From Deltaproteobacteria bacterium (GTDB taxonomy: Bacteria > Myxococcota_A > Polyangia > Polyangiales > JADJMO01), in contig JALHOE010000013.1 in NCBI GenBank assembly GCA_022843175.1, forward strand, positions 1-64,000: a stretch of 64,000 bases of DNA, written 5' to 3'. A program made the translations under genes and the position numbers. Position 1 is the stretch's first letter, and the number at the start of each line of letters is the position of its first letter. The notes beneath the pieces were generated by a model. It did no database searches, was not told the origin of the DNA, and saw nothing but the letters and a program-made list of their open reading frames with translations. Positions 1 to 64,000 of this stretch are shown in pieces.

Positions 1-22
1 GCAGGCGCAGGCGCAGGCGCAG
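1..22. repeat. Short 6-bp tandem repeat at window edge
   Basis: The hexamer GCAGGC is repeated about 3.7 times and ends 4 bases before the stop codon of the cytochrome c gene. It is cut by the window edge, so its full length and the neighbouring gene are unknown. It could be the tail of an intergenic repeat like those at other gene ends in this window, but the core seen there is not visible here. Confidence 0.5.
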
Positions 23-26
23 CGGG

Positions 27-938
27 TTAGCGGCCGCCGAAGGGCTTGGGGGGGAGTGACATGAGGTACGCGAAGAGGGCCGTCTTCTCGGTCGCGTCCA
101 TCAAGCCGTAGTTCTCGATCGGCATGAACTCGTGGAGCTTCTTGCCGTTCTTGCGGTCGCCCTTCTCGAGCAGCTTGTTGAAGTCCTCTTGGGTCCAGCC
201 CTTGAGGCCGCTCTCGTGGGGCGTGAGGTTGAGCGGCACCGGCAGATCGCCCGGCGCGCCGGGGATCTTGCCGCCGCTGAAGCCCTCGCCGTGGCAGCCC
301 ATGCAGCTCTTGGCGAGGAACTTCCCGTAGGCGGCCGTCGCTTCGGGTTTGCCGGCGAGCTCCACCTTGCCGTCGATCTTGCGGGCGACGTCGATCGGGA
401 GCGCGCCCTGGCGGTCGAGGATCTTCGCGAGCAGACCGAGCTTCAGCGGGCCGTTCGGCTTGTCGACGTTGGGCACCGAGCGCAGGTACGAGACGAGCGC
501 AGCCAGGTCCTCGTCGTTCATCCAGTTGAAGTCCTGGGCGGGCATGAAGACGGCCGACTTGCCGCTCTTCTTGATGCCGAACCGCACGATGCGCGCGAGC
601 TCGCCGTCGGTGTACGCGGCGCCGACGCCGCCGCCGGTGAGGTTGGGGCCGGTGAGCGTGCCGAGCGGTCCCATCGAGAGCGGGTTGCCGCCCGCGAGGT
701 CCTTGCCGTGGCAGTCCTTGGAGGTGCAGCCGGCGACGGCTTCGGCGATGTGCTTGCCGCGCGCGATCGCCGCCTCGTCCTTCGAGGCCTTGATCTGGTC
801 GAGCGGCTTCTGGTCGTAGACCTTGTCCATGCTCGCATCGAAGGCGCGCGCCGTGACGAACACGAAGCCGCCCAAACCGAGCGCACCGAGACCGACCACG
901 GCCCCGACGCCAATCAGCACTTTCTTCAGCACACCCAT
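27..938 (-). CDS. Membrane-anchored diheme c-type cytochrome
   Basis: 303 aa with an N-terminal hydrophobic segment (about residues 5-30) that should anchor it with the rest in the periplasm. Two haem c sites are visible. The first is CX4CH (C71, C76, H77), the second the normal CX2CH (C212, C215, H216). Each half also carries a Phe-Met-Pro (M132, M272), the likely axial methionines. The two halves resemble each other, so this is probably a duplicated cytochrome c domain acting in periplasmic electron transfer. A GGAGG lies 6 bases before the ATG. The wider CX4CH spacing is unusual outside multihaem cytochromes. Electron partners are unknown; the HiPIP-like protein encoded divergently next door is a plausible one. 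Confidence 0.88.
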   Translation of the reverse strand: MGVLKKVLIGVGAVVGLGALGLGGFVFVTARAFDASMDKVYDQKPLDQIKASKDEAAIARGKHIAEAVAGCTSKDCHGKDLAGGNPLSMGPLGTLTGPNLTGGGVGAAYTDGELARIVRFGIKKSGKSAVFMPAQDFNWMNDEDLAALVSYLRSVPNVDKPNGPLKLGLLAKILDRQGALPIDVARKIDGKVELAGKPEATAAYGKFLAKSCMGCHGEGFSGGKIPGAPGDLPVPLNLTPHESGLKGWTQEDFNKLLEKGDRKNGKKLHEFMPIENYGLMDATEKTALFAYLMSLPPKPFGGR

Positions 939-1036
939 CTGTGACCTCCCTCGAACGCGCCGAGCTTACGACATGACGGGGGTCATTGGCAGCCCGTCGC
1001 TTGTCTGCTCTCGAGCCCGCTGCGAACATCGGCGGC

Positions 1037-1348
1037 ATGGAGAGGAAGAGCGTTGTCTCGCGGCGCGAGGCGCTGCGGGGAGGGGTCGTCGTCGCGCTGG
1101 TGGTCGTCGGCTGCAGGGGTAACCGCACGCTGCCCACGTGCACGGATACCACCGGGCTCCCGCCCGATCAGGTCAAGCTCCGCGAGACGTTGGCCTACGC
1201 CGACCGCGCGCCCGATCCGGCGAAGACGTGCGACCACTGCGCCCAGTTCGAGCCCGGTCCGAGCGCGGACGCCTGCGGCGGGTGCAAGCTGATGAAGGGG
1301 CCGATCTGCCCCGGAGGCACCTGCAAGGTGTTCACGCCGCGCGCGTGA
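1037..1348 (+). CDS. HiPIP-like high-potential iron-sulfur protein with Tat signal
   Basis: 103 aa. The start was set at the ATG giving an N-terminus with twin arginine (SRREAL, residues 8-13), a hydrophobic stretch (16-25) and a Cys at 26 that could be a lipobox. The C-terminal third has cysteines C65 and C68, then C80/C83, C91 and C96. The set C65-C68-C83-C96 has close to the HiPIP spacing, and the YADRAPDPAKTC lead-in and the final aromatic are typical. Known HiPIPs are small periplasmic one-electron carriers of a [4Fe-4S] cluster, exported folded through Tat. Extra cysteines (C80, C91) leave some doubt about which four bind the cluster. It is divergent from the diheme cytochrome, suggesting a shared electron-transfer role. 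Confidence 0.75.
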   Translation: MERKSVVSRREALRGGVVVALVVVGCRGNRTLPTCTDTTGLPPDQVKLRETLAYADRAPDPAKTCDHCAQFEPGPSADACGGCKLMKGPICPGGTCKVFTPRA

Positions 1349-1358
1349 TGTGGGGCGA

Positions 1359-1961
1359 TCATCCGAGCAGCATCAGCGTCGCCGACCCCTTGGCGCACAG
1401 CTCACCGCTGTTGTCCCACGCGATGCACTCCACGGTCGCCGTCGTGCGGCCCGCGCGCACGACCGAGCCGTCGACGGTGACGTGGCCACCGCGGATGCTG
1501 CGGAAGAAGCGCACGCTCGTCTCGACGACCGCGCTCTGGCGCGTGGGGCCGATCGAGTACGCGAGCGCGGCGTAGACGGGATCGAACATCGCCACGACGA
1601 ACCCCGAAGCGAGGGTGCCGTTGGCGTTGGCCCACCCCTCGTGCGCGGGGTAGCGCGCGCGGATCAGCTGCGGCGGCGACCACTCGACCACCTCGCCGCC
1701 GAGCGCGGTCATCGCGGGAGACGGACGAAAGTGTTGCGCGAGCGCTCCGCTCGGCATGGTGACCTGCGCCGGCGCAGCCATGATGGCGACCTCGCTGGAG
1801 TGACCGGAGTGACCGCCGTGCGGCTCGGAGTGAGGCGGCTTCGGCGTCTGCGCAGACGGAAGCGTGCGGCCCTGCGGGTTGCGCTGCAGAGTCGGCACCG
1901 AGGAGCCGGAGTCCGACGAGAACAGATCGGGCAGCTCCGTGGGCGGTGGCTTCTGCTCCAT
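1359..1961 (-). CDS. PaaI-like hot-dog thioesterase
   Basis: 200 aa from the ATG at 1961; longer upstream starts exist but give an unconvincing extension. Residues 1-60 are Pro/Ser/His-rich and probably disordered. Residues 70-200 fit the hot-dog fold of the PaaI/4HBT group: HEGWANANGTLASG followed by an Asp-Pro, then two beta-strand blocks ending near the C-terminus. Family members hydrolyse acyl-CoA or acyl-ACP thioesters in the cytoplasm. The substrate cannot be inferred and no pathway genes lie nearby. The gene converges on the HiPIP gene with a 10-bp gap. Confidence 0.72.
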   Translation of the reverse strand: MEQKPPPTELPDLFSSDSGSSVPTLQRNPQGRTLPSAQTPKPPHSEPHGGHSGHSSEVAIMAAPAQVTMPSGALAQHFRPSPAMTALGGEVVEWSPPQLIRARYPAHEGWANANGTLASGFVVAMFDPVYAALAYSIGPTRQSAVVETSVRFFRSIRGGHVTVDGSVVRAGRTTATVECIAWDNSGELCAKGSATLMLLG

Positions 1962-2143
1962 GGTGACGAGAAGGTAACAGCGGACGGATCGCGCAACCAT
2001 TGCGCCGATGAAACCCGGCTTCCGAACGTGCTGCGCGGAGAGCTCGCCCGGCACGCGCAGGACCTGCGGAAACCCCGCAAAAGGCGCATGTCACCACGCG
2101 TCACTTGACGGCATCCGTGCTGCAACAGGGGCTAGCCAACCAG

Positions 2144-2950
2144 ATGGCGAACTCGAGCATGGACTCTTTCGACCGCTATCGCGCGTCCCTTCACGGGACC
2201 ACGACGCTCACCCCTGCCGACGAACGCGCGCTCGCCGAGCGCTGGCGCAACGGCGACACCGCCGCGGGCGACAAGCTCATTCGCGCGAGCCTGCCTTTCG
2301 TGATCTCGGTGGCGCTCGAATACCGCCGCTGGGGTATTCCACTCGAAGATCTCGTGCAGCAGGGCAACCTCGGCCTCCTCAAGGCCGCGCACAAGTTCGA
2401 CCCGCAGCGCGACTGCCGCCTCATCACCTACGCGGTCTACTGGATCCGCGCCGAGATCCGCGACTACGTCGTGCGCGGCTATCGCCTCGTGCGCATCGGC
2501 ACCACCAAGACCGAGCGCCGCGCCGTCCGCAACTACCGCAAGACGCGCGAAGACGATCCGGTCGTGCTCGCTGCGTCGAGCGGCCTCACCGTCGAGGCCG
2601 CGCAGCGTTTGCTCCCGATGCTCAAGCAGCGCGACGTCTCGCTCGACGCGACGTTCGACGGCGAGTCCCCGCAGGTCGACCGGCTGGTGTCGCACGCGCC
2701 CTCGCCCGAAGAAGAGGCCACCCGCTCGGCGTTCGAGGAGCGCGCCCGCGAGCGCGTGCAGGACGCCATCCGCAAGCTCCCGGCCCGGGAGGCGATGATC
2801 GTGCGCGAGCGGCTCCTGCAAGACGATCCGATCACGCTCGAGGCGCTCGGCAGCCGGCTCGGCATCTCGAAGGAGCGTGTGCGTCAGCTCGAAGAGCGCG
2901 CCCGCCGCCGCCTCCGCGAAGACCTCGCCGAGCTCCACGACGCCGCGTAA
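2144..2950 (+). CDS. RpoH-like (sigma-32 type) RNA polymerase sigma factor
   Basis: 268 aa from the ATG at 2144; an in-frame TTG at 2105 would add 13 residues. Region 2 is complete, with the core-binding GIPLEDLVQQGNLGLLKA and the YWIRAEIRDYV helix followed by RLVRIGTTKTERRA. That last block matches the segment between regions 2.4 and 3 that marks RpoH proteins. Region 4 ends in LGISKERVRQLEERA, the -35 recognition helix-turn-helix. Myxobacteria carry several RpoH-like factors (the SigB/SigC group) used in stress and development as well as heat shock, so paralogue identity is uncertain. It is followed by convergent-junction repeats, not by another gene on the same strand. Confidence 0.88.
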   Translation: MANSSMDSFDRYRASLHGTTTLTPADERALAERWRNGDTAAGDKLIRASLPFVISVALEYRRWGIPLEDLVQQGNLGLLKAAHKFDPQRDCRLITYAVYWIRAEIRDYVVRGYRLVRIGTTKTERRAVRNYRKTREDDPVVLAASSGLTVEAAQRLLPMLKQRDVSLDATFDGESPQVDRLVSHAPSPEEEATRSAFEERARERVQDAIRKLPAREAMIVRERLLQDDPITLEALGSRLGISKERVRQLEERARRRLREDLAELHDAA

Positions 2951-2979
2951 GCCGTCACGAGATGGCGCCCGCGAAAGCC

Positions 2980-3118
2980 AGGCGCGCGCGATAGACAGGC
3001 GCGCGCGTCAGCGAGCGCCTCTACGTAGGAATGCGCCTGTTCCGCTCTTCGGCGTTAGGCGGCGTTAGGCGCTCGCTCACGCGCGCGCCTAGCTTGGCGC
3101 TCGCTCACGCGCGCGCCT
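2980..3118. repeat. Convergent-junction repeat cluster (family A, three copies)
   Basis: Three 24-bp copies of the unit that begins AGGCGC and ends GCGCCT lie at 2997-3020, 3067-3090 and 3095-3118; the last two are inverted relative to the first, and the third has T for the leading A. A fragment sits at 2980-2990. Each unit can fold into a hairpin of two 10-nt arms with one mismatch and a 4-nt loop (GTCA in copy 1, GTGA in copies 2 and 3). The cluster fills the gap between the sigma factor and the TolC-type gene, which converge. The TAG stop of the latter lies at the edge of copy 3. Role inferred: bidirectional terminator. Confidence 0.85.
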
Positions 3119-4718
3119 ATTGCAGCTCGCCCGTGGCCTTCTTCAGCAGCACCTTCGCGATGCGCAGGTCGACGCGGGCGTTGAGGTGATTGAGCTTCGC
3201 GCGGGTGAGGTCGGCCTCGGCGTCGATCAAGAGCGCGCTGGTGGTGGTGCCGAGCGCGAACTGCTCCTTGCGCACGCGATACGCCTCTTCGGCGGCGCGG
3301 AGCTCCACCTTGGTGGTCGCGATCGAGGCCTCGGCCTCGCGCACCTTGGTGAAGGCGCTCGTAACATCGAGCACCAGTCCGTCGGCGAGCTGCTCGCGCG
3401 TGGCCTTGAGCACCGCGATGTTGCCGCTGACCGCCTTCTTGTTGTCGGACGCGATGAGCGCGTCGTTCGGCGACCACGACAGCTGCAGCGACACGTCCCA
3501 CGTGGCCTTCCACTCGGCGCTCTGCGGGATGAAACGCTGGTTGGGGTTCGCGTAGAGCACGTTGCCGATCGCGTCGAGGCGCGGATAGAGGCCCGCGGTG
3601 ATGACCGAGGACGACGCGTCGAGCGAAGCGATCTGCGCGTCGACCGCGCGGAGCTCGGGGCGCTTGGCGTAGGCCACGGACTTGAGCTTGGGGAGGTCCT
3701 CCGTCATCTTCGGGAGCTCGGCGTCGAGGTCCTCGCCGAGCGAGAACGGCTGCTCGCCCGAGACGTGCATCATCATGCGCACGTTGGCCTCGGTGATGAT
3801 GACCAGGTTCTCGCTCTTGATGACGGCGAGCTCGGCGTTGGCCATGGTGGCCTCGACCCGCGCGACGTCGGCCACGGTGACCACCTTCGCGTCGAGGCGG
3901 TTCTTCATGTCCTTGAGGTGCGCCTCGGCCTGGCCGACCGCCGACTTGGCGACGATGACGGTGCCGCGGGCGCGGAGGAAGTTGTAGAACGCGACGCGCG
4001 CGTCGGACGCCGCGTTCATCTTGGTGACCTCGGCGTTGAACTTCGCCGCGTCGTACGAGGCGAGCGACGCCTTGTGGTTCGCCCACGTGCGGAACACGTA
4101 GTCGGACAGCGGCACCAGCAGCGAGGCCTGCACCGCGTATTGGTCGAGGATGACCGGGAACGAGAACGACGTGACCGAGCCGGTGACGAGCGTCGCGCCC
4201 GGAGCAACCGGCGAGTTGGGCGGATTGAGCGCATACACCGGGTTGATCCCCGCGGGGGGCGTGCCGCCGAAGCTCGGCGGCGTGATCGGCGACAGCCGCG
4301 TGTAGCGCGCGCTGAACGTGAGCCTCGGCCAGAACTGGTCCCACGCCGCGTCGACCTGCGCGGCCGCAACCTTGAGCTTGGCTTCGTCGATCGCGGCGTA
4401 CTTCGACGTCTTGACCGCGGCCTGGGCGACGAGGTCCGCGGTGAGCGCGGTGGAGCCCGCCACGACGGTCTCGGTGGTGGTAGCCGCGCCGCCCGTCGTC
4501 GGATCGGTCTTGGCTCCCGGGGGCGCAGCGGCGGTGGACGGCGTGTCGACCACCGGCGCACCGGCGGGCGGCGTGGTCGCTCCCTTGGTGGTGGGCGGCG
4601 GGGTCGGGCCTCCGGGCGCAGCGGTGCCAGGATTGGCCGTCTGTCCGGCGGCGACGCTCGTGAGCGCGAGCAGGGCCGTGAGCGGGGCGAATCGCACGAG
4701 GTTGCGGGGGAGGGACAT
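3117..4718 (-). CDS. TolC-type outer membrane efflux protein
   Basis: 533 aa. The ATG at 4718 is chosen because it opens a signal peptide (SLPRNLVRFAPLTALLALTS) and has AAAGG about 9 bases upstream. After a Pro/Thr/Ala-rich linker (residues about 25-80) come two repeats of long amphipathic helices with ALxxA-type periodicity, each interrupted by beta-strand blocks, as in the outer membrane factor family (OEP). Such trimers form the outer-membrane and periplasmic tunnel of tripartite efflux or type I secretion systems. No inner-membrane pump or membrane-fusion protein lies beside it, so the partner must be encoded elsewhere. The stop codon lies at the edge of an intergenic repeat. Confidence 0.9.
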   Translation of the reverse strand: MSLPRNLVRFAPLTALLALTSVAAGQTANPGTAAPGGPTPPPTTKGATTPPAGAPVVDTPSTAAAPPGAKTDPTTGGAATTTETVVAGSTALTADLVAQAAVKTSKYAAIDEAKLKVAAAQVDAAWDQFWPRLTFSARYTRLSPITPPSFGGTPPAGINPVYALNPPNSPVAPGATLVTGSVTSFSFPVILDQYAVQASLLVPLSDYVFRTWANHKASLASYDAAKFNAEVTKMNAASDARVAFYNFLRARGTVIVAKSAVGQAEAHLKDMKNRLDAKVVTVADVARVEATMANAELAVIKSENLVIITEANVRMMMHVSGEQPFSLGEDLDAELPKMTEDLPKLKSVAYAKRPELRAVDAQIASLDASSSVITAGLYPRLDAIGNVLYANPNQRFIPQSAEWKATWDVSLQLSWSPNDALIASDNKKAVSGNIAVLKATREQLADGLVLDVTSAFTKVREAEASIATTKVELRAAEEAYRVRKEQFALGTTTSALLIDAEADLTRAKLNHLNARVDLRIAKVLLKKATGELQ

Positions 4719-4835
4719 GCTGAATGACCTTTCGAGATCGACGCCGTCGAGAGATGCCGTCTCGACGCTCCGGGGGCACCTCATAGACCCCCGAACGCCC
4801 GCGCGTAAACGGATTGTCTACGCTCCAGGGACGCC

Positions 4836-6881
4836 CTATGTCCGCACGCCCTCGAGGACGGCCGCGTCCTCCGAGACAATCAAGATGCGATCGGCGCGCG
4901 GCGCGATCGCCACCAGGTTGCTCTGGAGCGGCAGCTCGACCGGGATTCGCCTCCACGCCCGCGTCGCGTCGCGGCGGAGCACCCGCGCGTTGGCGCTGCA
5001 CGCCCACGCCGCGCCGTCGGGCGCGATCGCGACGCCGAGCAGGTCCTGCGTGGTGTTGACCTTCTCGATCTCGCCGCGCGCCGCGACCGACAGCGCGTGC
5101 CCGCCGGTGCCGACGGCATAGACCGCGGTTGCGTTCGCCGCGATCGCGCGGAGGTGGCCGGAGCGCTCCCAAGGGATCGGCGTGAGCCCGTTGTCGTCGA
5201 CGCGCACGAGCGCGCCGCCGTCGCCGCAGGCGAAGGAGAGCCGCGCGTCGACGTAAGCGATCGAGCGCAGCGGGCCGTGCTCGGGGACCTCGAACGTGCG
5301 GCGGAAGCCGGTGCTCACCGCCTCGACCATCACCGCGGTGCCGCGCGACAGCCGCGCGCCGACCGCGAACGCGATCTGACCGTCGGGGCTCGCGGCGACG
5401 CCGTGAAAGACGACGTCCGGGTCGGGGTACCGCCGCACGTCCCACAAGCCGTTGGCGAAGAACGCGACGAGCCCGCCCTCGCCCGCGAAGACGTGGCTGC
5501 CGTTGGGCATGCGCGCCATCGCGCGCAGCTCGTGCGGCGCGAGGCCGATCGCGAGCGGCACCCCGCGGTATCCGCCCGGAGTCCACTGCACGAGGCCGGC
5601 GTTGCCGAGGGTGAGCGCCTCCCGCAGGTCTTCGCTGAAGGTGGCGTCGCGCACGTGCGCGCCGGGGTTGCCCGGCGTGAGCAGGCGGAACGCCCACGGG
5701 CGCAGGTCGTCGCGCGCGGGGGGCTCGACCGAATCCGAGCGGAGCGGCCGCTCGAGCGAGCCGGCGCGGGTGGGGATGATGAGGTCGGGCACGGCCGCGG
5801 TCGGATCGGAGCCCATCGAGCGCGCGTTGAAGCCGATGCGCGGCGGCTCGGGCGCGCCGCGATGGGTGGCCCCGACGACCGGCGGGTGGACGCCGGAGAT
5901 CTCCATCTTCATGCCCTCGGGCTCGCGCAGGATCGAGTCGATGTGCTCCCACACCGGGCCGATCGACTGCGGGCGATCGGCCGGGTCGGGCGAGAGCAGC
6001 CGGTCGAGGAGGGTGTCGATGCGGAGCACGAGATCGGGCCGCTCGCGCAGCTCGGGCGAGAGGATGTCGAGGCGGTCGCTGAGCTTGGTGCGGCTCGAGG
6101 TGGCGATGCGGCGCAGCGCCTCGAACGGATTGGCGCTGCTCGCCGGGTACGCCGGACTGCCCGCGAGCAGCTCGTAGATGATCGTGCCGTAGGAGAAGAC
6201 GTCGGTCGGCGGGCCCACGCGCGGGTTGCCCGGCTCGTACTGCTCGGGCGGCGCGTACGAGAGGCTCACCCCGGCGAGCGACTGCGTGGAGGTGGCGCGG
6301 ATGTCGACGATCTTCACCAGCCCGAAGTCGGTGACCTTGGCCACCTCGCGACCGGCCTCGTGCGCGATGAGGATGTTCGACGGCTTGAGATCGCGGTGGA
6401 TGAGGCCCTGGGCGTGGACGATCTCGAGCGCGGCGCGCACCTCTTTGAGGATGCGGCGCACCTGCTTCACCGGCAGGCCATGCCCGCGCTGCTGGGCGAT
6501 CACGGCGTGGAGCGGCTCGCCGTGCACGTACTCCATCACCGTGAACGGCAGGCGCGCGACCTCGCCGGTGGAGATCGCGAGCGGGAACTCGGCCTCGCCG
6601 TGGTCGTAGAACCGGACGATGAACGGGCTCGGGTTCGTCGAGGAGATCTGCTTGAGGATCTCTGCCTCGCGGCGGAAGCGGTCGAGCGCGTCGCGCGTGG
6701 CGGAGTCGGGCCGGAGCACCTTGACCACGACCGGGAAGCCCTCGGCGTCGTCGTAGCTCGCGCGGAACACCCAGCCCTGGCCGCCCTCGCCGATCGGCGT
6801 GTGCACGTAGTACTTCGCCGCCGTCCCGCGCAGGGTGGTGCCCTGCAGCATGCGGGCGTCGACCGGGGCGACCGTGAGCAT
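4836..6881 (-). CDS. Ser/Thr protein kinase with C-terminal propeller-like domain
   Basis: 681 aa. The kinase domain spans about residues 25-310: glycine loop GEGGQGWVF (31-39), Lys54, HRDLKPSN (162-169), DFG (185-187) and an APPEQ motif, so it should be active. There is no obvious transmembrane helix. Residues about 400-681 form repeated short beta blocks (for example AIAPDGAAWACSANARVLRR) resembling WD/Kelch- or NHL-like propeller blades, likely a ligand or protein sensor. Cytoplasmic location is inferred. It lies upstream of the TolC-type gene on the same strand with a 117-bp gap, and is divergent from the SPFH pair. Confidence 0.9.
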   Translation of the reverse strand: MLTVAPVDARMLQGTTLRGTAAKYYVHTPIGEGGQGWVFRASYDDAEGFPVVVKVLRPDSATRDALDRFRREAEILKQISSTNPSPFIVRFYDHGEAEFPLAISTGEVARLPFTVMEYVHGEPLHAVIAQQRGHGLPVKQVRRILKEVRAALEIVHAQGLIHRDLKPSNILIAHEAGREVAKVTDFGLVKIVDIRATSTQSLAGVSLSYAPPEQYEPGNPRVGPPTDVFSYGTIIYELLAGSPAYPASSANPFEALRRIATSSRTKLSDRLDILSPELRERPDLVLRIDTLLDRLLSPDPADRPQSIGPVWEHIDSILREPEGMKMEISGVHPPVVGATHRGAPEPPRIGFNARSMGSDPTAAVPDLIIPTRAGSLERPLRSDSVEPPARDDLRPWAFRLLTPGNPGAHVRDATFSEDLREALTLGNAGLVQWTPGGYRGVPLAIGLAPHELRAMARMPNGSHVFAGEGGLVAFFANGLWDVRRYPDPDVVFHGVAASPDGQIAFAVGARLSRGTAVMVEAVSTGFRRTFEVPEHGPLRSIAYVDARLSFACGDGGALVRVDDNGLTPIPWERSGHLRAIAANATAVYAVGTGGHALSVAARGEIEKVNTTQDLLGVAIAPDGAAWACSANARVLRRDATRAWRRIPVELPLQSNLVAIAPRADRILIVSEDAAVLEGVRT

Positions 6882-6963
6882 CGAGGGGCTCGATGATAGC
6901 GGAGGTCAATCCGGCCGCACCGATTCGCATCGAGCGCGACAATTCGCCGCCTCCGCGTTACGC

Positions 6964-6987
6964 GCCGATCGATCTTTTTCGATCGGC
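6964..6987. promoter_or_regulatory. Perfect hairpin in divergent intergenic region
   Basis: An 8-bp perfect stem, GCCGATCG and CGATCGGC, encloses the loop ATCTTTTT. It lies between the divergent kinase and lipoprotein genes, 30 bases before the lipoprotein start. It may be an operator for a dimeric regulator or a structured leader. There is no direct evidence for either. Confidence 0.4.
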
Positions 6988-7017
6988 ACGCGCGCTGCAG
7001 TGCGCGGCGACGAAACC

Positions 7018-7551
7018 ATGCGAGCTCTCGTCGCGTGCGCCCTCCTGGCGTTCACGGTGGGGTGTCGTGCGCCCGCGCCGACGACGGTGCCGCTCCTCCA
7101 AGCGGCAGGCGTCCCGGTGACGGTCATCACTTCCCCTGCCGTGCCGCTCGAGGTCGTCACGCACACCGTCGGAACCGAAGTCCCCGATCCGCTCCCCGTC
7201 GAGGGGGCGTCCGTCTCCTACGCCGACGTCGAGCCCGCGCTCGGCCACGCGATCGGCTCGGCGGTCGTCCCGTGGGCGAAGGAGCACAGGAACCAGCGCC
7301 CCTCCGGGTGGCGCCTGCAAATCGATCTCATCGCCGGCCACGCCGAATACGACGACGGCCGCCTCACCGTCACCTTCAGCGTGCGCGCCACGCTGCGCGC
7401 GCGCGCCGACTACGACTACCTCGCGCAAGCCGACGCGCATTGCCTCGAGACCGGCCGCGTCGATCCGCGGCAGGGAGCCTCCGTTGTCTACACCTGCATG
7501 ACGCGCCTCGGCCGAGACATCGCCGGCTGGCTCGGGAGCGTCGAGCCCTGA
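7018..7551 (+). CDS. Hypothetical lipoprotein, first gene of SPFH pair
   Basis: 177 aa from the ATG at 7018, chosen because it opens a lipoprotein signal peptide (RALVACALLAFTVGC, Cys at 16). The mature part has a Pro/Val-rich start and then a domain with alternating strands ending RLGRDIAGWLGSV. I do not recognise the family; the size and a shape with a single C-terminal domain recall auxiliary lipoproteins, but that is only an impression. It is followed after 14 bases by the SPFH gene, so the two are probably co-transcribed and may act together at the membrane. Confidence 0.75.
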   Translation: MRALVACALLAFTVGCRAPAPTTVPLLQAAGVPVTVITSPAVPLEVVTHTVGTEVPDPLPVEGASVSYADVEPALGHAIGSAVVPWAKEHRNQRPSGWRLQIDLIAGHAEYDDGRLTVTFSVRATLRARADYDYLAQADAHCLETGRVDPRQGASVVYTCMTRLGRDIAGWLGSVEP

Positions 7552-7565
7552 AAGGAACCCAGTCC

Positions 7566-8615
7566 ATGCGCACGCTTCTCCTGCTTCTCCCGCTCACCGT
7601 CGGCTGTGCCGGCGTCACCATTCAACCGGGCCAGCGCGGCCTGTTCTTCGATCCCGCCGCCGGAGGCCTCAAGCGCGAGGTGCTGCAGCCCGGCTATCAC
7701 TCGATGTCCAGCTGCTTCATGAAGAAGTCCTGCCAGTACATCGAGGTGTTCGACGTCAGCTATCAAACGAAGAAGGAGACGGTCTCCACCACGTCGAGCG
7801 AGGGGCTCACCATGAACGTGGACGTCGCGGTCAACTACCGCCCGATCATCGCGGAGCTCTACGAGCTCAACACCGAAATCGGCCAGAACTACTACGTGGA
7901 CATCGTGTCGCCCGAGTTCAAGAGCGCGGCGATGGGGGTCTTCGCGCGCCACTCCCACACCCAGCTCACCAAGCTCAACGAGAAGATCGAGGACGAGATC
8001 GAGGCCGACCTCCGCCGCCGCATCAAGGGCAAGCACGTCGAGATCTCCTCGGTGAACATCGAGAAGGTGCACTACTCGCCGGACATCGCCGCCGCGATCG
8101 AGGCGAAGATCGTCGCCGAGCAGAACGCCGCGAAGAACAAGGCCGCCCTCGAGGCCGAGGCGCTCCGCAAGAAGATGGAGCTCGAGCACGCCTCCGAGCA
8201 GGCCAAGCTCAAAGCGGAGCTCGACGTGAAGGCCAAGAAGACCGAGGCCGAGATCGCCGAGGCGCAGGCCCACATCGACAAGACCAAGGCCGAGACCTCG
8301 GCCTCGGTGCAGATCACCTACGCGAAGGCCGAGGCCGAATCGAAGAAGGTCCTCGCCGACGCCACGGCGAAGGAGAAGAAGGCCGAATACGCCCACGTCA
8401 CGCCGCTCGTGGTGCAGCTGCACGGCTATCAGGCGCTCGGCAAGCTGGGAGGCAGCGGCACGCAGGTCTACCTCGGCGACTGGTCCAAGGTCCCGCAGTT
8501 CCTCTACCCCCACGCCTTCGGCGGCATGCCCGCGCCCATGAAGCCCGCCGCCCAGCCGGTCAACAAGCCGACGAAACTGCCGGCCAACCCGTCCGACGAC
8601 AACCCGTATCTATGA
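7566..8615 (+). CDS. SPFH/prohibitin-family lipoprotein
   Basis: 349 aa with a lipoprotein signal (RTLLLLLPLTVGC, Cys at 14). AAAGGA lies about 8 bases before the ATG. Residues about 18-210 form a Band 7/SPFH domain with prohibitin-like features: an early GQRGLFFDP, a VSTTSSEGLTMNVDVAVNYRP-type strand pair, and an ISSVNIEKVHYSP stretch. Residues 210-300 are a Glu/Ala/Lys-rich coiled coil typical of SPFH oligomerisation, followed by a Pro-rich tail. SPFH proteins usually reach the membrane through an N-terminal helix and form rings that scaffold proteases or lipid domains. Here a lipid anchor replaces the helix, implying a periplasmic rather than a cytoplasmic ring. Confidence 0.88.
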   Translation: MRTLLLLLPLTVGCAGVTIQPGQRGLFFDPAAGGLKREVLQPGYHSMSSCFMKKSCQYIEVFDVSYQTKKETVSTTSSEGLTMNVDVAVNYRPIIAELYELNTEIGQNYYVDIVSPEFKSAAMGVFARHSHTQLTKLNEKIEDEIEADLRRRIKGKHVEISSVNIEKVHYSPDIAAAIEAKIVAEQNAAKNKAALEAEALRKKMELEHASEQAKLKAELDVKAKKTEAEIAEAQAHIDKTKAETSASVQITYAKAEAESKKVLADATAKEKKAEYAHVTPLVVQLHGYQALGKLGGSGTQVYLGDWSKVPQFLYPHAFGGMPAPMKPAAQPVNKPTKLPANPSDDNPYL

Positions 8616-8619
8616 GCCC

Positions 8620-8718
8620 GGAGCCGCGAGCGTCCGCGAGCGGGTTGTCGTGAGGATCGTCAATACCTGACAACCCGCTCCCTCACGGTCGCGGCTCCAG
8701 ATGGTCGCGGCTCCAGAT
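8620..8718. repeat. Convergent-junction repeat (family B, degenerate copy)
   Basis: Two 30-base arms at 8620-8649 and 8669-8698 form an imperfect inverted repeat (GGAGCCGCGA... and ...TCGCGGCTCC, both containing CGGGTTGTC or its complement), with a 19-base loop. A partial repeat of the outer arm follows at 8699-8718. It fills the gap between the converging SPFH and pyrG genes. It is the same family as the two copies at 15308-15466 but with more mismatches. Role inferred: bidirectional terminator. Confidence 0.8.
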
Positions 8719-8740
8719 GGTCGTTCAGACGGTCGCGGCG

Positions 8741-10576
<1,836 letters not shown>

Positions 10577-10611
10577 CTATGGTCCCCGCCCCTCACAGCG
10601 GAGCCAGCGTT

Positions 10612-10875
10612 ATGGATTTCAAGCAGAAGCTCATGCAGGAAGGCATGAAGCTCATGTCGAACCCGAAGGTCATGAAGCTCATGCAGGATGAGCGCGTCAT
10701 GAAGGCGGTCATGGGCGCGATGGCCCTCCCCGCGAAGGTCTCGACGGCCACCGAGCATGTCGGCGAGAAGGTCGCCAAGAGCCTCAACATGGCCACCGCG
10801 CAGGAGGTCAAAGACCTCAAGCGCACCATCCGCAAGCTCGAGGAGCAGCTCGAGTCGATGAAGAAGAACGGCTGA
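10612..10875 (+). CDS. Small helical protein, phasin-like size and composition
   Basis: 87 aa from the ATG at 10612, which has GGAG 8 bases upstream. The N-terminal 40 residues are Met/Lys-rich and repetitive (EGMKLMSNPKVMKLMQDERV), predicted helical. The C-terminal 35 residues are a heptad-like coiled coil (EVKDLKRTIRKLEEQLESMK). No catalytic motif is present. Length and coiled-coil end resemble small phasin or granule-associated proteins, and CHAD proteins are known to bind polyphosphate granules, so with its downstream neighbour it may belong to a storage-granule pair. That function is inference. The downstream gene starts 6 bases after the stop. Confidence 0.75.
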   Translation: MDFKQKLMQEGMKLMSNPKVMKLMQDERVMKAVMGAMALPAKVSTATEHVGEKVAKSLNMATAQEVKDLKRTIRKLEEQLESMKKNG

Positions 10876-10881
10876 GCTGCC

Positions 10882-11700
10882 GTGCCGTTCGCCCTCGCCC
10901 GAGGCGAACGCATCGACGTGGGCGCGCGGCGCCTCGCGCGCGAGGGCACCGAGCTGGTGCTGTCCGCGATGGGCAGCGCCGACGCCGACGTGGGAGTGCA
11001 CGAGGCGAGGCGCACCCTCAAGCGGCTGCGCGCGCTGGTCCGCCTCATCGCTCCGTCGATCGGCGAGCACGCCAAGCAGGCCAACGCGCAGCTGCGCGCA
11101 GCCGCCCGAGATTTCGCCGGCTCGCGCGACGCCGCGGTGATGCTCGCCACGTTCGACAAGATCGCGGGAGACGATGCGAGCGCGCGCGCGTTCCGCAAGC
11201 GGCTGCAGCGGGCGCGCCGCATCGCACCGCGTGACGACGAGGACGCGATCGCGCAGCTCCGCGCCTTCGCCGCGTCGATCGACGAATGGAAGTTCGACGG
11301 CGGGTGGGCGCCCCTCGAGCACGGGGTCCTGCGCACCTACCGCAAGGGGCGGCGCGCGCTCCACGGCGCGCTCGAGGGCGCGACCGAGCTCCACCAGCTC
11401 CGCAAGCGCGGCAAGGATCTGCAGTTCCAGCTGACGCTGCTCCGCGAGGCGTTCCCCCGGGTGATCGCGGGCTACCTCGACGCGTTCCGCGATCTCGGCG
11501 AGCTGCTGGGCGACGAGCACGACCTGTGGGGGCTCGGCGTCGTGCTCGCAAAGAGCAAGGCCGACACCGCCGTCTGGGAGTCGACGATCGCCGAGCGCCG
11601 CGCCGACCTACGCGCCCGGGTGCTGCCGCTGGCCGAGAAGCTCTACTTCGACTCCCCGCGAAGCTGGACAGAGCGGCTGTCGTTCTGGTGGTCGCGATGA
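10882..11700 (+). CDS. CHAD domain protein
   Basis: 272 aa from a GTG 6 bases after the upstream stop. The whole protein reads as a CHAD domain: two four-helix bundles rich in Arg, Lys and conserved His, with the signature VHEARRTLKRLRALVRLI near residue 40 and a second basic helix HQLRKRGKDLQFQL near 175. CHAD domains bind polyphosphate through their basic groove and target granules in several bacteria. The fused CYTH domain found in many relatives is absent. Co-transcription with the small helical protein is likely. The 3' end converges on the FAD oxidase with a 19-bp gap and no repeat. Confidence 0.88.
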   Translation: MPFALARGERIDVGARRLAREGTELVLSAMGSADADVGVHEARRTLKRLRALVRLIAPSIGEHAKQANAQLRAAARDFAGSRDAAVMLATFDKIAGDDASARAFRKRLQRARRIAPRDDEDAIAQLRAFAASIDEWKFDGGWAPLEHGVLRTYRKGRRALHGALEGATELHQLRKRGKDLQFQLTLLREAFPRVIAGYLDAFRDLGELLGDEHDLWGLGVVLAKSKADTAVWESTIAERRADLRARVLPLAEKLYFDSPRSWTERLSFWWSR

Positions 11701-11719
11701 TCGCGCGATAGCTGCCGGC

Positions 11720-13156
11720 TCAGCACGCGCGGTGGCTGACCGGCCCATCCGGCAGGAAGATCTTCCCCGGGTTGAGCAGCCCCTTCGGGTCGAAGGCGTG
11801 CTTGATCCGCTTCTGCAGGGCGATGAGCTCGGGGGATTGCTCGAGCGGGAGATAGGGCGCCTTGAGCACGCCGATGCCGTGCTCGCCGCTCAACGTGCCG
11901 CGGAGCGCGAGGGTCTCGTGGAACGTGCGCTCGATCGCGCGCTCGACCCGCGGCAGATCGTCGTCGTCGTCCCACAGGAAGTTGACGTGGAGGTTGCCGT
12001 CGCCCGCGTGACCGTAGGCGAGCATCCGCACGCGCTCCTCGTCGCGGATGCGGTCGCAGGCGGCGAGCAGCGCCGGCACCTTGGAGCGCGGGACGACGAT
12101 GTCCTCGGAGAGCTTCGCCCGCGCGAGCTTGCGAATCGCCGGCGAGAGCTCGCGACGGGCGGCCCACAGGCGCGCGCGCTGCGCCGAGTCCTGCGCGACG
12201 ACGACGTCGATCGCGCCCGCGGTGGTGCACGCCTCGCCGACGCGCTCGAGCTGCGGGTCGAGATCGCCGGTGCCGTCGACCTCGATCAGCAGGAGCGCGT
12301 GCGCGCGCGCGTCGATCGCGGCGCCGTTGTTGCGAAGCGCGAGGAGCGCGCCGTCGTCGACGAGCTCGAGGCACCGCGGCACGAGACCGGCGGCGACGAT
12401 CCCCGCGACGGCCGCGCCCGCGCGCGCGACGTCGGGGAACAACGCGAGGAGCGTCGCCACCTCGGGCGGCTGTGGGATGAGGCGCAGCGTGAGCTCGGTG
12501 AACACCGCGAGCGTCCCCTCGCTCCCGACCATCGTCGCGACGACGTCGTAGCCGGTGACGCCCTTGACCGTGCGCTTGCCGGCGCGGATGCGCGTGCCGC
12601 CCATGAGGGCGGCCTCGCAGCCGAGGACGTACTCGCGGGTGACGCCGTATTTGAAGGCGCGCGGGCCGCCGGCGTTCTCGGCGACGTTGCCGCCGATCGC
12701 GCAGTAGCCGAGCGAGTTCGGATCGGGCGGGTAGAACAGACCCTCGCGCTCGACGAGCGCTTGGAGCTCGCCGGTGATCATTCCCGGTTCGACGACAATC
12801 AGGAGATCTTCGCGGGAGAGCTCCTTCACGGCCTTCATGCCCTCGCACGCGAGGACGATGCCCCCGGCGACCGGCACCGAGCCACCGGTACGACCACTTC
12901 CGGCGCCGCGTGGTGTGACCGGGACTTCATGCTCCTCGCAAATCCTCAGGCAGGCAGCGATGTCGTCGGCGGTCGCTGCGAGCACGACGCCATCCGGGAT
13001 AGCGGGCAGCGTCTCCGACTCGTCGCGCGAATAACGCGCCATCGCCTCGCGTTGGGAGAGGACCTTCGACCCGCCGAGAGCCCGATCGAGCGCGAGCACC
13101 GCGCGCTCGGCCCGAGCCGTGGCGACGCGGGGAAGATCGGGCTGCAGCGAGATCAT
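11720..13156 (-). CDS. FAD-linked oxidase, GlcD / D-lactate dehydrogenase type
   Basis: 478 aa. An N-terminal FAD-binding PCMH domain (residues about 45-225) carries PRGAGSGRTGGSVP and the YCAIGGNVAENAGG stretch. The C-terminal FAD-oxidase domain carries HAGDGNLHVNFLW and SGEHGIGVLKAPYL, the substrate-carboxylate and metal region, and ends in the typical LLNPGKIF. Relatives oxidise D-lactate, glycolate or other D-2-hydroxy acids in the cytoplasm or at the inner membrane. The glcE and glcF partners are absent nearby, so it is more likely a single-subunit enzyme. A second, more distant member lies at 39083-40456. Confidence 0.9.
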   Translation of the reverse strand: MISLQPDLPRVATARAERAVLALDRALGGSKVLSQREAMARYSRDESETLPAIPDGVVLAATADDIAACLRICEEHEVPVTPRGAGSGRTGGSVPVAGGIVLACEGMKAVKELSREDLLIVVEPGMITGELQALVEREGLFYPPDPNSLGYCAIGGNVAENAGGPRAFKYGVTREYVLGCEAALMGGTRIRAGKRTVKGVTGYDVVATMVGSEGTLAVFTELTLRLIPQPPEVATLLALFPDVARAGAAVAGIVAAGLVPRCLELVDDGALLALRNNGAAIDARAHALLLIEVDGTGDLDPQLERVGEACTTAGAIDVVVAQDSAQRARLWAARRELSPAIRKLARAKLSEDIVVPRSKVPALLAACDRIRDEERVRMLAYGHAGDGNLHVNFLWDDDDDLPRVERAIERTFHETLALRGTLSGEHGIGVLKAPYLPLEQSPELIALQKRIKHAFDPKGLLNPGKIFLPDGPVSHRAC

Positions 13157-13363
13157 GAGAAGGTTTTATAGACGATCGAGCATTCACCGCGTGTGCGTGC
13201 GGAGCCGACATCACCGGGCCGACAAGATGTTGACGGTCGGTCACCCGGACGCCCTCGACGTTGGGCACAGTCGCCCCACGAATGCCCACGCCGGTCGGCG
13301 CATCGCTCTGTTCCGGGGGCCGCGCGCGGTCTTTGCATTGAGCCGGAGTGATACGGTTGCACC

Positions 13364-15307
13364 ATGTCTCGCCTCGTTCAACTGACCGCCGGGAGCGTCT
13401 TCGCGGGTGAATACCGCGTGCTCCGACCACTCGCCGAGGGCGGGATGGGCGCGGTCTATGAGGTCGAGCAGGTCGGCACCGGCGCGCTGCGGGCGCTGAA
13501 GATCATGCACCCGCAGCTCGTGAACGACGAGAAGCTGCGGGCCCGCTTCGTCCAAGAAGCGCGGGTGAGCGCGCTGATCGAGAGCGATCACGTCGTGCAG
13601 GTGGTCGGCGCCGGGGTCGACACGGCAACGGGCATCCCGTGGCTCGCGATGGAGCTCCTCAAGGGCGAGACGCTCGCGATGTTCCTCGCGCGGCGCGGCG
13701 CCCTCGCCCTGTGGGAGCTGCGGGACATTTTTTCGCAGCTGTGCCACGCACTGAGCGCCGCGCACGGGGTTGGCGTGGTCCACCGCGACCTCAAGCCCGA
13801 GAACATCTTCCTCGGCGTCGCGCGCCGCGAGGGCGTGTCGTTCACGGTGAAGGTGCTCGACTTCGGGATCGCCAAGCTGATCGCCGAGGCCAACTACACC
13901 CACACCGCCGCGATCGGGACGCCCCTGTGGATGGCGCCCGAACAGACCGAGGTCGGCGCGTCGGTTCGCCCCGCGACGGACGTGTGGGCGCTCGGACTGC
14001 TCGCGTTCTATTCGATCACGGGCTTCCACTACTGGCGCGTGGCCAACGCCGAGCGGCTGTCGGCGGCGGCGCTGCTCCGCGAGGTCGTGCTCGACGACCT
14101 CGTGCCCGCGAGCGATCGCGCGGCGGAGTATCAGCGCGCAGACCGCATCCCGCCGGGCTTCGACGGCTGGTTCGCGCGCTGCGTGGTCCGCGACATCAAC
14201 AAGCGCTTTCAGTCCGCCAAAGAGGCGCGCGAGGCGCTCGAACAAATCGTCACCATCTCCTCCTCCGGCCCGGTTGGCATCGGTCCGCCGGTGCGCCCCG
14301 CGCTCGTCGTCCACCCCACCCCGTTCAGCGATCGCAGCGCGCCCACCGCCGAGATGGCGGAGACCATGGCCGCCCCGAGCGACATGCCGGTGCGCTCGCC
14401 GGCCGCCACCACGGGGGACTCGCCGGGCACGGGAGAGCCGGTCGCCGAAGACGTCGACCACGTCGTGCCCGTCGCACCGCCGCGCGCCGCGTGGGCGATC
14501 GCGGCGGTGATCGCGATAGGGGCGCTCGTCGGGGGCTTCGCGCTCTTCCGCAAGCCGGGCCCGCCGCCGGTCGTCGCGACGACCCCCTCGGCCACCGCGG
14601 CCCCGCGCCCGGAGAGCAGCTCGTTCCCCGCTGCGAGCCCGCTGCTCAAGACCTGCCCGCCGGGCATGGCGCAGGTGCCAGGCGGCACCTTCTTCATGGG
14701 CAGCAAGAACGACCACGTCACCGTCTCGTCGTTCTGCATCGACGTGCACGAGGTGAAGGTCTCCGACTACGCCGACTGTGTGAAGAAGGGCCACTGCAAC
14801 GAGACCGGTCTCGCCACCGAGGCCAAGTGCAACTGGGGCAGCAAGACGAAGGACAAACACCCGATGAACTGCGTCGATTGGGACCAGGCCTCGGGCTACT
14901 GCCACTCCGTCGCCAAGCGGCTCCCGAGCATGGACGAGTGGGAGTGGGCCGCGCGGAGCGGCGAGGCCGGCACCACATTTCCCTGGGGCGACGATCCGCC
15001 GCACGAGCACATGTGTTGGTCGGGCTCGCTCAAGCGCGCCGCGCTCGGCACCTGCGAGGTCGGCAGCCACCCGAGCGGCTCGAGCAAGAACGCGGTGCAA
15101 GATCTCGCGGGCAACGTCGCCGAGTGGGTCGACGCGGCGTCCGGCTCGCACGACTCGGTGCGCCCGCTGCTCGGCGATCACTGGCTGACCGAGACGCCGT
15201 CGTTCGCCAAGGATCTATCGGGCCGCACCACCGTCGCGACCAAGCTGGTGGCCCGAAAGCTTCACCAGAGCACGATCGGCTTCCGCTGCGCCCTCACGCC
15301 GGACTGA
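13364..15307 (+). CDS. Ser/Thr kinase fused to FGE/sulfatase-modifying-factor domain
   Basis: 647 aa in three parts. Kinase: residues about 15-290, with Lys46, HRDLKPEN (140-147), DFG (166-168) and APEQ. Single transmembrane helix: WAIAAVIAIGALVGGFALF, around residues 380-400. C-terminal domain: about 430-645, opening CPPGMAQVPGGTFFMGS, with VDWDQASGYC, RLPSMDEWEWAARSG and GNVAEWVD, the motifs of the formylglycine-generating-enzyme (FGE-sulfatase, PF03781) family. The topology puts the kinase in the cytoplasm and the FGE-like domain in the periplasm. The paired active-site cysteines of true FGEs are not evident, so it is more likely a binding or sensing module. Such fusions occur in myxobacteria. 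Confidence 0.92.
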   Translation: MSRLVQLTAGSVFAGEYRVLRPLAEGGMGAVYEVEQVGTGALRALKIMHPQLVNDEKLRARFVQEARVSALIESDHVVQVVGAGVDTATGIPWLAMELLKGETLAMFLARRGALALWELRDIFSQLCHALSAAHGVGVVHRDLKPENIFLGVARREGVSFTVKVLDFGIAKLIAEANYTHTAAIGTPLWMAPEQTEVGASVRPATDVWALGLLAFYSITGFHYWRVANAERLSAAALLREVVLDDLVPASDRAAEYQRADRIPPGFDGWFARCVVRDINKRFQSAKEAREALEQIVTISSSGPVGIGPPVRPALVVHPTPFSDRSAPTAEMAETMAAPSDMPVRSPAATTGDSPGTGEPVAEDVDHVVPVAPPRAAWAIAAVIAIGALVGGFALFRKPGPPPVVATTPSATAAPRPESSSFPAASPLLKTCPPGMAQVPGGTFFMGSKNDHVTVSSFCIDVHEVKVSDYADCVKKGHCNETGLATEAKCNWGSKTKDKHPMNCVDWDQASGYCHSVAKRLPSMDEWEWAARSGEAGTTFPWGDDPPHEHMCWSGSLKRAALGTCEVGSHPSGSSKNAVQDLAGNVAEWVDAASGSHDSVRPLLGDHWLTETPSFAKDLSGRTTVATKLVARKLHQSTIGFRCALTPD

Positions 15308-15466
15308 GAGCCGCGACCGTGAGGGAGCGGGTTGTATTCAACGACAACCCGCTCGCTGACGCGCGCGGCTCTGGAACACGCTGACGCGGCGACAAAATGC
15401 GAGAGCCGCGACCGTGAGGGAGCGGGTTGTATTCAACGACAACCCGCTCGCTGACGCGCGCGGCTC
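15308..15466. repeat. Convergent-junction repeat (family B, two identical 64-bp copies)
   Basis: Two identical 64-bp units, 15308-15371 and 15403-15466, form a direct repeat with a 95-bp period. Each is a hairpin of two 28-base arms around ATTCAACG: the first arm starts GAGCCGCGACCGTGAGG, the second ends CTCGCTGACGCGCGCGGCTC. The second arm contains the 17-base core GCTCGCTGACGCGCGCG shared with the family A units elsewhere. The pair fills the gap between the kinase-FGE gene and the propeller lipoprotein gene, starting directly after the kinase stop codon. Perfect identity points to a recent duplication. Role inferred: bidirectional terminator. Confidence 0.9.
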
Positions 15467-15480
15467 CGGGCGAAGAGAAG

Positions 15481-17472
15481 TTACTTCTTCTCTTCCTTCT
15501 TCTCGGTCGGGGGCGCGGCTTCTTTCTTCGCGTCCTTGTCGGCCTTCTCTTTGGCCTTCTTGTCGGCCTCGAGCTTCTCCTGCTCCTTCTTCTTCTTGTA
15601 GCCGGGGGGCTCGGGACCGTCGTCGGCCTTCTTCTTCTTCTTGGCCTTATCGTCGTCCTTCGGCTCGTCGGCCTTCGGCTCGTCCTTCTTCTTCGGCGTG
15701 GCGACCTCGACGACCTTGCTCAGCGTGCTGCGCACGTCGGCGTCGGTGAGCGGATCCTTCGCGGTGGCGCTGATCCACTCCTTGCCCTTGTCGCCGTCGA
15801 TCCGGATGATCGCGGCGCCGATCGCGGCGACCGCGTCCGACAGCTTCATGTTGCCGCTGGAGCTGCCGCGATAGACGTTGATGAACTTCTTGAGGTCTCC
15901 GAGGTGCTCTTTGTCGGCGAGCGCGCCGACGCCCTCGGCGGTGTCCTGCAGGTCGACCTGCGGGAGCGCCGGATCGAGCAGCTGCGCGAGCAGCGGAGTG
16001 GCGGCCTCTTTCTTCTTCATGGCGGCGAGCGCCTTGGCCATCGGGCCGACCGGCGGGGTGCGCGTGCCCTTGAGGAAGTCGGCGTGGCGGGCGAGCATCT
16101 TGATCATCGCCTCGGCGCCGTTGGTGCGCGCGGCGATCGCCTTGCGGGCCGCGTCCTTGATCGCGGGGACCGCGCGCTCGCTGTCGGCGACCTCGAGGAG
16201 CACCGCCGTCGTCGCCTCGTCGGGGACGGCGGCCGCCTGCTCGAGCAGGTAGACCTGCGCGGTGGCGAGGCGGTCGTCCTTGGTGGTGGTCGCGATCTTG
16301 ATCTGCTCGGCCAGGGGCGGGGCGCCGCCGCCGCCGATGACGAGCGTGTCGGCGAACGCGTCGGCCGACATCGCCGGCTTGCCGAGCGAGAACGTCTTGA
16401 CCAGCGCGCCGTCCTTGCCGGCGAGGAGCTTCACGTTGCCGCCCTTGTCGACGACGACGACGCCGTCCTTCGCCGCGTGGGTGGCGATGACGTCGTCCTT
16501 GCCGGTGTGAACCCACTCGAGCTTCGCGTCCTTGGCCGCGAACGCCATGACGAACGGGTAGTAGGCGCCGAAGATCTTGTCGCCCTCGAAGCCCGCCGGG
16601 CCCGTGGCGCGGGGACGCGCGGTGAGCGCGGTGGAGTCGAGCGCGTCGGCCGTGACCTTCTCGTCGTGCTCGGGGCCGACGAGGAGATCGCGACGCGTGA
16701 CGTTGGGGAGCTCCTTCGGCGGAATCGCCAGCGCCGCGCCGCCCTGCTTGGCCTTGAGGAGGTCCTGGTCGAACCGAACCAGGCGGCCCTGACCCGCGAA
16801 CACCGCGCCGCCGTAGGCGAGGACGTGCGTGGTCTCGGTGTCGGTGACGAACGTGGCGAGCTGCGCGCCCGAGCTCGCGTCGAACGCGGTGACGTAGAGG
16901 TTCTTCCACGGCACGAACACGAGGCCCGACGCGACGCCGGGGACCGTGAGCTGCATGTCGGTCGACTTGTCGAACTTGACCGAGCCGTCGGCGCCGAAGA
17001 CGTAGAGCGCGGAGCCCTCGGACGTCTTGACGGTGACGGCGGTGTACGTGCCGTCCGAGCCCGCGCCGATCAGCTTGCCCTTCGGCTTGCTGCTCTTCCA
17101 CTTCTCGGCGCCGGTGCGCGCGTCGAGCGCGAAGATCTCGCCGCCGCCCTGGCCGATGACCAACGGGCCCGCGATCTGCGAACGATGGTCGAGCGGGTGC
17201 TTGTAGCTCCAGGTCTTGCCGCTCGAGAGATCGACGCCGGTGAGCTCCGCGGTGCCGGTGACGGCGACGACGGCGTCGGTGCCAGCGGCGGGCGGCTGCT
17301 TGGCGAGGCGCTCGAGGACCTTCTTCTGGCCCGCGGCGTTGCCCTCGTCGTTGAGCGTCTCCTGCGAGAATGCCTTGCCGCTCACCACGACGAGATCGCC
17401 CGAGGCGCCGCCGCACGCAGCGAGCACCAGCGACAGCGCGGTGACGCACATACCCAAATGGATCTTGTTCAT
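15481..17472 (-). CDS. PQQ-like beta-propeller lipoprotein with Lys-rich tail
   Basis: 663 aa. The ATG at 17472 opens a lipoprotein signal peptide (NKIHLGMCVTALSLVLAAC, Cys at 20) and overlaps the upstream stop as TGATG. Residues about 50-400 show PQQ/quinoprotein-like blades such as GGEIFALDARTGAEKWKSS and VVDKGGNVKLLAGKDG, without evidence of a bound cofactor. Residues 400-560 are helical, HEAT-like, and echo the upstream gene. The last 90 residues are almost entirely Lys, Asp, Glu, Pro and Ala. A structural or assembly role at the outer membrane, like BamB, is possible but not shown. It is probably translated in fixed ratio with its upstream partner. Confidence 0.85.
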   Translation of the reverse strand: MNKIHLGMCVTALSLVLAACGGASGDLVVVSGKAFSQETLNDEGNAAGQKKVLERLAKQPPAAGTDAVVAVTGTAELTGVDLSSGKTWSYKHPLDHRSQIAGPLVIGQGGGEIFALDARTGAEKWKSSKPKGKLIGAGSDGTYTAVTVKTSEGSALYVFGADGSVKFDKSTDMQLTVPGVASGLVFVPWKNLYVTAFDASSGAQLATFVTDTETTHVLAYGGAVFAGQGRLVRFDQDLLKAKQGGAALAIPPKELPNVTRRDLLVGPEHDEKVTADALDSTALTARPRATGPAGFEGDKIFGAYYPFVMAFAAKDAKLEWVHTGKDDVIATHAAKDGVVVVDKGGNVKLLAGKDGALVKTFSLGKPAMSADAFADTLVIGGGGAPPLAEQIKIATTTKDDRLATAQVYLLEQAAAVPDEATTAVLLEVADSERAVPAIKDAARKAIAARTNGAEAMIKMLARHADFLKGTRTPPVGPMAKALAAMKKKEAATPLLAQLLDPALPQVDLQDTAEGVGALADKEHLGDLKKFINVYRGSSSGNMKLSDAVAAIGAAIIRIDGDKGKEWISATAKDPLTDADVRSTLSKVVEVATPKKKDEPKADEPKDDDKAKKKKKADDGPEPPGYKKKKEQEKLEADKKAKEKADKDAKKEAAPPTEKKEEKK

Positions 17473-18296
17473 CACTTCGCTCCCTCGAGATCCTTGATCG
17501 CCTTGTCGAGTGCCTCGGCCACGGGCTTGCTGCCGTTCGGCGGCCACGCCTTTTTGACGCCCTCGAGGAACTCGCGCGCCTTGGCCGACGCCAGCTCGCG
17601 GACCTGGGTGATGACCTTCTTCTTGTGATCGTCGGGCACGTCCTTGCGCGCGAGGACCTGCTGCAGCCCGCTGAAGATGACGTCGAGCGGCTTGCTCTTC
17701 ATGCGGTTGAGGAGCTGGTCGCACTCGCCACCGGCCGGCGCGCAGAGCATGCCGACCGAGACCGCGGCCTCGTTCACGCCCTTGTCGAGCGCGACGATCA
17801 GGTCGGGCACCGCGTCGGTCGCCTTCACGTCGCCGAGCAGCGTGGCCGCCGTGGCGTGGACGCGCGGATCGACGTCGCCGAGGGCGGCGCGGATGCTCTT
17901 GGTGGCGGCAGGCCCCTTGGCTGCGCCGAGGCACTTGAGCGCCGCGATGCGGACCTCGGCGTCGCGGTGAACCATGTAGATCTCGCAGCCCGGCACGCCG
18001 GCCTGGTCCTCGAGATCGGCGAGCGTCTCGAGCGCCTTCTTGAGCAGCTCGCGCGGCAGCCCCTTCTCGAGGCGCGCGACGACGTCCTTGGTGGCCTGGC
18101 GTCCGCCGCCGTCTTTGCCGGCCATGCGGATGTTGACCAGCGCGGTCTCGATGCGCGCGGGCTCCGAGCTCTCGAGGGACGCCTTCGCCTCCTTGAGATC
18201 CAGCTTCGTGGCCGGCGCCTTCTTGGCTTGCCCCATCGCAATCGCGGCGCTGAGCACGCCGATCGCGATCGTCCCCCCCGACACCATCTTCTTCAT
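17472..18296 (-). CDS. Exported HEAT-repeat protein
   Basis: 274 aa with a signal peptide (hydrophobic residues about 6-21, ending AIAMGQA). The rest is a series of helical pairs with HEAT-repeat character, for example DAEVRIAALKCLGAAKG and DPRVHATAATLLGDVKATDA, typical of HEAT/PBS-lyase-like scaffolds that bind other proteins. No catalytic residues stand out. Its stop overlaps the start of the propeller lipoprotein (TGATG), a common sign of translational coupling, so the two products likely form a complex in the periplasm. The promoter should lie in the 183-bp gap upstream, shared with the divergent beta-helix lipoprotein. Confidence 0.85.
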   Translation of the reverse strand: MKKMVSGGTIAIGVLSAAIAMGQAKKAPATKLDLKEAKASLESSEPARIETALVNIRMAGKDGGGRQATKDVVARLEKGLPRELLKKALETLADLEDQAGVPGCEIYMVHRDAEVRIAALKCLGAAKGPAATKSIRAALGDVDPRVHATAATLLGDVKATDAVPDLIVALDKGVNEAAVSVGMLCAPAGGECDQLLNRMKSKPLDVIFSGLQQVLARKDVPDDHKKKVITQVRELASAKAREFLEGVKKAWPPNGSKPVAEALDKAIKDLEGAK

Positions 18297-18479
18297 GGCG
18301 GCGGGGTGTACGACCAGGTAAGCGGCGGGTCAAATGGCCGGCCGTCCGAAGGCCGCATCGTCTGCGCAGCGTCAGGCCGCCACCGCGACACCGCAGTCGC
18401 GGCGAGACCGTCGCCGCTCGACAAATTCGGCCGGTCTGTAGCTTGCTGTAAAGATGTCATCCTTCCAGAAGGTGGCTCG

Positions 18480-20000
18480 ATGAAACGCGCGCACTTGGGG
18501 CTCTTGGTCGGTCTAATCGCGGTTGGCTGCTCGTCCTCCTCGTTCGAGGTCGCTTCTCCGCCGGGTGAGGACACGGGGGAGGTCGACACGGGGAGCGTCG
18601 CCCTCGACAGCGACCTCCCGGTCGATTCGTCGAGCGAGACCGAGGGACCGGACACCTCCATCGTCGACAGCGGCGCGGCGGACTCGTTCGTGCCGGTCGA
18701 TTCGACGATGCCGGACACGCGACCGCCGGACACCGGCACCATGCCCGACACCACGGTCGTCGACACCGGCACCGTCCCGATCGACAGCGGCACGATCGAC
18801 AGTGGCACGATCGACAGCGCCACGATCGACAGCGCCCCGATCGACAGCGGCACGATCGACAGCGGCACCCCCGACACAATCGTCGCCATCGACACCGCGC
18901 CCCCGCTCTGCCCCGTGCTGACGAGCGCGCTCACCGAGGTGTGGGTCGACGCGGCGTCGCCGCACGCAACGCCGAACGGCACCTCCACCTGCCCGTTCAA
19001 GACGATTCAGCAGGCGGTGGCGTACGTGAACACGCTGCCCGTGGCTGCGCGCACCATCCGCGTGCGCGCCGGCACCTACAACGAGGTCGGCGCCGTGCTG
19101 CTCCCGACGCTGACCACGCTCACCGGCGCCGGCATCGGCGCCACCACGATCCTCGGCGGCGGCGCGTGCATGGGCATCGGCAACTGCATCGTTCGCGTCG
19201 CCGGCGGCGCCATTCTCGAGCAGGTCACGGTCGACGCCTCGCCCACGGCCAAGCACGCGATCGTCACCGGCGGCACCGATCCCGGCGGCTTCCCAATCCT
19301 CCGCAACCTCAAGGCCACGGGCGCCGTGGGCGACGGCAACGCGGGGATCCTCACCTCGTCGGGCTCGCTCATCGGCCCGAACGTCGAGTCGTCGGGCAAC
19401 AAGCTCGGCCTCGTCGTGTGGGGCAGCCAGAAGACGACGATCAGCGGCGGCGGCAACGTGTTCGACAACAACACGCTCCACGGCATCAACCACGAGGGCG
19501 TCGGCGTCCTCTCGTTCAAGGGTGGCGGCAGAGCCAGCGGCAACGGCCAGGACGGCATCAAGTTCGGCGAGGCCACGTCGACGGTGGCGCCGTTCCACGA
19601 GGTGTGGGGCGTCATCATCAAGAACAACGGCGGCGCCGGCATCCGCTTCCTCGCCAACGCCGGGGGCGAGGTCCGCAACTCGAGCTTCCTCGGCAACAAC
19701 TGGGGCATCCTCGCGCGCTACGGCGCGAGCAACACGTTCGACTTCGGCAACGCGACGGCGAGCGGCAACAACTCGTTCGCGGTCGGCACCGCGGCAAACA
19801 AGATCGCCGGCGTGTGCGTCGCCAACACGCCGGGCACCGCCACGCCCATCGTCGGCAACAAGTTCTCGGCCTGTCCGGTGACCCCGCGGCCGTGCACCGA
19901 GGTCAGCCGCGACGCCGAGTGCGAGACGGTCTCCACGTACAGCGACGTCTGGTACCTCGGCACCTCCGCGCCCGACGCGAGCTCCTGCTCCCCCCCCTAG
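18480..20000 (+). CDS. Stalked surface lipoprotein with beta-helix (DUF1565-like) domain
   Basis: 506 aa from the ATG at 18480, which opens a lipoprotein signal (RAHLGLLVGLIAVGC). Residues 25-145 are an Asp/Thr/Ser-rich low-complexity stalk containing six tandem IDSGT-type pentapeptides. Residues about 150-440 form a right-handed parallel beta-helix: VWVDAASPHATPNGTSTCPF followed by KTIQQAVAYVN and VRAGTYNE match the DUF1565 start, and asparagine- and glycine-rich coils follow. The C-terminal 45 residues contain several cysteines. Such proteins are likely displayed on the outer membrane and may bind or cleave polysaccharide, though no catalytic site is evident. It converges on the transpeptidase gene. 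Confidence 0.85.
   Translation: MKRAHLGLLVGLIAVGCSSSSFEVASPPGEDTGEVDTGSVALDSDLPVDSSSETEGPDTSIVDSGAADSFVPVDSTMPDTRPPDTGTMPDTTVVDTGTVPIDSGTIDSGTIDSATIDSAPIDSGTIDSGTPDTIVAIDTAPPLCPVLTSALTEVWVDAASPHATPNGTSTCPFKTIQQAVAYVNTLPVAARTIRVRAGTYNEVGAVLLPTLTTLTGAGIGATTILGGGACMGIGNCIVRVAGGAILEQVTVDASPTAKHAIVTGGTDPGGFPILRNLKATGAVGDGNAGILTSSGSLIGPNVESSGNKLGLVVWGSQKTTISGGGNVFDNNTLHGINHEGVGVLSFKGGGRASGNGQDGIKFGEATSTVAPFHEVWGVIIKNNGGAGIRFLANAGGEVRNSSFLGNNWGILARYGASNTFDFGNATASGNNSFAVGTAANKIAGVCVANTPGTATPIVGNKFSACPVTPRPCTEVSRDAECETVSTYSDVWYLGTSAPDASSCSPP
18780..18869 (+). repeat. In-frame 15-bp tandem repeat in lipoprotein stalk
   Basis: Six units of 15 bp (consensus ATCGACAGCGGCACG) encode IDSGT, IDSGT, IDSAT, IDSAP, IDSGT and IDSGT. 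Units 1, 5 and 6 are nearly identical in DNA, so length variation by slippage or recombination is likely between strains. It forms part of the stalk linking the lipid anchor to the beta-helix. Confidence 0.9.
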
Positions 20001-20080
20001 CCCCGCGCGTCAGCGAGCGCCTCCGCCAGGCGCGCGCGTCAGCAAGCACCTCCGCCAGGCGCGCGCGTCAGCGAGCGCCT
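20001..20080. repeat. Convergent-junction repeats (family A, three tandem copies)
   Basis: Three copies in direct orientation with a 29-bp period: a truncated one at 20001-20022 and full 24-bp ones at 20028-20051 (two substitutions, AGCAAGCACC) and 20057-20080. They are separated by CCGCC. The array starts immediately after the stop codon of the beta-helix lipoprotein and ends 17 bases before the stop codon of the convergent transpeptidase gene. Unlike most other junctions, all copies point the same way. The loop is GTCA in each. Confidence 0.88.
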
Positions 20081-20097
20081 CACGCCGTCGAGCGCAC

Positions 20098-21564
20098 TCA
20101 GTCGAGCGCCGGCATATTCACGCCCGCCGCCCCATTCTGCGCGAAGTACGCCTGGAGCACCTCGCGCGCGACGACGTTGGCCTTCACCTTCCACACCGGG
20201 TCGTTCACCACGAGCGTGGCGATCGCGACCTTCGGGTTCTTGATCGGCGCGAAGCCCACGAACCACGTGTAGAGCTTCACCGGCTGCGGGTTGTTGAGCG
20301 TGCCGGTCTTGCCGGCGACCTCGATCCCGGGGAGGAACGCCTTGCCCTTGGCGTCGTGGAACGCCTTGTAGGACGTGCCCTGCGCGACGGTCTCGCTCAT
20401 CATCTTCTCGAGCGCGCTCGCGGTCGCCGGCTCGATCGCCTTGCGGAGCTGCGACGGCCCACTCGTCTTGTAGATGACCGTGCTGCCATCCATGACATCG
20501 TTCACGAGAAAGGGCTTCATCATCACGCCACCGTTGGCGACGGTGGCGGCGAGGAGCGCGCCGTGCAGCGGCGAGAGCGTGGTGTTCCAGAAGCCGGCCG
20601 CGGTGCGGGCGAAGCCGAGCGTGTCGGTCGGGAGATCGATCTTCGAGACCGTCACCGGCACGTCGAACGGGATTGGCGCGCCATAACCGAGCTGGCTGGC
20701 GATCGCGTAGAGGTCGGCGCCGTTGAGCTTCTTGGCCGCGAGGCGCGCGAAGATGGTGTTGATCGAGCGGCCCATGGCCTGCGCGAGCGTCGCGCACCAC
20801 GAGTCTTTCTTCGGATCCTCTTTGAGGTCTGCGGCGGTCACCTTCTGCTCGCCGCCCGAGTAGCAGGTCTTGAGCTCGGGGCTCACGCCGGCGATCTGCA
20901 CGAGCGCGGCGCCGGTCACCACCTTGAACACGCTCGCCGACGGCGCGAACGCGTCGACGTTGAGGTCCTTGGTGGCGCCGCTCTGATCGCGCGACGCGTA
21001 CGCGAGCACCTTGCCGGTCGAGGGCTCGAGCACCACCACCGCGGCCTGCGGGAGCTTGTGCTTGCCGAGGACCCTGTTGACGAACAGCTGGAGCTTCGGA
21101 TCGAACGTCAGGTGCGCGACGCGACTGCCGCCCGCGGAGGCGACCGCCCCATTGTCGTCGATCGCGACCGAGCGGAGATCGAGCTGGGAGAGCGGCGCGG
21201 GCGGCGCGAGCGGCTTCGGCTCGTTCGACTTGGGCGCGGCCGGCGCGGCGACGCTGCTGGACGGGGCCACCGCCGGCGCACCGTGCGAGCGGAGCGCGGC
21301 CGGCGCGATCACCCCGACGAGCGACACGCCCACGAGGATCGACGCCGCACGCCGGGGCCGGGCGCGCACTGCCTCCCGGAGCGCCGCCGCCTGCGCTGCG
21401 ATCCCCGCGGACATCGAGGCTCGAACGCGCGAGAGGGCAGCAGCCATCCCTCGCTTCCGCGTCCTCTCGGAGACTGAACTTCCCCCGCTGGTCACCGAGA
21501 GGCCCGAGGGCGTGTCCTCGCCCACGGCCCGCTCCAGCCCCAGCTCCTGGTCCTCGGGTCGCAT
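20098..21564 (-). CDS. Penicillin-binding protein, monofunctional transpeptidase
   Basis: 488 aa. An N-terminal cytoplasmic region of about 72 residues is followed by a transmembrane helix (about 73-92) and a Pro/Ala linker. The penicillin-binding transpeptidase domain covers about 155-480 with all three motifs: SVFK (S211, K214), SIN (267-269) and KTG (419-421). It should cross-link peptidoglycan in the periplasm and bind beta-lactams. The dimerisation (pedestal) domain usual in class B PBPs is missing, and no glycosyltransferase domain is present. The ATG at 21564 is kept, but M40 is a possible alternative start. It is divergent from dnaK; no division or elongation genes lie nearby. Confidence 0.9.
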   Translation of the reverse strand: MRPEDQELGLERAVGEDTPSGLSVTSGGSSVSERTRKRGMAAALSRVRASMSAGIAAQAAALREAVRARPRRAASILVGVSLVGVIAPAALRSHGAPAVAPSSSVAAPAAPKSNEPKPLAPPAPLSQLDLRSVAIDDNGAVASAGGSRVAHLTFDPKLQLFVNRVLGKHKLPQAAVVVLEPSTGKVLAYASRDQSGATKDLNVDAFAPSASVFKVVTGAALVQIAGVSPELKTCYSGGEQKVTAADLKEDPKKDSWCATLAQAMGRSINTIFARLAAKKLNGADLYAIASQLGYGAPIPFDVPVTVSKIDLPTDTLGFARTAAGFWNTTLSPLHGALLAATVANGGVMMKPFLVNDVMDGSTVIYKTSGPSQLRKAIEPATASALEKMMSETVAQGTSYKAFHDAKGKAFLPGIEVAGKTGTLNNPQPVKLYTWFVGFAPIKNPKVAIATLVVNDPVWKVKANVVAREVLQAYFAQNGAAGVNMPALD

Positions 21565-21624
21565 TGGGAGAATCGGCTAACGGAGGGGAAGGCCCTCGGC
21601 CAACTTTCGCGAACGTCCGGGGTG

Positions 21625-21652
21625 TTGACCGCCAGGGCGACGTGCTTAGGTT
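21625..21652 (+). promoter_or_regulatory. Candidate sigma-70-type promoter of dnaK
   Basis: TTGACC at 21625-21630 and TAGGTT at 21647-21652 are separated by 16 bp, about 105 bases before the dnaK start. The -35 match is good and the -10 match is fair. No CIRCE element (TTAGCACTC and its complement) and no convincing sigma-32 promoter was seen in the 194-bp gap. Confidence 0.35.
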
Positions 21653-21758
21653 GGCCTGGAAATTGAGGGGTTCGGGTCGCAGGGCTCGACTCCCGCAGCA
21701 CAGGAGTAGTACGGCTCCGCTCCACTAGAGCGGCGACCGCCTCGGAGGATTTACGGTC

Positions 21759-23681
<1,923 letters not shown>

Positions 23682-23691
23682 CACGACGGAG

Positions 23692-23757
23692 CCGCGGGCG
23701 TAGGCCCGCGGTTGCGCCAACGAGGCCTCGGACCCCAAGTCCGGGGCCTTCGTGTTT
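23692..23757 (+). terminator. Terminator hairpins after dnaK
   Basis: Two hairpins follow the dnaK stop. The first, 23692-23711, is a perfect 8-bp stem (CCGCGGGC/GCCCGCGG) around GTAG. The second, 23720-23753, is a 14-bp stem with one bulge (ACGAGGCCTCGGAC against GTCCGGGGCCTTCGT) and is followed by GTTTG. T-tracts are weak, as is usual at this GC content. Confidence 0.6.
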
Positions 23758-23857
23758 GCTTCGCTCTGGGCCAGCGACGACACGATTCGTCGTGCGGGCC
23801 CACGCGCGCCGACGCCGAGCCCTCACCACCGACCGCCACCGGCCAGGGTACCGGCCC

Positions 23858-23997
23858 AAATTCCGATCTACTCGCTATACGCGTTAGATGCGGACGTGGG
23901 GCGCGGCCGCCGAGAGGGGGAGAGGGGCGGCCCCCGGAGCCGCGTGCGGGTACGTGCTCGATCCGAACTAACGCAAATAGCGAGTAGATCGGAATTT
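23858..23997. repeat. 140-bp palindromic element between dnaK and aldo/keto reductase
   Basis: Perfect 21-bp inverted repeats at 23858-23878 (AAATTCCGATCTACTCG...) and 23977-23997 enclose about 98 bases. Allowing two mismatches, the arms extend to 30 bp (to 23887 and from 23968). The arms are much richer in A+T than the surrounding DNA, while the loop is GC-rich with a purine run (GAGAGGGGGAGAGGGGCGG). It occupies a convergent gap that has no copy of the family A/B repeat. The rest of this 383-bp gap holds no gene I can support. It could be a MITE-like remnant or a long terminator hairpin. Confidence 0.8.
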
Positions 23998-24064
23998 GGA
24001 ACGGGCACAGCCCGGGCGGGCGGCGTGCGGTGGAGGCGGCGGTCGGCCAGCGCGTGGTGACGAC

Positions 24065-25042
24065 TCAGGTCGTGTGCGAGCTCAACCGATCGAGCTCCGC
24101 GCGCTCTTCGGCCGTGAGCGAGACGTCCGCCGCGCCGAGGGCGTCGTGCAGCTGCTCGACGGTGTTGGCGCCGACGATCGCCGAGGTGATCGCGGGCGCG
24201 TTCATCACCCACGAGAGCGCCACCCGGGTGACCGACGCGCCCTTCTGCGCCGCGAGGGCGGCGATGCGCTCGAGCAGATCGAAGTTGCGCGCGTCGGCCA
24301 TGTAGCCGGCGATCCGGCGGCTGCCCTCGCCGCGGCTGCCGGGGGGCGCCGCGCTGCCGCGGTGGTACTTGCCGGTGAGGAACCCGCCGGCCAGCGGCGA
24401 GTAGGGGATGACGCCGATCGACTCCGCGAGGCAGGTCGCGCGCACCTCGCGCTCGAAGCCGCCGCGCTCCACGAGGTTGTAGTGCGGCTGCACGCACTCG
24501 TAGCGGTGCACGCCGAGGGCGCGCGCCACGTCGAGCGACTCGCGGAGCTGCGCGTTGCTGAAGTTGGAGTTGCCGAGCGCGCGGACCTTGCCGCTCTGGA
24601 TGAGCTCTTCGTAGACGCGGAGCGTCTCTTCCTGCTTCACCGACTCGTCGAACCAGTGCGACTGGTAGAGGTCGATCCGGTCGGTCTGCAGGCGGCGGAG
24701 GCTGCCCTCGATCGACTTGAGGATGTGGGCGCGCGACAGACCCTGGTCGGACTCGTCGTCGCTCATCTGGCCGCGGACCTTGGTCGCGAGGACGATCTTG
24801 TCACGACGAGAGCGGTCCTCGGCGAGCCAGCGGCCGACGATCTCCTCGGTCTTGCCGGCGTAGGAGTCGCTCGACCAGCGGCTGTAGATGTCCGCGGTGT
24901 CGAAGAAGTCGATCCCTCCGTCGAGCGCCGCGCTCATGATGCGAAACGACGGCTCCTCGGCCGCCGTCCACCCGAACGTCATCGTTCCGAGGCAGAGGAC
25001 CGAGACGTCGATGCCCGTCCTTCCGAGCGCGCGGTGTTGCAT
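24065..25042 (-). CDS. Aldo/keto reductase
   Basis: 325 aa from the ATG at 25042, which gives the usual N-terminus (QHRALGRTGIDVSVLCLGTMTFG). Family features in order: DTADIYSRW with the catalytic Asp and Tyr (about residues 54-62), LATKVRG with the Lys, LYQSHWFD with the His, and near the C-terminus SAIVGANTVEQL, which binds the NADP 2'-phosphate. These are soluble NADPH-dependent carbonyl reductases in a TIM barrel, of the YajO/Tas-like group. The physiological substrate is unknown. Only 25 bases separate its start from the divergent barrel-protein start, so the two promoters must overlap the opposite coding regions. Confidence 0.92.
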   Translation of the reverse strand: MQHRALGRTGIDVSVLCLGTMTFGWTAAEEPSFRIMSAALDGGIDFFDTADIYSRWSSDSYAGKTEEIVGRWLAEDRSRRDKIVLATKVRGQMSDDESDQGLSRAHILKSIEGSLRRLQTDRIDLYQSHWFDESVKQEETLRVYEELIQSGKVRALGNSNFSNAQLRESLDVARALGVHRYECVQPHYNLVERGGFEREVRATCLAESIGVIPYSPLAGGFLTGKYHRGSAAPPGSRGEGSRRIAGYMADARNFDLLERIAALAAQKGASVTRVALSWVMNAPAITSAIVGANTVEQLHDALGAADVSLTAEERAELDRLSSHTT

Positions 25043-25067
25043 CAAGGCAGTGTAGTCTGGAACGCGC

Positions 25068-26837
25068 GTGCGCCTTCTTCTCGGTTCGGCGATCTTGTTG
25101 TCCGCGAGCACGGCGGTCGCCCAGCTCGCGCCGCCGAAGTCGGTGACGCACGAGTATTCGGCGTACGAGAAGGAGTCGATCCGCATCGCGCTCGCCGAGA
25201 CCGGGCGCACCCTCGAGCCCGAGCCCGAGGGCAAGGAGGTCGAGGGTTACGAGGTCGTCACGCTCGACGTGTTCGAGAAGCGCGATCCGGTGCCGAGCGT
25301 CTTCAACGTCTTCCACTGGACGTCGCACCGCTACACCATCGCCCGCGAGGTCCTCGCCAAGCCGGGCGAGAGGTATTCGAAGGTCATCGTCGACGAGACC
25401 GCGCGCAACCTCCGCAAGCTCTCGGCGCAGCTGTCGCTGGTGCTGGCGCTCCCGGTGAAGGGCAACAAGCCGGGCACCGTCCGGATCCTGCTCATCACCA
25501 AGGACGTGTGGAGCCTGCGGCTCAACTCCAACATCCGCTACACCAACAAGGGCCTCGAGCAGTTCTACCTGCAGCCGAGCGAGCAGAACGTCTTCGGCAC
25601 CCACCACGTCGCCGCGCTCGACTTCTACCTGCAGCCGCTCTCCTACGCGCTCGGCGGCTACTACAAGATCCCCTGGATCGCGGGCACCCGCACGCAGGCG
25701 AGCGCCGAGGTCGGCGTCGTCTTCAACCGCGAGTCGCGCACGAGCGAGGGCAGCTACGGCAACCTCATCCTCACCTATCCGCTGTGGTCCACCCGCACCG
25801 AGTGGTCGTGGGAGACGCGCCTGCAGTGGCGCAACGACGTCGCGCGCGTCTACCAGGGCACCGACGTCAAGGGCTTCGACCGCAGCCGCACGCAGGACGA
25901 CAACATCCCCTGGATGTACCGGCGCAAGACGCTGCTCGCGCGCGCCGAGCTGTTGCGCTCGTTCGGGTGGGCGATGAAGAACGACATCAGCGTCGGGTTT
26001 CAGGCCTTCGCGTTCAACTACTCGCCGCACGGCGATCTCTCCGCTTACGACCCGGCCGCCGTCGCCGCGTTCGAGCTCAAGGGCATGCCGCGAAGCGACC
26101 GTCGCCTCGGCCCGTACCTGCAGTGGCACACCTATAAGAACGACTACCTCCGCGTGCTCAACGTCGAGATCCTCGGGCTGCAGGAGGACTACCGGCTCGG
26201 CCACGACGTGATCGCGCGCGTCTATCCGGTCACCCGCGCGCTCGGCTCCAACCGCGACTTCCTCGGCGCGCTGCTCCGCGCGCAGTACACGGTCGGCCTG
26301 CACGACGGCATCGTCCGCGCCTCGATCGAGGGCCTTGTCGAGTCGCAGAAGGACCGCATCACCGACTCCTCGGTCGAGAGCCGGATCCGCATCGTGTCGC
26401 CGAGCACGCCGCTCGGGCGGCTGGTGTTCGACGGCGGCATCGTTCGCCGGTTCCGCAACTACCTCAACGTCCTCGACGCGATCGGCGGCGAGAACCGGCC
26501 GCGCGGCTACCCCACCCGCTACCTCATCGGTCCCAATGCGGTGGCCTACACCACCGAGCTGCGCACCAAGCCCCTCGAGATCCTCAAGACGCAGTGGGGG
26601 CTCGTGTTCTTCCACGACGCCGGGTCGGCGTACGACGGGCTCTCCGATCTGCGCATGCACCACGGCATCGGCGCCGGCGTTCGCGCGCTGTTTCCCCAGT
26701 TCGATCGCGTCGCGCTGCGGCTCGATGTGGGCGTGCCGCTCAACCGCCCGGCGGACGTGTCGCCGGTGTCGGTGATCTTCACCGTCGATCAGGCATTCTC
26801 GTTCCCCTCGATCCGCGAGAACACGACGCTCGATTGA
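25068..26837 (+). CDS. Omp85-like outer membrane beta-barrel protein
   Basis: 589 aa from a GTG that opens a signal peptide (RLLLGSAILLSASTAVA). Residues about 70-160 resemble a POTRA-like region (PGERYSKVIVDETARNLRKL, GTVRILLITKDVWSLRLN). The remainder is alternating amphipathic strands rich in Tyr, Trp and Arg, ending VSVIFTVDQAFSF, as expected for a 16-strand barrel of the BamA/TamA or surface-antigen type. A role in outer-membrane protein or lipid insertion is known for the family but not shown here. It is the first gene of an apparent four-gene operon; the kinase gene starts 15 bases after its stop. Confidence 0.8.
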   Translation: MRLLLGSAILLSASTAVAQLAPPKSVTHEYSAYEKESIRIALAETGRTLEPEPEGKEVEGYEVVTLDVFEKRDPVPSVFNVFHWTSHRYTIAREVLAKPGERYSKVIVDETARNLRKLSAQLSLVLALPVKGNKPGTVRILLITKDVWSLRLNSNIRYTNKGLEQFYLQPSEQNVFGTHHVAALDFYLQPLSYALGGYYKIPWIAGTRTQASAEVGVVFNRESRTSEGSYGNLILTYPLWSTRTEWSWETRLQWRNDVARVYQGTDVKGFDRSRTQDDNIPWMYRRKTLLARAELLRSFGWAMKNDISVGFQAFAFNYSPHGDLSAYDPAAVAAFELKGMPRSDRRLGPYLQWHTYKNDYLRVLNVEILGLQEDYRLGHDVIARVYPVTRALGSNRDFLGALLRAQYTVGLHDGIVRASIEGLVESQKDRITDSSVESRIRIVSPSTPLGRLVFDGGIVRRFRNYLNVLDAIGGENRPRGYPTRYLIGPNAVAYTTELRTKPLEILKTQWGLVFFHDAGSAYDGLSDLRMHHGIGAGVRALFPQFDRVALRLDVGVPLNRPADVSPVSVIFTVDQAFSFPSIRENTTLD

Positions 26838-26852
26838 AGTAGGCTTCGGCCC

Positions 26853-28268
26853 GTGAGGTCGAACACCGAGGATCTTCGCAGCTCGCGCACCGGCGGCCGC
26901 CGCGCGCCGCCCGAGGAGTGGCCGCAGATCGCCGCGGGCACCGTTCCGATGATCGACGGGCGCTACCTCGTCGAGCGCGAGATCGCCCGCGGCGGAATGG
27001 GCGTCGTCTACCTCGCGCAGGACATCGGGCTCGGCCGCAGCGTGGCGCTCAAGCTCGTCAACCCGGACGTGGCGCAGCGCCGCGACGTCGTCGAGCACTT
27101 CCAGCGGGAGGCAGCGGCCCTCGCGTCGGTGCGTCACGAGAACGTGGTGCAGATCTACGCGTTCGGCACCGAGGACGCCGGGGCCGCGGGCGACGGCGCC
27201 ATGTTCTTCGCGATGGAGTACGTCAACGGTCGGGACCTCGACGAGATCATCACCGAGCACGACCGCCACGGCGTCATCATCCCCACCTACCGCGCGCTCA
27301 CGATCCTCCAGCAGGTCGCGGGCGGCCTCTGCGCCGTGCACAACGCGGGCATCATCCACCGCGACGTCAAGCCGGGGAACATCATCATCGAGACCGACAG
27401 TGGTCGGCCGGTGCTCGTCGATTTCGGCCTGGCGATGCCGCACGATCCCAAGCTCACGCACGCGGCCGCCGGCTCGCCGTCGTACATGGCGCCGGAGCAG
27501 GCCTACGGAGACGCGGTCGGCCCCGCGGCCGACGTCTACGCGTTCGGCGTGTCCGCGTTCGAGATCCTCACCGGTCGGCTGCCGTTCCTCTACGACACCG
27601 TGGAGGATCAGCTCCGCGCGCACGCCTACGAGGACGCGCCGCTCTTGTCGTCGCTCCGCCCCAACCTCCGCGCGTTCGATCGGGTCATGGCGCGCATGCT
27701 CGCGAAGGACCCGCGCGCGCGCTACGACGGCTTCGCCACGCTCGTGTCGGCGCTCGACTCGGCGATCTCCAAATGGCGCTCCGGCGCCACCGAGCCCGCG
27801 CCGTCGTATCCCGAGGGCGGCGGGCCCGGGCGCGGCGAAATCCTGCGGATCATGGTCATCGACGACGACGACGACTTTCGCAAGGTCGCCGCGCGCGCCG
27901 CGCAGCTCGCCTTCTATCGGCGGCAGGTCTCGGTGAGCGTCGCCAAGTCCGGGGCCGACGCGCTGGCCCGCGCCGAGCGCGCGGTCCCCGATCTCGTGCT
28001 CGTCGATCTGAAGGTCGAGGGGCTCGACGGCGTCGAGACGATCTCGCGGCTGCGGGCGATGCCGCGCGGCATGGACACGCGAGTGTTGGTCGTCACCGAC
28101 CGTCAGGACGACGCGGAGCGCTGGCGCTTCAGCATCCTCGGGGTCAACGACTTCTTCGCCAAGCAGGCGGGCCTCGTCGAGCTCGTGAACACGATCACCC
28201 AGATCGGCGAGCGCGCGCAGTGGCTCGGCCGCGACGACGAGCCGGTGCCCTCCTCGGTCTCTCTATGA
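26853..28268 (+). CDS. Ser/Thr kinase fused to a response-regulator receiver domain
   Basis: 471 aa from a GTG 15 bases after the barrel gene. Kinase domain: residues about 38-300, with glycine loop ARGGMGVVY, Lys67, HRDVKPGN (169-176), DFG (190-192) and APEQ (213-216). A short Pro/Gly linker leads to a complete receiver domain at about 331-452: the acidic cluster IDDDDDF (337-342), phosphoacceptor Asp385, Thr415 and Lys437 are all present. There is no transmembrane helix and no DNA-binding output. It should therefore be able to take phosphate from a histidine kinase and pass a signal to Ser/Thr targets, joining the two phosphorelay systems. The stop overlaps the next start (ATGA). Confidence 0.93.
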   Translation: MRSNTEDLRSSRTGGRRAPPEEWPQIAAGTVPMIDGRYLVEREIARGGMGVVYLAQDIGLGRSVALKLVNPDVAQRRDVVEHFQREAAALASVRHENVVQIYAFGTEDAGAAGDGAMFFAMEYVNGRDLDEIITEHDRHGVIIPTYRALTILQQVAGGLCAVHNAGIIHRDVKPGNIIIETDSGRPVLVDFGLAMPHDPKLTHAAAGSPSYMAPEQAYGDAVGPAADVYAFGVSAFEILTGRLPFLYDTVEDQLRAHAYEDAPLLSSLRPNLRAFDRVMARMLAKDPRARYDGFATLVSALDSAISKWRSGATEPAPSYPEGGGPGRGEILRIMVIDDDDDFRKVAARAAQLAFYRRQVSVSVAKSGADALARAERAVPDLVLVDLKVEGLDGVETISRLRAMPRGMDTRVLVVTDRQDDAERWRFSILGVNDFFAKQAGLVELVNTITQIGERAQWLGRDDEPVPSSVSL

Positions 28269-29209
28269 AGCGCAAGCGGCTCTGGCGCGTCGCGCTCGGT
28301 GTTCTCGCGACGCTGCTCGCGATCGTCGTGCTGTTCCTCGCGCTGACGTGGGCGCCGGACCGCCCGGTCGACGCGCTCAAGCCGCGGTGGGCGCCCGAGC
28401 CGTCGCGGTTCATCGAGATCGGCGGCATGAACGTGCACGTTCGCACCGAGGGCGCCGGGCCCACCATCGTGCTCCTGCACGGCACCTCGGCGTCGCTCCA
28501 CACCTGGGAGGGGTGGACGACGGCGCTCCGCGATCGCTACCGAGTGGTGCGGGTCGATCTCCCCGGCTTCGGCCTCACCGGCCCCACGCCCGACGGTCAC
28601 TACGAGATCGAGGTGTACACGCGCTTCATGGCCGCGCTCTTCGACAAGCTCGCGATCACCGAGTGCGTGCTCGCCGGCAACTCGTTCGGGGGCCGCGTGG
28701 CGTGGGAGACCGCCTTCGCGCACCCGGGCCGCGTCTCGAAGCTCGTGCTCGTCGACTCCGCCGGCTATCCGAACCCCACCGCGAAGATGCCGCTCGGGTT
28801 TCGCCTCGCGCGCACGCCCGTCCTCAACCGACTCGCCGCGTACTCGCTGCCGCGCTCCGTGATCGAGAAGAGCCTCCGCAACGTGTACGGCGATCCGAGC
28901 AAGGTCACGCCCGAGCTCGTCGACCTCTACTTCGACCTCGCGGTGCGCGCCGGCAACCGCGAGGCGCTGGTGAAGCGCTTCGAGCAGGCGCCGTCGGGAG
29001 CCGGCGAGGAGCGCATCCGCGCGCTCAGGGTCCCGACGTTGATCCTGTGGGGCGGTCGCGATCGGCTCATCCCGCCCGAGCACGGAGCCCGCTTCCAGAA
29101 GGACATCGCGGGCAGCCAGCTGGTCACGTTCGAGGGGCTCGGCCACGTGCCGCACGAGGAGGATCCGGCCCAAACCGTCGCTCCGGTCCTCGCGTTCTTG
29201 AAGCAGTGA
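28265..29209 (+). CDS. Membrane-anchored alpha/beta hydrolase
   Basis: 314 aa. The ATG overlaps the upstream TGA by ATGA. A transmembrane helix at about residues 9-28 anchors it, so the catalytic domain probably lies in the periplasm. The alpha/beta-hydrolase fold shows the oxyanion HGTSAS (about 73-78), the nucleophile motif GNSFGG (Ser near 140), the Asp in LWGGRDRLIP (near 262) and the His in GLGHVPHEEDP (near 290). The substrate could be an ester, an epoxide or a lipid; the sequence does not decide. Coupling to the kinase-receiver gene suggests it is made with it, but a functional link is inference. Confidence 0.9.
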   Translation: MKRKRLWRVALGVLATLLAIVVLFLALTWAPDRPVDALKPRWAPEPSRFIEIGGMNVHVRTEGAGPTIVLLHGTSASLHTWEGWTTALRDRYRVVRVDLPGFGLTGPTPDGHYEIEVYTRFMAALFDKLAITECVLAGNSFGGRVAWETAFAHPGRVSKLVLVDSAGYPNPTAKMPLGFRLARTPVLNRLAAYSLPRSVIEKSLRNVYGDPSKVTPELVDLYFDLAVRAGNREALVKRFEQAPSGAGEERIRALRVPTLILWGGRDRLIPPEHGARFQKDIAGSQLVTFEGLGHVPHEEDPAQTVAPVLAFLKQ

Positions 29210-29236
29210 GCCGGTGTGCTACATCCCGCGGCCCCC

Positions 29237-30298
29237 ATGGGCTCCATCGACCCGGCAGTTGAGGCTCGGTTTCGCGCGCTGTTCGCGAACCGCCCCACCG
29301 TGCTCGCCCCCATGGAGGACGTGAGCGACGCGGTGTTCCGCAAGCTCTGCCGCAAGTACGGCGCCGAGCTGTGCGTCACCGAGTTCGTCAACGTCGAGGG
29401 CCTCCTCCGCGGCTGCAAGATCGCGGCGCGCAAGATCGGCATCGAGCCCGACGACTCGCCCACGGCGATCCAAATCTACGGGTCCGATCCCGAGCGCCTC
29501 GCCGAGGCCGCCCGCGTCGCCGAGGCCGCCAACCCGGTCTTCCTCGACATCAACTGCGGCTGCTGGGTGCCGAAGATCGCCGGCCGCGGCGCGGGCGCGG
29601 CGTGGCTCCGCGATCCGAGCGCCATGGTCGCGATGGCCAAGATGGTCGTCGCGTCGTCGTCGCTCCCGGTCACCGTCAAGACGCGCATCGGCTGGGGCCC
29701 CGAGTCCGACATGCCGATCGTCGACCTCGCCCGCCGCCTCGAGGACGCCGGCGTGCGCGCGCTGACCATCCACTGCCGCACCGCGAAGATGGGCCACTCC
29801 GGCGCCGCCGACTGGAGCTGGGCCGCGCGCGCCCGCGAGAGGGTGTCGATCCCGGTCCTCGTCAACGGCGACATCAAGAGCGCCGACGACGCCCAGCGCG
29901 CGCTCGAGACCACCGGCTGCGAGGGCGTGATGATCGGTCGCCGCGCGATCGAGCACCCGTGGATCTTCCGCGAGGCGCGCGCGCTGATCGATCGCGGCGA
30001 GCGCCTCCCCGACCCCACCGCCCTCGACCGCATCGCGCTCTGCCGCGAGCACCTGCTGGCCAACGCCGCGGAGCGCGGCGAGAAGAAGGGTGTCCAGTGC
30101 ACCCGCCGCCACCTCAGCGGCTACCTCAAGGGCATCGGCGGCGCAGCGGCGCTCCGCCAGAAGCTGAACACGATCGACTCGCTCGGCGGGTGTCTCGCGG
30201 TGCTCGACGAGGCCGAGGCCCGCGTCCGCGCAGGCGAGCCGGCCACCCGCGAGCCGCTGCTCACCCGCGAGCAGATCCTCGCCGCCCGCGTCGCGTAG
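29237..30298 (+). CDS. tRNA-dihydrouridine synthase (Dus family, DusB-like)
   Basis: 353 aa from the ATG at 29237; an in-frame GTG at 29216 would add 7 residues. The FMN-binding TIM barrel is visible: LAPMEDVSDAVFR at the start, DINCGCWVPK with the catalytic Cys, a VKTRIGWG lysine strand, HCRTAKMG, VNGDI and EGVMIGRRA. The C-terminal helical domain follows from about residue 255. It reduces specific uridines in the tRNA D-loop with NADPH. The active-site segment reads GCW rather than the usual GCP, a variation in some family members. It is the last gene of the operon starting at 25068, and its TAG stop adjoins an intergenic repeat. Confidence 0.95.
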   Translation: MGSIDPAVEARFRALFANRPTVLAPMEDVSDAVFRKLCRKYGAELCVTEFVNVEGLLRGCKIAARKIGIEPDDSPTAIQIYGSDPERLAEAARVAEAANPVFLDINCGCWVPKIAGRGAGAAWLRDPSAMVAMAKMVVASSSLPVTVKTRIGWGPESDMPIVDLARRLEDAGVRALTIHCRTAKMGHSGAADWSWAARARERVSIPVLVNGDIKSADDAQRALETTGCEGVMIGRRAIEHPWIFREARALIDRGERLPDPTALDRIALCREHLLANAAERGEKKGVQCTRRHLSGYLKGIGGAAALRQKLNTIDSLGGCLAVLDEAEARVRAGEPATREPLLTREQILAARVA

Positions 30299-30309
30299 GC
30301 GCGCCAGCT

Positions 30310-30401
30310 AGGCGCGCGCGTCAGCGAGCGCCTGACCCGTGCGGGCAAAACCCATGGATCGGTGGCCCTCGCCGGTCAGGCGCTCGCTCACGCGCGCGCC
30401 T
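30310..30401. repeat. Convergent-junction repeat pair (family A, inverted)
   Basis: Two 24-bp copies in inverted orientation at 30310-30333 (loop GTCA) and 30378-30401 (loop GTGA), 44 bases apart. Besides each folding alone, the pair can fold into one long hairpin covering the gap between the dus gene and the convergent hypothetical gene. The minus-strand gene takes its TAG stop (30400-30402) from the outer edge of the second copy. Role inferred: bidirectional terminator. Confidence 0.88.
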
Positions 30402-31002
30402 AGGTTTGCTTGGTGGGGATGAGCCACAGCACGACGAGGCCCGCGAAGCAGAGCATGATCACGATCGCCCAGGGGCGGGTGCGGGGGTCCTTGAGGCGGT
30501 CTCGCGACTCGATGCGCGGCAGCGCGCCGCCGGGGTGGAAGGCGTTGTGCTCGGCGATGCCCGGGTTCTTCGGCGCGCGACCGAACGTCTCGGTGTAGAG
30601 CAGGATCCCGTCCTGCCACGCGAGCCAGTCGCCGTCGCTCTTGATCTCGAGCTGCTCCCTCGTGAAGTGATCGCGGGCGACGAGCAAGCAGGCGGTCACC
30701 AGCTCGTCGTATGGTTTGCGCTCGGTCCACACCGCGTTGGTGCCGACGCGGCCGGGGAACACGAAGTCCTCCTGCGCGAGGGCACCCCGGCCGTTGAACC
30801 GGATCTCGCCCGGCTTGTCGACGACGTCGACCAGGCCGGGGCGGCGCGCGATGACCTTCTGCATCGCCTCGGCGGCCCGCGCGACCACCACCGGGTCGGG
30901 CTTCTCCTTGAAGACCCACACGTGCGTGTAGCCGGCGATGGCCTCTCTCCCGAAGAGCGAGAGCCCGAGCGCCAAAGCGGCGGCGACGACCCACCGGACC
31001 AT
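30400..31002 (-). CDS. Hypothetical protein with signal peptide and C-terminal membrane helix
   Basis: 200 aa from the ATG at 31002. A signal peptide (VRWVVAAALALGLSLFGREAIA) is followed by a domain of about 140 residues with alternating charged helices and strands (DPVVVARAAEAMQKVIARRP, KSDGDWLAWQDGILLYTETF), and a C-terminal transmembrane helix near residues 175-193. I do not recognise the family. The topology, if the signal is cleaved, leaves a periplasmic domain tethered at its C-terminus. It starts 24 bases from the divergent nuclease-like gene. No operon partner on its own strand. Confidence 0.72.
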   Translation of the reverse strand: MVRWVVAAALALGLSLFGREAIAGYTHVWVFKEKPDPVVVARAAEAMQKVIARRPGLVDVVDKPGEIRFNGRGALAQEDFVFPGRVGTNAVWTERKPYDELVTACLLVARDHFTREQLEIKSDGDWLAWQDGILLYTETFGRAPKNPGIAEHNAFHPGGALPRIESRDRLKDPRTRPWAIVIMLCFAGLVVLWLIPTKQT

Positions 31003-31026
31003 CTGGCGATGATACCCTCGCCGGCG

Positions 31027-31605
31027 ATGGATCGCGGCGCGCGCGTGTTCTGGGGGATCGTCATCGTCCTCGGGAGCGCCTCGACATACTTCGGCGTCCG
31101 CGCAGAGTCGGTGCGGCGGTCCGTGCAGCACGCCACCGCCGCCGTGCAAACCGGCGATCTGGTGACGTTCTCCAAGATCATCGACGGCGACACCGTGCTC
31201 CTGCTCAACGGCGCGGGCGATCCGGTCACCGTGCGAATCCTCGGCATCAAGGCCTTCGACACCACGAGCACCAAGGACCCCGGCGCCGCGTGGGGACGCC
31301 GCGCCCACGAGGTCCTCCGCAAGGCGCTCGAGGGCAAGCCGATCCGGGTGATGCTGGCGACGCCGCCCAAGGACAAACACGGCCGCACCATCGCCACGCT
31401 GTTCGTCGACGACGAGGACCTCGCGCTGGCCCTCATCCGCGACGGTCTCGTGCTCGTCTACACCGTGTTCCCCTTCCCCTCGATGCACGAGTACATGCTC
31501 GAGCAGGAGAAGGCGAAGAACGATCACAAGGGCCTGTGGGGCGATCCGCTCGCCACCGGTCGCGCGCAGCTGCTCGTGCAGGAGTGGAGAAAGGGCGCGC
31601 CGTGA
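31027..31605 (+). CDS. SNase-fold protein with degenerate active site
   Basis: 192 aa from the ATG at 31027; an ATG at 31009 is also possible. An N-terminal hydrophobic helix (about residues 7-24) anchors or exports it. The staphylococcal-nuclease OB-fold begins at KIIDGDTVLLL (about 50-60), and VTVRILGI and KHGRTIATLF match the strands holding the two active-site arginines. The usual GIDAPE, which provides a metal ligand and the general-base Glu, reads GIKAFDTT here, so catalysis is doubtful although fold and LWGDP end are kept. It may bind nucleic acid or ligand instead. The stop overlaps the channel gene start (GTGA). Confidence 0.85.
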   Translation: MDRGARVFWGIVIVLGSASTYFGVRAESVRRSVQHATAAVQTGDLVTFSKIIDGDTVLLLNGAGDPVTVRILGIKAFDTTSTKDPGAAWGRRAHEVLRKALEGKPIRVMLATPPKDKHGRTIATLFVDDEDLALALIRDGLVLVYTVFPFPSMHEYMLEQEKAKNDHKGLWGDPLATGRAQLLVQEWRKGAP

Positions 31606-32645
31606 TCGGCCTCATCGTCCCCGCGTTCCGCCAGTTCAGCCGGCGCGTCGTCCGCAACCCGCCGCAGTCGCTCCGCGTGGGCGTGCTGCTCCTCGTGGTG
31701 CTGGCCTACGGCACCACCGGGTTCCTCTACTTCGAGCTCCCGGCGAAGCCCGATCTCACCTGGCTCGACGCGATGTGGTGGGCGATCGTCACGCTGACCA
31801 CCGTCGGCTACGGCGACATGTACCCGACGACGCTCGCCGGCCGGTTCCTCATCGCCGCACCGCTGATGTTCTTCGGTATCGGCCTGCTCGGTTACGTGTT
31901 GTCGCTCGCGGCCACCACGCTGGTCGAGGCGAAGTCGAGGGAGCTCTCGGGCATGAGCGAGATGTCACTGCGCGACCACGTCCTCGTCATGAACTACCCG
32001 AGCGAGGAGAAGCTCATTCAGCTCCTCGACGAGCTGCGCGAGGACGAGACCTTCCGCGACAAGGAGGTGGTCCTCGTCGACGAGCACCTCGAGCAGCTCA
32101 CGCCGGTGTTGCTCAAGCGCGACGTGCACTATGTCCGCGGCAACCCCGCGCGCGACGAGACGCTGGCGCGCGCCGCGATCGACCACGCCACCCACGCGAT
32201 CGTGCTCAGCAAGAAGCCGGGCGATTCGCACAGCGACGACCTCGCGCTCGCGATCACCCTCGCGATCGAGGCGCGGACCTCCAAGGTGCGCACGATCGTC
32301 GAGTGCGTCGATCCGATGAAAGAGGAGCTGCTCCGCAAGGCCGGCTGCGACAGCGTCATCTGCTCGTCGCGCTTCGAGGCGCACTTCCTCTCCAACGAGG
32401 TGCTCCACCCCGGCATGCAGGACGTGATCGAGGAGCTGCTCACCATCGCCGGCCAGCAGCTTCACTTCGTCCCCACCTCGGAGAAGACGTTCGGCTCCGC
32501 GGCCGAGCGCGCGCGGGCCAAGGGTCACATCGCCATCGGCGTGCGCCGTGACGGCAAGTCGACGATCAACGTCCCCCACGACCACGCCCTGCGCGACGGC
32601 GACCAGCTCGTCACCATCGGCGCCCACCGCGTGGATAGCGTCTGA
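31602..32645 (+). CDS. Potassium channel with RCK/TrkA-N regulatory domain
   Basis: 347 aa from a GTG that overlaps the upstream stop as GTGA. Two transmembrane helices (about residues 28-48 and 85-108) flank a pore loop with the K+ selectivity filter TVGYGD (about 67-72). The cytoplasmic part (120-345) has a Rossmann-like RCK domain (DHVLVMNYPSEEKLIQLL, VVLVDEHLE, VHYVRGNPARDETL) and a TrkA-C-like end. MthK/Kch-type channels assemble as tetramers gated by ligand binding to RCK. The first GXGXXG of the nucleotide site is replaced by NYPSE, so the ligand may not be NAD(H). It converges directly on the lipoprotein gene with no gap. Confidence 0.93.
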   Translation: MIGLIVPAFRQFSRRVVRNPPQSLRVGVLLLVVLAYGTTGFLYFELPAKPDLTWLDAMWWAIVTLTTVGYGDMYPTTLAGRFLIAAPLMFFGIGLLGYVLSLAATTLVEAKSRELSGMSEMSLRDHVLVMNYPSEEKLIQLLDELREDETFRDKEVVLVDEHLEQLTPVLLKRDVHYVRGNPARDETLARAAIDHATHAIVLSKKPGDSHSDDLALAITLAIEARTSKVRTIVECVDPMKEELLRKAGCDSVICSSRFEAHFLSNEVLHPGMQDVIEELLTIAGQQLHFVPTSEKTFGSAAERARAKGHIAIGVRRDGKSTINVPHDHALRDGDQLVTIGAHRVDSV

Positions 32646-33053
32646 TCAGCCGCCGAGCTTGGCGTCGGTAGCGTCGCTCCGCGTGTCGGGCGTCGCGTCG
32701 ACACCAGTGTCCGCGACGCTGGTGTCGACCACGGTGCTGTCGGCCGCGGCGTCGGACACGGTGGGGCCGAGGCACTGCACGTAGGCGTCGAGCTCGTTGC
32801 TGCAGCGCGCGACGCTCGCGTCCTCGTCGAGCTTGCCGCTCCCGCTGCACACCTGGTTCTGCTGCCGGCAGCCGAAGTAGCTGCGGTAGGGAGCGCCGCA
32901 GTCGGGGTCGAGCGCGGCGTCGCCGCACGCTCCGCCGAGCGGCGGGCTGAGCTCGTTGGGGCAGTCGATCCGCGCGACGCAGGGGGGCGCGGTGACGGCG
33001 GTGTCCTCGGTGGTGCAGCCGGCGAGGAGCAGCGCAGCCGCGAGCCCACGCAT
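32646..33053 (-). CDS. Cys-rich lipoprotein with Asp/Thr-rich tail
   Basis: 135 aa. The ATG at 33053 overlaps the HIT gene stop (ATGA) and opens a short lipoprotein signal (RGLAAALLLAGC). The mature part has about ten cysteines between residues 20 and 90 (CVARIDCPNE, CGAPYRSYFGCRQQNQVC), likely disulfide-bonded. It ends in the low-complexity DTSVADTGVDATPDTRSDAT, the same style as the stalks of the lipoproteins at 18480-20000 and 46337-47731. Function unknown; probably surface- or periplasm-exposed. It is the last gene of a five-gene minus-strand operon. Confidence 0.82.
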   Translation of the reverse strand: MRGLAAALLLAGCTTEDTAVTAPPCVARIDCPNELSPPLGGACGDAALDPDCGAPYRSYFGCRQQNQVCSGSGKLDEDASVARCSNELDAYVQCLGPTVSDAAADSTVVDTSVADTGVDATPDTRSDATDAKLGG

Positions 33054-33460
33054 CAGCACCCCTTGCGGAGCTTCTCGGCCGCGTCGGCGATCGCCGCCTT
33101 GTCGCCGGGCTTCGGCGTCCACGGAAGGCGCACGCCATCGCCCTCGTAGCGGGGGATGACGTGCACATGGATGTGGAAGACGCTCTGAAACGCCGCCGCG
33201 CCGCTCGACTGCACGAGGTTCACGCCGGCGCACTCGAGGTGCTGCTTCGCCGCGTTGGCCACGCGCTGCGCGGTGCGCGCGAGATCGCCGAGGACGTCCG
33301 GGGGGACGTCGTGGATGTCCGCGGCGTGCGCCTTCGGGATCACGAGCGCGTGCCCGAGCGTGCCCGGGTTGATGTCCATGAACGCGAACGTGGTCGCGTC
33401 CTCGTAGATTTTGGTGGAGGGAATCTCACCGGCGACGATGCGGCAGAAGAGGCAGCTCAC
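33053..33460 (-). CDS. HIT-family nucleotide hydrolase (HINT-like)
   Basis: 135 aa with the complete family pattern: CLFCRIVAGEIPS at the N-terminus (CX2C, commonly Zn-binding), the central DINPGTLGHALVIPKAH, and the histidine triad HIHVHVIPR near residue 97. HINT proteins hydrolyse nucleoside phosphoramidates such as AMP-lysine in the cytoplasm. Its place in an operon with a sigma-54 activator, a Ser/Thr kinase and a PEGA-like protein is not explained by the known activity. The spacing to the upstream gene is 15 bases and the stop overlaps the next start. Confidence 0.95.
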   Translation of the reverse strand: MSCLFCRIVAGEIPSTKIYEDATTFAFMDINPGTLGHALVIPKAHAADIHDVPPDVLGDLARTAQRVANAAKQHLECAGVNLVQSSGAAAFQSVFHIHVHVIPRYEGDGVRLPWTPKPGDKAAIADAAEKLRKGC

Positions 33461-33475
33461 GCGCCCGAGTGTAAC

Positions 33476-34240
33476 TCAGAACCGGAACGACACCGACGCG
33501 CTGGTCGGGGTCAACGCGACCGTCGTGGTCGGGGTCGGTTTGAGGAACAGGTACGTCGCGACGCCGCCCGCGAGGACGCCGATCGCGAGCGAGACGTCGG
33601 CGAGCACGAGCTGGGTCTGAATCGAGCGCTTCTCTCCGGGATCGCAGCTCGGCGCGCAGGTGTCGCGGAGCTCGTCGAGGCGGCTTCGCGCCGACAGCCC
33701 GAGCACCGCGAAGCCCGCCACGCCCACCACGCCGACGCCGGCGAGGATCCACGGGAGCGGCGAGGGAGGCGGCGCGGGTGCGGGCGCGACGTCGCGCGGA
33801 AACGTAAGCGCGACGACCCGGTTCTTCTCGCCGCTCGCGACGACGACCGCGCGCTCCAGCACCTTTTCTCCATGCGACACCTTGAGCGCGTGCGCGCCCG
33901 GATCGACCACGATCGGCTTGCCGTCGAGGAGCGTGGCGACGACCCGCCCGTCGATCTCCACCGTCGCGTCCACGACGTCGAGCCCCTCCGCGTCCTTCGC
34001 CCGCACGATCACCGACGGGAGCGCGCCGTCGACCTCGGGCAGCCACTTCGTGCAGTCGACCTTCACGAGCGCCGGGCACGCGTCGGCCGCGCACACCAGC
34101 AGCTTCTCGCGCGCCGCCCGTAGCTTCCCCTCGCTGCGCAGCCGCTGCGCGTCCTCGTGAGACTTGAGGCACTCCTGTTTGTCGGCTGCGGCGCGCGGCG
34201 CGACGAGGACGACAAGGAGGAGCGGGACGATCCGACGCAC
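33476..34240 (-). CDS. PEGA-like exported protein with two C-terminal membrane helices
   Basis: 254 aa. A signal peptide (RRIVPLLLVVLVAPRAAA) is followed by a Cys-containing helical segment (KQECLKSHEDAQRLRSEGKL, AADACPALVKVDCTKWLP). Next come strands of PEGA-like type (VDATVEIDGRVVATLLDG, VDPGAHALKVSHGEKVLERA) at about 85-150, a Pro-rich linker, and two membrane segments near 162-185 and 215-235. This architecture is common beside Ser/Thr kinases in myxobacteria, where it likely acts as an envelope sensor. It starts 13 bases after the kinase gene, so the two are co-transcribed. Confidence 0.82.
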   Translation of the reverse strand: MRRIVPLLLVVLVAPRAAADKQECLKSHEDAQRLRSEGKLRAAREKLLVCAADACPALVKVDCTKWLPEVDGALPSVIVRAKDAEGLDVVDATVEIDGRVVATLLDGKPIVVDPGAHALKVSHGEKVLERAVVVASGEKNRVVALTFPRDVAPAPAPPPSPLPWILAGVGVVGVAGFAVLGLSARSRLDELRDTCAPSCDPGEKRSIQTQLVLADVSLAIGVLAGGVATYLFLKPTPTTTVALTPTSASVSFRF

Positions 34241-34253
34241 GCTGCCACGGATT

Positions 34254-35702
34254 CTACAGACAATTCGCTTTGAAGCGCTTGATGCCGTTCTCGTAGTAGT
34301 AGGGCGGCTGGCAGGTGGACTTCGACGCCGGGTACTTGTGCAGCGGCGGCTTCTTCGACGAGGCCGAGGGGAAGGTGATCGGCGCGAGATCCTCGACGGT
34401 CTGCGAGGGCTTGGGCTGCGCGACGCTGACGCTCGGCTCGGCGCTCGCGACCGCGGGCGGCGGCGGCGGCTCGGGCTCCCTCGCGGCGGGCGCCGGCTCG
34501 CTCGGGCGGGTGAGGAGGAAGCCGATCGGCACGATCGGGACGAGGAGCAGGAGCAGCAGCGGCCAGTAGCGGCGCGGCTTCTTCTTCGGCGGCATCGCCG
34601 TCGTCTTCGGCTCCTCGGGCTCCTCTTCGACGACCGGCATCGCCGTCGTCTCTTCGTAGTCGGTGGGATCGATCGCCGGCATCGACGGGAAGGTCGCGGT
34701 CTCCTCGAGGAGCGGCGTCGCGTTGGCGGTGGCGATCGCGGGAGAGCTCTCGATCTCGGCCACGGCGCGCGCGCGCTCGGCGAGCAGATCGCGCGCCATC
34801 TGCGCCACCCACGCGCCGATCTCGGCCGGCGGCACGATGCCGATCGCGTCCTCGATCGCCAGCGCCATCTCGCGCGCGTCGGCGAAGCGCGCGTCCGGAT
34901 CGCGCGAGAGCGCGCGCATCGTGATCGCGTCGAGCTCCGGCGGCACGCTCGGCTCCGCGCCGCTCGGCGGCTCGCTCGCGCCGTCGATCACCGCCGAGAG
35001 GATCTCGCCCTCGCCGTCGCCGTGGAACAAACGCGTGGCAGTCAGCGCCTCCCACAGCACGACCCCCGCCGAGTACACGTCGGTGCGCCGATCGACCTGG
35101 CCGCCGCGGCGCACCTGCTCGGGCGCCATGTATGGGAGCTTGCCCTTGAGCTCTCCCTCGCGGGTGAACGACGCGCGACCGACGGCCTTGGCGACGCCGA
35201 AGTCGACGACGCGCGCCGTGCCATCGGTGCCGACGAGGACGTTGTGCGGCGAGACGTCGCGGTGAACGATCGCGAGCGGCTCTCCCCGCTCGTCGCGCGT
35301 CTCGTGGGCGGCGTGCAGGCCGTGGAGCGCCTGGGCCACGATCGCGCCGGCGATGTGCGCGGGCGGTGCGTGGCCCTCGCGCGAGGCCGCGGCGATCAGG
35401 CGCGAGAGCGACTCGCCCTCGACGTAGTCCATCACCAGGAACAGCTCGGCGCCCTCGGAGACGACGTCGAGCACCGGCACGACGTTGGGGTGCCGCACCC
35501 GGGCCGCGAGGCGCGCCTCGTCGAGGAACATCGAGACGAAGTCGGGATCCTTCGCGAAGTGCGGGTGCAGGCGCTTGATCGCCACGGTGCGGGCGAAGCC
35601 CACCGGCCCGAGCAGCCGGCCGACGTGCACGGTGGCCATGCCGCCGGACGCGATCTCCGCGTGGACGACGTAGCGTCCGACTACCCGCGGCGCCTCGGCC
35701 AT
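34254..35702 (-). CDS. Transmembrane Ser/Thr protein kinase
   Basis: 482 aa. Kinase domain about residues 8-275: glycine-rich ASGGMATVH, Lys43, HRDVSPHN (147-154), DFG (167-169) and APEQ. The HRDVSPHN form is common in myxobacterial kinases. Residues 300-375 are an acidic Pro/Thr-rich linker. A transmembrane helix (PLLLLLLVPIVPIGFLL, about 380-397) leads to a short Pro-rich periplasmic tail with two Cys at the end (STCQPPYYYENGIKRFKANC). The kinase faces the cytoplasm. The sigma-54/FHA activator ends 18 bases upstream and is a likely target: FHA domains bind phosphothreonine. Confidence 0.95.
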   Translation of the reverse strand: MAEAPRVVGRYVVHAEIASGGMATVHVGRLLGPVGFARTVAIKRLHPHFAKDPDFVSMFLDEARLAARVRHPNVVPVLDVVSEGAELFLVMDYVEGESLSRLIAAASREGHAPPAHIAGAIVAQALHGLHAAHETRDERGEPLAIVHRDVSPHNVLVGTDGTARVVDFGVAKAVGRASFTREGELKGKLPYMAPEQVRRGGQVDRRTDVYSAGVVLWEALTATRLFHGDGEGEILSAVIDGASEPPSGAEPSVPPELDAITMRALSRDPDARFADAREMALAIEDAIGIVPPAEIGAWVAQMARDLLAERARAVAEIESSPAIATANATPLLEETATFPSMPAIDPTDYEETTAMPVVEEEPEEPKTTAMPPKKKPRRYWPLLLLLLVPIVPIGFLLTRPSEPAPAAREPEPPPPPAVASAEPSVSVAQPKPSQTVEDLAPITFPSASSKKPPLHKYPASKSTCQPPYYYENGIKRFKANCL

Positions 35703-35720
35703 CGCGCGGAAGTGTAGCGC

Positions 35721-37109
<1,389 letters not shown>

Positions 37110-37146
37110 GACGGCGAAGTGTAGCCGTGGTACGAGCCGCCCGCGA

Positions 37147-38196
37147 ATGGGACTCTCGATCGTCGGAACGGGCCGCCACCTGCCGAAGGACGTGGCCACC
37201 AATGAAGACCTCGCGAGGGTCATGGACACCACCGCCGAGTGGATTCACCAGCGCACGGGCATCGTGGAGCGCCACTTCGCGGCCGAGGGCGAGGGAGCGA
37301 GCGATCTCGGCGCCGAGGCGGCCAAGCGCGCCCTCGCCCGCGCCGGCATGGGCGCGTCCGACGTCGACTACGTCGTGATGTCCACCATGACGCCCGACTT
37401 CCACTTCCCCGGCCCCGCGGCGATGGTCGCGGCCAAGCTCGGCATCCCCGGCGTCCCCTGCCTCGACGTGCGCCAGCAGTGTGCGTCGTTCATCTATCAG
37501 CTGCAGCTCGCCCACGCCCTCATCGGCGCGGGCCAGGCGCGCAACGTGTTGATGATCGGCGCCGAGGCGCACGCCGGGTTCATGCCCTGGGAGGACTGGG
37601 ACTACCTCCACGGCAAGGGCGGCTCGCCGCCCTCGCAAGACGCGTTCGACCGCGCCACCCGCCACCGCGGCCTCGCGATCCTCTTCGGCGACGGCGGCGG
37701 CGCCGTGGTCGTGCGCAAGACGGATGACGCACGCGGCGTCATCGGCGTCGATGTCCACAGCGACGGCCGCTACGTCGACTACATCCACATCCCGAGCGGC
37801 TTCACCAAGCGCCCCTACGCGCGCCGGGACGACATCGACAACGACCTGCACATCCCCCGCATGCGCGGCAAGGAGCTGTTCAAGCAGGCGGTCACCAAGC
37901 TCCCCGAGAGCGTCCGCACGCTGTGCGCGCGGCACCACGTGAAGCTCGACGACGTCGACCTGTTCGTCGCTCACCAGGCCAACGACCGGATCAACGGCGC
38001 CGTGCGCGACGCGCTCGGCCTGCCCGCGCACAAGGTCCCGAGCAACATCGCGAAGCTCGGCAACACCTCCGCGGCCACCATCCCGATCCTGCTCGACGAG
38101 CTCAACGAGCAGGGCCGCCTGAAGCCGGGCATGCTCATCTGCTTCCTCGCGCTCGGCGCCGGCCTCCACTGGGGCTCGGCGCTGCTGCGCACGTAG
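37147..38196 (+). CDS. fabH: 3-oxoacyl-ACP synthase III (FabH-like)
   Basis: 349 aa, slightly longer than E. coli FabH. The thiolase-fold catalytic triad is visible: Cys112 in VRQQCASFIYQL, His276 in FVAHQAND and Asn306 in KLGNTSAATIP. The C-terminal LALGAGLHWGSALLRT is also typical. FabH condenses an acyl-CoA with malonyl-ACP to start fatty acid synthesis. In myxobacteria several paralogues also start branched-chain or secondary-metabolite chains, so the housekeeping role is not certain. No other fab gene is nearby. It is divergent from the sigma-54/FHA activator (37-bp gap) and converges on the FHA gene with a 2-bp gap. Confidence 0.93.
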   Translation: MGLSIVGTGRHLPKDVATNEDLARVMDTTAEWIHQRTGIVERHFAAEGEGASDLGAEAAKRALARAGMGASDVDYVVMSTMTPDFHFPGPAAMVAAKLGIPGVPCLDVRQQCASFIYQLQLAHALIGAGQARNVLMIGAEAHAGFMPWEDWDYLHGKGGSPPSQDAFDRATRHRGLAILFGDGGGAVVVRKTDDARGVIGVDVHSDGRYVDYIHIPSGFTKRPYARRDDIDNDLHIPRMRGKELFKQAVTKLPESVRTLCARHHVKLDDVDLFVAHQANDRINGAVRDALGLPAHKVPSNIAKLGNTSAATIPILLDELNEQGRLKPGMLICFLALGAGLHWGSALLRT

Positions 38197-38198
38197 AG

Positions 38199-38690
38199 TC
38201 ACCCGAGGTCGTTCAGCGATTCCCAGCACAGGCTCGCGTCGGCCAGCACGAGGTTGATCGAGCCGAAGCGCACGTCGTCGCCGATCGCCACGCGCTGACT
38301 CTCGCCCGGTTGCAGCGGAATCCCTCGCACGCGCGTGCCGTTGCGCGAGCCGAGATCGACCAGCTCCAGCCGCCCGTTGGTCACGAGGAACGCAGCGTGC
38401 CGGCGCGACACCGTCGGATCTCCGAGCACCACGTCGTTGTCGTCGGTGCGACCGACGTTGAGCGGGCGATCGAGCGGCGGGATCTCGACGACCTCGACGA
38501 CCACCCGCTCGGGCGCGTCGACGTCGCTCACCTCGGTCGGCCGTCGCGCGAGCGCGGCGCGATTCGGCACCGTCCCGGCCGACGACCGCTGCTTGCGCGC
38601 GCGCGGCATGGGCACGAGGTAGAACCCGCGGTGCCGGGCGGTGAACGATTCACGGGTCGAGGTGCGTGCGTCGCGCGCGAGATCGCTCAC
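38199..38690 (-). CDS. FHA domain protein
   Basis: 163 aa from a GTG at 38690; a longer frame exists upstream but overlaps the lipoprotein gene and has no family support. Residues 1-65 are basic and probably flexible. Residues 70-155 are an FHA domain with the canonical LNVGRTDDNDVVL, SRRHAAF and LVDLGSRNGTRVRG, so the phosphothreonine-binding Arg, Ser and Asn are present. It should bind Thr-phosphorylated partners, probably targets of the nearby kinases, in the cytoplasm. It lies 16 bases after the lipoprotein gene and appears co-transcribed with it. Confidence 0.88.
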   Translation of the reverse strand: MSDLARDARTSTRESFTARHRGFYLVPMPRARKQRSSAGTVPNRAALARRPTEVSDVDAPERVVVEVVEIPPLDRPLNVGRTDDNDVVLGDPTVSRRHAAFLVTNGRLELVDLGSRNGTRVRGIPLQPGESQRVAIGDDVRFGSINLVLADASLCWESLNDLG

Positions 38691-38706
38691 GGTCCCGCAA
38701 CGATAC

Positions 38707-39021
38707 TCACTTCTTCTTCTTCTCGTCCAAGTCGCTCGGGGGCACACCCATCGGACGCCCGGGGTTCTGGAGAGACCAGAAGGGCGGTATCGACCCGGTC
38801 TCCGACGGTCTGCCGGTCGTCGCGCGCGAGCCGCTCGGGTGCGGATCGTAGGCCGAGCCCCAGCCGTAGTTGGCCGGAGAATTCGCAGCAGGCGGTAGCT
38901 CAGCGGCCCGCGAGCCCTTGTGGCCGAACGCCGGCGGATACGCGGGCCCCGGCCCGCGCCAATCTGCGCTGTGACATCCAAGCGCAGCAACGACAGCGAC
39001 GAGTGCGGCAAATCGGTGCAC
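38707..39021 (-). CDS. Small proline-rich lipoprotein
   Basis: 104 aa from a GTG at 39021 that opens a lipoprotein signal (HRFAALVAVVAALGC). The mature part is Pro/Gly/Ser-rich without regular structure (GPGPAYPPAFGHKGSRAAEL, GRPSETGSIPPFWSLQNPGR) and ends in Asp-Glu-Lys4. No family recognised; it may be a spacer-type envelope lipoprotein. The start codon is a judgement: no clear ribosome binding site is present. It precedes the FHA gene by 16 bases and is divergent from the FAD oxidase. Confidence 0.65.
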   Translation of the reverse strand: MHRFAALVAVVAALGCHSADWRGPGPAYPPAFGHKGSRAAELPPAANSPANYGWGSAYDPHPSGSRATTGRPSETGSIPPFWSLQNPGRPMGVPPSDLDEKKKK

Positions 39022-39082
39022 GCGCGGTAGAGCTGCAGCGATCGTGCCTTGCGGCAGAGGCGCGGACGGGCAACACGGAGGC

Positions 39083-40456
39083 ATGCTGCTCGATCGGCTC
39101 GCCGAGGCGAACATCACGATCACGCGCGATCCGTCCGAGCTCGCGGAGTATGGCAAGGACTGGACGAAGGTCTACGCGCCCGCGCCCCTCGCGATCGCGT
39201 TCCCCGCGTCCACCGCGGAGGTGGCGACGATCGTCCGCCTCTGCGCCGAGCACGACGTGGCCGTCGTCCCCTCGGGCGGCCGCACCGGCCTCGCGGGCGG
39301 CGCGGTCGCCAAGAACGGCGAGCTGGTGCTCTCGCTCGCGCGCATGCGCCGCATCGATCCGGTCGACGTCCTCGGCGCCACCGTCCGGGTGCAAGCCGGC
39401 GCCATCACCGAGGCGGTGCACCACCACTGCGCGCCGCACGGGCTCACCTGGCCGGTGGACTTCGCGTCCAAGGGCTCGAGCACCGTCGGCGGCAACATCT
39501 CCACCAACGCCGGCGGCGTGAAGGTCATTCGCTACGGGCTCACCCGGCAGTGGGTGCTCGGCCTCCAGGTCGTCACGGCGAGCGGCGAGATCCTCGAGCT
39601 CAACGGCGCGCTCGAGAAGAACAACACCGGCACCGATCTACGCCAGCTGTTCATCGGCACCGAGGGCACGCTCGGGATCGTGACCGAGGCCACGCTCAAG
39701 CTCACGCGCCTCCCCGGCAAGCTCGACGTGTTCCTCTTCGCGGTGGCCGATCTGGCTGCGGTGCTCGCGTTGTTCCGCGAGGCGCGCCGCGGCCCGTTCA
39801 CGATCAGCGCCTACGAGTTCTTCACCGACCGCTGCCTCGCGCGCCTGCAGCGCCATCGCAAGGTCAAGGCGCCGTTCGCGGCGGAGACGTCGCACTACGT
39901 GCTGCTCGAGGTCGAGGCCGCCGATCCCGCGGTGCTGCAGGGGTGGATCGAGGGTCTGTTCGAGAGCGGCCTCGCGCAGGACGGCGTGCTCGCCCAACAC
40001 TCCGGCGAGGCCGCGCAGCTCTGGACTCTGCGCGAGGGGATCAGCGAGTCGCTCTCGGCCACCGGCATGCCCCACAAGAACGACATCGCGCTCCCCGTCG
40101 CCGCGCTCGAGGCCTTCTGCGGCGAGCTCGAGCAGCTCTTCGCCTCGCGCTACCCCGGCTTCGAGATCTGCAACTTCGGCCACATCGGCGACGGCAACCT
40201 CCACGTCAACGTGATGAAGCCGGACGACATGCCCAAGGACGCCTTCCTCGCGAAGACCAAGGAGGCCGACCACGAGATGTTCGCGCTGGTGGCCAAACAC
40301 CACGGCTCGATCTCGGCGGAGCACGGCGTCGGGTTGTTGAAGAAGGACTACCTCGGGTACTCGCGAAGCCCCGAGGAGCTCGCGTTGCTCCGGGCGCTCA
40401 AGCGCACGCTCGATCCGCGGGGCCTGCTCAACCCCGGCAAGATCCTCGACCAATAG
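39083..40456 (+). CDS. FAD-linked oxidase, D-lactate/glycolate dehydrogenase type (second copy)
   Basis: 457 aa from the ATG at 39083; an in-frame GTG at 39044 would add 13 residues, and the GGAGG just before the ATG is closer than ideal. The FAD-binding PCMH domain has PSGGRTGLAGG (about residues 65-75) and STVGGNISTNAGG. The C-terminal oxidase domain has NFGHIGDGNLHVN and SAEHGVGLLKKDYLGY. It resembles the enzyme at 11720-13156 but is clearly diverged, so the two likely use different D-2-hydroxy acids. No partner iron-sulfur subunit is adjacent. The TAG stop is shared with the first base pairs of an intergenic repeat. Confidence 0.9.
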   Translation: MLLDRLAEANITITRDPSELAEYGKDWTKVYAPAPLAIAFPASTAEVATIVRLCAEHDVAVVPSGGRTGLAGGAVAKNGELVLSLARMRRIDPVDVLGATVRVQAGAITEAVHHHCAPHGLTWPVDFASKGSSTVGGNISTNAGGVKVIRYGLTRQWVLGLQVVTASGEILELNGALEKNNTGTDLRQLFIGTEGTLGIVTEATLKLTRLPGKLDVFLFAVADLAAVLALFREARRGPFTISAYEFFTDRCLARLQRHRKVKAPFAAETSHYVLLEVEAADPAVLQGWIEGLFESGLAQDGVLAQHSGEAAQLWTLREGISESLSATGMPHKNDIALPVAALEAFCGELEQLFASRYPGFEICNFGHIGDGNLHVNVMKPDDMPKDAFLAKTKEADHEMFALVAKHHGSISAEHGVGLLKKDYLGYSRSPEELALLRALKRTLDPRGLLNPGKILDQ

Positions 40457-40562
40457 GCGCGCGCGTAAGCGAGCGCCTGACGGCTCCAATCGAAGGCGCT
40501 CGCTTACGCGCGCGCCTGTCATCGAAGGCTCCAATCGAAGGCGCTCGCTTACGCGCGCGCCT
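40455..40562. repeat. Convergent-junction repeats (family A, three copies)
   Basis: Copies at 40455-40478, 40494-40517 and 40539-40562; the second and third are inverted relative to the first. The last two lie in a 45-bp direct duplication that includes the spacer GAAGGCTCCAATCGAAGG. All three have the loop GTAA, a variant not seen at other junctions. The first copy supplies the A and G of the TAG stop of the FAD oxidase. The remaining 98 bases to the doxX stop show nothing further. Confidence 0.88.
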
Positions 40563-40660
40563 GTCAGAGACGGTAGTCCAAGGGCGCCACTTGCGCGTAC
40601 CTCACCGGCGAGTTACGTCTCCGCTCCCCATGAAGCTCGGCGTCGCCGGCCTCCGCCCCC

Positions 40661-41164
40661 CTACGAGCGCTTCCGCCGCAGCGTCCACGCGCGGTCGATC
40701 GAAGCAGCGCCGCCGCCGCTGATAAAGCACACCAGCGCCAGCGCGATGGCGAGCAGGTGGAACTCGTAGCCCTCACCGGCCTTGTTCCCCGACCAGTTCA
40801 TGAAGAACCCCAGCTTGGCGTGCACGAGGACGATCGCGCCGACCTGAATCGTCGCGATGCCAATCGCGGCGAGCCGCGTGAGAGCGCCGACGATGAGCGC
40901 GAGCGAGGCGAAGTACTCGACGAGGATGAGCGCGGCGACGACGGGGGCAGGCAGACCCATCGAGGTGAACGCGCCCATCGTCCCCGACCAGCCGTACCCG
41001 CCGAACAGGCCGAGCAGCTTCTGGGCGCCATGCGGGAACATCACGACGCCGAGGGCGAGCCGCGCGATCGTCGGCGCGATCGAGCCGCTGGTCGAGAGCA
41101 GCCCGCGGCGAGGCGAGGCGAGCTCGTCACGCCGGGAGATGTACGGAACAGACGAAGTGGCCAT
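40661..41164 (-). CDS. DoxX-family membrane protein
   Basis: 167 aa. The ATG at 41164 has GGAGGAAAG about 7 bases upstream. After a 35-residue N-terminus come four membrane helices: around LARLALGVVMFPHGAQKLLG, VVAALILVEYFASLALIVGA, IATIQVGAIVLVHA and FHLLAIALALVCFIS. The PHGAQKLLG motif and overall pattern are those of the DoxX/SURF4-like family, small inner-membrane proteins whose role is often linked to redox or sulfur chemistry but rarely defined. It is divergent from the PrsW gene with a 64-bp gap. Confidence 0.88.
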   Translation of the reverse strand: MATSSVPYISRRDELASPRRGLLSTSGSIAPTIARLALGVVMFPHGAQKLLGLFGGYGWSGTMGAFTSMGLPAPVVAALILVEYFASLALIVGALTRLAAIGIATIQVGAIVLVHAKLGFFMNWSGNKAGEGYEFHLLAIALALVCFISGGGAASIDRAWTLRRKRS

Positions 41165-41228
41165 GGTCTTTCCTCCGCGAGAAGGCCCTTCAATCGACGT
41201 GCCATCAATCCTGTGGTGAGCTGCGCCG

Positions 41229-42818
41229 GTGCTGCCGCGCACCCTCCGCGGAAGAGTCATCCTGATCGCGATCCTGTCGATCGTGCTCGGCTTGCTCGCG
41301 AGCCGCATCGCCAAGCGCGTGCTGCCGATCGACAAGCGCGCCGAGCTCGCGGCCGAGGCCGGCAACTTCTCCGAGTCCGAGTCGATCTACTGGCAGGCGC
41401 TGCAGCAGGGCCCGGTCACCGTCCCGCTCACGATGTCGTTCATCGAGGCCCACGACCGCGCGCGCGCTCTTTACCGCTTCGCCGAGGTCGTCCCGGAGAA
41501 CATGCGGAAGATGGCGAAGATCAAGCCGCAGCCCGCGATGCCGGACGACGTCATCGACGCCTTCTTCGCGCGCCCCGAGCTCCCCCGCGAGGTCGTGCTC
41601 ATCGCCAAGCTCCACCGCGGCGGAGCGACGCCCGAGGTGCTCACCGAGCTGGAGCGCGAGGCCGACAAAGAGCCGCCGATGCCCTGGGCCAACCACGCGC
41701 TCGGCCGCGAGGCGCACAAGGACGGCCGCTTCAAGGTCGCCGCCGATCGGCTGGAGCGCGAGGCCATGGCGTTCGAGCGCGAGGACGATCTCGAGGAGTC
41801 GCTGATGCTCCGCCTGGCCGCCGGCGATCGCGCCGGGGTCGTCGCGCGCCTCAACGATCCGCGCATCGCCGCGCGTGCGCCGGCGCGCCTCTCGTTCCGG
41901 TTCGCGATGGAGCAGCGCCAATACGGCCGCGCGTTCCGCTACCTGCTGCCATACTCGTTCCCCAGGCCCCCGCTCGGGCCGCTCGCGCTCGCGCTCGTCT
42001 CGGCCATCGCCTGGTTCAGCTTCTGCGCGCGCCTCGGCCAGCTGCGGCTGCGCCCTCGCCTGCGCGTCCCGCTGTACCTCGCGGCGTTCGGGCTCGGGAT
42101 GCTCAGCATCCCGATCACGCACTACCTCATCGAGTGGCAGGAGCTCGTGCTCCACCTGCGGCAGGACGGCACCGTCGTCCGGGACGCGATCTTCTTCATC
42201 CTCGGCGTCGGCTTTCGCGAGGAGCTGTCGAAGCTGATTTGCTTCATCCCGCTGCTGCCGCTCCTGCGCGCGAAGGGCACCTCGCTCGACATCGTCACCT
42301 GCGGCGCGCTGGTGGGCCTCGGGTTCGCCTCGGTCGAGAACATCAACTACTTCACCCACGGCGATCTCTCGGCCGCCCTCGCGCGCTTCCTCACCGCCAA
42401 CTTCCTCCACATGACGATGACGGCGCTGATCGCGACGTCGTTCGCCAAGCTCGGCAAGAAGGACGACGGCTTCTTCGAGTTCACCGTCACGTTCATGACC
42501 GTCGTCGTCGCGCACGGCGTCTACGACTTCTTCGCCGTCAACCCGGTCGTCAGCGAGTTCAGCTTCCTCTCGATGGCGGTGTTCATCCTGCTCGCGCGGG
42601 ACTTCGTGCTCATCATGCATGACGCCCGCCTCCGCGCCGGCCGCAGCAAGCCGCTCCTCCCGCCGTTCGCGTACGGCATGTCCGCGGTGTGCGGCGCGAG
42701 CTTCGTCTACGGCAGCGCGCTCGTCGGGCCGCAGCTCGCGGCCGAGGCGATGTACCTGGGGCTGCTCGGGACGGTGATCCTGGTCGTGGTGTTCGTGCGG
42801 CAGCTGCGGGCGCTGTAG
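41229..42818 (+). CDS. PrsW-family intramembrane metalloprotease with N-terminal helical extension
   Basis: 529 aa from a GTG. A membrane helix at about residues 9-27 is followed by a TPR-like soluble region to about 235 (LAAEAGNFSESESIYWQALQ and repeats). The multi-helix membrane core is at about 250-525 with the PrsW signatures: FREELSK (EExxK, near 333), FASVENINYF, the NFLHMTMTAL His helix and AHGVYDFF. In Bacillus, PrsW cleaves an anti-sigma factor during envelope stress. The TPR-like extension is not part of the basic family and may recruit substrate. A lipoprotein gene follows 43 bases downstream. Confidence 0.88.
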   Translation: MLPRTLRGRVILIAILSIVLGLLASRIAKRVLPIDKRAELAAEAGNFSESESIYWQALQQGPVTVPLTMSFIEAHDRARALYRFAEVVPENMRKMAKIKPQPAMPDDVIDAFFARPELPREVVLIAKLHRGGATPEVLTELEREADKEPPMPWANHALGREAHKDGRFKVAADRLEREAMAFEREDDLEESLMLRLAAGDRAGVVARLNDPRIAARAPARLSFRFAMEQRQYGRAFRYLLPYSFPRPPLGPLALALVSAIAWFSFCARLGQLRLRPRLRVPLYLAAFGLGMLSIPITHYLIEWQELVLHLRQDGTVVRDAIFFILGVGFREELSKLICFIPLLPLLRAKGTSLDIVTCGALVGLGFASVENINYFTHGDLSAALARFLTANFLHMTMTALIATSFAKLGKKDDGFFEFTVTFMTVVVAHGVYDFFAVNPVVSEFSFLSMAVFILLARDFVLIMHDARLRAGRSKPLLPPFAYGMSAVCGASFVYGSALVGPQLAAEAMYLGLLGTVILVVVFVRQLRAL

Positions 42819-42861
42819 GCTAGTGACGGCGCGCGCCTCGCGTGCGATCGTTGCCGGCCTC

Positions 42862-43335
42862 ATGCTCCGTTCGACGCTCTTCGCAGTGGTGCTGCTCGTT
42901 CCCGGCTGCGGTCTCCTCGGCAAGCGCGTGAGCGAGGACGACTGCACCAAGTGGGACAAGCACTTCCGCGAGGCGACCGAGGAGTCGGCGAGGAAGGCGC
43001 TCGAGAAGTGCAAGGACAGCCCGGCGGCCAAGGGCTACCTCAAGAACCTCGAGGAGAACGTCTCCAACAGCGCCGACGGCCTCGCCACGGGCTGCAAGAG
43101 CGTGGTGAAGCTCGGGACGTACACGGCCGAGGAGGAGAAGTGCTTCCTCGGCTCCTCCGACCCGAAGGCGTGGGGGAAGTGCGAGCTCAAGAGCACGTCG
43201 GTCCTCAAGATGTACGCGACCGCCGGCGACACCACGATGAAGACCGTGAGCGGCTTCTGCGGGTCGGACGAGGACTCGGACGACGCGCCGAAGAAGAAGG
43301 CCAAGAAGAAGAAGAAGCAGGACGACGACGAGTGA
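42862..43335 (+). CDS. Small Cys-containing lipoprotein with Lys-rich tail
   Basis: 157 aa from the ATG at 42862; a GTG at 42823 would extend the N-terminus by 13 residues. The lipoprotein signal is LRSTLFAVVLLVPGC. The mature region is helical with spaced cysteines (DDCTKWDKHFREATEESARK, GKCELKST, GFCG) and ends in a run of Lys and Asp. No family recognised; size and spaced cysteines suggest a small disulfide-stabilised helical bundle. The Lys/Asp-rich end recalls the tail of the propeller lipoprotein at 15481. It may be co-transcribed with prsW. Confidence 0.78.
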   Translation: MLRSTLFAVVLLVPGCGLLGKRVSEDDCTKWDKHFREATEESARKALEKCKDSPAAKGYLKNLEENVSNSADGLATGCKSVVKLGTYTAEEEKCFLGSSDPKAWGKCELKSTSVLKMYATAGDTTMKTVSGFCGSDEDSDDAPKKKAKKKKKQDDDE

Positions 43336-43372
43336 GCCGCGCGCGCGAACACCTGGCTCGCGCGCTGCGGCC

Positions 43373-44122
43373 TCAGTTCACGTGGTGGTGCGGCGTGAGG
43401 CCGAGCTCGCTCAGCGTGGGCGCCCAGTCCGGCGGCGTGACGTGCACCGAGGCGACGGCGGCGCGGAGCTCTTCGCGGAGCAGCTCGTCCTCGCCGGAGC
43501 GCGTGGCGCGGAGCCCCGCGACGAGGTGTGGCAGCAGACGAAACGCCGGGGGCATCGCGCACGAGAGCGCCGCCCGCAGCGCTTGCAGGGCGCCGCGCGC
43601 GTTGTCGATGCGAAAGCCCTGATCGCACATCGCGTGCGCGCCGAGCGCGCCGAGGTAGCTCGTGGCGCCGGCGACGTCGTGCGTGCCGAACATCTCCTGC
43701 CAGGGCGGCGCGTCCACCTCGAGCCCGATGGCTTGGAGGAACTTCACGAGCACGCCGTGCGTCGCGACCGGCAGGAGATCGCCCTTGCACTCGATGCGGG
43801 CGGTCGGCCCCTTGGTGTTGAAGACGCGCGCGAAGGTGAGGCGCGGATCGGGATCGAGCTCCAGCGAGGTGAGCAGCGCGAAGTGGCAGCGATTCTCCGC
43901 GACCTTCTCCAGCACCTGCGCGTCGGTCGGGGGCGTCACCGCGACGAGCCTCTTCTCGTGGGGCACCCGTGGATCGGAGAAGAGCCCGGACGCCGCCTCG
44001 AAGCCGAGCGACGCGAGCTGGTCGGTCAGCCAGAACTGCACGCCGAGCACGCGCAGGTCGATCGGCGCGCCGGTGGTGAAGAGCGGCTGCAGCACCATCA
44101 CCCGCGGGACGACGCGCGACAT
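43373..44122 (-). CDS. Hypothetical protein
   Basis: 249 aa from the ATG at 44122. No signal peptide and no membrane helix. The N-terminal half has alternating strands and helices (RVMVLQPLFTTGAPIDLRVL, CHFALLTSLELDPDPRLTFA), and the C-terminal half is helical with a TPR-like stretch (NARGALQALRAALSC). It ends in His-His-His-Val-Asn. I do not recognise the family. It follows the alpha/beta hydrolase by 28 bases, so the two are probably co-transcribed. It converges on the lipoprotein gene with a 37-bp gap and no repeat. Confidence 0.75.
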   Translation of the reverse strand: MSRVVPRVMVLQPLFTTGAPIDLRVLGVQFWLTDQLASLGFEAASGLFSDPRVPHEKRLVAVTPPTDAQVLEKVAENRCHFALLTSLELDPDPRLTFARVFNTKGPTARIECKGDLLPVATHGVLVKFLQAIGLEVDAPPWQEMFGTHDVAGATSYLGALGAHAMCDQGFRIDNARGALQALRAALSCAMPPAFRLLPHLVAGLRATRSGEDELLREELRAAVASVHVTPPDWAPTLSELGLTPHHHVN

Positions 44123-44150
44123 GCACCCATCGTATCCGCGAACCGGCAGC

Positions 44151-44759
44151 TCAGTCGCGCGAGAGGCACTCTGCGACGACGCGGTGGTTCTCCGGGTGCG
44201 TGAACAACATCCAGTGGCCGATCGGAAACGCACCGTAGGGCGTCTCGATGGGCTCGAGGCCCTCGGCGTCCCAGGAGGACCGCGGCGTGAGCACGTCTCC
44301 GCGGGTGCCGACCGAGAACATGCGCACGTTCGGGGGCGCCGGCGCGGCACGCAGCTCGCGCATGAGGTCGTTGTCGGGGGTGGTCTGCGCGAGCGCGTGC
44401 GCGGCGGAGCACGGGATGTGGTTGACCGCGCGCGCGAGGGTGCTGCCGTTGAGCGGACCTCCCACCGAGACGAACCGCTCGACGTACGCCGCGCCCTCCA
44501 TGCACTTCACGTAGTAGAGACCGATCAGCCCACCGAGGCTCATCCCGACGAGGTTCACCCTCGGCGCCCTCGTCGCGGCGAGGACTCGCTCGACCTCCTC
44601 GGAGACGAGCCGCGCGGCCACGCGAACGTCCCCGTAGCCGAGGAGCCGCTGCGGCGCGGCGAAGGTCTGGAAGCCGCGCTGACCGAGCGCGCGGCCGTAG
44701 GCGAGCGCGGCGGCCCGCGGCGCACCGAGGCCGTTGATGATCACGACGGGGAGCGCCAT
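44151..44759 (-). CDS. Alpha/beta hydrolase (esterase/lipase-like)
   Basis: 202 aa, short for the fold. It starts directly with the first strand (ALPVVIINGLGAPRAAAL). The nucleophile elbow GMSLGG is at about residues 72-77, with Ser near 74. The His is probably in the FTHPENHRVV stretch near the C-terminus, and an Asp in SVGTRGDVLTP is the likely acid. The INGLGAP loop is typical of PGAP1-like or lipase-type hydrolases acting on acyl esters in the cytoplasm; no signal peptide is present. It is upstream of the hypothetical gene on the same strand. Confidence 0.85.
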   Translation of the reverse strand: MALPVVIINGLGAPRAAALAYGRALGQRGFQTFAAPQRLLGYGDVRVAARLVSEEVERVLAATRAPRVNLVGMSLGGLIGLYYVKCMEGAAYVERFVSVGGPLNGSTLARAVNHIPCSAAHALAQTTPDNDLMRELRAAPAPPNVRMFSVGTRGDVLTPRSSWDAEGLEPIETPYGAFPIGHWMLFTHPENHRVVAECLSRD

Positions 44760-44893
44760 CCCGAAAGGGTAGACGACCCACCTGCCATCTGGCGTTGCGT
44801 TCCCGAGTGTGCCGCGGGTGTGCCGCGCGCCGTGAGAGTTGCCCGAGGATTCCCGTCCCGAGCGGGTGGCACCGGGGTTGTAAGGAGGCGTGC

Positions 44894-46324
44894 ATGGTGC
44901 ACCGCTTCCTTGCTTCTCCGCTCCTCCTCGTCGCGCTCGGATCGATGGCGTGCGGCTCGGTTGCAGAAGAGCTCCCGGAGGGGCAGCCCGACCCGCGCGG
45001 CGACGGGCTCGAGCTCGAGGGCTCCTACGAGCTCACGTTCACCACGGTCACCGCGACGATGGACCACGCGGGGCCGCCCGCGCCGGAGGGGGCGCCGCCG
45101 TCACGCGGACATCGCGCGCGCCTCGATCTGCGGCGCGCGACGACCGGCGGCTACGAGGCGGTGTTCACGTCGCGGTGGGGCACCTCGGCCGTCTACGCGG
45201 TCACCGTCGGTGACGCCGCGCTCACGCTGGTGGGCGAGGGACGCGTGGGCACGTCGGCGAGCAGCGGATTCGGCGGGACCAGCGACACCTGGCAGACGCT
45301 GACGCTCGCGCGCACCAAGGGCGGCCTGTTGTCCGGCGCGGTGGAGGGCACCGGCCGCGAGGACGTGTTCGCCGGCGACGTCGCGTGGGGCGGCAAGCTC
45401 ACCGGCTCGGGCACGTTGTCTCGCGACGTCACGCCGCCCGAGCTGCGCACCAGCCCGCTCTCGCGGATCGGGCCGGCCGATCAGCTGCTGCCGTGGGACA
45501 CCGTCGTCGTCACCGCGGCCGAGCCGCTCGCGCGCGCCGACGTGATCGCGTCCACCAAGGTCACCGCCGCGAGCGGTGAAGCCCTCGCGTTGACGTGGCT
45601 CCCGAGTGAGTCCGACACGTGGGCGGGCGGCACGACGTTCACCGCGCGCGCCGACGACTGGGCTTCGGCGATGAAGCCCATGGCGTGGCAGCTGACGCAG
45701 TCCGCGGGCGTCCGCGATCGCGTCGGCAACGTCTCCGCGGGCACCGGCGCTGGGTTGAAGTTCCTGCGCCTCGGGCTCGCCTCGGGTGCGGTGGACTTCG
45801 ACACCGACAGCCTCGACGCTTCGTTCTGGGGCACGGCCGACGTCCTCGGCGGCGGCTTCGCCGGCACCGACGATCCGCGCTGCGAGCGCGGAGGCTGCCT
45901 GCGTCTCGGCCCGGCGCCGCTCAACGCGTGCTCGCCCCCGCGCGCCGGGATGGCCGCGCGCCTCCAACGCGGCAAGAGCGACCGCGTGGCGCTTCGCTAT
46001 CGCGTGCTCGCCCAGCCGATGTACGGCGACATGGCGCCCTTCGTGTACGGCTCGCTGCTCACGATGGAGCTCGCGGCGCCCGGCGCGCCGGTGAAGTCGA
46101 TCGACGTCGGCGGCTCCGCCGCGCCGAAGTTCAGCAAACTCGCCGCCGCGATCGACGGCATGAGTTGGGCGACCGAGTGGACGACCTTCAGCGCCGACGC
46201 GCCCGCCGGCGCGGGGCCGATCGGCGTCGCCGTTGCGTTCGGCGGTCGCGGCTACGGCTGCGGCGGCCCGCCGCCGCCTGCCACCAACCTGGTGTTCCTC
46301 ATCGAGCAGGTCGCGGCGGAGTGA
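44894..46324 (+). CDS. Large hypothetical lipoprotein
   Basis: 476 aa from an ATG with a strong AAGGAGG 5 bases upstream. The lipoprotein signal is VHRFLASPLLLVALGSMAC (Cys at 20). The mature part is beta-rich: residues about 40-170 look like a lipocalin-like or jelly-roll module (GSYELTFTTVTATMDHAG), followed by an Ig-like segment (PPELRTSPLSRIGPADQLLP) and a C-terminal beta-sandwich resembling a carbohydrate-binding or laminin-G-like fold. I do not recognise a named family. It is probably exposed at the outer membrane. It converges on the Cys-rich lipoprotein gene with a 12-bp gap. Confidence 0.82.
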   Translation: MVHRFLASPLLLVALGSMACGSVAEELPEGQPDPRGDGLELEGSYELTFTTVTATMDHAGPPAPEGAPPSRGHRARLDLRRATTGGYEAVFTSRWGTSAVYAVTVGDAALTLVGEGRVGTSASSGFGGTSDTWQTLTLARTKGGLLSGAVEGTGREDVFAGDVAWGGKLTGSGTLSRDVTPPELRTSPLSRIGPADQLLPWDTVVVTAAEPLARADVIASTKVTAASGEALALTWLPSESDTWAGGTTFTARADDWASAMKPMAWQLTQSAGVRDRVGNVSAGTGAGLKFLRLGLASGAVDFDTDSLDASFWGTADVLGGGFAGTDDPRCERGGCLRLGPAPLNACSPPRAGMAARLQRGKSDRVALRYRVLAQPMYGDMAPFVYGSLLTMELAAPGAPVKSIDVGGSAAPKFSKLAAAIDGMSWATEWTTFSADAPAGAGPIGVAVAFGGRGYGCGGPPPPATNLVFLIEQVAAE

Positions 46325-46336
46325 TCCGGCGAAGCG

Positions 46337-47731
46337 TCAGCGGCACGCCCCCACCTGCGACGCGCGGGTCGTGAACGGCGTGCAGGTGCCGGCGCTGCAC
46401 CCACCGGTTCCGCTGCACATCTCGATCTCCGTCGCGGCGCAGCTCGTGGCGCACTTGGTTCCCTTGAACCCGGTCGCGTAGTTCGCGCACATCGGATCGG
46501 GGTTCTTCACGAACGTCCCGATGCCGCAGCACTTCTGACCGGAGGGGCAATGCGTGGCGTCGGCGCAGCGCCAGTCGGTCTCGGTCGCGGCGCACGGCGT
46601 CGCGATGGGATCGCACGACGAGCTGCCCATCGACGGCTGACAGCAGTGCTGCGTTTGACTCGTGCAGTAGGTGCCGGCCGGCGAGACGAACGGGCAGTAG
46701 AAGCTCCCCGGGACCGTCTTGTGCAACGTGCCGGGCGTGGTGCAGATCCCCGTGTCGGGCGTGGTGCCGGTGTCCGTGGTGCCCGTGTCGCCGACGGAGG
46801 TGTCCGCGCCGGTATCGGGGACGCTCGTGTCGGCGACACCCGCGTCGTCGTCGCAGACCGGACGCTTGGGGGAGGACGCCTCCTTGCACTTGCAGCAGAT
46901 GTCCGCGCACCCCAGCGACTCACGGCACGAGTCGAGACACCCGCTGTCGCAAGCGCAGTCGAAGCTCGTCTTCGATTTGATGCAGGCGTCGAGCTGCGCG
47001 ACCGTGAAGTATTCGGTGCAGGTGCCGTTGAGCTGGGTGTCGTTGATGTTGCAGAAGAACGCGCCGGTGTGGCAGCCGAGCGAATCGGCCGCCGACATGT
47101 CGCTGTTGCAGGCGTTGCAGGGGGTCGAATAGACGTCGATGTTCCACTTCGACTTCAGCTCCTCGCGGCTCGCCTTGTCGGCGTAGCTGAAGATCGAGCA
47201 GTGGGAGTTGTCGAACACGCACGCGTCCTTCGAGGCGGTCAGCTTGTAGCCCGGCAGGCAGTAGCACCCCTTGAACTCGCCCTTGTCGTCGAGCACGAGC
47301 GCCTCGTTGTGCGAGCACGCGAACATGCACACGTTTTCGGACCCGCCCTCGGTGCGCGGCGCGCAGGCGACGCCGCGGCTCAACGCATCGGTGCCGAAGG
47401 CGCTCTTGGTCGGCTCGCCGAGGAACGGCGTGAACGTGGTCGGCACCGGGCCGATCACGTACGAGGTCTTCGCCAGCGGCATGCAGTCCTTGATCGCGGT
47501 GCAGCGCGGCGCGCAGTACTTGTCCGTCCCGCGGTAGCCCGAGCCCTGCACGCAGACCATCCCGTTGGTGCAGTCGCCGTCGACGTTGCACGCGCCGCCG
47601 AGCTGGCCCGCCGCGGGACCGACCGAGGAGTCGGGGTTGATGCCGGCGGGAGCGTTGGTCTCGTTGGTCTCGCAACCGCCCCCGAGGAGCAGCAGGGGGA
47701 AGACGAGAATGGAGGCTCTCAGCGCGCGCAC
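46337..47731 (-). CDS. Cys-rich lipoprotein with Asp/Thr stalk
   Basis: 464 aa. Lipoprotein signal RALRASILVFPLLLLGGGC (Cys near 20). The mature protein has over 35 cysteines in two blocks, about 45-285 and 325-460, with EGF/Dickkopf-like spacing (GACNVDGDCTNGMVC, CCKCKEASS, HCPSGQKCCG). The blocks are separated by a stalk of DTS/DTG repeats (ADTSVPDTGADTSVGDTG) at about 295-325. Such proteins are common in Polyangia and are thought to be surface exposed, but their function is unknown. The frame is continuous and the cysteines regular, so it is intact. Confidence 0.88.
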   Translation of the reverse strand: MRALRASILVFPLLLLGGGCETNETNAPAGINPDSSVGPAAGQLGGACNVDGDCTNGMVCVQGSGYRGTDKYCAPRCTAIKDCMPLAKTSYVIGPVPTTFTPFLGEPTKSAFGTDALSRGVACAPRTEGGSENVCMFACSHNEALVLDDKGEFKGCYCLPGYKLTASKDACVFDNSHCSIFSYADKASREELKSKWNIDVYSTPCNACNSDMSAADSLGCHTGAFFCNINDTQLNGTCTEYFTVAQLDACIKSKTSFDCACDSGCLDSCRESLGCADICCKCKEASSPKRPVCDDDAGVADTSVPDTGADTSVGDTGTTDTGTTPDTGICTTPGTLHKTVPGSFYCPFVSPAGTYCTSQTQHCCQPSMGSSSCDPIATPCAATETDWRCADATHCPSGQKCCGIGTFVKNPDPMCANYATGFKGTKCATSCAATEIEMCSGTGGCSAGTCTPFTTRASQVGACR

Positions 47732-47816
47732 GGGGCCATCAGATCGACACCCCTGCCGAGCGTCAAGGCGCTGGCCCGTGCGCCAAACTCTGGATTCCGG
47801 ACAGCGTCGTCCGAGC

Positions 47817-48314
47817 GTGTACGCTCGCCGAGTGTTCTGGGTCGCCGTCGCACTCGCCTCCGCCGAAGCGCTCGTTCCGCTGACCTTCCGTGCGAGCGGC
47901 GCCCTCGAACCGAACGTCTCGACCGGTCGGTGGGGCGCGGCGATCGAGCGCTTGCCGACCGGCTTCGGACTCGGCTTCGGCGGCGCGGCCGGCTTCGTCA
48001 GCGTGAAGGAGCAGGCGTCGCGCGCCGCGAACGGCGCCTACGTGCGACCGACCGCCGGCCTCGGATACGGGTTCGTCCGCGAGCGAGAGCTCCGCGTCGC
48101 CGGCTGGTTCGGCGCCATCGCCGCGGCCCCGATCGACGTGCTGACCCGCGGCGCCCGCGCAACGCTCCTCGCGCAGCCGACGTTCCTCCTCGGCGTGGAG
48201 CGGTTCGTATTCGGCCTCGCGGTCCCCATCGGCGCAGTCGTCGCCACCTCCGTCGACGACCACCGCCGCGGAGTCACGATCGGCTTCGAAATCGCACTCG
48301 GCGCACTCCTCTAG
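47817..48314 (+). CDS. Small putative outer membrane beta-barrel protein
   Basis: 165 aa from a GTG at 47817, chosen for a short signal peptide (YARRVFWVAVALASAEALV). The rest has alternating hydrophobic strands with glycine turns (RLPTGFGLGFGGAAGFVSVK, GLGYGFVRERELRVAGWF) and ends in strands (TIGFEIALGALL), consistent with an 8-strand barrel. No family recognised. The start is uncertain because no clear ribosome binding site is present. Coding status rests on the strand pattern and on filling an otherwise empty slot. It ends at a TAG followed by an intergenic repeat, as real genes here do. Confidence 0.6.
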   Translation: MYARRVFWVAVALASAEALVPLTFRASGALEPNVSTGRWGAAIERLPTGFGLGFGGAAGFVSVKEQASRAANGAYVRPTAGLGYGFVRERELRVAGWFGAIAAAPIDVLTRGARATLLAQPTFLLGVERFVFGLAVPIGAVVATSVDDHRRGVTIGFEIALGALL

Positions 48315-48331
48315 CGCAGGCGCGCAGCAAC

Positions 48332-48355
48332 AGGCGCGCGCGTCAGCGAGCGCCT
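48332..48355. repeat. Convergent-junction repeat (family A, single copy)
   Basis: One intact 24-bp unit with loop GTCA, 17 bases after the stop of the small barrel gene and 24 bases before the stop of serA. The flanks GCAGGCGCGCAGCAACAGG and ACGCGCAGCAACACCAGC repeat CGCAGCAACA on both sides, as if the unit were inserted with a short direct repeat, but this could be chance. Confidence 0.82.
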
Positions 48356-48379
48356 ACGCGCAGCAACACCAGCAGCCGC

Positions 48380-49621
48380 TCAGTAAAGAATCCGCGTCTT
48401 GATCGAAGCCGGGATCGAAGCAATCCCCTGCTTCACGTCCTCACTCACGTCCGACCCGATATCCATCACCAGGTAGCCAATATTCGGATCCGTGGCGAGC
48501 ACCTGCGCCTCGATGTTCGCGTTCTTGTCCGAGACGATCTTGTTGATGTCGCGGAGCACGCCGGGCTGATTCTTGTGCACGTTGAGGATGCGGTGCGTCT
48601 CGCGGCCGATGGCGGGCGGGAGATCGACGTGCGGGAAGTTCACTGCGCCGGTGGTGGTGCCGGTGTTGATGAAGCGAATGAGCGACGTAGCGACCTCGCG
48701 GCCGATCGACTCCTGCGCCTCGATCGTGGAGCCGCCGATGTGCGGCGTGAGGAGCACGTTGGGCAGCCCCTGCAGCTCGCTCTTGAAGCCCTCGCCGTTG
48801 GCCTCGGGCTCCTCGGGGTAGACGTCGACGGCGGCGCCGGCGAGGTGCCCGCGGCGGATCGCGTCGGCGAGCGCCGGGATCACCACGACCGTGCCGCGGC
48901 TCGCATTGAGGAGGAACGAGCCCTTCTTCATCATCGACAGCTCGTCGACGCCGATCATGTTCTTCGTCTGCGGCGTCTCCGGGACGTGCAGCGTGACGAA
49001 GTCCGAATGGGCGAGCAGCTCGCCGAGCGACGGCACCGGGCGGTTGTTGCCCATCGGGAGCTTGGTGACGCGATCGTAGAAGATCACGTTCATGCCGATC
49101 ATCTCGGCGATGACGCCGATCTGGCTGCCGATGTGCCCGTAGCCGATGACACCGAGCGTCTTGCCGCGAACCTCGTAGCTGCCGCTGGCGAGCTTCTTCC
49201 ACACGCCGGTGTGGCACTCGCGCGACCGGTCGCCGAGCTGACGGGATAGCGCGATCACCTCGGCGAGGATCAGCTCGGCCACGGAGCGCGTGTTGCTGAA
49301 CGGGGCGTTGAAGACCGGGACGCCGCGCTTGTTCGCGCAGTCGAGATCGATTTGATTGGTGCCGATGCAGAACGCGCCGATCGTCAGCAGGCGCTTGGCC
49401 TCTTGGATGGGGAGCTCGCGCAGCTGGGTCTTGCTGCGGATGCCGATGACGTGCACGTCGCGGATCTTCTCGACGAGATCCTTCTCCTTGAGCGCGGTGG
49501 AGAGAGCCTCGACCTGGAAGCCCTCCGCCGCGAACAGCGCGTGGGCGCCGGGGTGGATGTTCTCGAGGAGGAGGATCTTGATCTGATCCTTGGGGAACGA
49601 CGTGGGCGGGACGGATGCCAT
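48380..49621 (-). CDS. serA: D-3-phosphoglycerate dehydrogenase
   Basis: 413 aa from the ATG at 49621. The order is that of E. coli-type SerA: substrate domain, Rossmann domain with VIGYGHIGSQIG (about residues 158-169), catalytic Arg in NASRGTVV, Glu in VYPEEPEA and His in LTPHIGGST, then a C-terminal ACT domain (about 340-413, GVLRDINKIVSDKNANIEAQ). It oxidises 3-phosphoglycerate to 3-phosphohydroxypyruvate, the first step of serine synthesis. The ACT domain usually binds serine for feedback inhibition. It is divergent from the GH31 gene with a 62-bp gap. Confidence 0.96.
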   Translation of the reverse strand: MASVPPTSFPKDQIKILLLENIHPGAHALFAAEGFQVEALSTALKEKDLVEKIRDVHVIGIRSKTQLRELPIQEAKRLLTIGAFCIGTNQIDLDCANKRGVPVFNAPFSNTRSVAELILAEVIALSRQLGDRSRECHTGVWKKLASGSYEVRGKTLGVIGYGHIGSQIGVIAEMIGMNVIFYDRVTKLPMGNNRPVPSLGELLAHSDFVTLHVPETPQTKNMIGVDELSMMKKGSFLLNASRGTVVVIPALADAIRRGHLAGAAVDVYPEEPEANGEGFKSELQGLPNVLLTPHIGGSTIEAQESIGREVATSLIRFINTGTTTGAVNFPHVDLPPAIGRETHRILNVHKNQPGVLRDINKIVSDKNANIEAQVLATDPNIGYLVMDIGSDVSEDVKQGIASIPASIKTRILY

Positions 49622-49683
49622 GACGCACGGCGTCTTAGCCGGGGGCCGACCTCGCGGCAAACGAACGCGGGTAGGATTGTCGA

Positions 49684-52131
49684 GTGCGCCGCCTGTTGTT
49701 GCTTGGCCTGGTCGTCTCGTGTGGAAACAGCGAGCCGGACGCTCCGCCGCCGCGCGCCCCCGTCACCCTTGCGTCCGGCGACGTGACGCTCCGGGTCGAT
49801 CTCGACGCGCGCGCGATCGAGCTCATGCGCAACGGCGTCGTGCTCACCCGCCTGCCCGCCGACGGCCTCGCCCTCGGCACGCGCGAGTCGCTCGACGACA
49901 AAGCCAACTACGACCCCTGGCCCCTCTTCCAGCCGAGCGGCCTCAATCCGGCGCCCGAAGATCTCACCTGGCTCGTCCCCGAACGCTTCGAGCTCGTCTC
50001 GGCCAATCCGCTCGAGGTCGACGTGCGCTATCCGAACGGCGCGCGCGCTCGCCTCAAGATCGATCCCGGCAAGCCGGGCGCGTTTCGCGCGGCGCTCACG
50101 CCGGTCGCCAACCACGTCGCCTACGTCCGCGTACGCACCCGGAGCGACGCCACAGAGGGCTTCTACGGCCTCGGCGAGTACTTCGACGACGTCAACCACC
50201 GCGGGCACGCGCGCGCCATGCAGATCGAGCTCGATGGCGAGATCGAGAGCTCGTACAACGAAGCACACGTCCCGATCCCGCTCCTCATCGGCACGCGCGG
50301 GTGGGGCCTGTTCGTCGACGATCGACACCCCGGCGCCTTCAGCGTCGCGAACGAAGAGCCCGATCGCGTCGACGCGATCTTCGGCACCGGCCTCGACACG
50401 CCGAAGGGGCTCACGTTCCACCTCTTCGGCGCCGCCCATCCGCTCGACATCACCAAGCAGTACTACGACCTCACCGGCTACCCGCTCCTCCCCGCGCGGT
50501 GGGCGCTCGGCCCCTGGACCTGGCGCGACGAGAACGTCGATCAGGCGCAGGTCGAGAAGGACTGGAACGCGATCCGCGATCTCGATCTCGCCAACACCGG
50601 CGTGTGGATCGACCGCCCGTACGCGACCGGCGTGAACACCTTCGACTTCAAGCCGGAGCAGTTTCCCGATCCGAAGAAGATGATCAAGCTCGCGCACGAC
50701 CTCGGTATGCGCGTGGCGCTGTGGCACACGCCGTACCTCGACACCAAGGACCCGAGCACCGCCGCGCTCCGCGAGCAGGCCAAGAGCTTCTACCCGCTCG
50801 AGAGCGGGCTGCCGCTCAACCGCTGGGGCCTCCCGATCGATTTCACCAACTCCGCGGCGATGTCGTTCTGGCAGACGAACATCAAGAAGTACACCGTCGA
50901 TCTCCAGATCGAGGGCTTCAAGCTCGACTACGGCGAGGACATCGTTCCCGGCATCGGCAAGGCGCGCAACGTGTGGCGCTTCAGCGACGGCAGCGACGAG
51001 CGCACGATGCACGCGGGCTACACGCTCCTCTACCACCGCGCGTACGCCGAGCTGGTGCCGAAGGACGGCGGCTTTCTCCTCTGTCGGCGGGGGGCCGTCG
51101 GCGATCAGAAGCTCACCTCGGTGATCTGGCCCGGCGATCTCGACGCCAACTTCGCGAAGCACCGCGAGGCGGTCATCGGCGCCGACGGCAAGAAGTTCGT
51201 CGCGGTCGGCGGCCTACCGGCATCGATCATCGCCGGGCTCACGCTCGGTCCGTCGGGCTATCCGTTCTACGGCGCCGACACCGGCGGCTACCGTCACTCG
51301 CCTCCGAACAAAGAGCTGATGACGCGCTGGTTCGAGCAAACCGCGCTCTCGACGGTGATGCAGGTCGGCAACTCGTCGAGCACCGTGCCGTGGGAGCCCG
51401 ACCCGAAGACCGGCTTCGACGAAGAGATGCTCGGCTGGTACCGCACCTACGCGCGGCTGCACCTGCGTTTGTTCCCCTACGAGTGGACGTACGCGCAGCA
51501 GATCGCCGTCACCGGCCGCCCGATTCAGCGCCCGTTCGGGCTCGCCCACCCCGAGCTCGGCGAGCACCCGAACGACGAATACCTGTTCGGCGACGACCTG
51601 CTCGTCGCGCCGGTGGTCGCCGAGGGCAAGCGCGACAAGAACGTGATCTTCCCTCCCGGCAACTGGATCGACTGGTGGAACGGAAAGTCCTTCGCGGGGA
51701 AGGCCACGGTCGCCGCGCCGCTCGGGACGTTGCCGCTGTTCCTCCGCGAGGGCGGCACGGTGCCGATGTTGCGCCCGACGATCGACGCGATCGCGCCGAC
51801 GGCCGAACCGATGCGCGTCGACAGCTACGCGACGACGCCGGGGATCCTGTGGATCCGCGTCGCGCCCGCAGCGCAGAAGTCGACGTTCACGGTCTTCGAC
51901 GGCGCCAAGCTCGAGCACCAGAGGACCGGCAACAAGATCGCGCTGCAGTCGTCCGACGGCGCGGAGTTCAAATACGGCGTCGTCTTCGAGCTCCACACGA
52001 CGAAGCCCGCGATGGTCAGCGTCCCCGAGGTCGCGGACCTCGCGACCGTCGAGGAGGGCTACCGCTACGAGAGCGGGCTCTTGCAGGTGAAGCTGAAGCC
52101 AGGGGCGCAGAGGGCCGACGTCACGCTGTGA
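49684..52131 (+). CDS. Glycoside hydrolase family 31 lipoprotein
   Basis: 815 aa from a GTG. A short lipoprotein signal (RRLLLLGLVVSC, Cys at 13) puts it in the outer envelope. The GH31 layout follows: N-terminal beta-sandwich with FYGLGEYFDD (about 160), TIM barrel opening LPARWALGPWTWRDENV, the nucleophile Asp415 in GFKLDYGED, the proton donor probably in VIWPGDLDANF (near 485), and C-terminal beta domains (FGDDLLVAPVVAEGKRDKNV). Known members are alpha-glucosidases, alpha-xylosidases and lyases acting on plant or storage glycans. The specificity is not decided by the motifs. Lipoprotein attachment implies use of an external glycan. Confidence 0.93.
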   Translation: MRRLLLLGLVVSCGNSEPDAPPPRAPVTLASGDVTLRVDLDARAIELMRNGVVLTRLPADGLALGTRESLDDKANYDPWPLFQPSGLNPAPEDLTWLVPERFELVSANPLEVDVRYPNGARARLKIDPGKPGAFRAALTPVANHVAYVRVRTRSDATEGFYGLGEYFDDVNHRGHARAMQIELDGEIESSYNEAHVPIPLLIGTRGWGLFVDDRHPGAFSVANEEPDRVDAIFGTGLDTPKGLTFHLFGAAHPLDITKQYYDLTGYPLLPARWALGPWTWRDENVDQAQVEKDWNAIRDLDLANTGVWIDRPYATGVNTFDFKPEQFPDPKKMIKLAHDLGMRVALWHTPYLDTKDPSTAALREQAKSFYPLESGLPLNRWGLPIDFTNSAAMSFWQTNIKKYTVDLQIEGFKLDYGEDIVPGIGKARNVWRFSDGSDERTMHAGYTLLYHRAYAELVPKDGGFLLCRRGAVGDQKLTSVIWPGDLDANFAKHREAVIGADGKKFVAVGGLPASIIAGLTLGPSGYPFYGADTGGYRHSPPNKELMTRWFEQTALSTVMQVGNSSSTVPWEPDPKTGFDEEMLGWYRTYARLHLRLFPYEWTYAQQIAVTGRPIQRPFGLAHPELGEHPNDEYLFGDDLLVAPVVAEGKRDKNVIFPPGNWIDWWNGKSFAGKATVAAPLGTLPLFLREGGTVPMLRPTIDAIAPTAEPMRVDSYATTPGILWIRVAPAAQKSTFTVFDGAKLEHQRTGNKIALQSSDGAEFKYGVVFELHTTKPAMVSVPEVADLATVEEGYRYESGLLQVKLKPGAQRADVTL

Positions 52132-52138
52132 CGACCGA

Positions 52139-52747
52139 TCACTGGAACTGCTTGATGTAGAGATACCCGTCCGCGATCGTCAGCTTGTGGCTGCCGGCGT
52201 TGTTCACGAACTCGCCGCGGATGGTGCCCTCGAGATCGCCGGGCGCGCGGCCCTCTTGCAGGAGCAGCGTGCAGTGCGCGCCGGGCTGCCAGGACGTGTA
52301 GGTGTCGGGCGCCTGCGGATCCCAGTGGTCGGCGAGGCCGAACGCGACCTGGGTGTCGTCGTCGCACTGATACTGCCCGGGCTGCCAGGTGCGGTGCAGG
52401 AGCGAGATCGTCGCGAGCAGCTCGTTGGACGCGCCCTTGGCCTCGGCGAGCACGAGGAAGCGGCCGCTCTCCTTCTTCTCGGGGAACTCGTTGTCGACGA
52501 AGAGCATCGACGCCCGGAAGTTGTTCGTCGGGTTGAAGAAGCGCAGCACCACCGCGCTGCCCTTCGCCGCCTTGGGCGCGTGCTCGCGAGCGAGCGCGAC
52601 CTGCTGATCGAACTTGTCGTTGCTGCTCTTGCTCGCCGCGGAGTCGTCGTCGTCGGCTGTCTTTCCGCGCTTCTTGGGGCCGCAGCCGTCGAGGGCGAGG
52701 AGCGAGACCGCAGCGAACGCGAGCATGGTGTGGAGGCGGAGGGTCAT
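52139..52747 (-). CDS. Hypothetical lipoprotein
   Basis: 202 aa from the ATG at 52747. Lipoprotein signal TLRLHTMLAFAAVSLLALDGC (Cys near 22), then a Lys/Asp/Ser-rich linker and a domain of about 150 residues with predicted strands (GSAVVLRFFNPTNNFRASML, FLVLAEAKGASNELLATISL). Two cysteines (QYQCDDD, AHCTLLL) may pair. No family recognised. It is divergent from the thiC riboswitch and converges on the GH31 gene with a 7-bp gap. Confidence 0.78.
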   Translation of the reverse strand: MTLRLHTMLAFAAVSLLALDGCGPKKRGKTADDDDSAASKSSNDKFDQQVALAREHAPKAAKGSAVVLRFFNPTNNFRASMLFVDNEFPEKKESGRFLVLAEAKGASNELLATISLLHRTWQPGQYQCDDDTQVAFGLADHWDPQAPDTYTSWQPGAHCTLLLQEGRAPGDLEGTIRGEFVNNAGSHKLTIADGYLYIKQFQ

Positions 52748-52801
52748 GGCATCGCCCAGCATAACGTTGACGCCGCCCCTCGGCCCGCCCATGAATACCT
52801 C

Positions 52802-54800
<1,999 letters not shown>

Positions 54801-54801
<1 letters not shown>

Positions 54802-55637
54802 TGCGCAAGGTCTCGAGCGGCAAGCGCCGCGAGCCGCCGCGCGCGCCGTCGCAAGCGGCGTGGGACGCGATGACCGACAGCGAACGCGCAGCGGTCGTGG
54901 AGGCGCTCCCCTCGCACATCCCGTGGGAGGAGCTTCGCCCGCCCGAGGGCGACGCGCACATGGACGCGAAGATCGACGCGATGCGCACGTTGCGCGATTT
55001 CTACCGCTCGACCGCGCGCAAGATCTACATCAGCTCGGAGCTCGCTATCTACTACCCGGACGAGCGCCGGTTCGCGCCCGACCTGATCGCCGTTCGCGAT
55101 GCGGAGCAGATTCAGCGCGAGAAGTGGGTCGTTAGCGCCGAGGGCAAGGGGCTCGACCTCGCGTTGGAGGTCCACCTCAAGGGCAGCACCAAGAAGGATC
55201 TCGAGCTGAACGTCGAGCGGTTCGCGCGGCTCGGCATCCCCGAATACTTCATCTACGACCGTCGCCGGCAGAAGCTCCGCGGCTTCCGCCTGCCCACGAC
55301 GAGCGATCGCGTCTACGTCCCCATCGAGCCGATCGCAGGCCGCTTGCCCTCCGAGATCCTCGGGCTCGATCTCGTCCTCGAGGACGATCGCCTGCGCTTC
55401 TACGCGGGCACCGCCTGCCTGCTCGATTCGGGCGATCTCGTCGGCCGTCTCGGCAAGCTCGTCGCGCAGGTCGAAGCGAACGCCGACATCCGCATCCGAG
55501 AGCTCGAGGAGCGCGCCGCCGCGGAGGCGGAGCGGGCCGCCGCTCAGGCCGCGAAAGCGGACGAAGAGCGCAAGCGCGTCGCCGAGCTCCAGGCGCGCCT
55601 CGCCGAGTACGAGCAACGCTTCGGCAAGCTCGGGTGA
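54801..55637 (+). CDS. Uma2-family (DUF820) PD-(D/E)XK nuclease-like protein with coiled coil
   Basis: 278 aa. The ATG overlaps the thiC stop (TGATG), so translation is probably coupled. The Uma2 domain (about residues 45-215) shows the PD-(D/E)XK pattern: [10 protein letters not shown] with the Asp, [18 protein letters not shown] with Glu and Lys, and [17 protein letters not shown]. The C-terminal 60 residues are a Glu/Arg/Ala coiled coil. Uma2 genes are abundant in cyanobacteria and myxobacteria, with no settled function. Control by a thiamin riboswitch is a positional consequence and not evidence for a thiamin role. Confidence 0.9.
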
Positions 55638-55643
55638 GCCTCC

Positions 55644-56171
55644 TCAACCGGCCCGCGCAGCGAGGTACTTGCGCAGCCCCTCGGTCACCTCCACGAGGTT
55701 CGGCCTGATCTTCGCGGCGAGGAACGACTCCACTGCGCTCGCCACCTTGCCCGCGAGGAAGCCGGGCACGCCCTTGACCTTCTTCGCGTCGATGCGGAGG
55801 TTGCCGCGGATCTCGATGCGCGTGCCGCCGTCGACCTCGATGAACTGGTTGACCCCGCGGCAGTCGACCGCCTCGGTGAAGGAGTGGGTCTCGGTGCGCC
55901 ACTCGCAGGTCCACTTCGACGCGTCCCACGACGCGTAGTCGGTCCACGAGAGCATCGCCTCGCTCAGCACGGCGCGCGCGGCCGCCGGGATCTCGCCGCC
56001 GCCGTGCCACAGGTTGACGAGCTCGACGTGGTGACCGTCCTCGCGGCGCGACTTCACCTCGATGTCCCGCACGTTGGGGAGGTACTGGAGGAGCTTGGTG
56101 AGGTCGTCGCGGTACGCGGCGAAGACCATCGGGCGGGGGAACGGCAGCGTGGCGTCGGCGGAGAGCTCCAT
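55644..56171 (-). CDS. SRPBCC/START-like protein (DUF2505-like)
   Basis: 175 aa, no signal peptide. The opening ELSADATLPFPRPMVFAAYRD and the alternating strands that follow (VELVNLWHGGG, CEWRTETHSFTEAVDCRGVN, TRIEIRGNLRIDA) fit the START-like fold, which holds a hydrophobic ligand. DUF2505 proteins share this length and the C-terminal VRGFLAGKVA-like helix. The ligand is unknown. It follows the metallophosphoesterase by 11 bases on the same strand and converges on the Uma2 gene with a 6-bp gap. Confidence 0.8.
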   Translation of the reverse strand: MELSADATLPFPRPMVFAAYRDDLTKLLQYLPNVRDIEVKSRREDGHHVELVNLWHGGGEIPAAARAVLSEAMLSWTDYASWDASKWTCEWRTETHSFTEAVDCRGVNQFIEVDGGTRIEIRGNLRIDAKKVKGVPGFLAGKVASAVESFLAAKIRPNLVEVTEGLRKYLAARAG

Positions 56172-56182
56172 GCCCGCCGAGA

Positions 56183-57118
56183 CTACCGCTTCTTCTCGAG
56201 CCGTGAGATTCGCGCGCGCTCCTTGCGGACCACCGCGGCGGCGCGTTTGTACTGCTTGAGGGGCGACGGCTTGCGCCCCGGCAACGAGGGCTGGTCGTCG
56301 TGGTGCTCGTCGAACGCGCCCGGCTGCTGACCGAGCTCGAAGATGGTGACCTCGCGCTGGCCGCGATCGCCGACGCGGAACGGGATCACCGCCGCGCCGA
56401 TGCCGGCGCCGACGTAGACCGCGCCCTTGTGCTCGCGCGCGCGGCGACAGCCGTAGAGACCGTGCACGTATTTATGCCCACCGAGCTTGCCGATGACGAT
56501 CTCGTGCAGCTTGGCGACCGTCATCTGCCCCGCGTGGGTGTGGCCGGAGAGGACGAGCGGGATCCCGTGGTGCCACAGGCCGTCGGCCTCTTCGGCGATG
56601 TGCGAGAGCGCGAGCGTGGGGACGCCGTGCCGCATGCCCTTCACCGCGCGCTCGCGCGACGCGTGGCCGGTGTACGCGTCGTCGAGGCCGACGAGCTGCA
56701 GCGCCTGGCCGCGCAGCGTGACGACGGTGTTGACGTTGTCGAGGACCTCCGCGCCGCCGCGACGCAGCGCCCACCGCACCTCGTCCGCGCCCGACCAGTA
56801 GTCGTGGTTGCCCATCACGCAGAAGACCGGCGCCTTGATCCGCGCGATCAGCGAGGTGAGCTCGTCGAGGTACTTCGTGCTGTGACACACGAAGTCTCCG
56901 GTGATCACGACGGCGTCCGGGTTCTCGCCGTTGGCCAGGTCGACCGCGGCCTCTTGCACCCGCATCGGCGTAACGCGGCCGACGTGGAGATCGGTGAGGT
57001 GCGCGATCCGCAAGTCGAGCTCGCCCACCATCGCCGAGGGACCCGCGAACCTACGGAGGCTGAGGTTGTGCGGGTTGCTGGTCCGTGGGGGGGGCGCGCG
57101 GAGAGCAGCAGCTGTCAT
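56183..57118 (-). CDS. Calcineurin-like metallophosphoesterase
   Basis: 311 aa. The dimetal phosphoesterase motifs are all present: DLHVG (about residues 43-47), GDFV (74-77), GNHDYW (about 102-107), a mid-domain His in LALSHIAEE and GHTHAGQ near 196. Similarity is closest in layout to YkuE/YaeI-type enzymes that act on phosphate esters of lipids or UDP-sugars at the inner membrane, but the N-terminal membrane helix is absent here. The C-terminal 60 residues are Lys/Arg-rich. It is probably co-transcribed with the downstream START-like gene. Confidence 0.92.
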   Translation of the reverse strand: MTAAALRAPPPRTSNPHNLSLRRFAGPSAMVGELDLRIAHLTDLHVGRVTPMRVQEAAVDLANGENPDAVVITGDFVCHSTKYLDELTSLIARIKAPVFCVMGNHDYWSGADEVRWALRRGGAEVLDNVNTVVTLRGQALQLVGLDDAYTGHASRERAVKGMRHGVPTLALSHIAEEADGLWHHGIPLVLSGHTHAGQMTVAKLHEIVIGKLGGHKYVHGLYGCRRAREHKGAVYVGAGIGAAVIPFRVGDRGQREVTIFELGQQPGAFDEHHDDQPSLPGRKPSPLKQYKRAAAVVRKERARISRLEKKR

Positions 57119-57216
57119 CGAACCAACGTTCTAGAGCACCTGCGGGGCATTGCCAGGTGCGAGTCGGGCCTACTGCCGCGAAACGGCAGGTTTCCTGGTC
57201 TCTGCCGTAGCGATCC

Positions 57217-57975
57217 CTATTTGCGAGCGTCGAGGCGGCACGACACCGACAGCGTGAGTCCGACTTCTTCGTTGGAGATGAGGCGCTGCGCGATCTCGCC
57301 CGGCGCGGCGCAGTCGACGAGGGCGAGCGGCGTGGTGGCGGACTGCGCCGCCTCCGCGAACGCCTTCGCGCGCTCGACCCATTGCTTGGTGAGCCGCGCG
57401 CGGAACGCCTCCGGATCGGTGACGCGCATGTTCGGCTGCTCGAAGCTCACCTTCACGAGCTGGTCCTTGTGCGCGTCGTGCTCTCGCTTCGACAGCGAGA
57501 CGAACGCCGCGACGAGCTTGGTCCGCGTCCAGAAGTCGGTTTCGCCGAGCGCGACCTCGAACACGCCGTCGGCGGTGAGGGCGAAGGCCGGAGCCTCGTC
57601 TTTCGACTTGGTCTGCTGGATCGTGCTCGGGCTCACGGCGATTCCGCGCATGCGCGTGGTGCCGGTCGGCGAGAGCGCCTTGAGCTTCTGCGTGAGCTCG
57701 GCGGCGAGGGCCTGCGCGTTCGCGAGGGCCCTGTCGGCGTCGGCGTCCGCCGAGTGGATGGCGAAGGGCAGGCAGAGGAGATCGGGCCGCACCACGATCC
57801 CGGCGCTCACCTGCTCGCGCGCCGGCACTCCGGGCGTCGACGGCGCCGGCATCGAGGCGGCGCTGTACGAGCCCGACGACGAGGACGGGAACGAGGCCTC
57901 CTTGGTGCCCGCCGCCGGGGCGCACGCGGCGAGGAGCGAGGTGGCGAGAATGGCGAGTCGGTGAGCGGCGTTCAT
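57217..57975 (-). CDS. Lipoprotein with SIMPL-like domain
   Basis: 252 aa from the ATG at 57975. Lipoprotein signal NAAHRLAILATSLLAAC (Cys at 18), then a Ser/Pro linker. The domain from about residue 65 has the pattern of SIMPL (DUF541) proteins: DRALANAQALAAELTQKLKA with a following GIAVSPSTIQQ strand. Known SIMPL proteins are oligomeric envelope proteins of unclear role. The match is partial and could be coincidental. The 3' end precedes the metallophosphoesterase gene by 98 bases on the same strand. Confidence 0.72.
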   Translation of the reverse strand: MNAAHRLAILATSLLAACAPAAGTKEASFPSSSSGSYSAASMPAPSTPGVPAREQVSAGIVVRPDLLCLPFAIHSADADADRALANAQALAAELTQKLKALSPTGTTRMRGIAVSPSTIQQTKSKDEAPAFALTADGVFEVALGETDFWTRTKLVAAFVSLSKREHDAHKDQLVKVSFEQPNMRVTDPEAFRARLTKQWVERAKAFAEAAQSATTPLALVDCAAPGEIAQRLISNEEVGLTLSVSCRLDARK

Positions 57976-58223
57976 AGCCGCAAGAGACGGTCTTCCTTCG
58001 CAGGCGATGCAAGCGTGGGGACCCGTCCCACCTGCACGGGCGCGACGGTGTCCCCGCGGACAAGCCTGTGTCCGGCCAGCCGCACAGCTGAGCCACGGGC
58101 ATTTCCGGGCCGGCGCGACCTTGGCGGCATGGATGCGCGGGGAAGCGGACGCAGGCTGTGGCACGGCTCCCACGCCCGGAAGCCGCGCCGCGGTACGTCA
58201 CAGCCTTTCCACAACCCAAGTTG

Positions 58224-58252
58224 TTGAAAATTTGACGTCCTGTGTTGATACG
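58224..58252 (+). promoter_or_regulatory. Candidate promoter of the small TM / RelA-like / NamZ operon
   Basis: TTGAAA (58224-58229) and GATACG (58247-58252) are spaced by 17 bp in an AT-rich patch. A TTGACG starting at 58232 is an overlapping alternative -35. No other good pair is visible in the gap. Confidence 0.35.
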
Positions 58253-58283
58253 CCACGCGGCACGGAACCCGCTTAGGGCCGCT

Positions 58284-58327
58284 CGCAAGTTGTGACCGTG
58301 CTCCCGGTCCTGCTCGACAAGCTTGCG
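58284..58327 (+). promoter_or_regulatory. Leader hairpin upstream of the small membrane protein
   Basis: Outer arms CGCAAGTTGT (58284-58293) and ACAAGCTTGCG (58317-58327) pair with one bulge, and inside them GACCG (58294-58298) pairs with CGGTC (58305-58309). A TTTTT run follows 13 bases later. It could be an attenuator or a protein-binding leader. Confidence 0.4.
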
Positions 58328-58451
58328 AATATCCGTTGCTTTTTCAGATTCCCCGAAGTGCCTCGACTGTAGTCTCTGTTCTTACTTTGACGTACATGTA
58401 GTTCTTCTGAGAAGCTGTCTGCAGGTCGTTACGAAGGAGCCGCTCAACACG

Positions 58452-58643
58452 ATGAAGGCCATGAAGTTCACCCCGTGGTACCTCGCAGCGCTGTCGCCGT
58501 TCGTTGTGCTCGGCATGACCGGCGCTCTCACGGGCCAGCTCGCGATCTTGCTCGTGGTCTTCGGGATCTTCTTCGGCACGCTGTCGCTCAACCGCTCGAA
58601 GCCCACGCCGCGGGTCGAAGAGGCGATGGGCGACGCCGAGTGA
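58452..58643 (+). CDS. Small two-helix membrane protein
   Basis: 63 aa from the ATG at 58452, with AAGGAG about 12 bases upstream; the next ATG, three codons on, is an alternative. Two hydrophobic helices (WYLAALSPFVVLGMTGALTG and LAILLVVFGIFFGTLSL, about residues 9-26 and 28-45) are followed by an acidic tail (VEEAMGDAE). No family recognised. It lies 47 bases before the RelA/SpoT-like gene and is likely in the same transcript. The long AT-rich leader suggests regulated expression. Confidence 0.7.
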   Translation: MKAMKFTPWYLAALSPFVVLGMTGALTGQLAILLVVFGIFFGTLSLNRSKPTPRVEEAMGDAE

Positions 58644-58690
58644 TCTGATCGCGCTCGCGCCCCCGATGCCGCTCCGGTACGAAGGAGCCA

Positions 58691-59830
58691 GTGAGCGTCG
58701 GTCAGTTGAAGGCGATCAAGGATTGGACGCTCGCTGACCTCGAGGCTGTTCGCCTGCTCCTCCGCGGCGACTCGATCATCGACTGGCATCGGCTCAACTT
58801 CGAGCGCGAAGCCGAGGCGGTGGAGTTCCTCGAGGGCAACGAGCTGCACCTCAACGACCCGCGCGATCGCGCGCGCGTCGAGCGCCTCAAGACCGACGCC
58901 GTCGACTACCTCCGGCGCCATTTCGAGTTCCCGGTCCCCAAGGCGATCGAGCGCATGGGCATGGCGGAGCTCATGCTCACCGCCTCGGGCCGCGGTCACA
59001 AGCAGCTGTGTGCGTGCACCATCCTCAAGTGCATGCACATCATCCATCACCTCGAGGGGCGCGAGCTGCTGTTCATGCTCCCCCTGTCGGACCAGGACAT
59101 CTTCCACCTGGTCGAGGAGAAGGTGTATCGCGTGGTCGGCGGCATGCTCGCCGCGGGCATGCCGATCACCGAGTTCGTCGGCGGTCGCAAGAACAAGTTC
59201 AGCCTCTATACGAAGCTGCTCTCGAAGGACCGCAACATCGCGTCGCAGATCTACGACAAGCTGCGGTTTCGCATCGTCACCCGCGACAAGGGCGACATTC
59301 TGCCGGTCATCCACTACCTCACGCGCAAGCTCTTCGCGTTCAACTACGCGATACCGCGCGAATCCACGAACACGATCTTCCACCTCCGCTCCTACTGCAA
59401 GGCCAACCCGCACCTCGCCAAGCTGATCCTCGACGAGCGGATCAACGGCACCGAGACCGACGCGCTCACGCCGAGCAACAACACCTTCAGCGATCAGAGC
59501 TTCCACATCATCCACTTCGTGGTCGATTTGCCGCTGCGGGTGCCGCAGTCGGTGCTCGACGCGGCGCCGCCGTCGGCGGCCGCGCTCGGGCCGGTGATCT
59601 TCTCGCTCGCCGAGTTCCAGATCATCGACCGCGAGACGGAGGCGGCCAACGAGGTCGGCGAGGCCTCGCACGAGAAGTACAAGGAGCGGCAGCGCCAGGC
59701 GGTGATGCGGCGGTTGAAGCTCGGCGCGCGCGGGCTCGACGAGCGCGCGCCGCCCCAGTCCGACGAGCGCACCAAGTCCGACGAACGCCCGAGCCAAGTA
59801 CCCGGCAAAACGCGCGGGAGTCGGTCCTGA
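58691..59830 (+). CDS. RelA/SpoT-synthetase-like protein (possible TIGR04552 family)
   Basis: 379 aa from a GTG. Residues 1-150 are helical and unrecognised, without an HD hydrolase motif. Residues 160-335 follow the (p)ppGpp synthetase fold motif by motif: RKNKFSLYTK (166-175, as RxKxxxSxxxK), YDKLRFRIV with Asp189 where the catalytic Asp lies, FNYAIPR (217-223, for KDYIAxPK), DQSFHIIH (268-275, for YQSLHT), AEFQII with Glu308 where the catalytic Glu lies, and EVGEASHEKYK (321-331, for AExGxAAHxxYK). ACT and TGS domains are absent. It may make an alarmone or related pyrophosphorylated nucleotide; activity is inference. The family name is from memory and unchecked. The last codon overlaps the next gene. 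Confidence 0.8.
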   Translation: MSVGQLKAIKDWTLADLEAVRLLLRGDSIIDWHRLNFEREAEAVEFLEGNELHLNDPRDRARVERLKTDAVDYLRRHFEFPVPKAIERMGMAELMLTASGRGHKQLCACTILKCMHIIHHLEGRELLFMLPLSDQDIFHLVEEKVYRVVGGMLAAGMPITEFVGGRKNKFSLYTKLLSKDRNIASQIYDKLRFRIVTRDKGDILPVIHYLTRKLFAFNYAIPRESTNTIFHLRSYCKANPHLAKLILDERINGTETDALTPSNNTFSDQSFHIIHFVVDLPLRVPQSVLDAAPPSAAALGPVIFSLAEFQIIDRETEAANEVGEASHEKYKERQRQAVMRRLKLGARGLDERAPPQSDERTKSDERPSQVPGKTRGSRS

Positions 59831-60960
59831 GGGTCGGCCTCGACGTCCTGCTCGACGATCCGACGCGCCTCGCGGCTCTTCGGGGCGCGCGCGTCGGTCT
59901 GCTCGCGCACCCGGCGTCGGTCACCAAGGGGCTCGTTCACGCGGTCGACGCGCTGCTCGCGACCGGTGTCCGCCCCCGCCTGCTCTACGGCCCCGAGCAC
60001 GGCTACGGCGGCGGAGCGCAGGACATGGCGCACGTGGGCGACGGGCGCGATCAACACAGCGGCGCCCGGGTGATCTCGCTCTACGGCGAGACCTACGAGC
60101 GACTCTCGCCGAGGCGCGACGAGCTCGCGGACATCGACGTGTTACTGATCGACCTGCAGGACGTCGGTGCGCGCTACTACACGTTCGTCTGGACGGCGCT
60201 GCTCGCGCTCCGGGCGTGCGCCGAAGCGGGCGTACGCGTGGTGCTGCTCGATCGACCCAATCCGATCGACGGCGTCACCATCGAGGGGCGGCCCCACCGA
60301 GAGCCCCGCCTCCGCTCATTCGTCGGCCTCGAGCCGATCCCCATCCGCCACGGCCAGACCTACGGCGAAATCGTGCGCGATCGCGCGCGGATCGAGGGTC
60401 TCGACGGCGCGCTCGAGGTCGTCTCCGTCGAGGGCTGGGACCGCCGTTCCTATGCGGATCAGTGGGACCGCGCGTTCGTCATGCCGTCGCCCAACATGCC
60501 GACCGTTGGCACCGCGGTGGTGTATCCGGGCGGCTGCTTGATCGAGGCCACGAACCTCTCCGAGGGCCGCGGCACCACGCGACCGTTCGAGCTGGTCGGC
60601 GCGCCCTGGCTCGACGGCGCGCGACTCGCCCGCGACCTGCACGAGACCGGCCTCCCGGGCTTCCGCGCGCGGCCGACGTCGTTCCTCCCCACGTTTCAGA
60701 AGCATCGTGGCGTGAGCTGCGGTGGCGTGCAGGTTCACGTCACCGACCGCGCGCTGTTCCGCCCCGTGGCGACCTACCTCGCGCTCCTCGCGTTCGCGCG
60801 CGCGCAGAGCCCCGAGCGCTTCGGGCTGCGCACCGAGGTCTACGAGTACGTTCCCCCGAGCGAGGCCGAGGCGCTCGATCTGCTGTGCGGCACGACGGCG
60901 ACCCGCGAGGCGCTGATGACCGGAGCGTCGTTCCGCGAAGTGATCGCGACGGTCTGTTGA
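59827..60960 (+). CDS. NamZ-type exo-beta-N-acetylmuramidase (DUF1343), probable CTG start
   Basis: 377 aa. The family motifs are present: RVGLDVLLDDPTRL at the start, VGLLAHPASVT, YGPEHGYGG, LIDLQDVGARYYTFVWT, DRPNPIDG, and NLSEGRGTTRPFELVGAPWL. NamZ removes terminal MurNAc in peptidoglycan recycling. No ATG, GTG or TTG is in frame near the conserved N-terminus. The CTG at 59827, in a CTGA overlap with the upstream stop and with GGGAG 6 bases before it, is the best start; the first in-frame ATG (60024) would remove about 65 conserved residues. No signal peptide is visible, so the protein should be cytoplasmic. Confidence 0.88.
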   Translation: MRVGLDVLLDDPTRLAALRGARVGLLAHPASVTKGLVHAVDALLATGVRPRLLYGPEHGYGGGAQDMAHVGDGRDQHSGARVISLYGETYERLSPRRDELADIDVLLIDLQDVGARYYTFVWTALLALRACAEAGVRVVLLDRPNPIDGVTIEGRPHREPRLRSFVGLEPIPIRHGQTYGEIVRDRARIEGLDGALEVVSVEGWDRRSYADQWDRAFVMPSPNMPTVGTAVVYPGGCLIEATNLSEGRGTTRPFELVGAPWLDGARLARDLHETGLPGFRARPTSFLPTFQKHRGVSCGGVQVHVTDRALFRPVATYLALLAFARAQSPERFGLRTEVYEYVPPSEAEALDLLCGTTATREALMTGASFREVIATVC

Positions 60961-60974
60961 CGCTGCTACGGGTC

Positions 60975-61078
60975 AGGCGCTCGCTGACGCGCGCGCCTAG
61001 CTCTTCGCGCGCGCCCAACTCTTCGCGCGCGCTTGCTGACCGGTGCGGGCTGACAGGCGCGCGCGTCAGCGAGCGCCT
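60975..61078. repeat. Convergent-junction repeat pair (family A, inverted)
   Basis: Two intact 24-bp units in inverted orientation, 60975-60998 and 61055-61078, with degenerate fragments between them (for example GCGCGCTTGCTGACC near 61027-61041). Both have the GTCA loop. The pair can fold singly or as one long hairpin over the gap between namZ and the convergent membrane protein gene. Role inferred: bidirectional terminator. Confidence 0.88.
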
Positions 61079-61095
61079 ATCGCCGCCAACTCCAA

Positions 61096-62238
61096 CTAAC
61101 GAACGTCGGGCGAGGACTGGCGGAGCTGCTCGATGCCGTCGGGCGGGGTGAGGAGCGCGTCGGCCGGGGTCGTGGCGCGGGGCGCGCGCAGCACCTCGGG
61201 CGGCGCGAGGTCGAGGGCGACGCGGATGCGCGGGACGAAGAGGCGGTCCATCGCGACGCGGTTGACGCGCGGGGGCGGGAGGTCGGCGAGACAGTGGGCG
61301 AGGCGCAGATCGCGGGCGAGTGCGCGCTGAATCACCTCGCTCGCGAGCGGGCCGCTGCGGCCCGGGGGCGGCGCGATCAACGAGGGCGTGGCGAGCTCGC
61401 CGGTCGGAGAGAGCGCGACAAGGACGATCTCGCGCTCGCCCTGGCGGATCTGGGTGGCCTGGAAGCTGTGCGAGGCGAACGAGCTGCCCTCTTGGAACGA
61501 GTAGGCGCGCCACGAGAGCGGCGACTGCAGGTCGAAGTCGATCTGCCCGGCGCGGAGGTTCTTGCCGTCGAGGACGACGTCGGCCATGCCGGCGTCGGAG
61601 AGGAACACGCGGTCGATCGCCCCCTGCGCGCGCGCTTCGAGCGCGGCGACGAGATCGAGGAGGCGGTCTCCGTCGCGGAACATCGGGACGAGGTCGCCGA
61701 TCGGGAGGTCGTTCTCGGGGGTGGTGATCGCCCGCGCGAGGAGATCGACGCGGTGGGTGCCGCTCGGATCGCGTGCGGCGAGGAACTCGACGCCGTCCCG
61801 GTGGGTGATGGCCACGACCAGCTCGGAGCGCGACGGGCTCGCGAGCAGCGTGACGCCGAAGCGGCGATTGAGGTCGAGGATGGCGGTCTGCTTGTCGCCG
61901 TCGATGTACGCGAGCGACTTGCCGCTCAAACGAAGGCGGGGAATGCGCGCGGCGCGGTCGCGCATGGCTCGCACGAGGGTGCGCGCGTGGAGCCAGGCGA
62001 GGACAAACGCCACGAACGCTCCGGCGACGGCGAACGCAAACAGCGGGCGGAAGCGAACCGCGAGCGCGAGCAGCGCGCCCACGCCGGCGCCGAAGACGAC
62101 CGCGCCGATGAGCAGCGGCGCCGCGCTCGGGGCCTCGGGCGCGGTCTCGAGCGGGAGATCGAGGGGCTCGGCGGACACGTCGACAGCGCGGTCGTCGCGT
62201 AAGGGCTCTGTGACGCGCTCGGTCGACATCTTCGCCAT
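61096..62238 (-). CDS. Membrane protein of unknown function
   Basis: 380 aa; M4 (62229) is an equally likely start. Residues 1-40 are acidic and soluble. Two membrane helices follow (about 41-61, PLLIGAVVFGAGVGALLALA, and 67-85, FAFAVAGAFVAFVLAWL). The remaining 290 residues are cytoplasmic by the positive-inside rule and strand-rich (LSGKSLAYIDGDKQTAILDL, ELVVAITHRDGVEFLAAR), somewhat like a PH-type domain. It ends with a Pro-rich segment. No family recognised. It converges on namZ with repeats in between. Confidence 0.78.
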   Translation of the reverse strand: MAKMSTERVTEPLRDDRAVDVSAEPLDLPLETAPEAPSAAPLLIGAVVFGAGVGALLALAVRFRPLFAFAVAGAFVAFVLAWLHARTLVRAMRDRAARIPRLRLSGKSLAYIDGDKQTAILDLNRRFGVTLLASPSRSELVVAITHRDGVEFLAARDPSGTHRVDLLARAITTPENDLPIGDLVPMFRDGDRLLDLVAALEARAQGAIDRVFLSDAGMADVVLDGKNLRAGQIDFDLQSPLSWRAYSFQEGSSFASHSFQATQIRQGEREIVLVALSPTGELATPSLIAPPPGRSGPLASEVIQRALARDLRLAHCLADLPPPRVNRVAMDRLFVPRIRVALDLAPPEVLRAPRATTPADALLTPPDGIEQLRQSSPDVR

Positions 62239-62429
62239 GACCTAAACCTCTCCGTCGCTCATGCGCCCCGCGTCAGAGACTCTCCAACGCTAGCGCCGCT
62301 CCCCTGATGCGACCACCGGCAGCCCGTTTTCTTGGTGTGTGCCGCGGTGCGTTGGCCGCCCCTACGGCACATCCCGCGTTTTGGACGCCCGTTCGGGGTC
62401 AGAGGTGGCGGTGCCGCAGCTCGCTCGGC
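62239..62429. other. Upstream region of the membrane protein gene
   Basis: 191 bp between two minus-strand genes (TlpA-like upstream, membrane protein downstream). It should hold the promoter of the membrane protein gene. I see no clear -35/-10 pair, no repeat of the convergent family and no convincing hairpin. Confidence 0.4.
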
Positions 62430-63122
62430 TCAGCGACGGCAGGCGGCGATCAGCTTTTCGGGACGGGGGTCGACCTTGGGATCGACGCTGATGTCGCAGA
62501 CCGCGGGGCCCTTGAGCGCGTCGATCGCCGAGAAAAGCAGGGGGCTCTTCCACGCGACGTCGCACCCCTCGCCGGCGAGCGGCACCCCGTCGAACCGAGC
62601 TCGGATCACGCCGGCTGTGTCGAGCATCCAGGTCTCGGGGAACAGCTTCGTGCCGTACTTCGAGCGGACGATGGTGTTCTCGGGGTCGAACGCGATGGGG
62701 AACGGCGGGGGCTTGTCGCCGAAGACCGTTTGCACGACGTCGGCGATGGCCGCGGGGTTCTCGTCCACCGTGACGGTGATGAGGGCGACGTCTTTGCGGC
62801 CCTGGATCTGCTCGGCGAACTTCGCGACGAACGGCAGCTCCTCGAGGCAGGGCTTACACGTCTTCGTCCAGAAGTGGAGGATGACGACGCGGCCCGCGTA
62901 GTCCGAGAGCTTGACCGGCTTGCCGTCGAGACCGGGGAGGTTGAAGTCGGGGGCCGAGCGGTCGTAGCCGAGATAGCGCGGGCGCAGCTGCACGAGGGGC
63001 TCGCATGCGCGGCGGATCTCGGCGTGCTTGGCCATGTCGACGAAGCCGTAGACCGCGAGGCCGGCGAGCACGGCAAAGCCGAGCTGCACGATCCCGCCGA
63101 TTCCCGCCTTCTCTTCGGCCAC
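62430..63122 (-). CDS. TlpA-family thiol-disulfide oxidoreductase
   Basis: 230 aa from a GTG at 63122, chosen because a longer frame runs into the divergent gene. An N-terminal helix (IGGIVQLGFAVLAGLAVYGF, about residues 9-28) anchors it. The thioredoxin fold (about 60-215) has APDFNLPGLDGKPVKLSDYA, then the active site WTKTCKPCLEE (CKPC) and FPETWMLDTAGVIRARFDG with the cis-Pro region. Additional Cys at about 50, 185 and the end are present. TlpA/ResA-like proteins reduce disulfides in the periplasm, often for cytochrome c maturation. No ccm genes are adjacent. No obvious ribosome binding site. Confidence 0.88.
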   Translation of the reverse strand: MAEEKAGIGGIVQLGFAVLAGLAVYGFVDMAKHAEIRRACEPLVQLRPRYLGYDRSAPDFNLPGLDGKPVKLSDYAGRVVILHFWTKTCKPCLEELPFVAKFAEQIQGRKDVALITVTVDENPAAIADVVQTVFGDKPPPFPIAFDPENTIVRSKYGTKLFPETWMLDTAGVIRARFDGVPLAGEGCDVAWKSPLLFSAIDALKGPAVCDISVDPKVDPRPEKLIAACRR

Positions 63123-63175
63123 GACGGAGTTGTAGGCGGGTAGCGCGCTGCTGTCACCAGGACTACGGGAGCCCC

Positions 63176-63922
63176 ATGCGGATCGTGCGCGTCGCTCAGG
63201 GATTCGGTCGGGTCGACGGCGACGTGGTGCGGTTGTTCGACGCCGCGCCGTGGCTTTCCGGCGTGGAGACAGGCGCAACGGCCCCGCTCTCGGCGTTGCT
63301 CGCGCCGATCGCGCCGAGCAAGGTCGTGGCCATCGGGCGCAACTACGCCGCGCACGCGCGGGAGCTCGGGCACGAGGTGCCGAGCGAGCCGCTGATCTTC
63401 CTCAAGGCGCCGAGCGCGATCGTGGGCCCGGACGCGGCGATCGAGCTGCCCCCGGAGTCGGCGCGGGTCGAGCACGAGGCCGAGCTCGCGGTGGTGATCG
63501 GCAAGCGCTGCAAGAACGTCCCCGAGGCGCGCGCGCACGAGGTGGTGTTCGGCTACCTCCCGCTCAACGACGTCACGGCGCGCGACCTCCAGCGCAAGGA
63601 CGTGCAGTTCACCCGCGCCAAGAGCTTCGACACCTTCTGCCCCTGTGGGCCGTACATCGAGACGGAGCTCGACGTGCGCGACGTCGAGGTGATCGCCCGC
63701 GTGGATGGCGTCGTGAAGCAGCACGGGCGCACGCGCGACATGATCTTCCCGATCCCTACCCTCATCGCCTACGTGAGCCGCATGATGACCCTCGAGCCGG
63801 GAGACATCATCTCCACAGGCACCCCGGAGGGCGTCGGCCCGCTCGTCGCCGGCAACGTGCTCGAGACCGAGGTCGCCGGCATCGTGCTGCGCAACCCCGT
63901 CAGAACCTGTGCCGGTGCATGA
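63176..63922 (+). CDS. Fumarylacetoacetate hydrolase (FAH) family protein
   Basis: 248 aa from the ATG at 63176, with GGGAG just upstream. The N-terminal linker is followed by the FAH core: AIGRNYAAHARELG (about residues 54-67), EPLIFLKAPSAIVGPDAAI, HEAELAVVIGKR with the metal Glu pair, LPLNDVTARDLQ, AKSFDTFCPCGP and IISTGTPEGVGPL. Relatives include acylpyruvases, oxaloacetate decarboxylase and 2-hydroxymuconate-type hydratases in the cytoplasm; the sequence does not fix which. Its 3' end overlaps the convergent NUDIX gene by 23 bases. Confidence 0.93.
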   Translation: MRIVRVAQGFGRVDGDVVRLFDAAPWLSGVETGATAPLSALLAPIAPSKVVAIGRNYAAHARELGHEVPSEPLIFLKAPSAIVGPDAAIELPPESARVEHEAELAVVIGKRCKNVPEARAHEVVFGYLPLNDVTARDLQRKDVQFTRAKSFDTFCPCGPYIETELDVRDVEVIARVDGVVKQHGRTRDMIFPIPTLIAYVSRMMTLEPGDIISTGTPEGVGPLVAGNVLETEVAGIVLRNPVRTCAGA

Positions 63923-64000
63923 CGTCGCGAACGAGCTCCACGAAGGTGCCCATGATTCGGGCCGTCGCGCCCCACACGAGCTCGCCGTCGACGTGCCAGC
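63900..64000 (-). CDS. NUDIX hydrolase, CoA pyrophosphatase-like, partial (C-terminus)
   Basis: Only the last 32 codons and the TGA are in the window; the gene continues beyond the right edge. The visible end reads WHVDGELVWGATARIMGTFV..., matching the end of NUDIX CoA pyrophosphatases (the iWGATAR motif followed by a short helix). The NUDIX box itself lies outside. Its 3' end overlaps the FAH gene by 23 bases on the opposite strand. Frame and family assignment rest on this short stretch. Confidence 0.6.
   Translation of the reverse strand, partial: WHVDGELVWGATARIMGTFVELVRDVMHRHRF

Follow-up and report, generated by a model that had tools for sequence, protein, structure and literature searches.

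Repeat units in the window

The window, that is, the whole 64,000-nucleotide stretch of DNA that was analysed, carries two identical 64-bp units on its forward strand, at 15308–15371 and 15403–15466, with a period of 95 bp. When the alignment was extended to 69 bp, 68 positions matched. Each unit consists of one small imperfect hairpin present twice in inverted orientation, with a complementary inner GTTGT...ACAAC between the two copies. In the first unit, the hairpins occupy 15309–15330 (+; CC/GG variant, GA strand) and 15349–15370 (−; inverted, GC/GC variant) and enclose GTTGTATTCAACGACAAC; in the second, they lie at 15404–15425 (+) and 15444–15465 (−). Folding of the 64-bp unit as single-stranded DNA gave −29.2 kcal/mol (z = −7.95). 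A diverged unit at 8620–8698 (+) has hairpins at 8622–8643 (+; loop GTCC) and 8675–8696 (−), arms of 30 nt with 87% complementarity, and an inner stretch of 31 nt that retains GTTGTC...GACAAC. Both the identity of the pair and the membership of the diverged unit, proposed in the initial annotation, were borne out by alignment. The 64-bp units combine an inverted pair of REP-type hairpins, a complementary inner stretch, high copy number and extragenic position, the features by which REPINs are recognized; they are referred to below as B-type.

Shorter hairpins of 24 bp (A-type) occur elsewhere in the window. Three lie between convergent genes at 2995–3120 (2997–3018 on the forward strand, 3069–3090 and 3097–3118 on the reverse), and three A-like hairpins form a tandem array at 19997–20080 (+) with a period of 29 bp and the common spacer CTCCGCC. 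Inverted pairs were found at 30308–30403 and, between convergent genes, at 60975–61078. Three more hairpins, one forward and two reverse in tandem at a 45-bp period, occupy 40453–40564, and a lone hairpin lies between convergent genes at 48330–48355 (+).

The window also contains a MITE-like element of ~150 bp (23851–24004) with inverted ends of 32–37 nt (CCAAATTCCGATCTACTCGCTAT...), of which 1 Mb of the genome contained four copies, and a GACAGCGGCACGATC-like tandem repeat of 15 bp within an ORF (18752–18891). The sole Rfam match in the window was a TPP riboswitch at 52798–52899 (71 bits), away from the hairpins.

Hairpin consensus and the A and B families

Along the hairpin strand, the sequence is GAG-CCGC-GA-SC-GTNA-GS-GA-GCGG, with a GTNA loop that leaves one base free and an internal G·A mismatch that is kept. 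Read on the other strand, the general form covering both families is (foot)AG-NCGC-G[AC]-SC-GTNA-GS-GA-GCGN. The mismatch breaks the stem, and in most copies from other genomes it stands in tandem with an A·G mismatch. The initial annotation had recognized a 17-mer core, GCTCGCTGACGCGCGCG, in one arm of the 64-bp unit and had described the second arm as different. The first observation holds; the second does not. On its own strand, the other arm also gives this hairpin, with C-G in place of G-C at one stem pair and A for C at the internal mismatch.

With up to two mismatches, the 17-mer had 17 matches in the window, compared to 1.06 expected in shuffled sequences. The annotation had allowed for a core shared only by chance, with no excess of the 17-mer across the genome; instead, 383 exact copies were counted in the 9.75-Mb genome and none of the pattern read backwards. 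Genome-wide, 561 exact core matches were counted for the A family (24 bp, AGGCGCTCGCTNACGCGCGCGCCT) and 231 exact matches for the B family (28 bp, ACAACCCGCTCSCTNACGSKCGCGGCTC). A and B searches yielded 102 and 30 matches, respectively, versus 2 and 0 in reversed sequence.

Among 87 different hairpin sequences, pairing held in 92.1% of pair cells, versus 79.7% after shuffling, and the covariation score was 0.283, versus 0.101 in shuffled and at most 0.036 in slid alignments. Changes on both sides were found in five of the six stem pairs; 38 sequences had C-G instead of G-C at the second pair from the loop, and 13 had G-C instead of C-G at the outer pair. Because the differences are compensatory pair swaps and the stem covaries, a single hairpin, in several variants, underlies both arms of the 64-bp unit as well as the 24-bp family.

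The families differ in the foot, the bases 5′ of the stem, which ends in GA in B (nnGA) and in TA or CA in A (nn[TC]A). In this genome, 29 of 31 B feet read nnGA, while the strict CnGA form (13 feet) is a minority even in B; in other genomes, the feet are mostly CCGA, CAGA, CGGA or CTGA, with some ACGA. The CnGA rule given for hairpins of class 3 TnpA_Y1 transposases is weakened by these feet, since most B copies of this genome deviate from the strict form and its A copies carry nn[TC]A. The GT[AG]G foot of classical REP sequences was absent from the foot tables, and the 3′ flank tables contained no T-run after the stem such as an intrinsic terminator requires. A hybrid B-A doublet is present twice, at C2:24816–24974. 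With its swapped outer pair and other foot, the A family forms a second subfamily of this hairpin, in agreement with the earlier proposal of two hairpin lineages built on one core. In one reading frame, the hairpin encodes RAATVRERS, a peptide of which no mention was found in the open-access library searched.

Genomic setting

The setting was surveyed in 999 kb of contigs, with approximate gene calls from a simple codon model. Of the 123 hairpins, 115 were intergenic. Among 57 placed clusters, 25 lay between convergent and 24 between codirectional genes, one between divergent genes and seven inside a gene, while the gaps available numbered 82, 256 and 128 for convergent, codirectional and divergent pairs, respectively. 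The favoured position is the 3′ end of genes. Paired B hairpins were mostly inverted with GA outward (9 vs. 2), and paired A hairpins had no preferred orientation (14 vs. 12).

Class 3 transposase gene

Class 3 TnpA_Y1 proteins, as defined by Quentin et al. (2018), carry the motifs NHVH, W[TA] and YV[VI][AENY]EQ and are associated with hairpins with the foot CnGA (PMC6006769). One class 3 Y1/HUH gene was found in the genome studied here, at C15:18315–18779 (−), with an E-value of 1.9e-35 to profile A1, which was built from seven hairpin-flanked class 3-like proteins of other genomes. The HVH and Y----Q motifs are intact (EHVH in place of NHVH; YVLYEQ), and WARGG supplies the W[TA] motif. The flanking hairpin is repeated genome-wide, as the 231 B-type copies.

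Inverted 28-bp B hairpins bound the gene at both ends, ~0–20 bp from the ORF. At the 5′ boundary, the ATG directly precedes a B hairpin (ATG GAG CCG CGA...); at the 3′ boundary, an inverted B hairpin contains the TGA stop and is followed by four further B hairpins in tandem. The 64-bp unit thus corresponds to the same ends without the gene.

The protein is divergent, scoring 15.2 bits on the Pfam Y1_Tnp model against a cut-off of 23. Its hairpin-flanked class 3 relatives reach 26–27 bits on the RAYT model NF047646, for which the cut-off is 80, and a sequence search of solved structures returned no match to the class 3 protein. The search for a REP-associated transposase suggested by the initial annotation was therefore successful, but the enzyme belongs to class 3, a rare class that escapes the curated RAYT model.

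Other candidates were rejected as the source of the hairpins. The remaining Y1_Tnp genes of the genome (on C128, C367 and C139, and at C15:70336) are not bounded by these hairpins, a single A-like hairpin lying 200 bp from the RAYT-like gene C15:70336. High-scoring classical RAYTs in other phyla had flanks without the hairpin.

Distribution across genomes

In a scan of public genomes, the B hairpin was found in Planctomycetota, Acidobacteriota, Legionella, other proteobacteria, Chloroflexota and Verrucomicrobia, mostly in the CCC/GGT form. All 24 hairpin-bearing genomes of other phyla that were examined contained from 2 to 287 exact copies. Class 3 Y1 genes closely flanked by hairpins were identified in Solibacter, two Bryobacterales, Legionella shakespearei, Singulisphaera and Planctomycetota, and a near-identical hairpin stood on both sides of the gene in at least six genomes from these groups (Solibacter, Bryobacterales, Legionella, Singulisphaera, Planctomycetota). 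Exact inverted repeats of at least 14 nt between the two flanks were present at 27 of 40 class 3 loci, versus 2 of 992 random flank pairs; the flank repeats differ among loci, and many retain the apex GCGTNAGC. The GTNA loop, the G·A mismatch and the stem are kept across phyla and such hairpins flank most of the class 3 genes examined, which indirectly supports the earlier suggestion that the core is the recognized part.

A class 3 gene was detected in 15 of the 24 hairpin-bearing genomes. The other nine had no match, possibly due to incomplete MAGs, gene loss or another enzyme. In 149 sampled Planctomycetota, the B core occurred in three genomes, one of them the chosen centre, and a class 3 gene in 18, including both other genomes with the core. 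In two planctomycete MAGs (L189:4787–7189 (+) and L284, G332:C27:30300–33200), a class 3 transposase and hairpins lie in frame inside a valyl-tRNA synthetase ORF, without stop codons and apparently at the same place.

Within the phylum of the studied genome, the B core was present in 2 of 284 genomes, the second with a single copy, and class 3 genes in 4 of 284. A-type copies were found neither in the same-genus relative G284 nor in 75 further relatives, and none with up to two mismatches was found in 1.0 Mb from other phyla. G284 has neither the hairpins nor the class 3 gene, and hairpins are absent from its syntenic sites. A search of G284 for exact empty sites yielded no clean case, the intergenic DNA being too diverged and occupied by other repeats. 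The loci of G284:C34 (L315–L317) orthologous to 2997–3118 and 15308–15466 of the window bear other inverted repeats, made of short tandem units (AGTCGTC-type, AGTCTAG-type), none of which turned up in 1 Mb of the window's genome. At another syntenic position, G284 lacks both the Band_7/SPFH gene and the REPIN that follows it in the window (7035–8698); there, the alignments to either side almost touch.

In the phylogenetic tree, the Legionella class 3 gene grouped with that of another gammaproteobacterium, then with the acidobacterial and Singulisphaera genes. The gene of the studied genome had no clear position, so no donor of any transfer is indicated. The patchy distribution, together with near-identity across phyla, points to horizontal movement.

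Interpretation and alternatives

We consider it highly probable that the 64-bp units are REPINs, non-autonomous elements of a class 3 TnpA_Y1 REPtron whose autonomous form is present at another locus of this genome. By analogy with characterized TnpA_REP and IS200 enzymes, the HUH-tyrosine enzyme would bind the GA strand of the hairpin in single-stranded form and read its GTNA loop, G·A mismatch and stem. Cleavage would be guided by the foot 5′ of the stem, and the hairpin or doublet would then move into single-stranded DNA. Surviving insertions would be mainly those behind genes, and subsequent local tandem duplication could give rise to arrays and to adjacent identical units like the 64-bp pair. 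The change of foot between A and B may shift the cut site.

For the A family, we lean towards mobilization in trans by the same class 3 enzyme. One enzyme for both families is favoured by the common 17-mer core with its loop and mismatch, the compensatory pair difference, the hybrid doublets and the presence of a single class 3 gene in an assembly that is 95% complete, and disfavoured by the different feet and the lack of orientation among A pairs. The less probable alternative, still a serious one, is that A and B are separate systems, B with the class 3 gene and A spread by another Y1 transposase or by one that was lost or not assembled. The A-like hairpin near C15:70336 and the lack of A-type copies in the 1.0 Mb from other phyla fit such a separation, as do the feet and pair orientations; however, none of the other Y1 genes detected has A hairpins on both sides, and the features common to both families, the duplicated B-A hybrids and the single class 3 gene argue against it.

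The identity of the two 64-bp copies had been attributed to recent duplication or gene conversion. Each array has its own spacer, near-exact inside the array and different in other arrays, a sign of local duplication that accounts for the two copies being identical. The spacers support recent copying within arrays without distinguishing duplication from gene conversion, and arrays may be mis-assembled in this fragmented assembly of 470 contigs. Independent insertion of the two copies, with no local duplication or conversion, is unlikely: REPINs are regarded as the mobile unit (PMC3116915) and insertion close to existing copies could be favoured, but both copies have the same inner ATTCAACG, while the paired REPINs at C2:20340 and C2:20422 have a different inner sequence in common.

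It is very improbable that the hairpins are host-selected RNA structures, such as 3′-end terminators or mRNA stabilizers, that arose repeatedly in place and are not mobile. Their strength, their near-absence between divergent genes and the other inverted repeats found at the same gene ends in the sister species would suit such a role. However, one species has hundreds of near-identical copies and its genus mate none, near-identical sequences bound a transposase gene in unrelated phyla, the mismatch is conserved and no T-run follows the stem. A secondary RNA role of the hairpins is possible. Finally, a common core produced by composition or chance is refuted by the counts given above and by the absence of the hairpins from relatives of the same order, even though GC-rich alternating sequence inflates short palindromes in a genome with a GC fraction of 0.69.

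Relation to known systems and significance

The REPtron reading places the units among elements of a known kind; what is new is the conservation across phyla and the two feet. Class 3 TnpA_Y1 has been described with ~600 copies in Solibacter usitatus and from Planctomycetes, Acidobacteria and Proteobacteria, with atypical REP-like structures (PMC6006769). The present system shares with it the transposase lineage marked by the HUH, W[TA] and Y----Q motifs, the hairpin-flanked gene and the high copy number. It differs in belonging to another host lineage, where only this genome of 284 in its phylum has the hairpin in number, in feet that keep less strictly to CnGA, in a second family bearing another foot, and in a gene whose start and stop lie at or in hairpins (compare PMC6006769).

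As in the REPINs of Bertels and Rainey (2011), the unit is an extragenic inverted REP doublet with a short inner hairpin, and doublets form tandem clusters; in contrast to them, it has no GT[AG]G foot, no classical RAYT and a patchy distribution over phyla (PMC3116915). The imperfect stem, the conserved mismatch and the mosaics of at least two REP types resemble the REP/BIME of E. coli with its TnpA_REP, from which the present system differs in stem, loop and transposase subclass, and in the foot, which is GTAG in E. coli (PMC8266576). TnpA_REP enzymes bind single-stranded REP, one strand only; they depend on the foot, which also directs the choice of cut site, and in E. coli on the mismatch as well (PMC8266576). 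In TIRtrons of Acidobacteria and other bacteria, tyrosine transposase genes likewise stand between inverted repeats, which make up a repeat family as well; these terminal inverted repeats are described as long and of several unrelated kinds, and the comparison with the present hairpin is by description only (Di Nocera et al. 2013, PMC3733652).

REP sequences have commonly been regarded as specific to a species (PMC6006769) and RAYTs as vertically inherited (PMC8049555). Contrary to this picture, nearly the same 22-nt hairpin and its transposase lineage recur in scattered genomes of several phyla. Class 3 REPtrons could, as we tentatively propose, travel horizontally with their hairpin almost unchanged, in contrast to the vertically inherited, domesticated RAYTs; in the present genome, one class 3 enzyme would serve two hairpin families with different guide feet, and foot switching would have made a second family, by now the more numerous. 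The covariation table amounts to a testable grammar (stem, G·A mismatch, GTNA loop and foot) for an enzyme class that has no sequence-detectable solved relative. Since one species has ~800 exact copies and a member of its genus lacks them altogether, how a REP family arrives, amplifies and diversifies can be studied directly.
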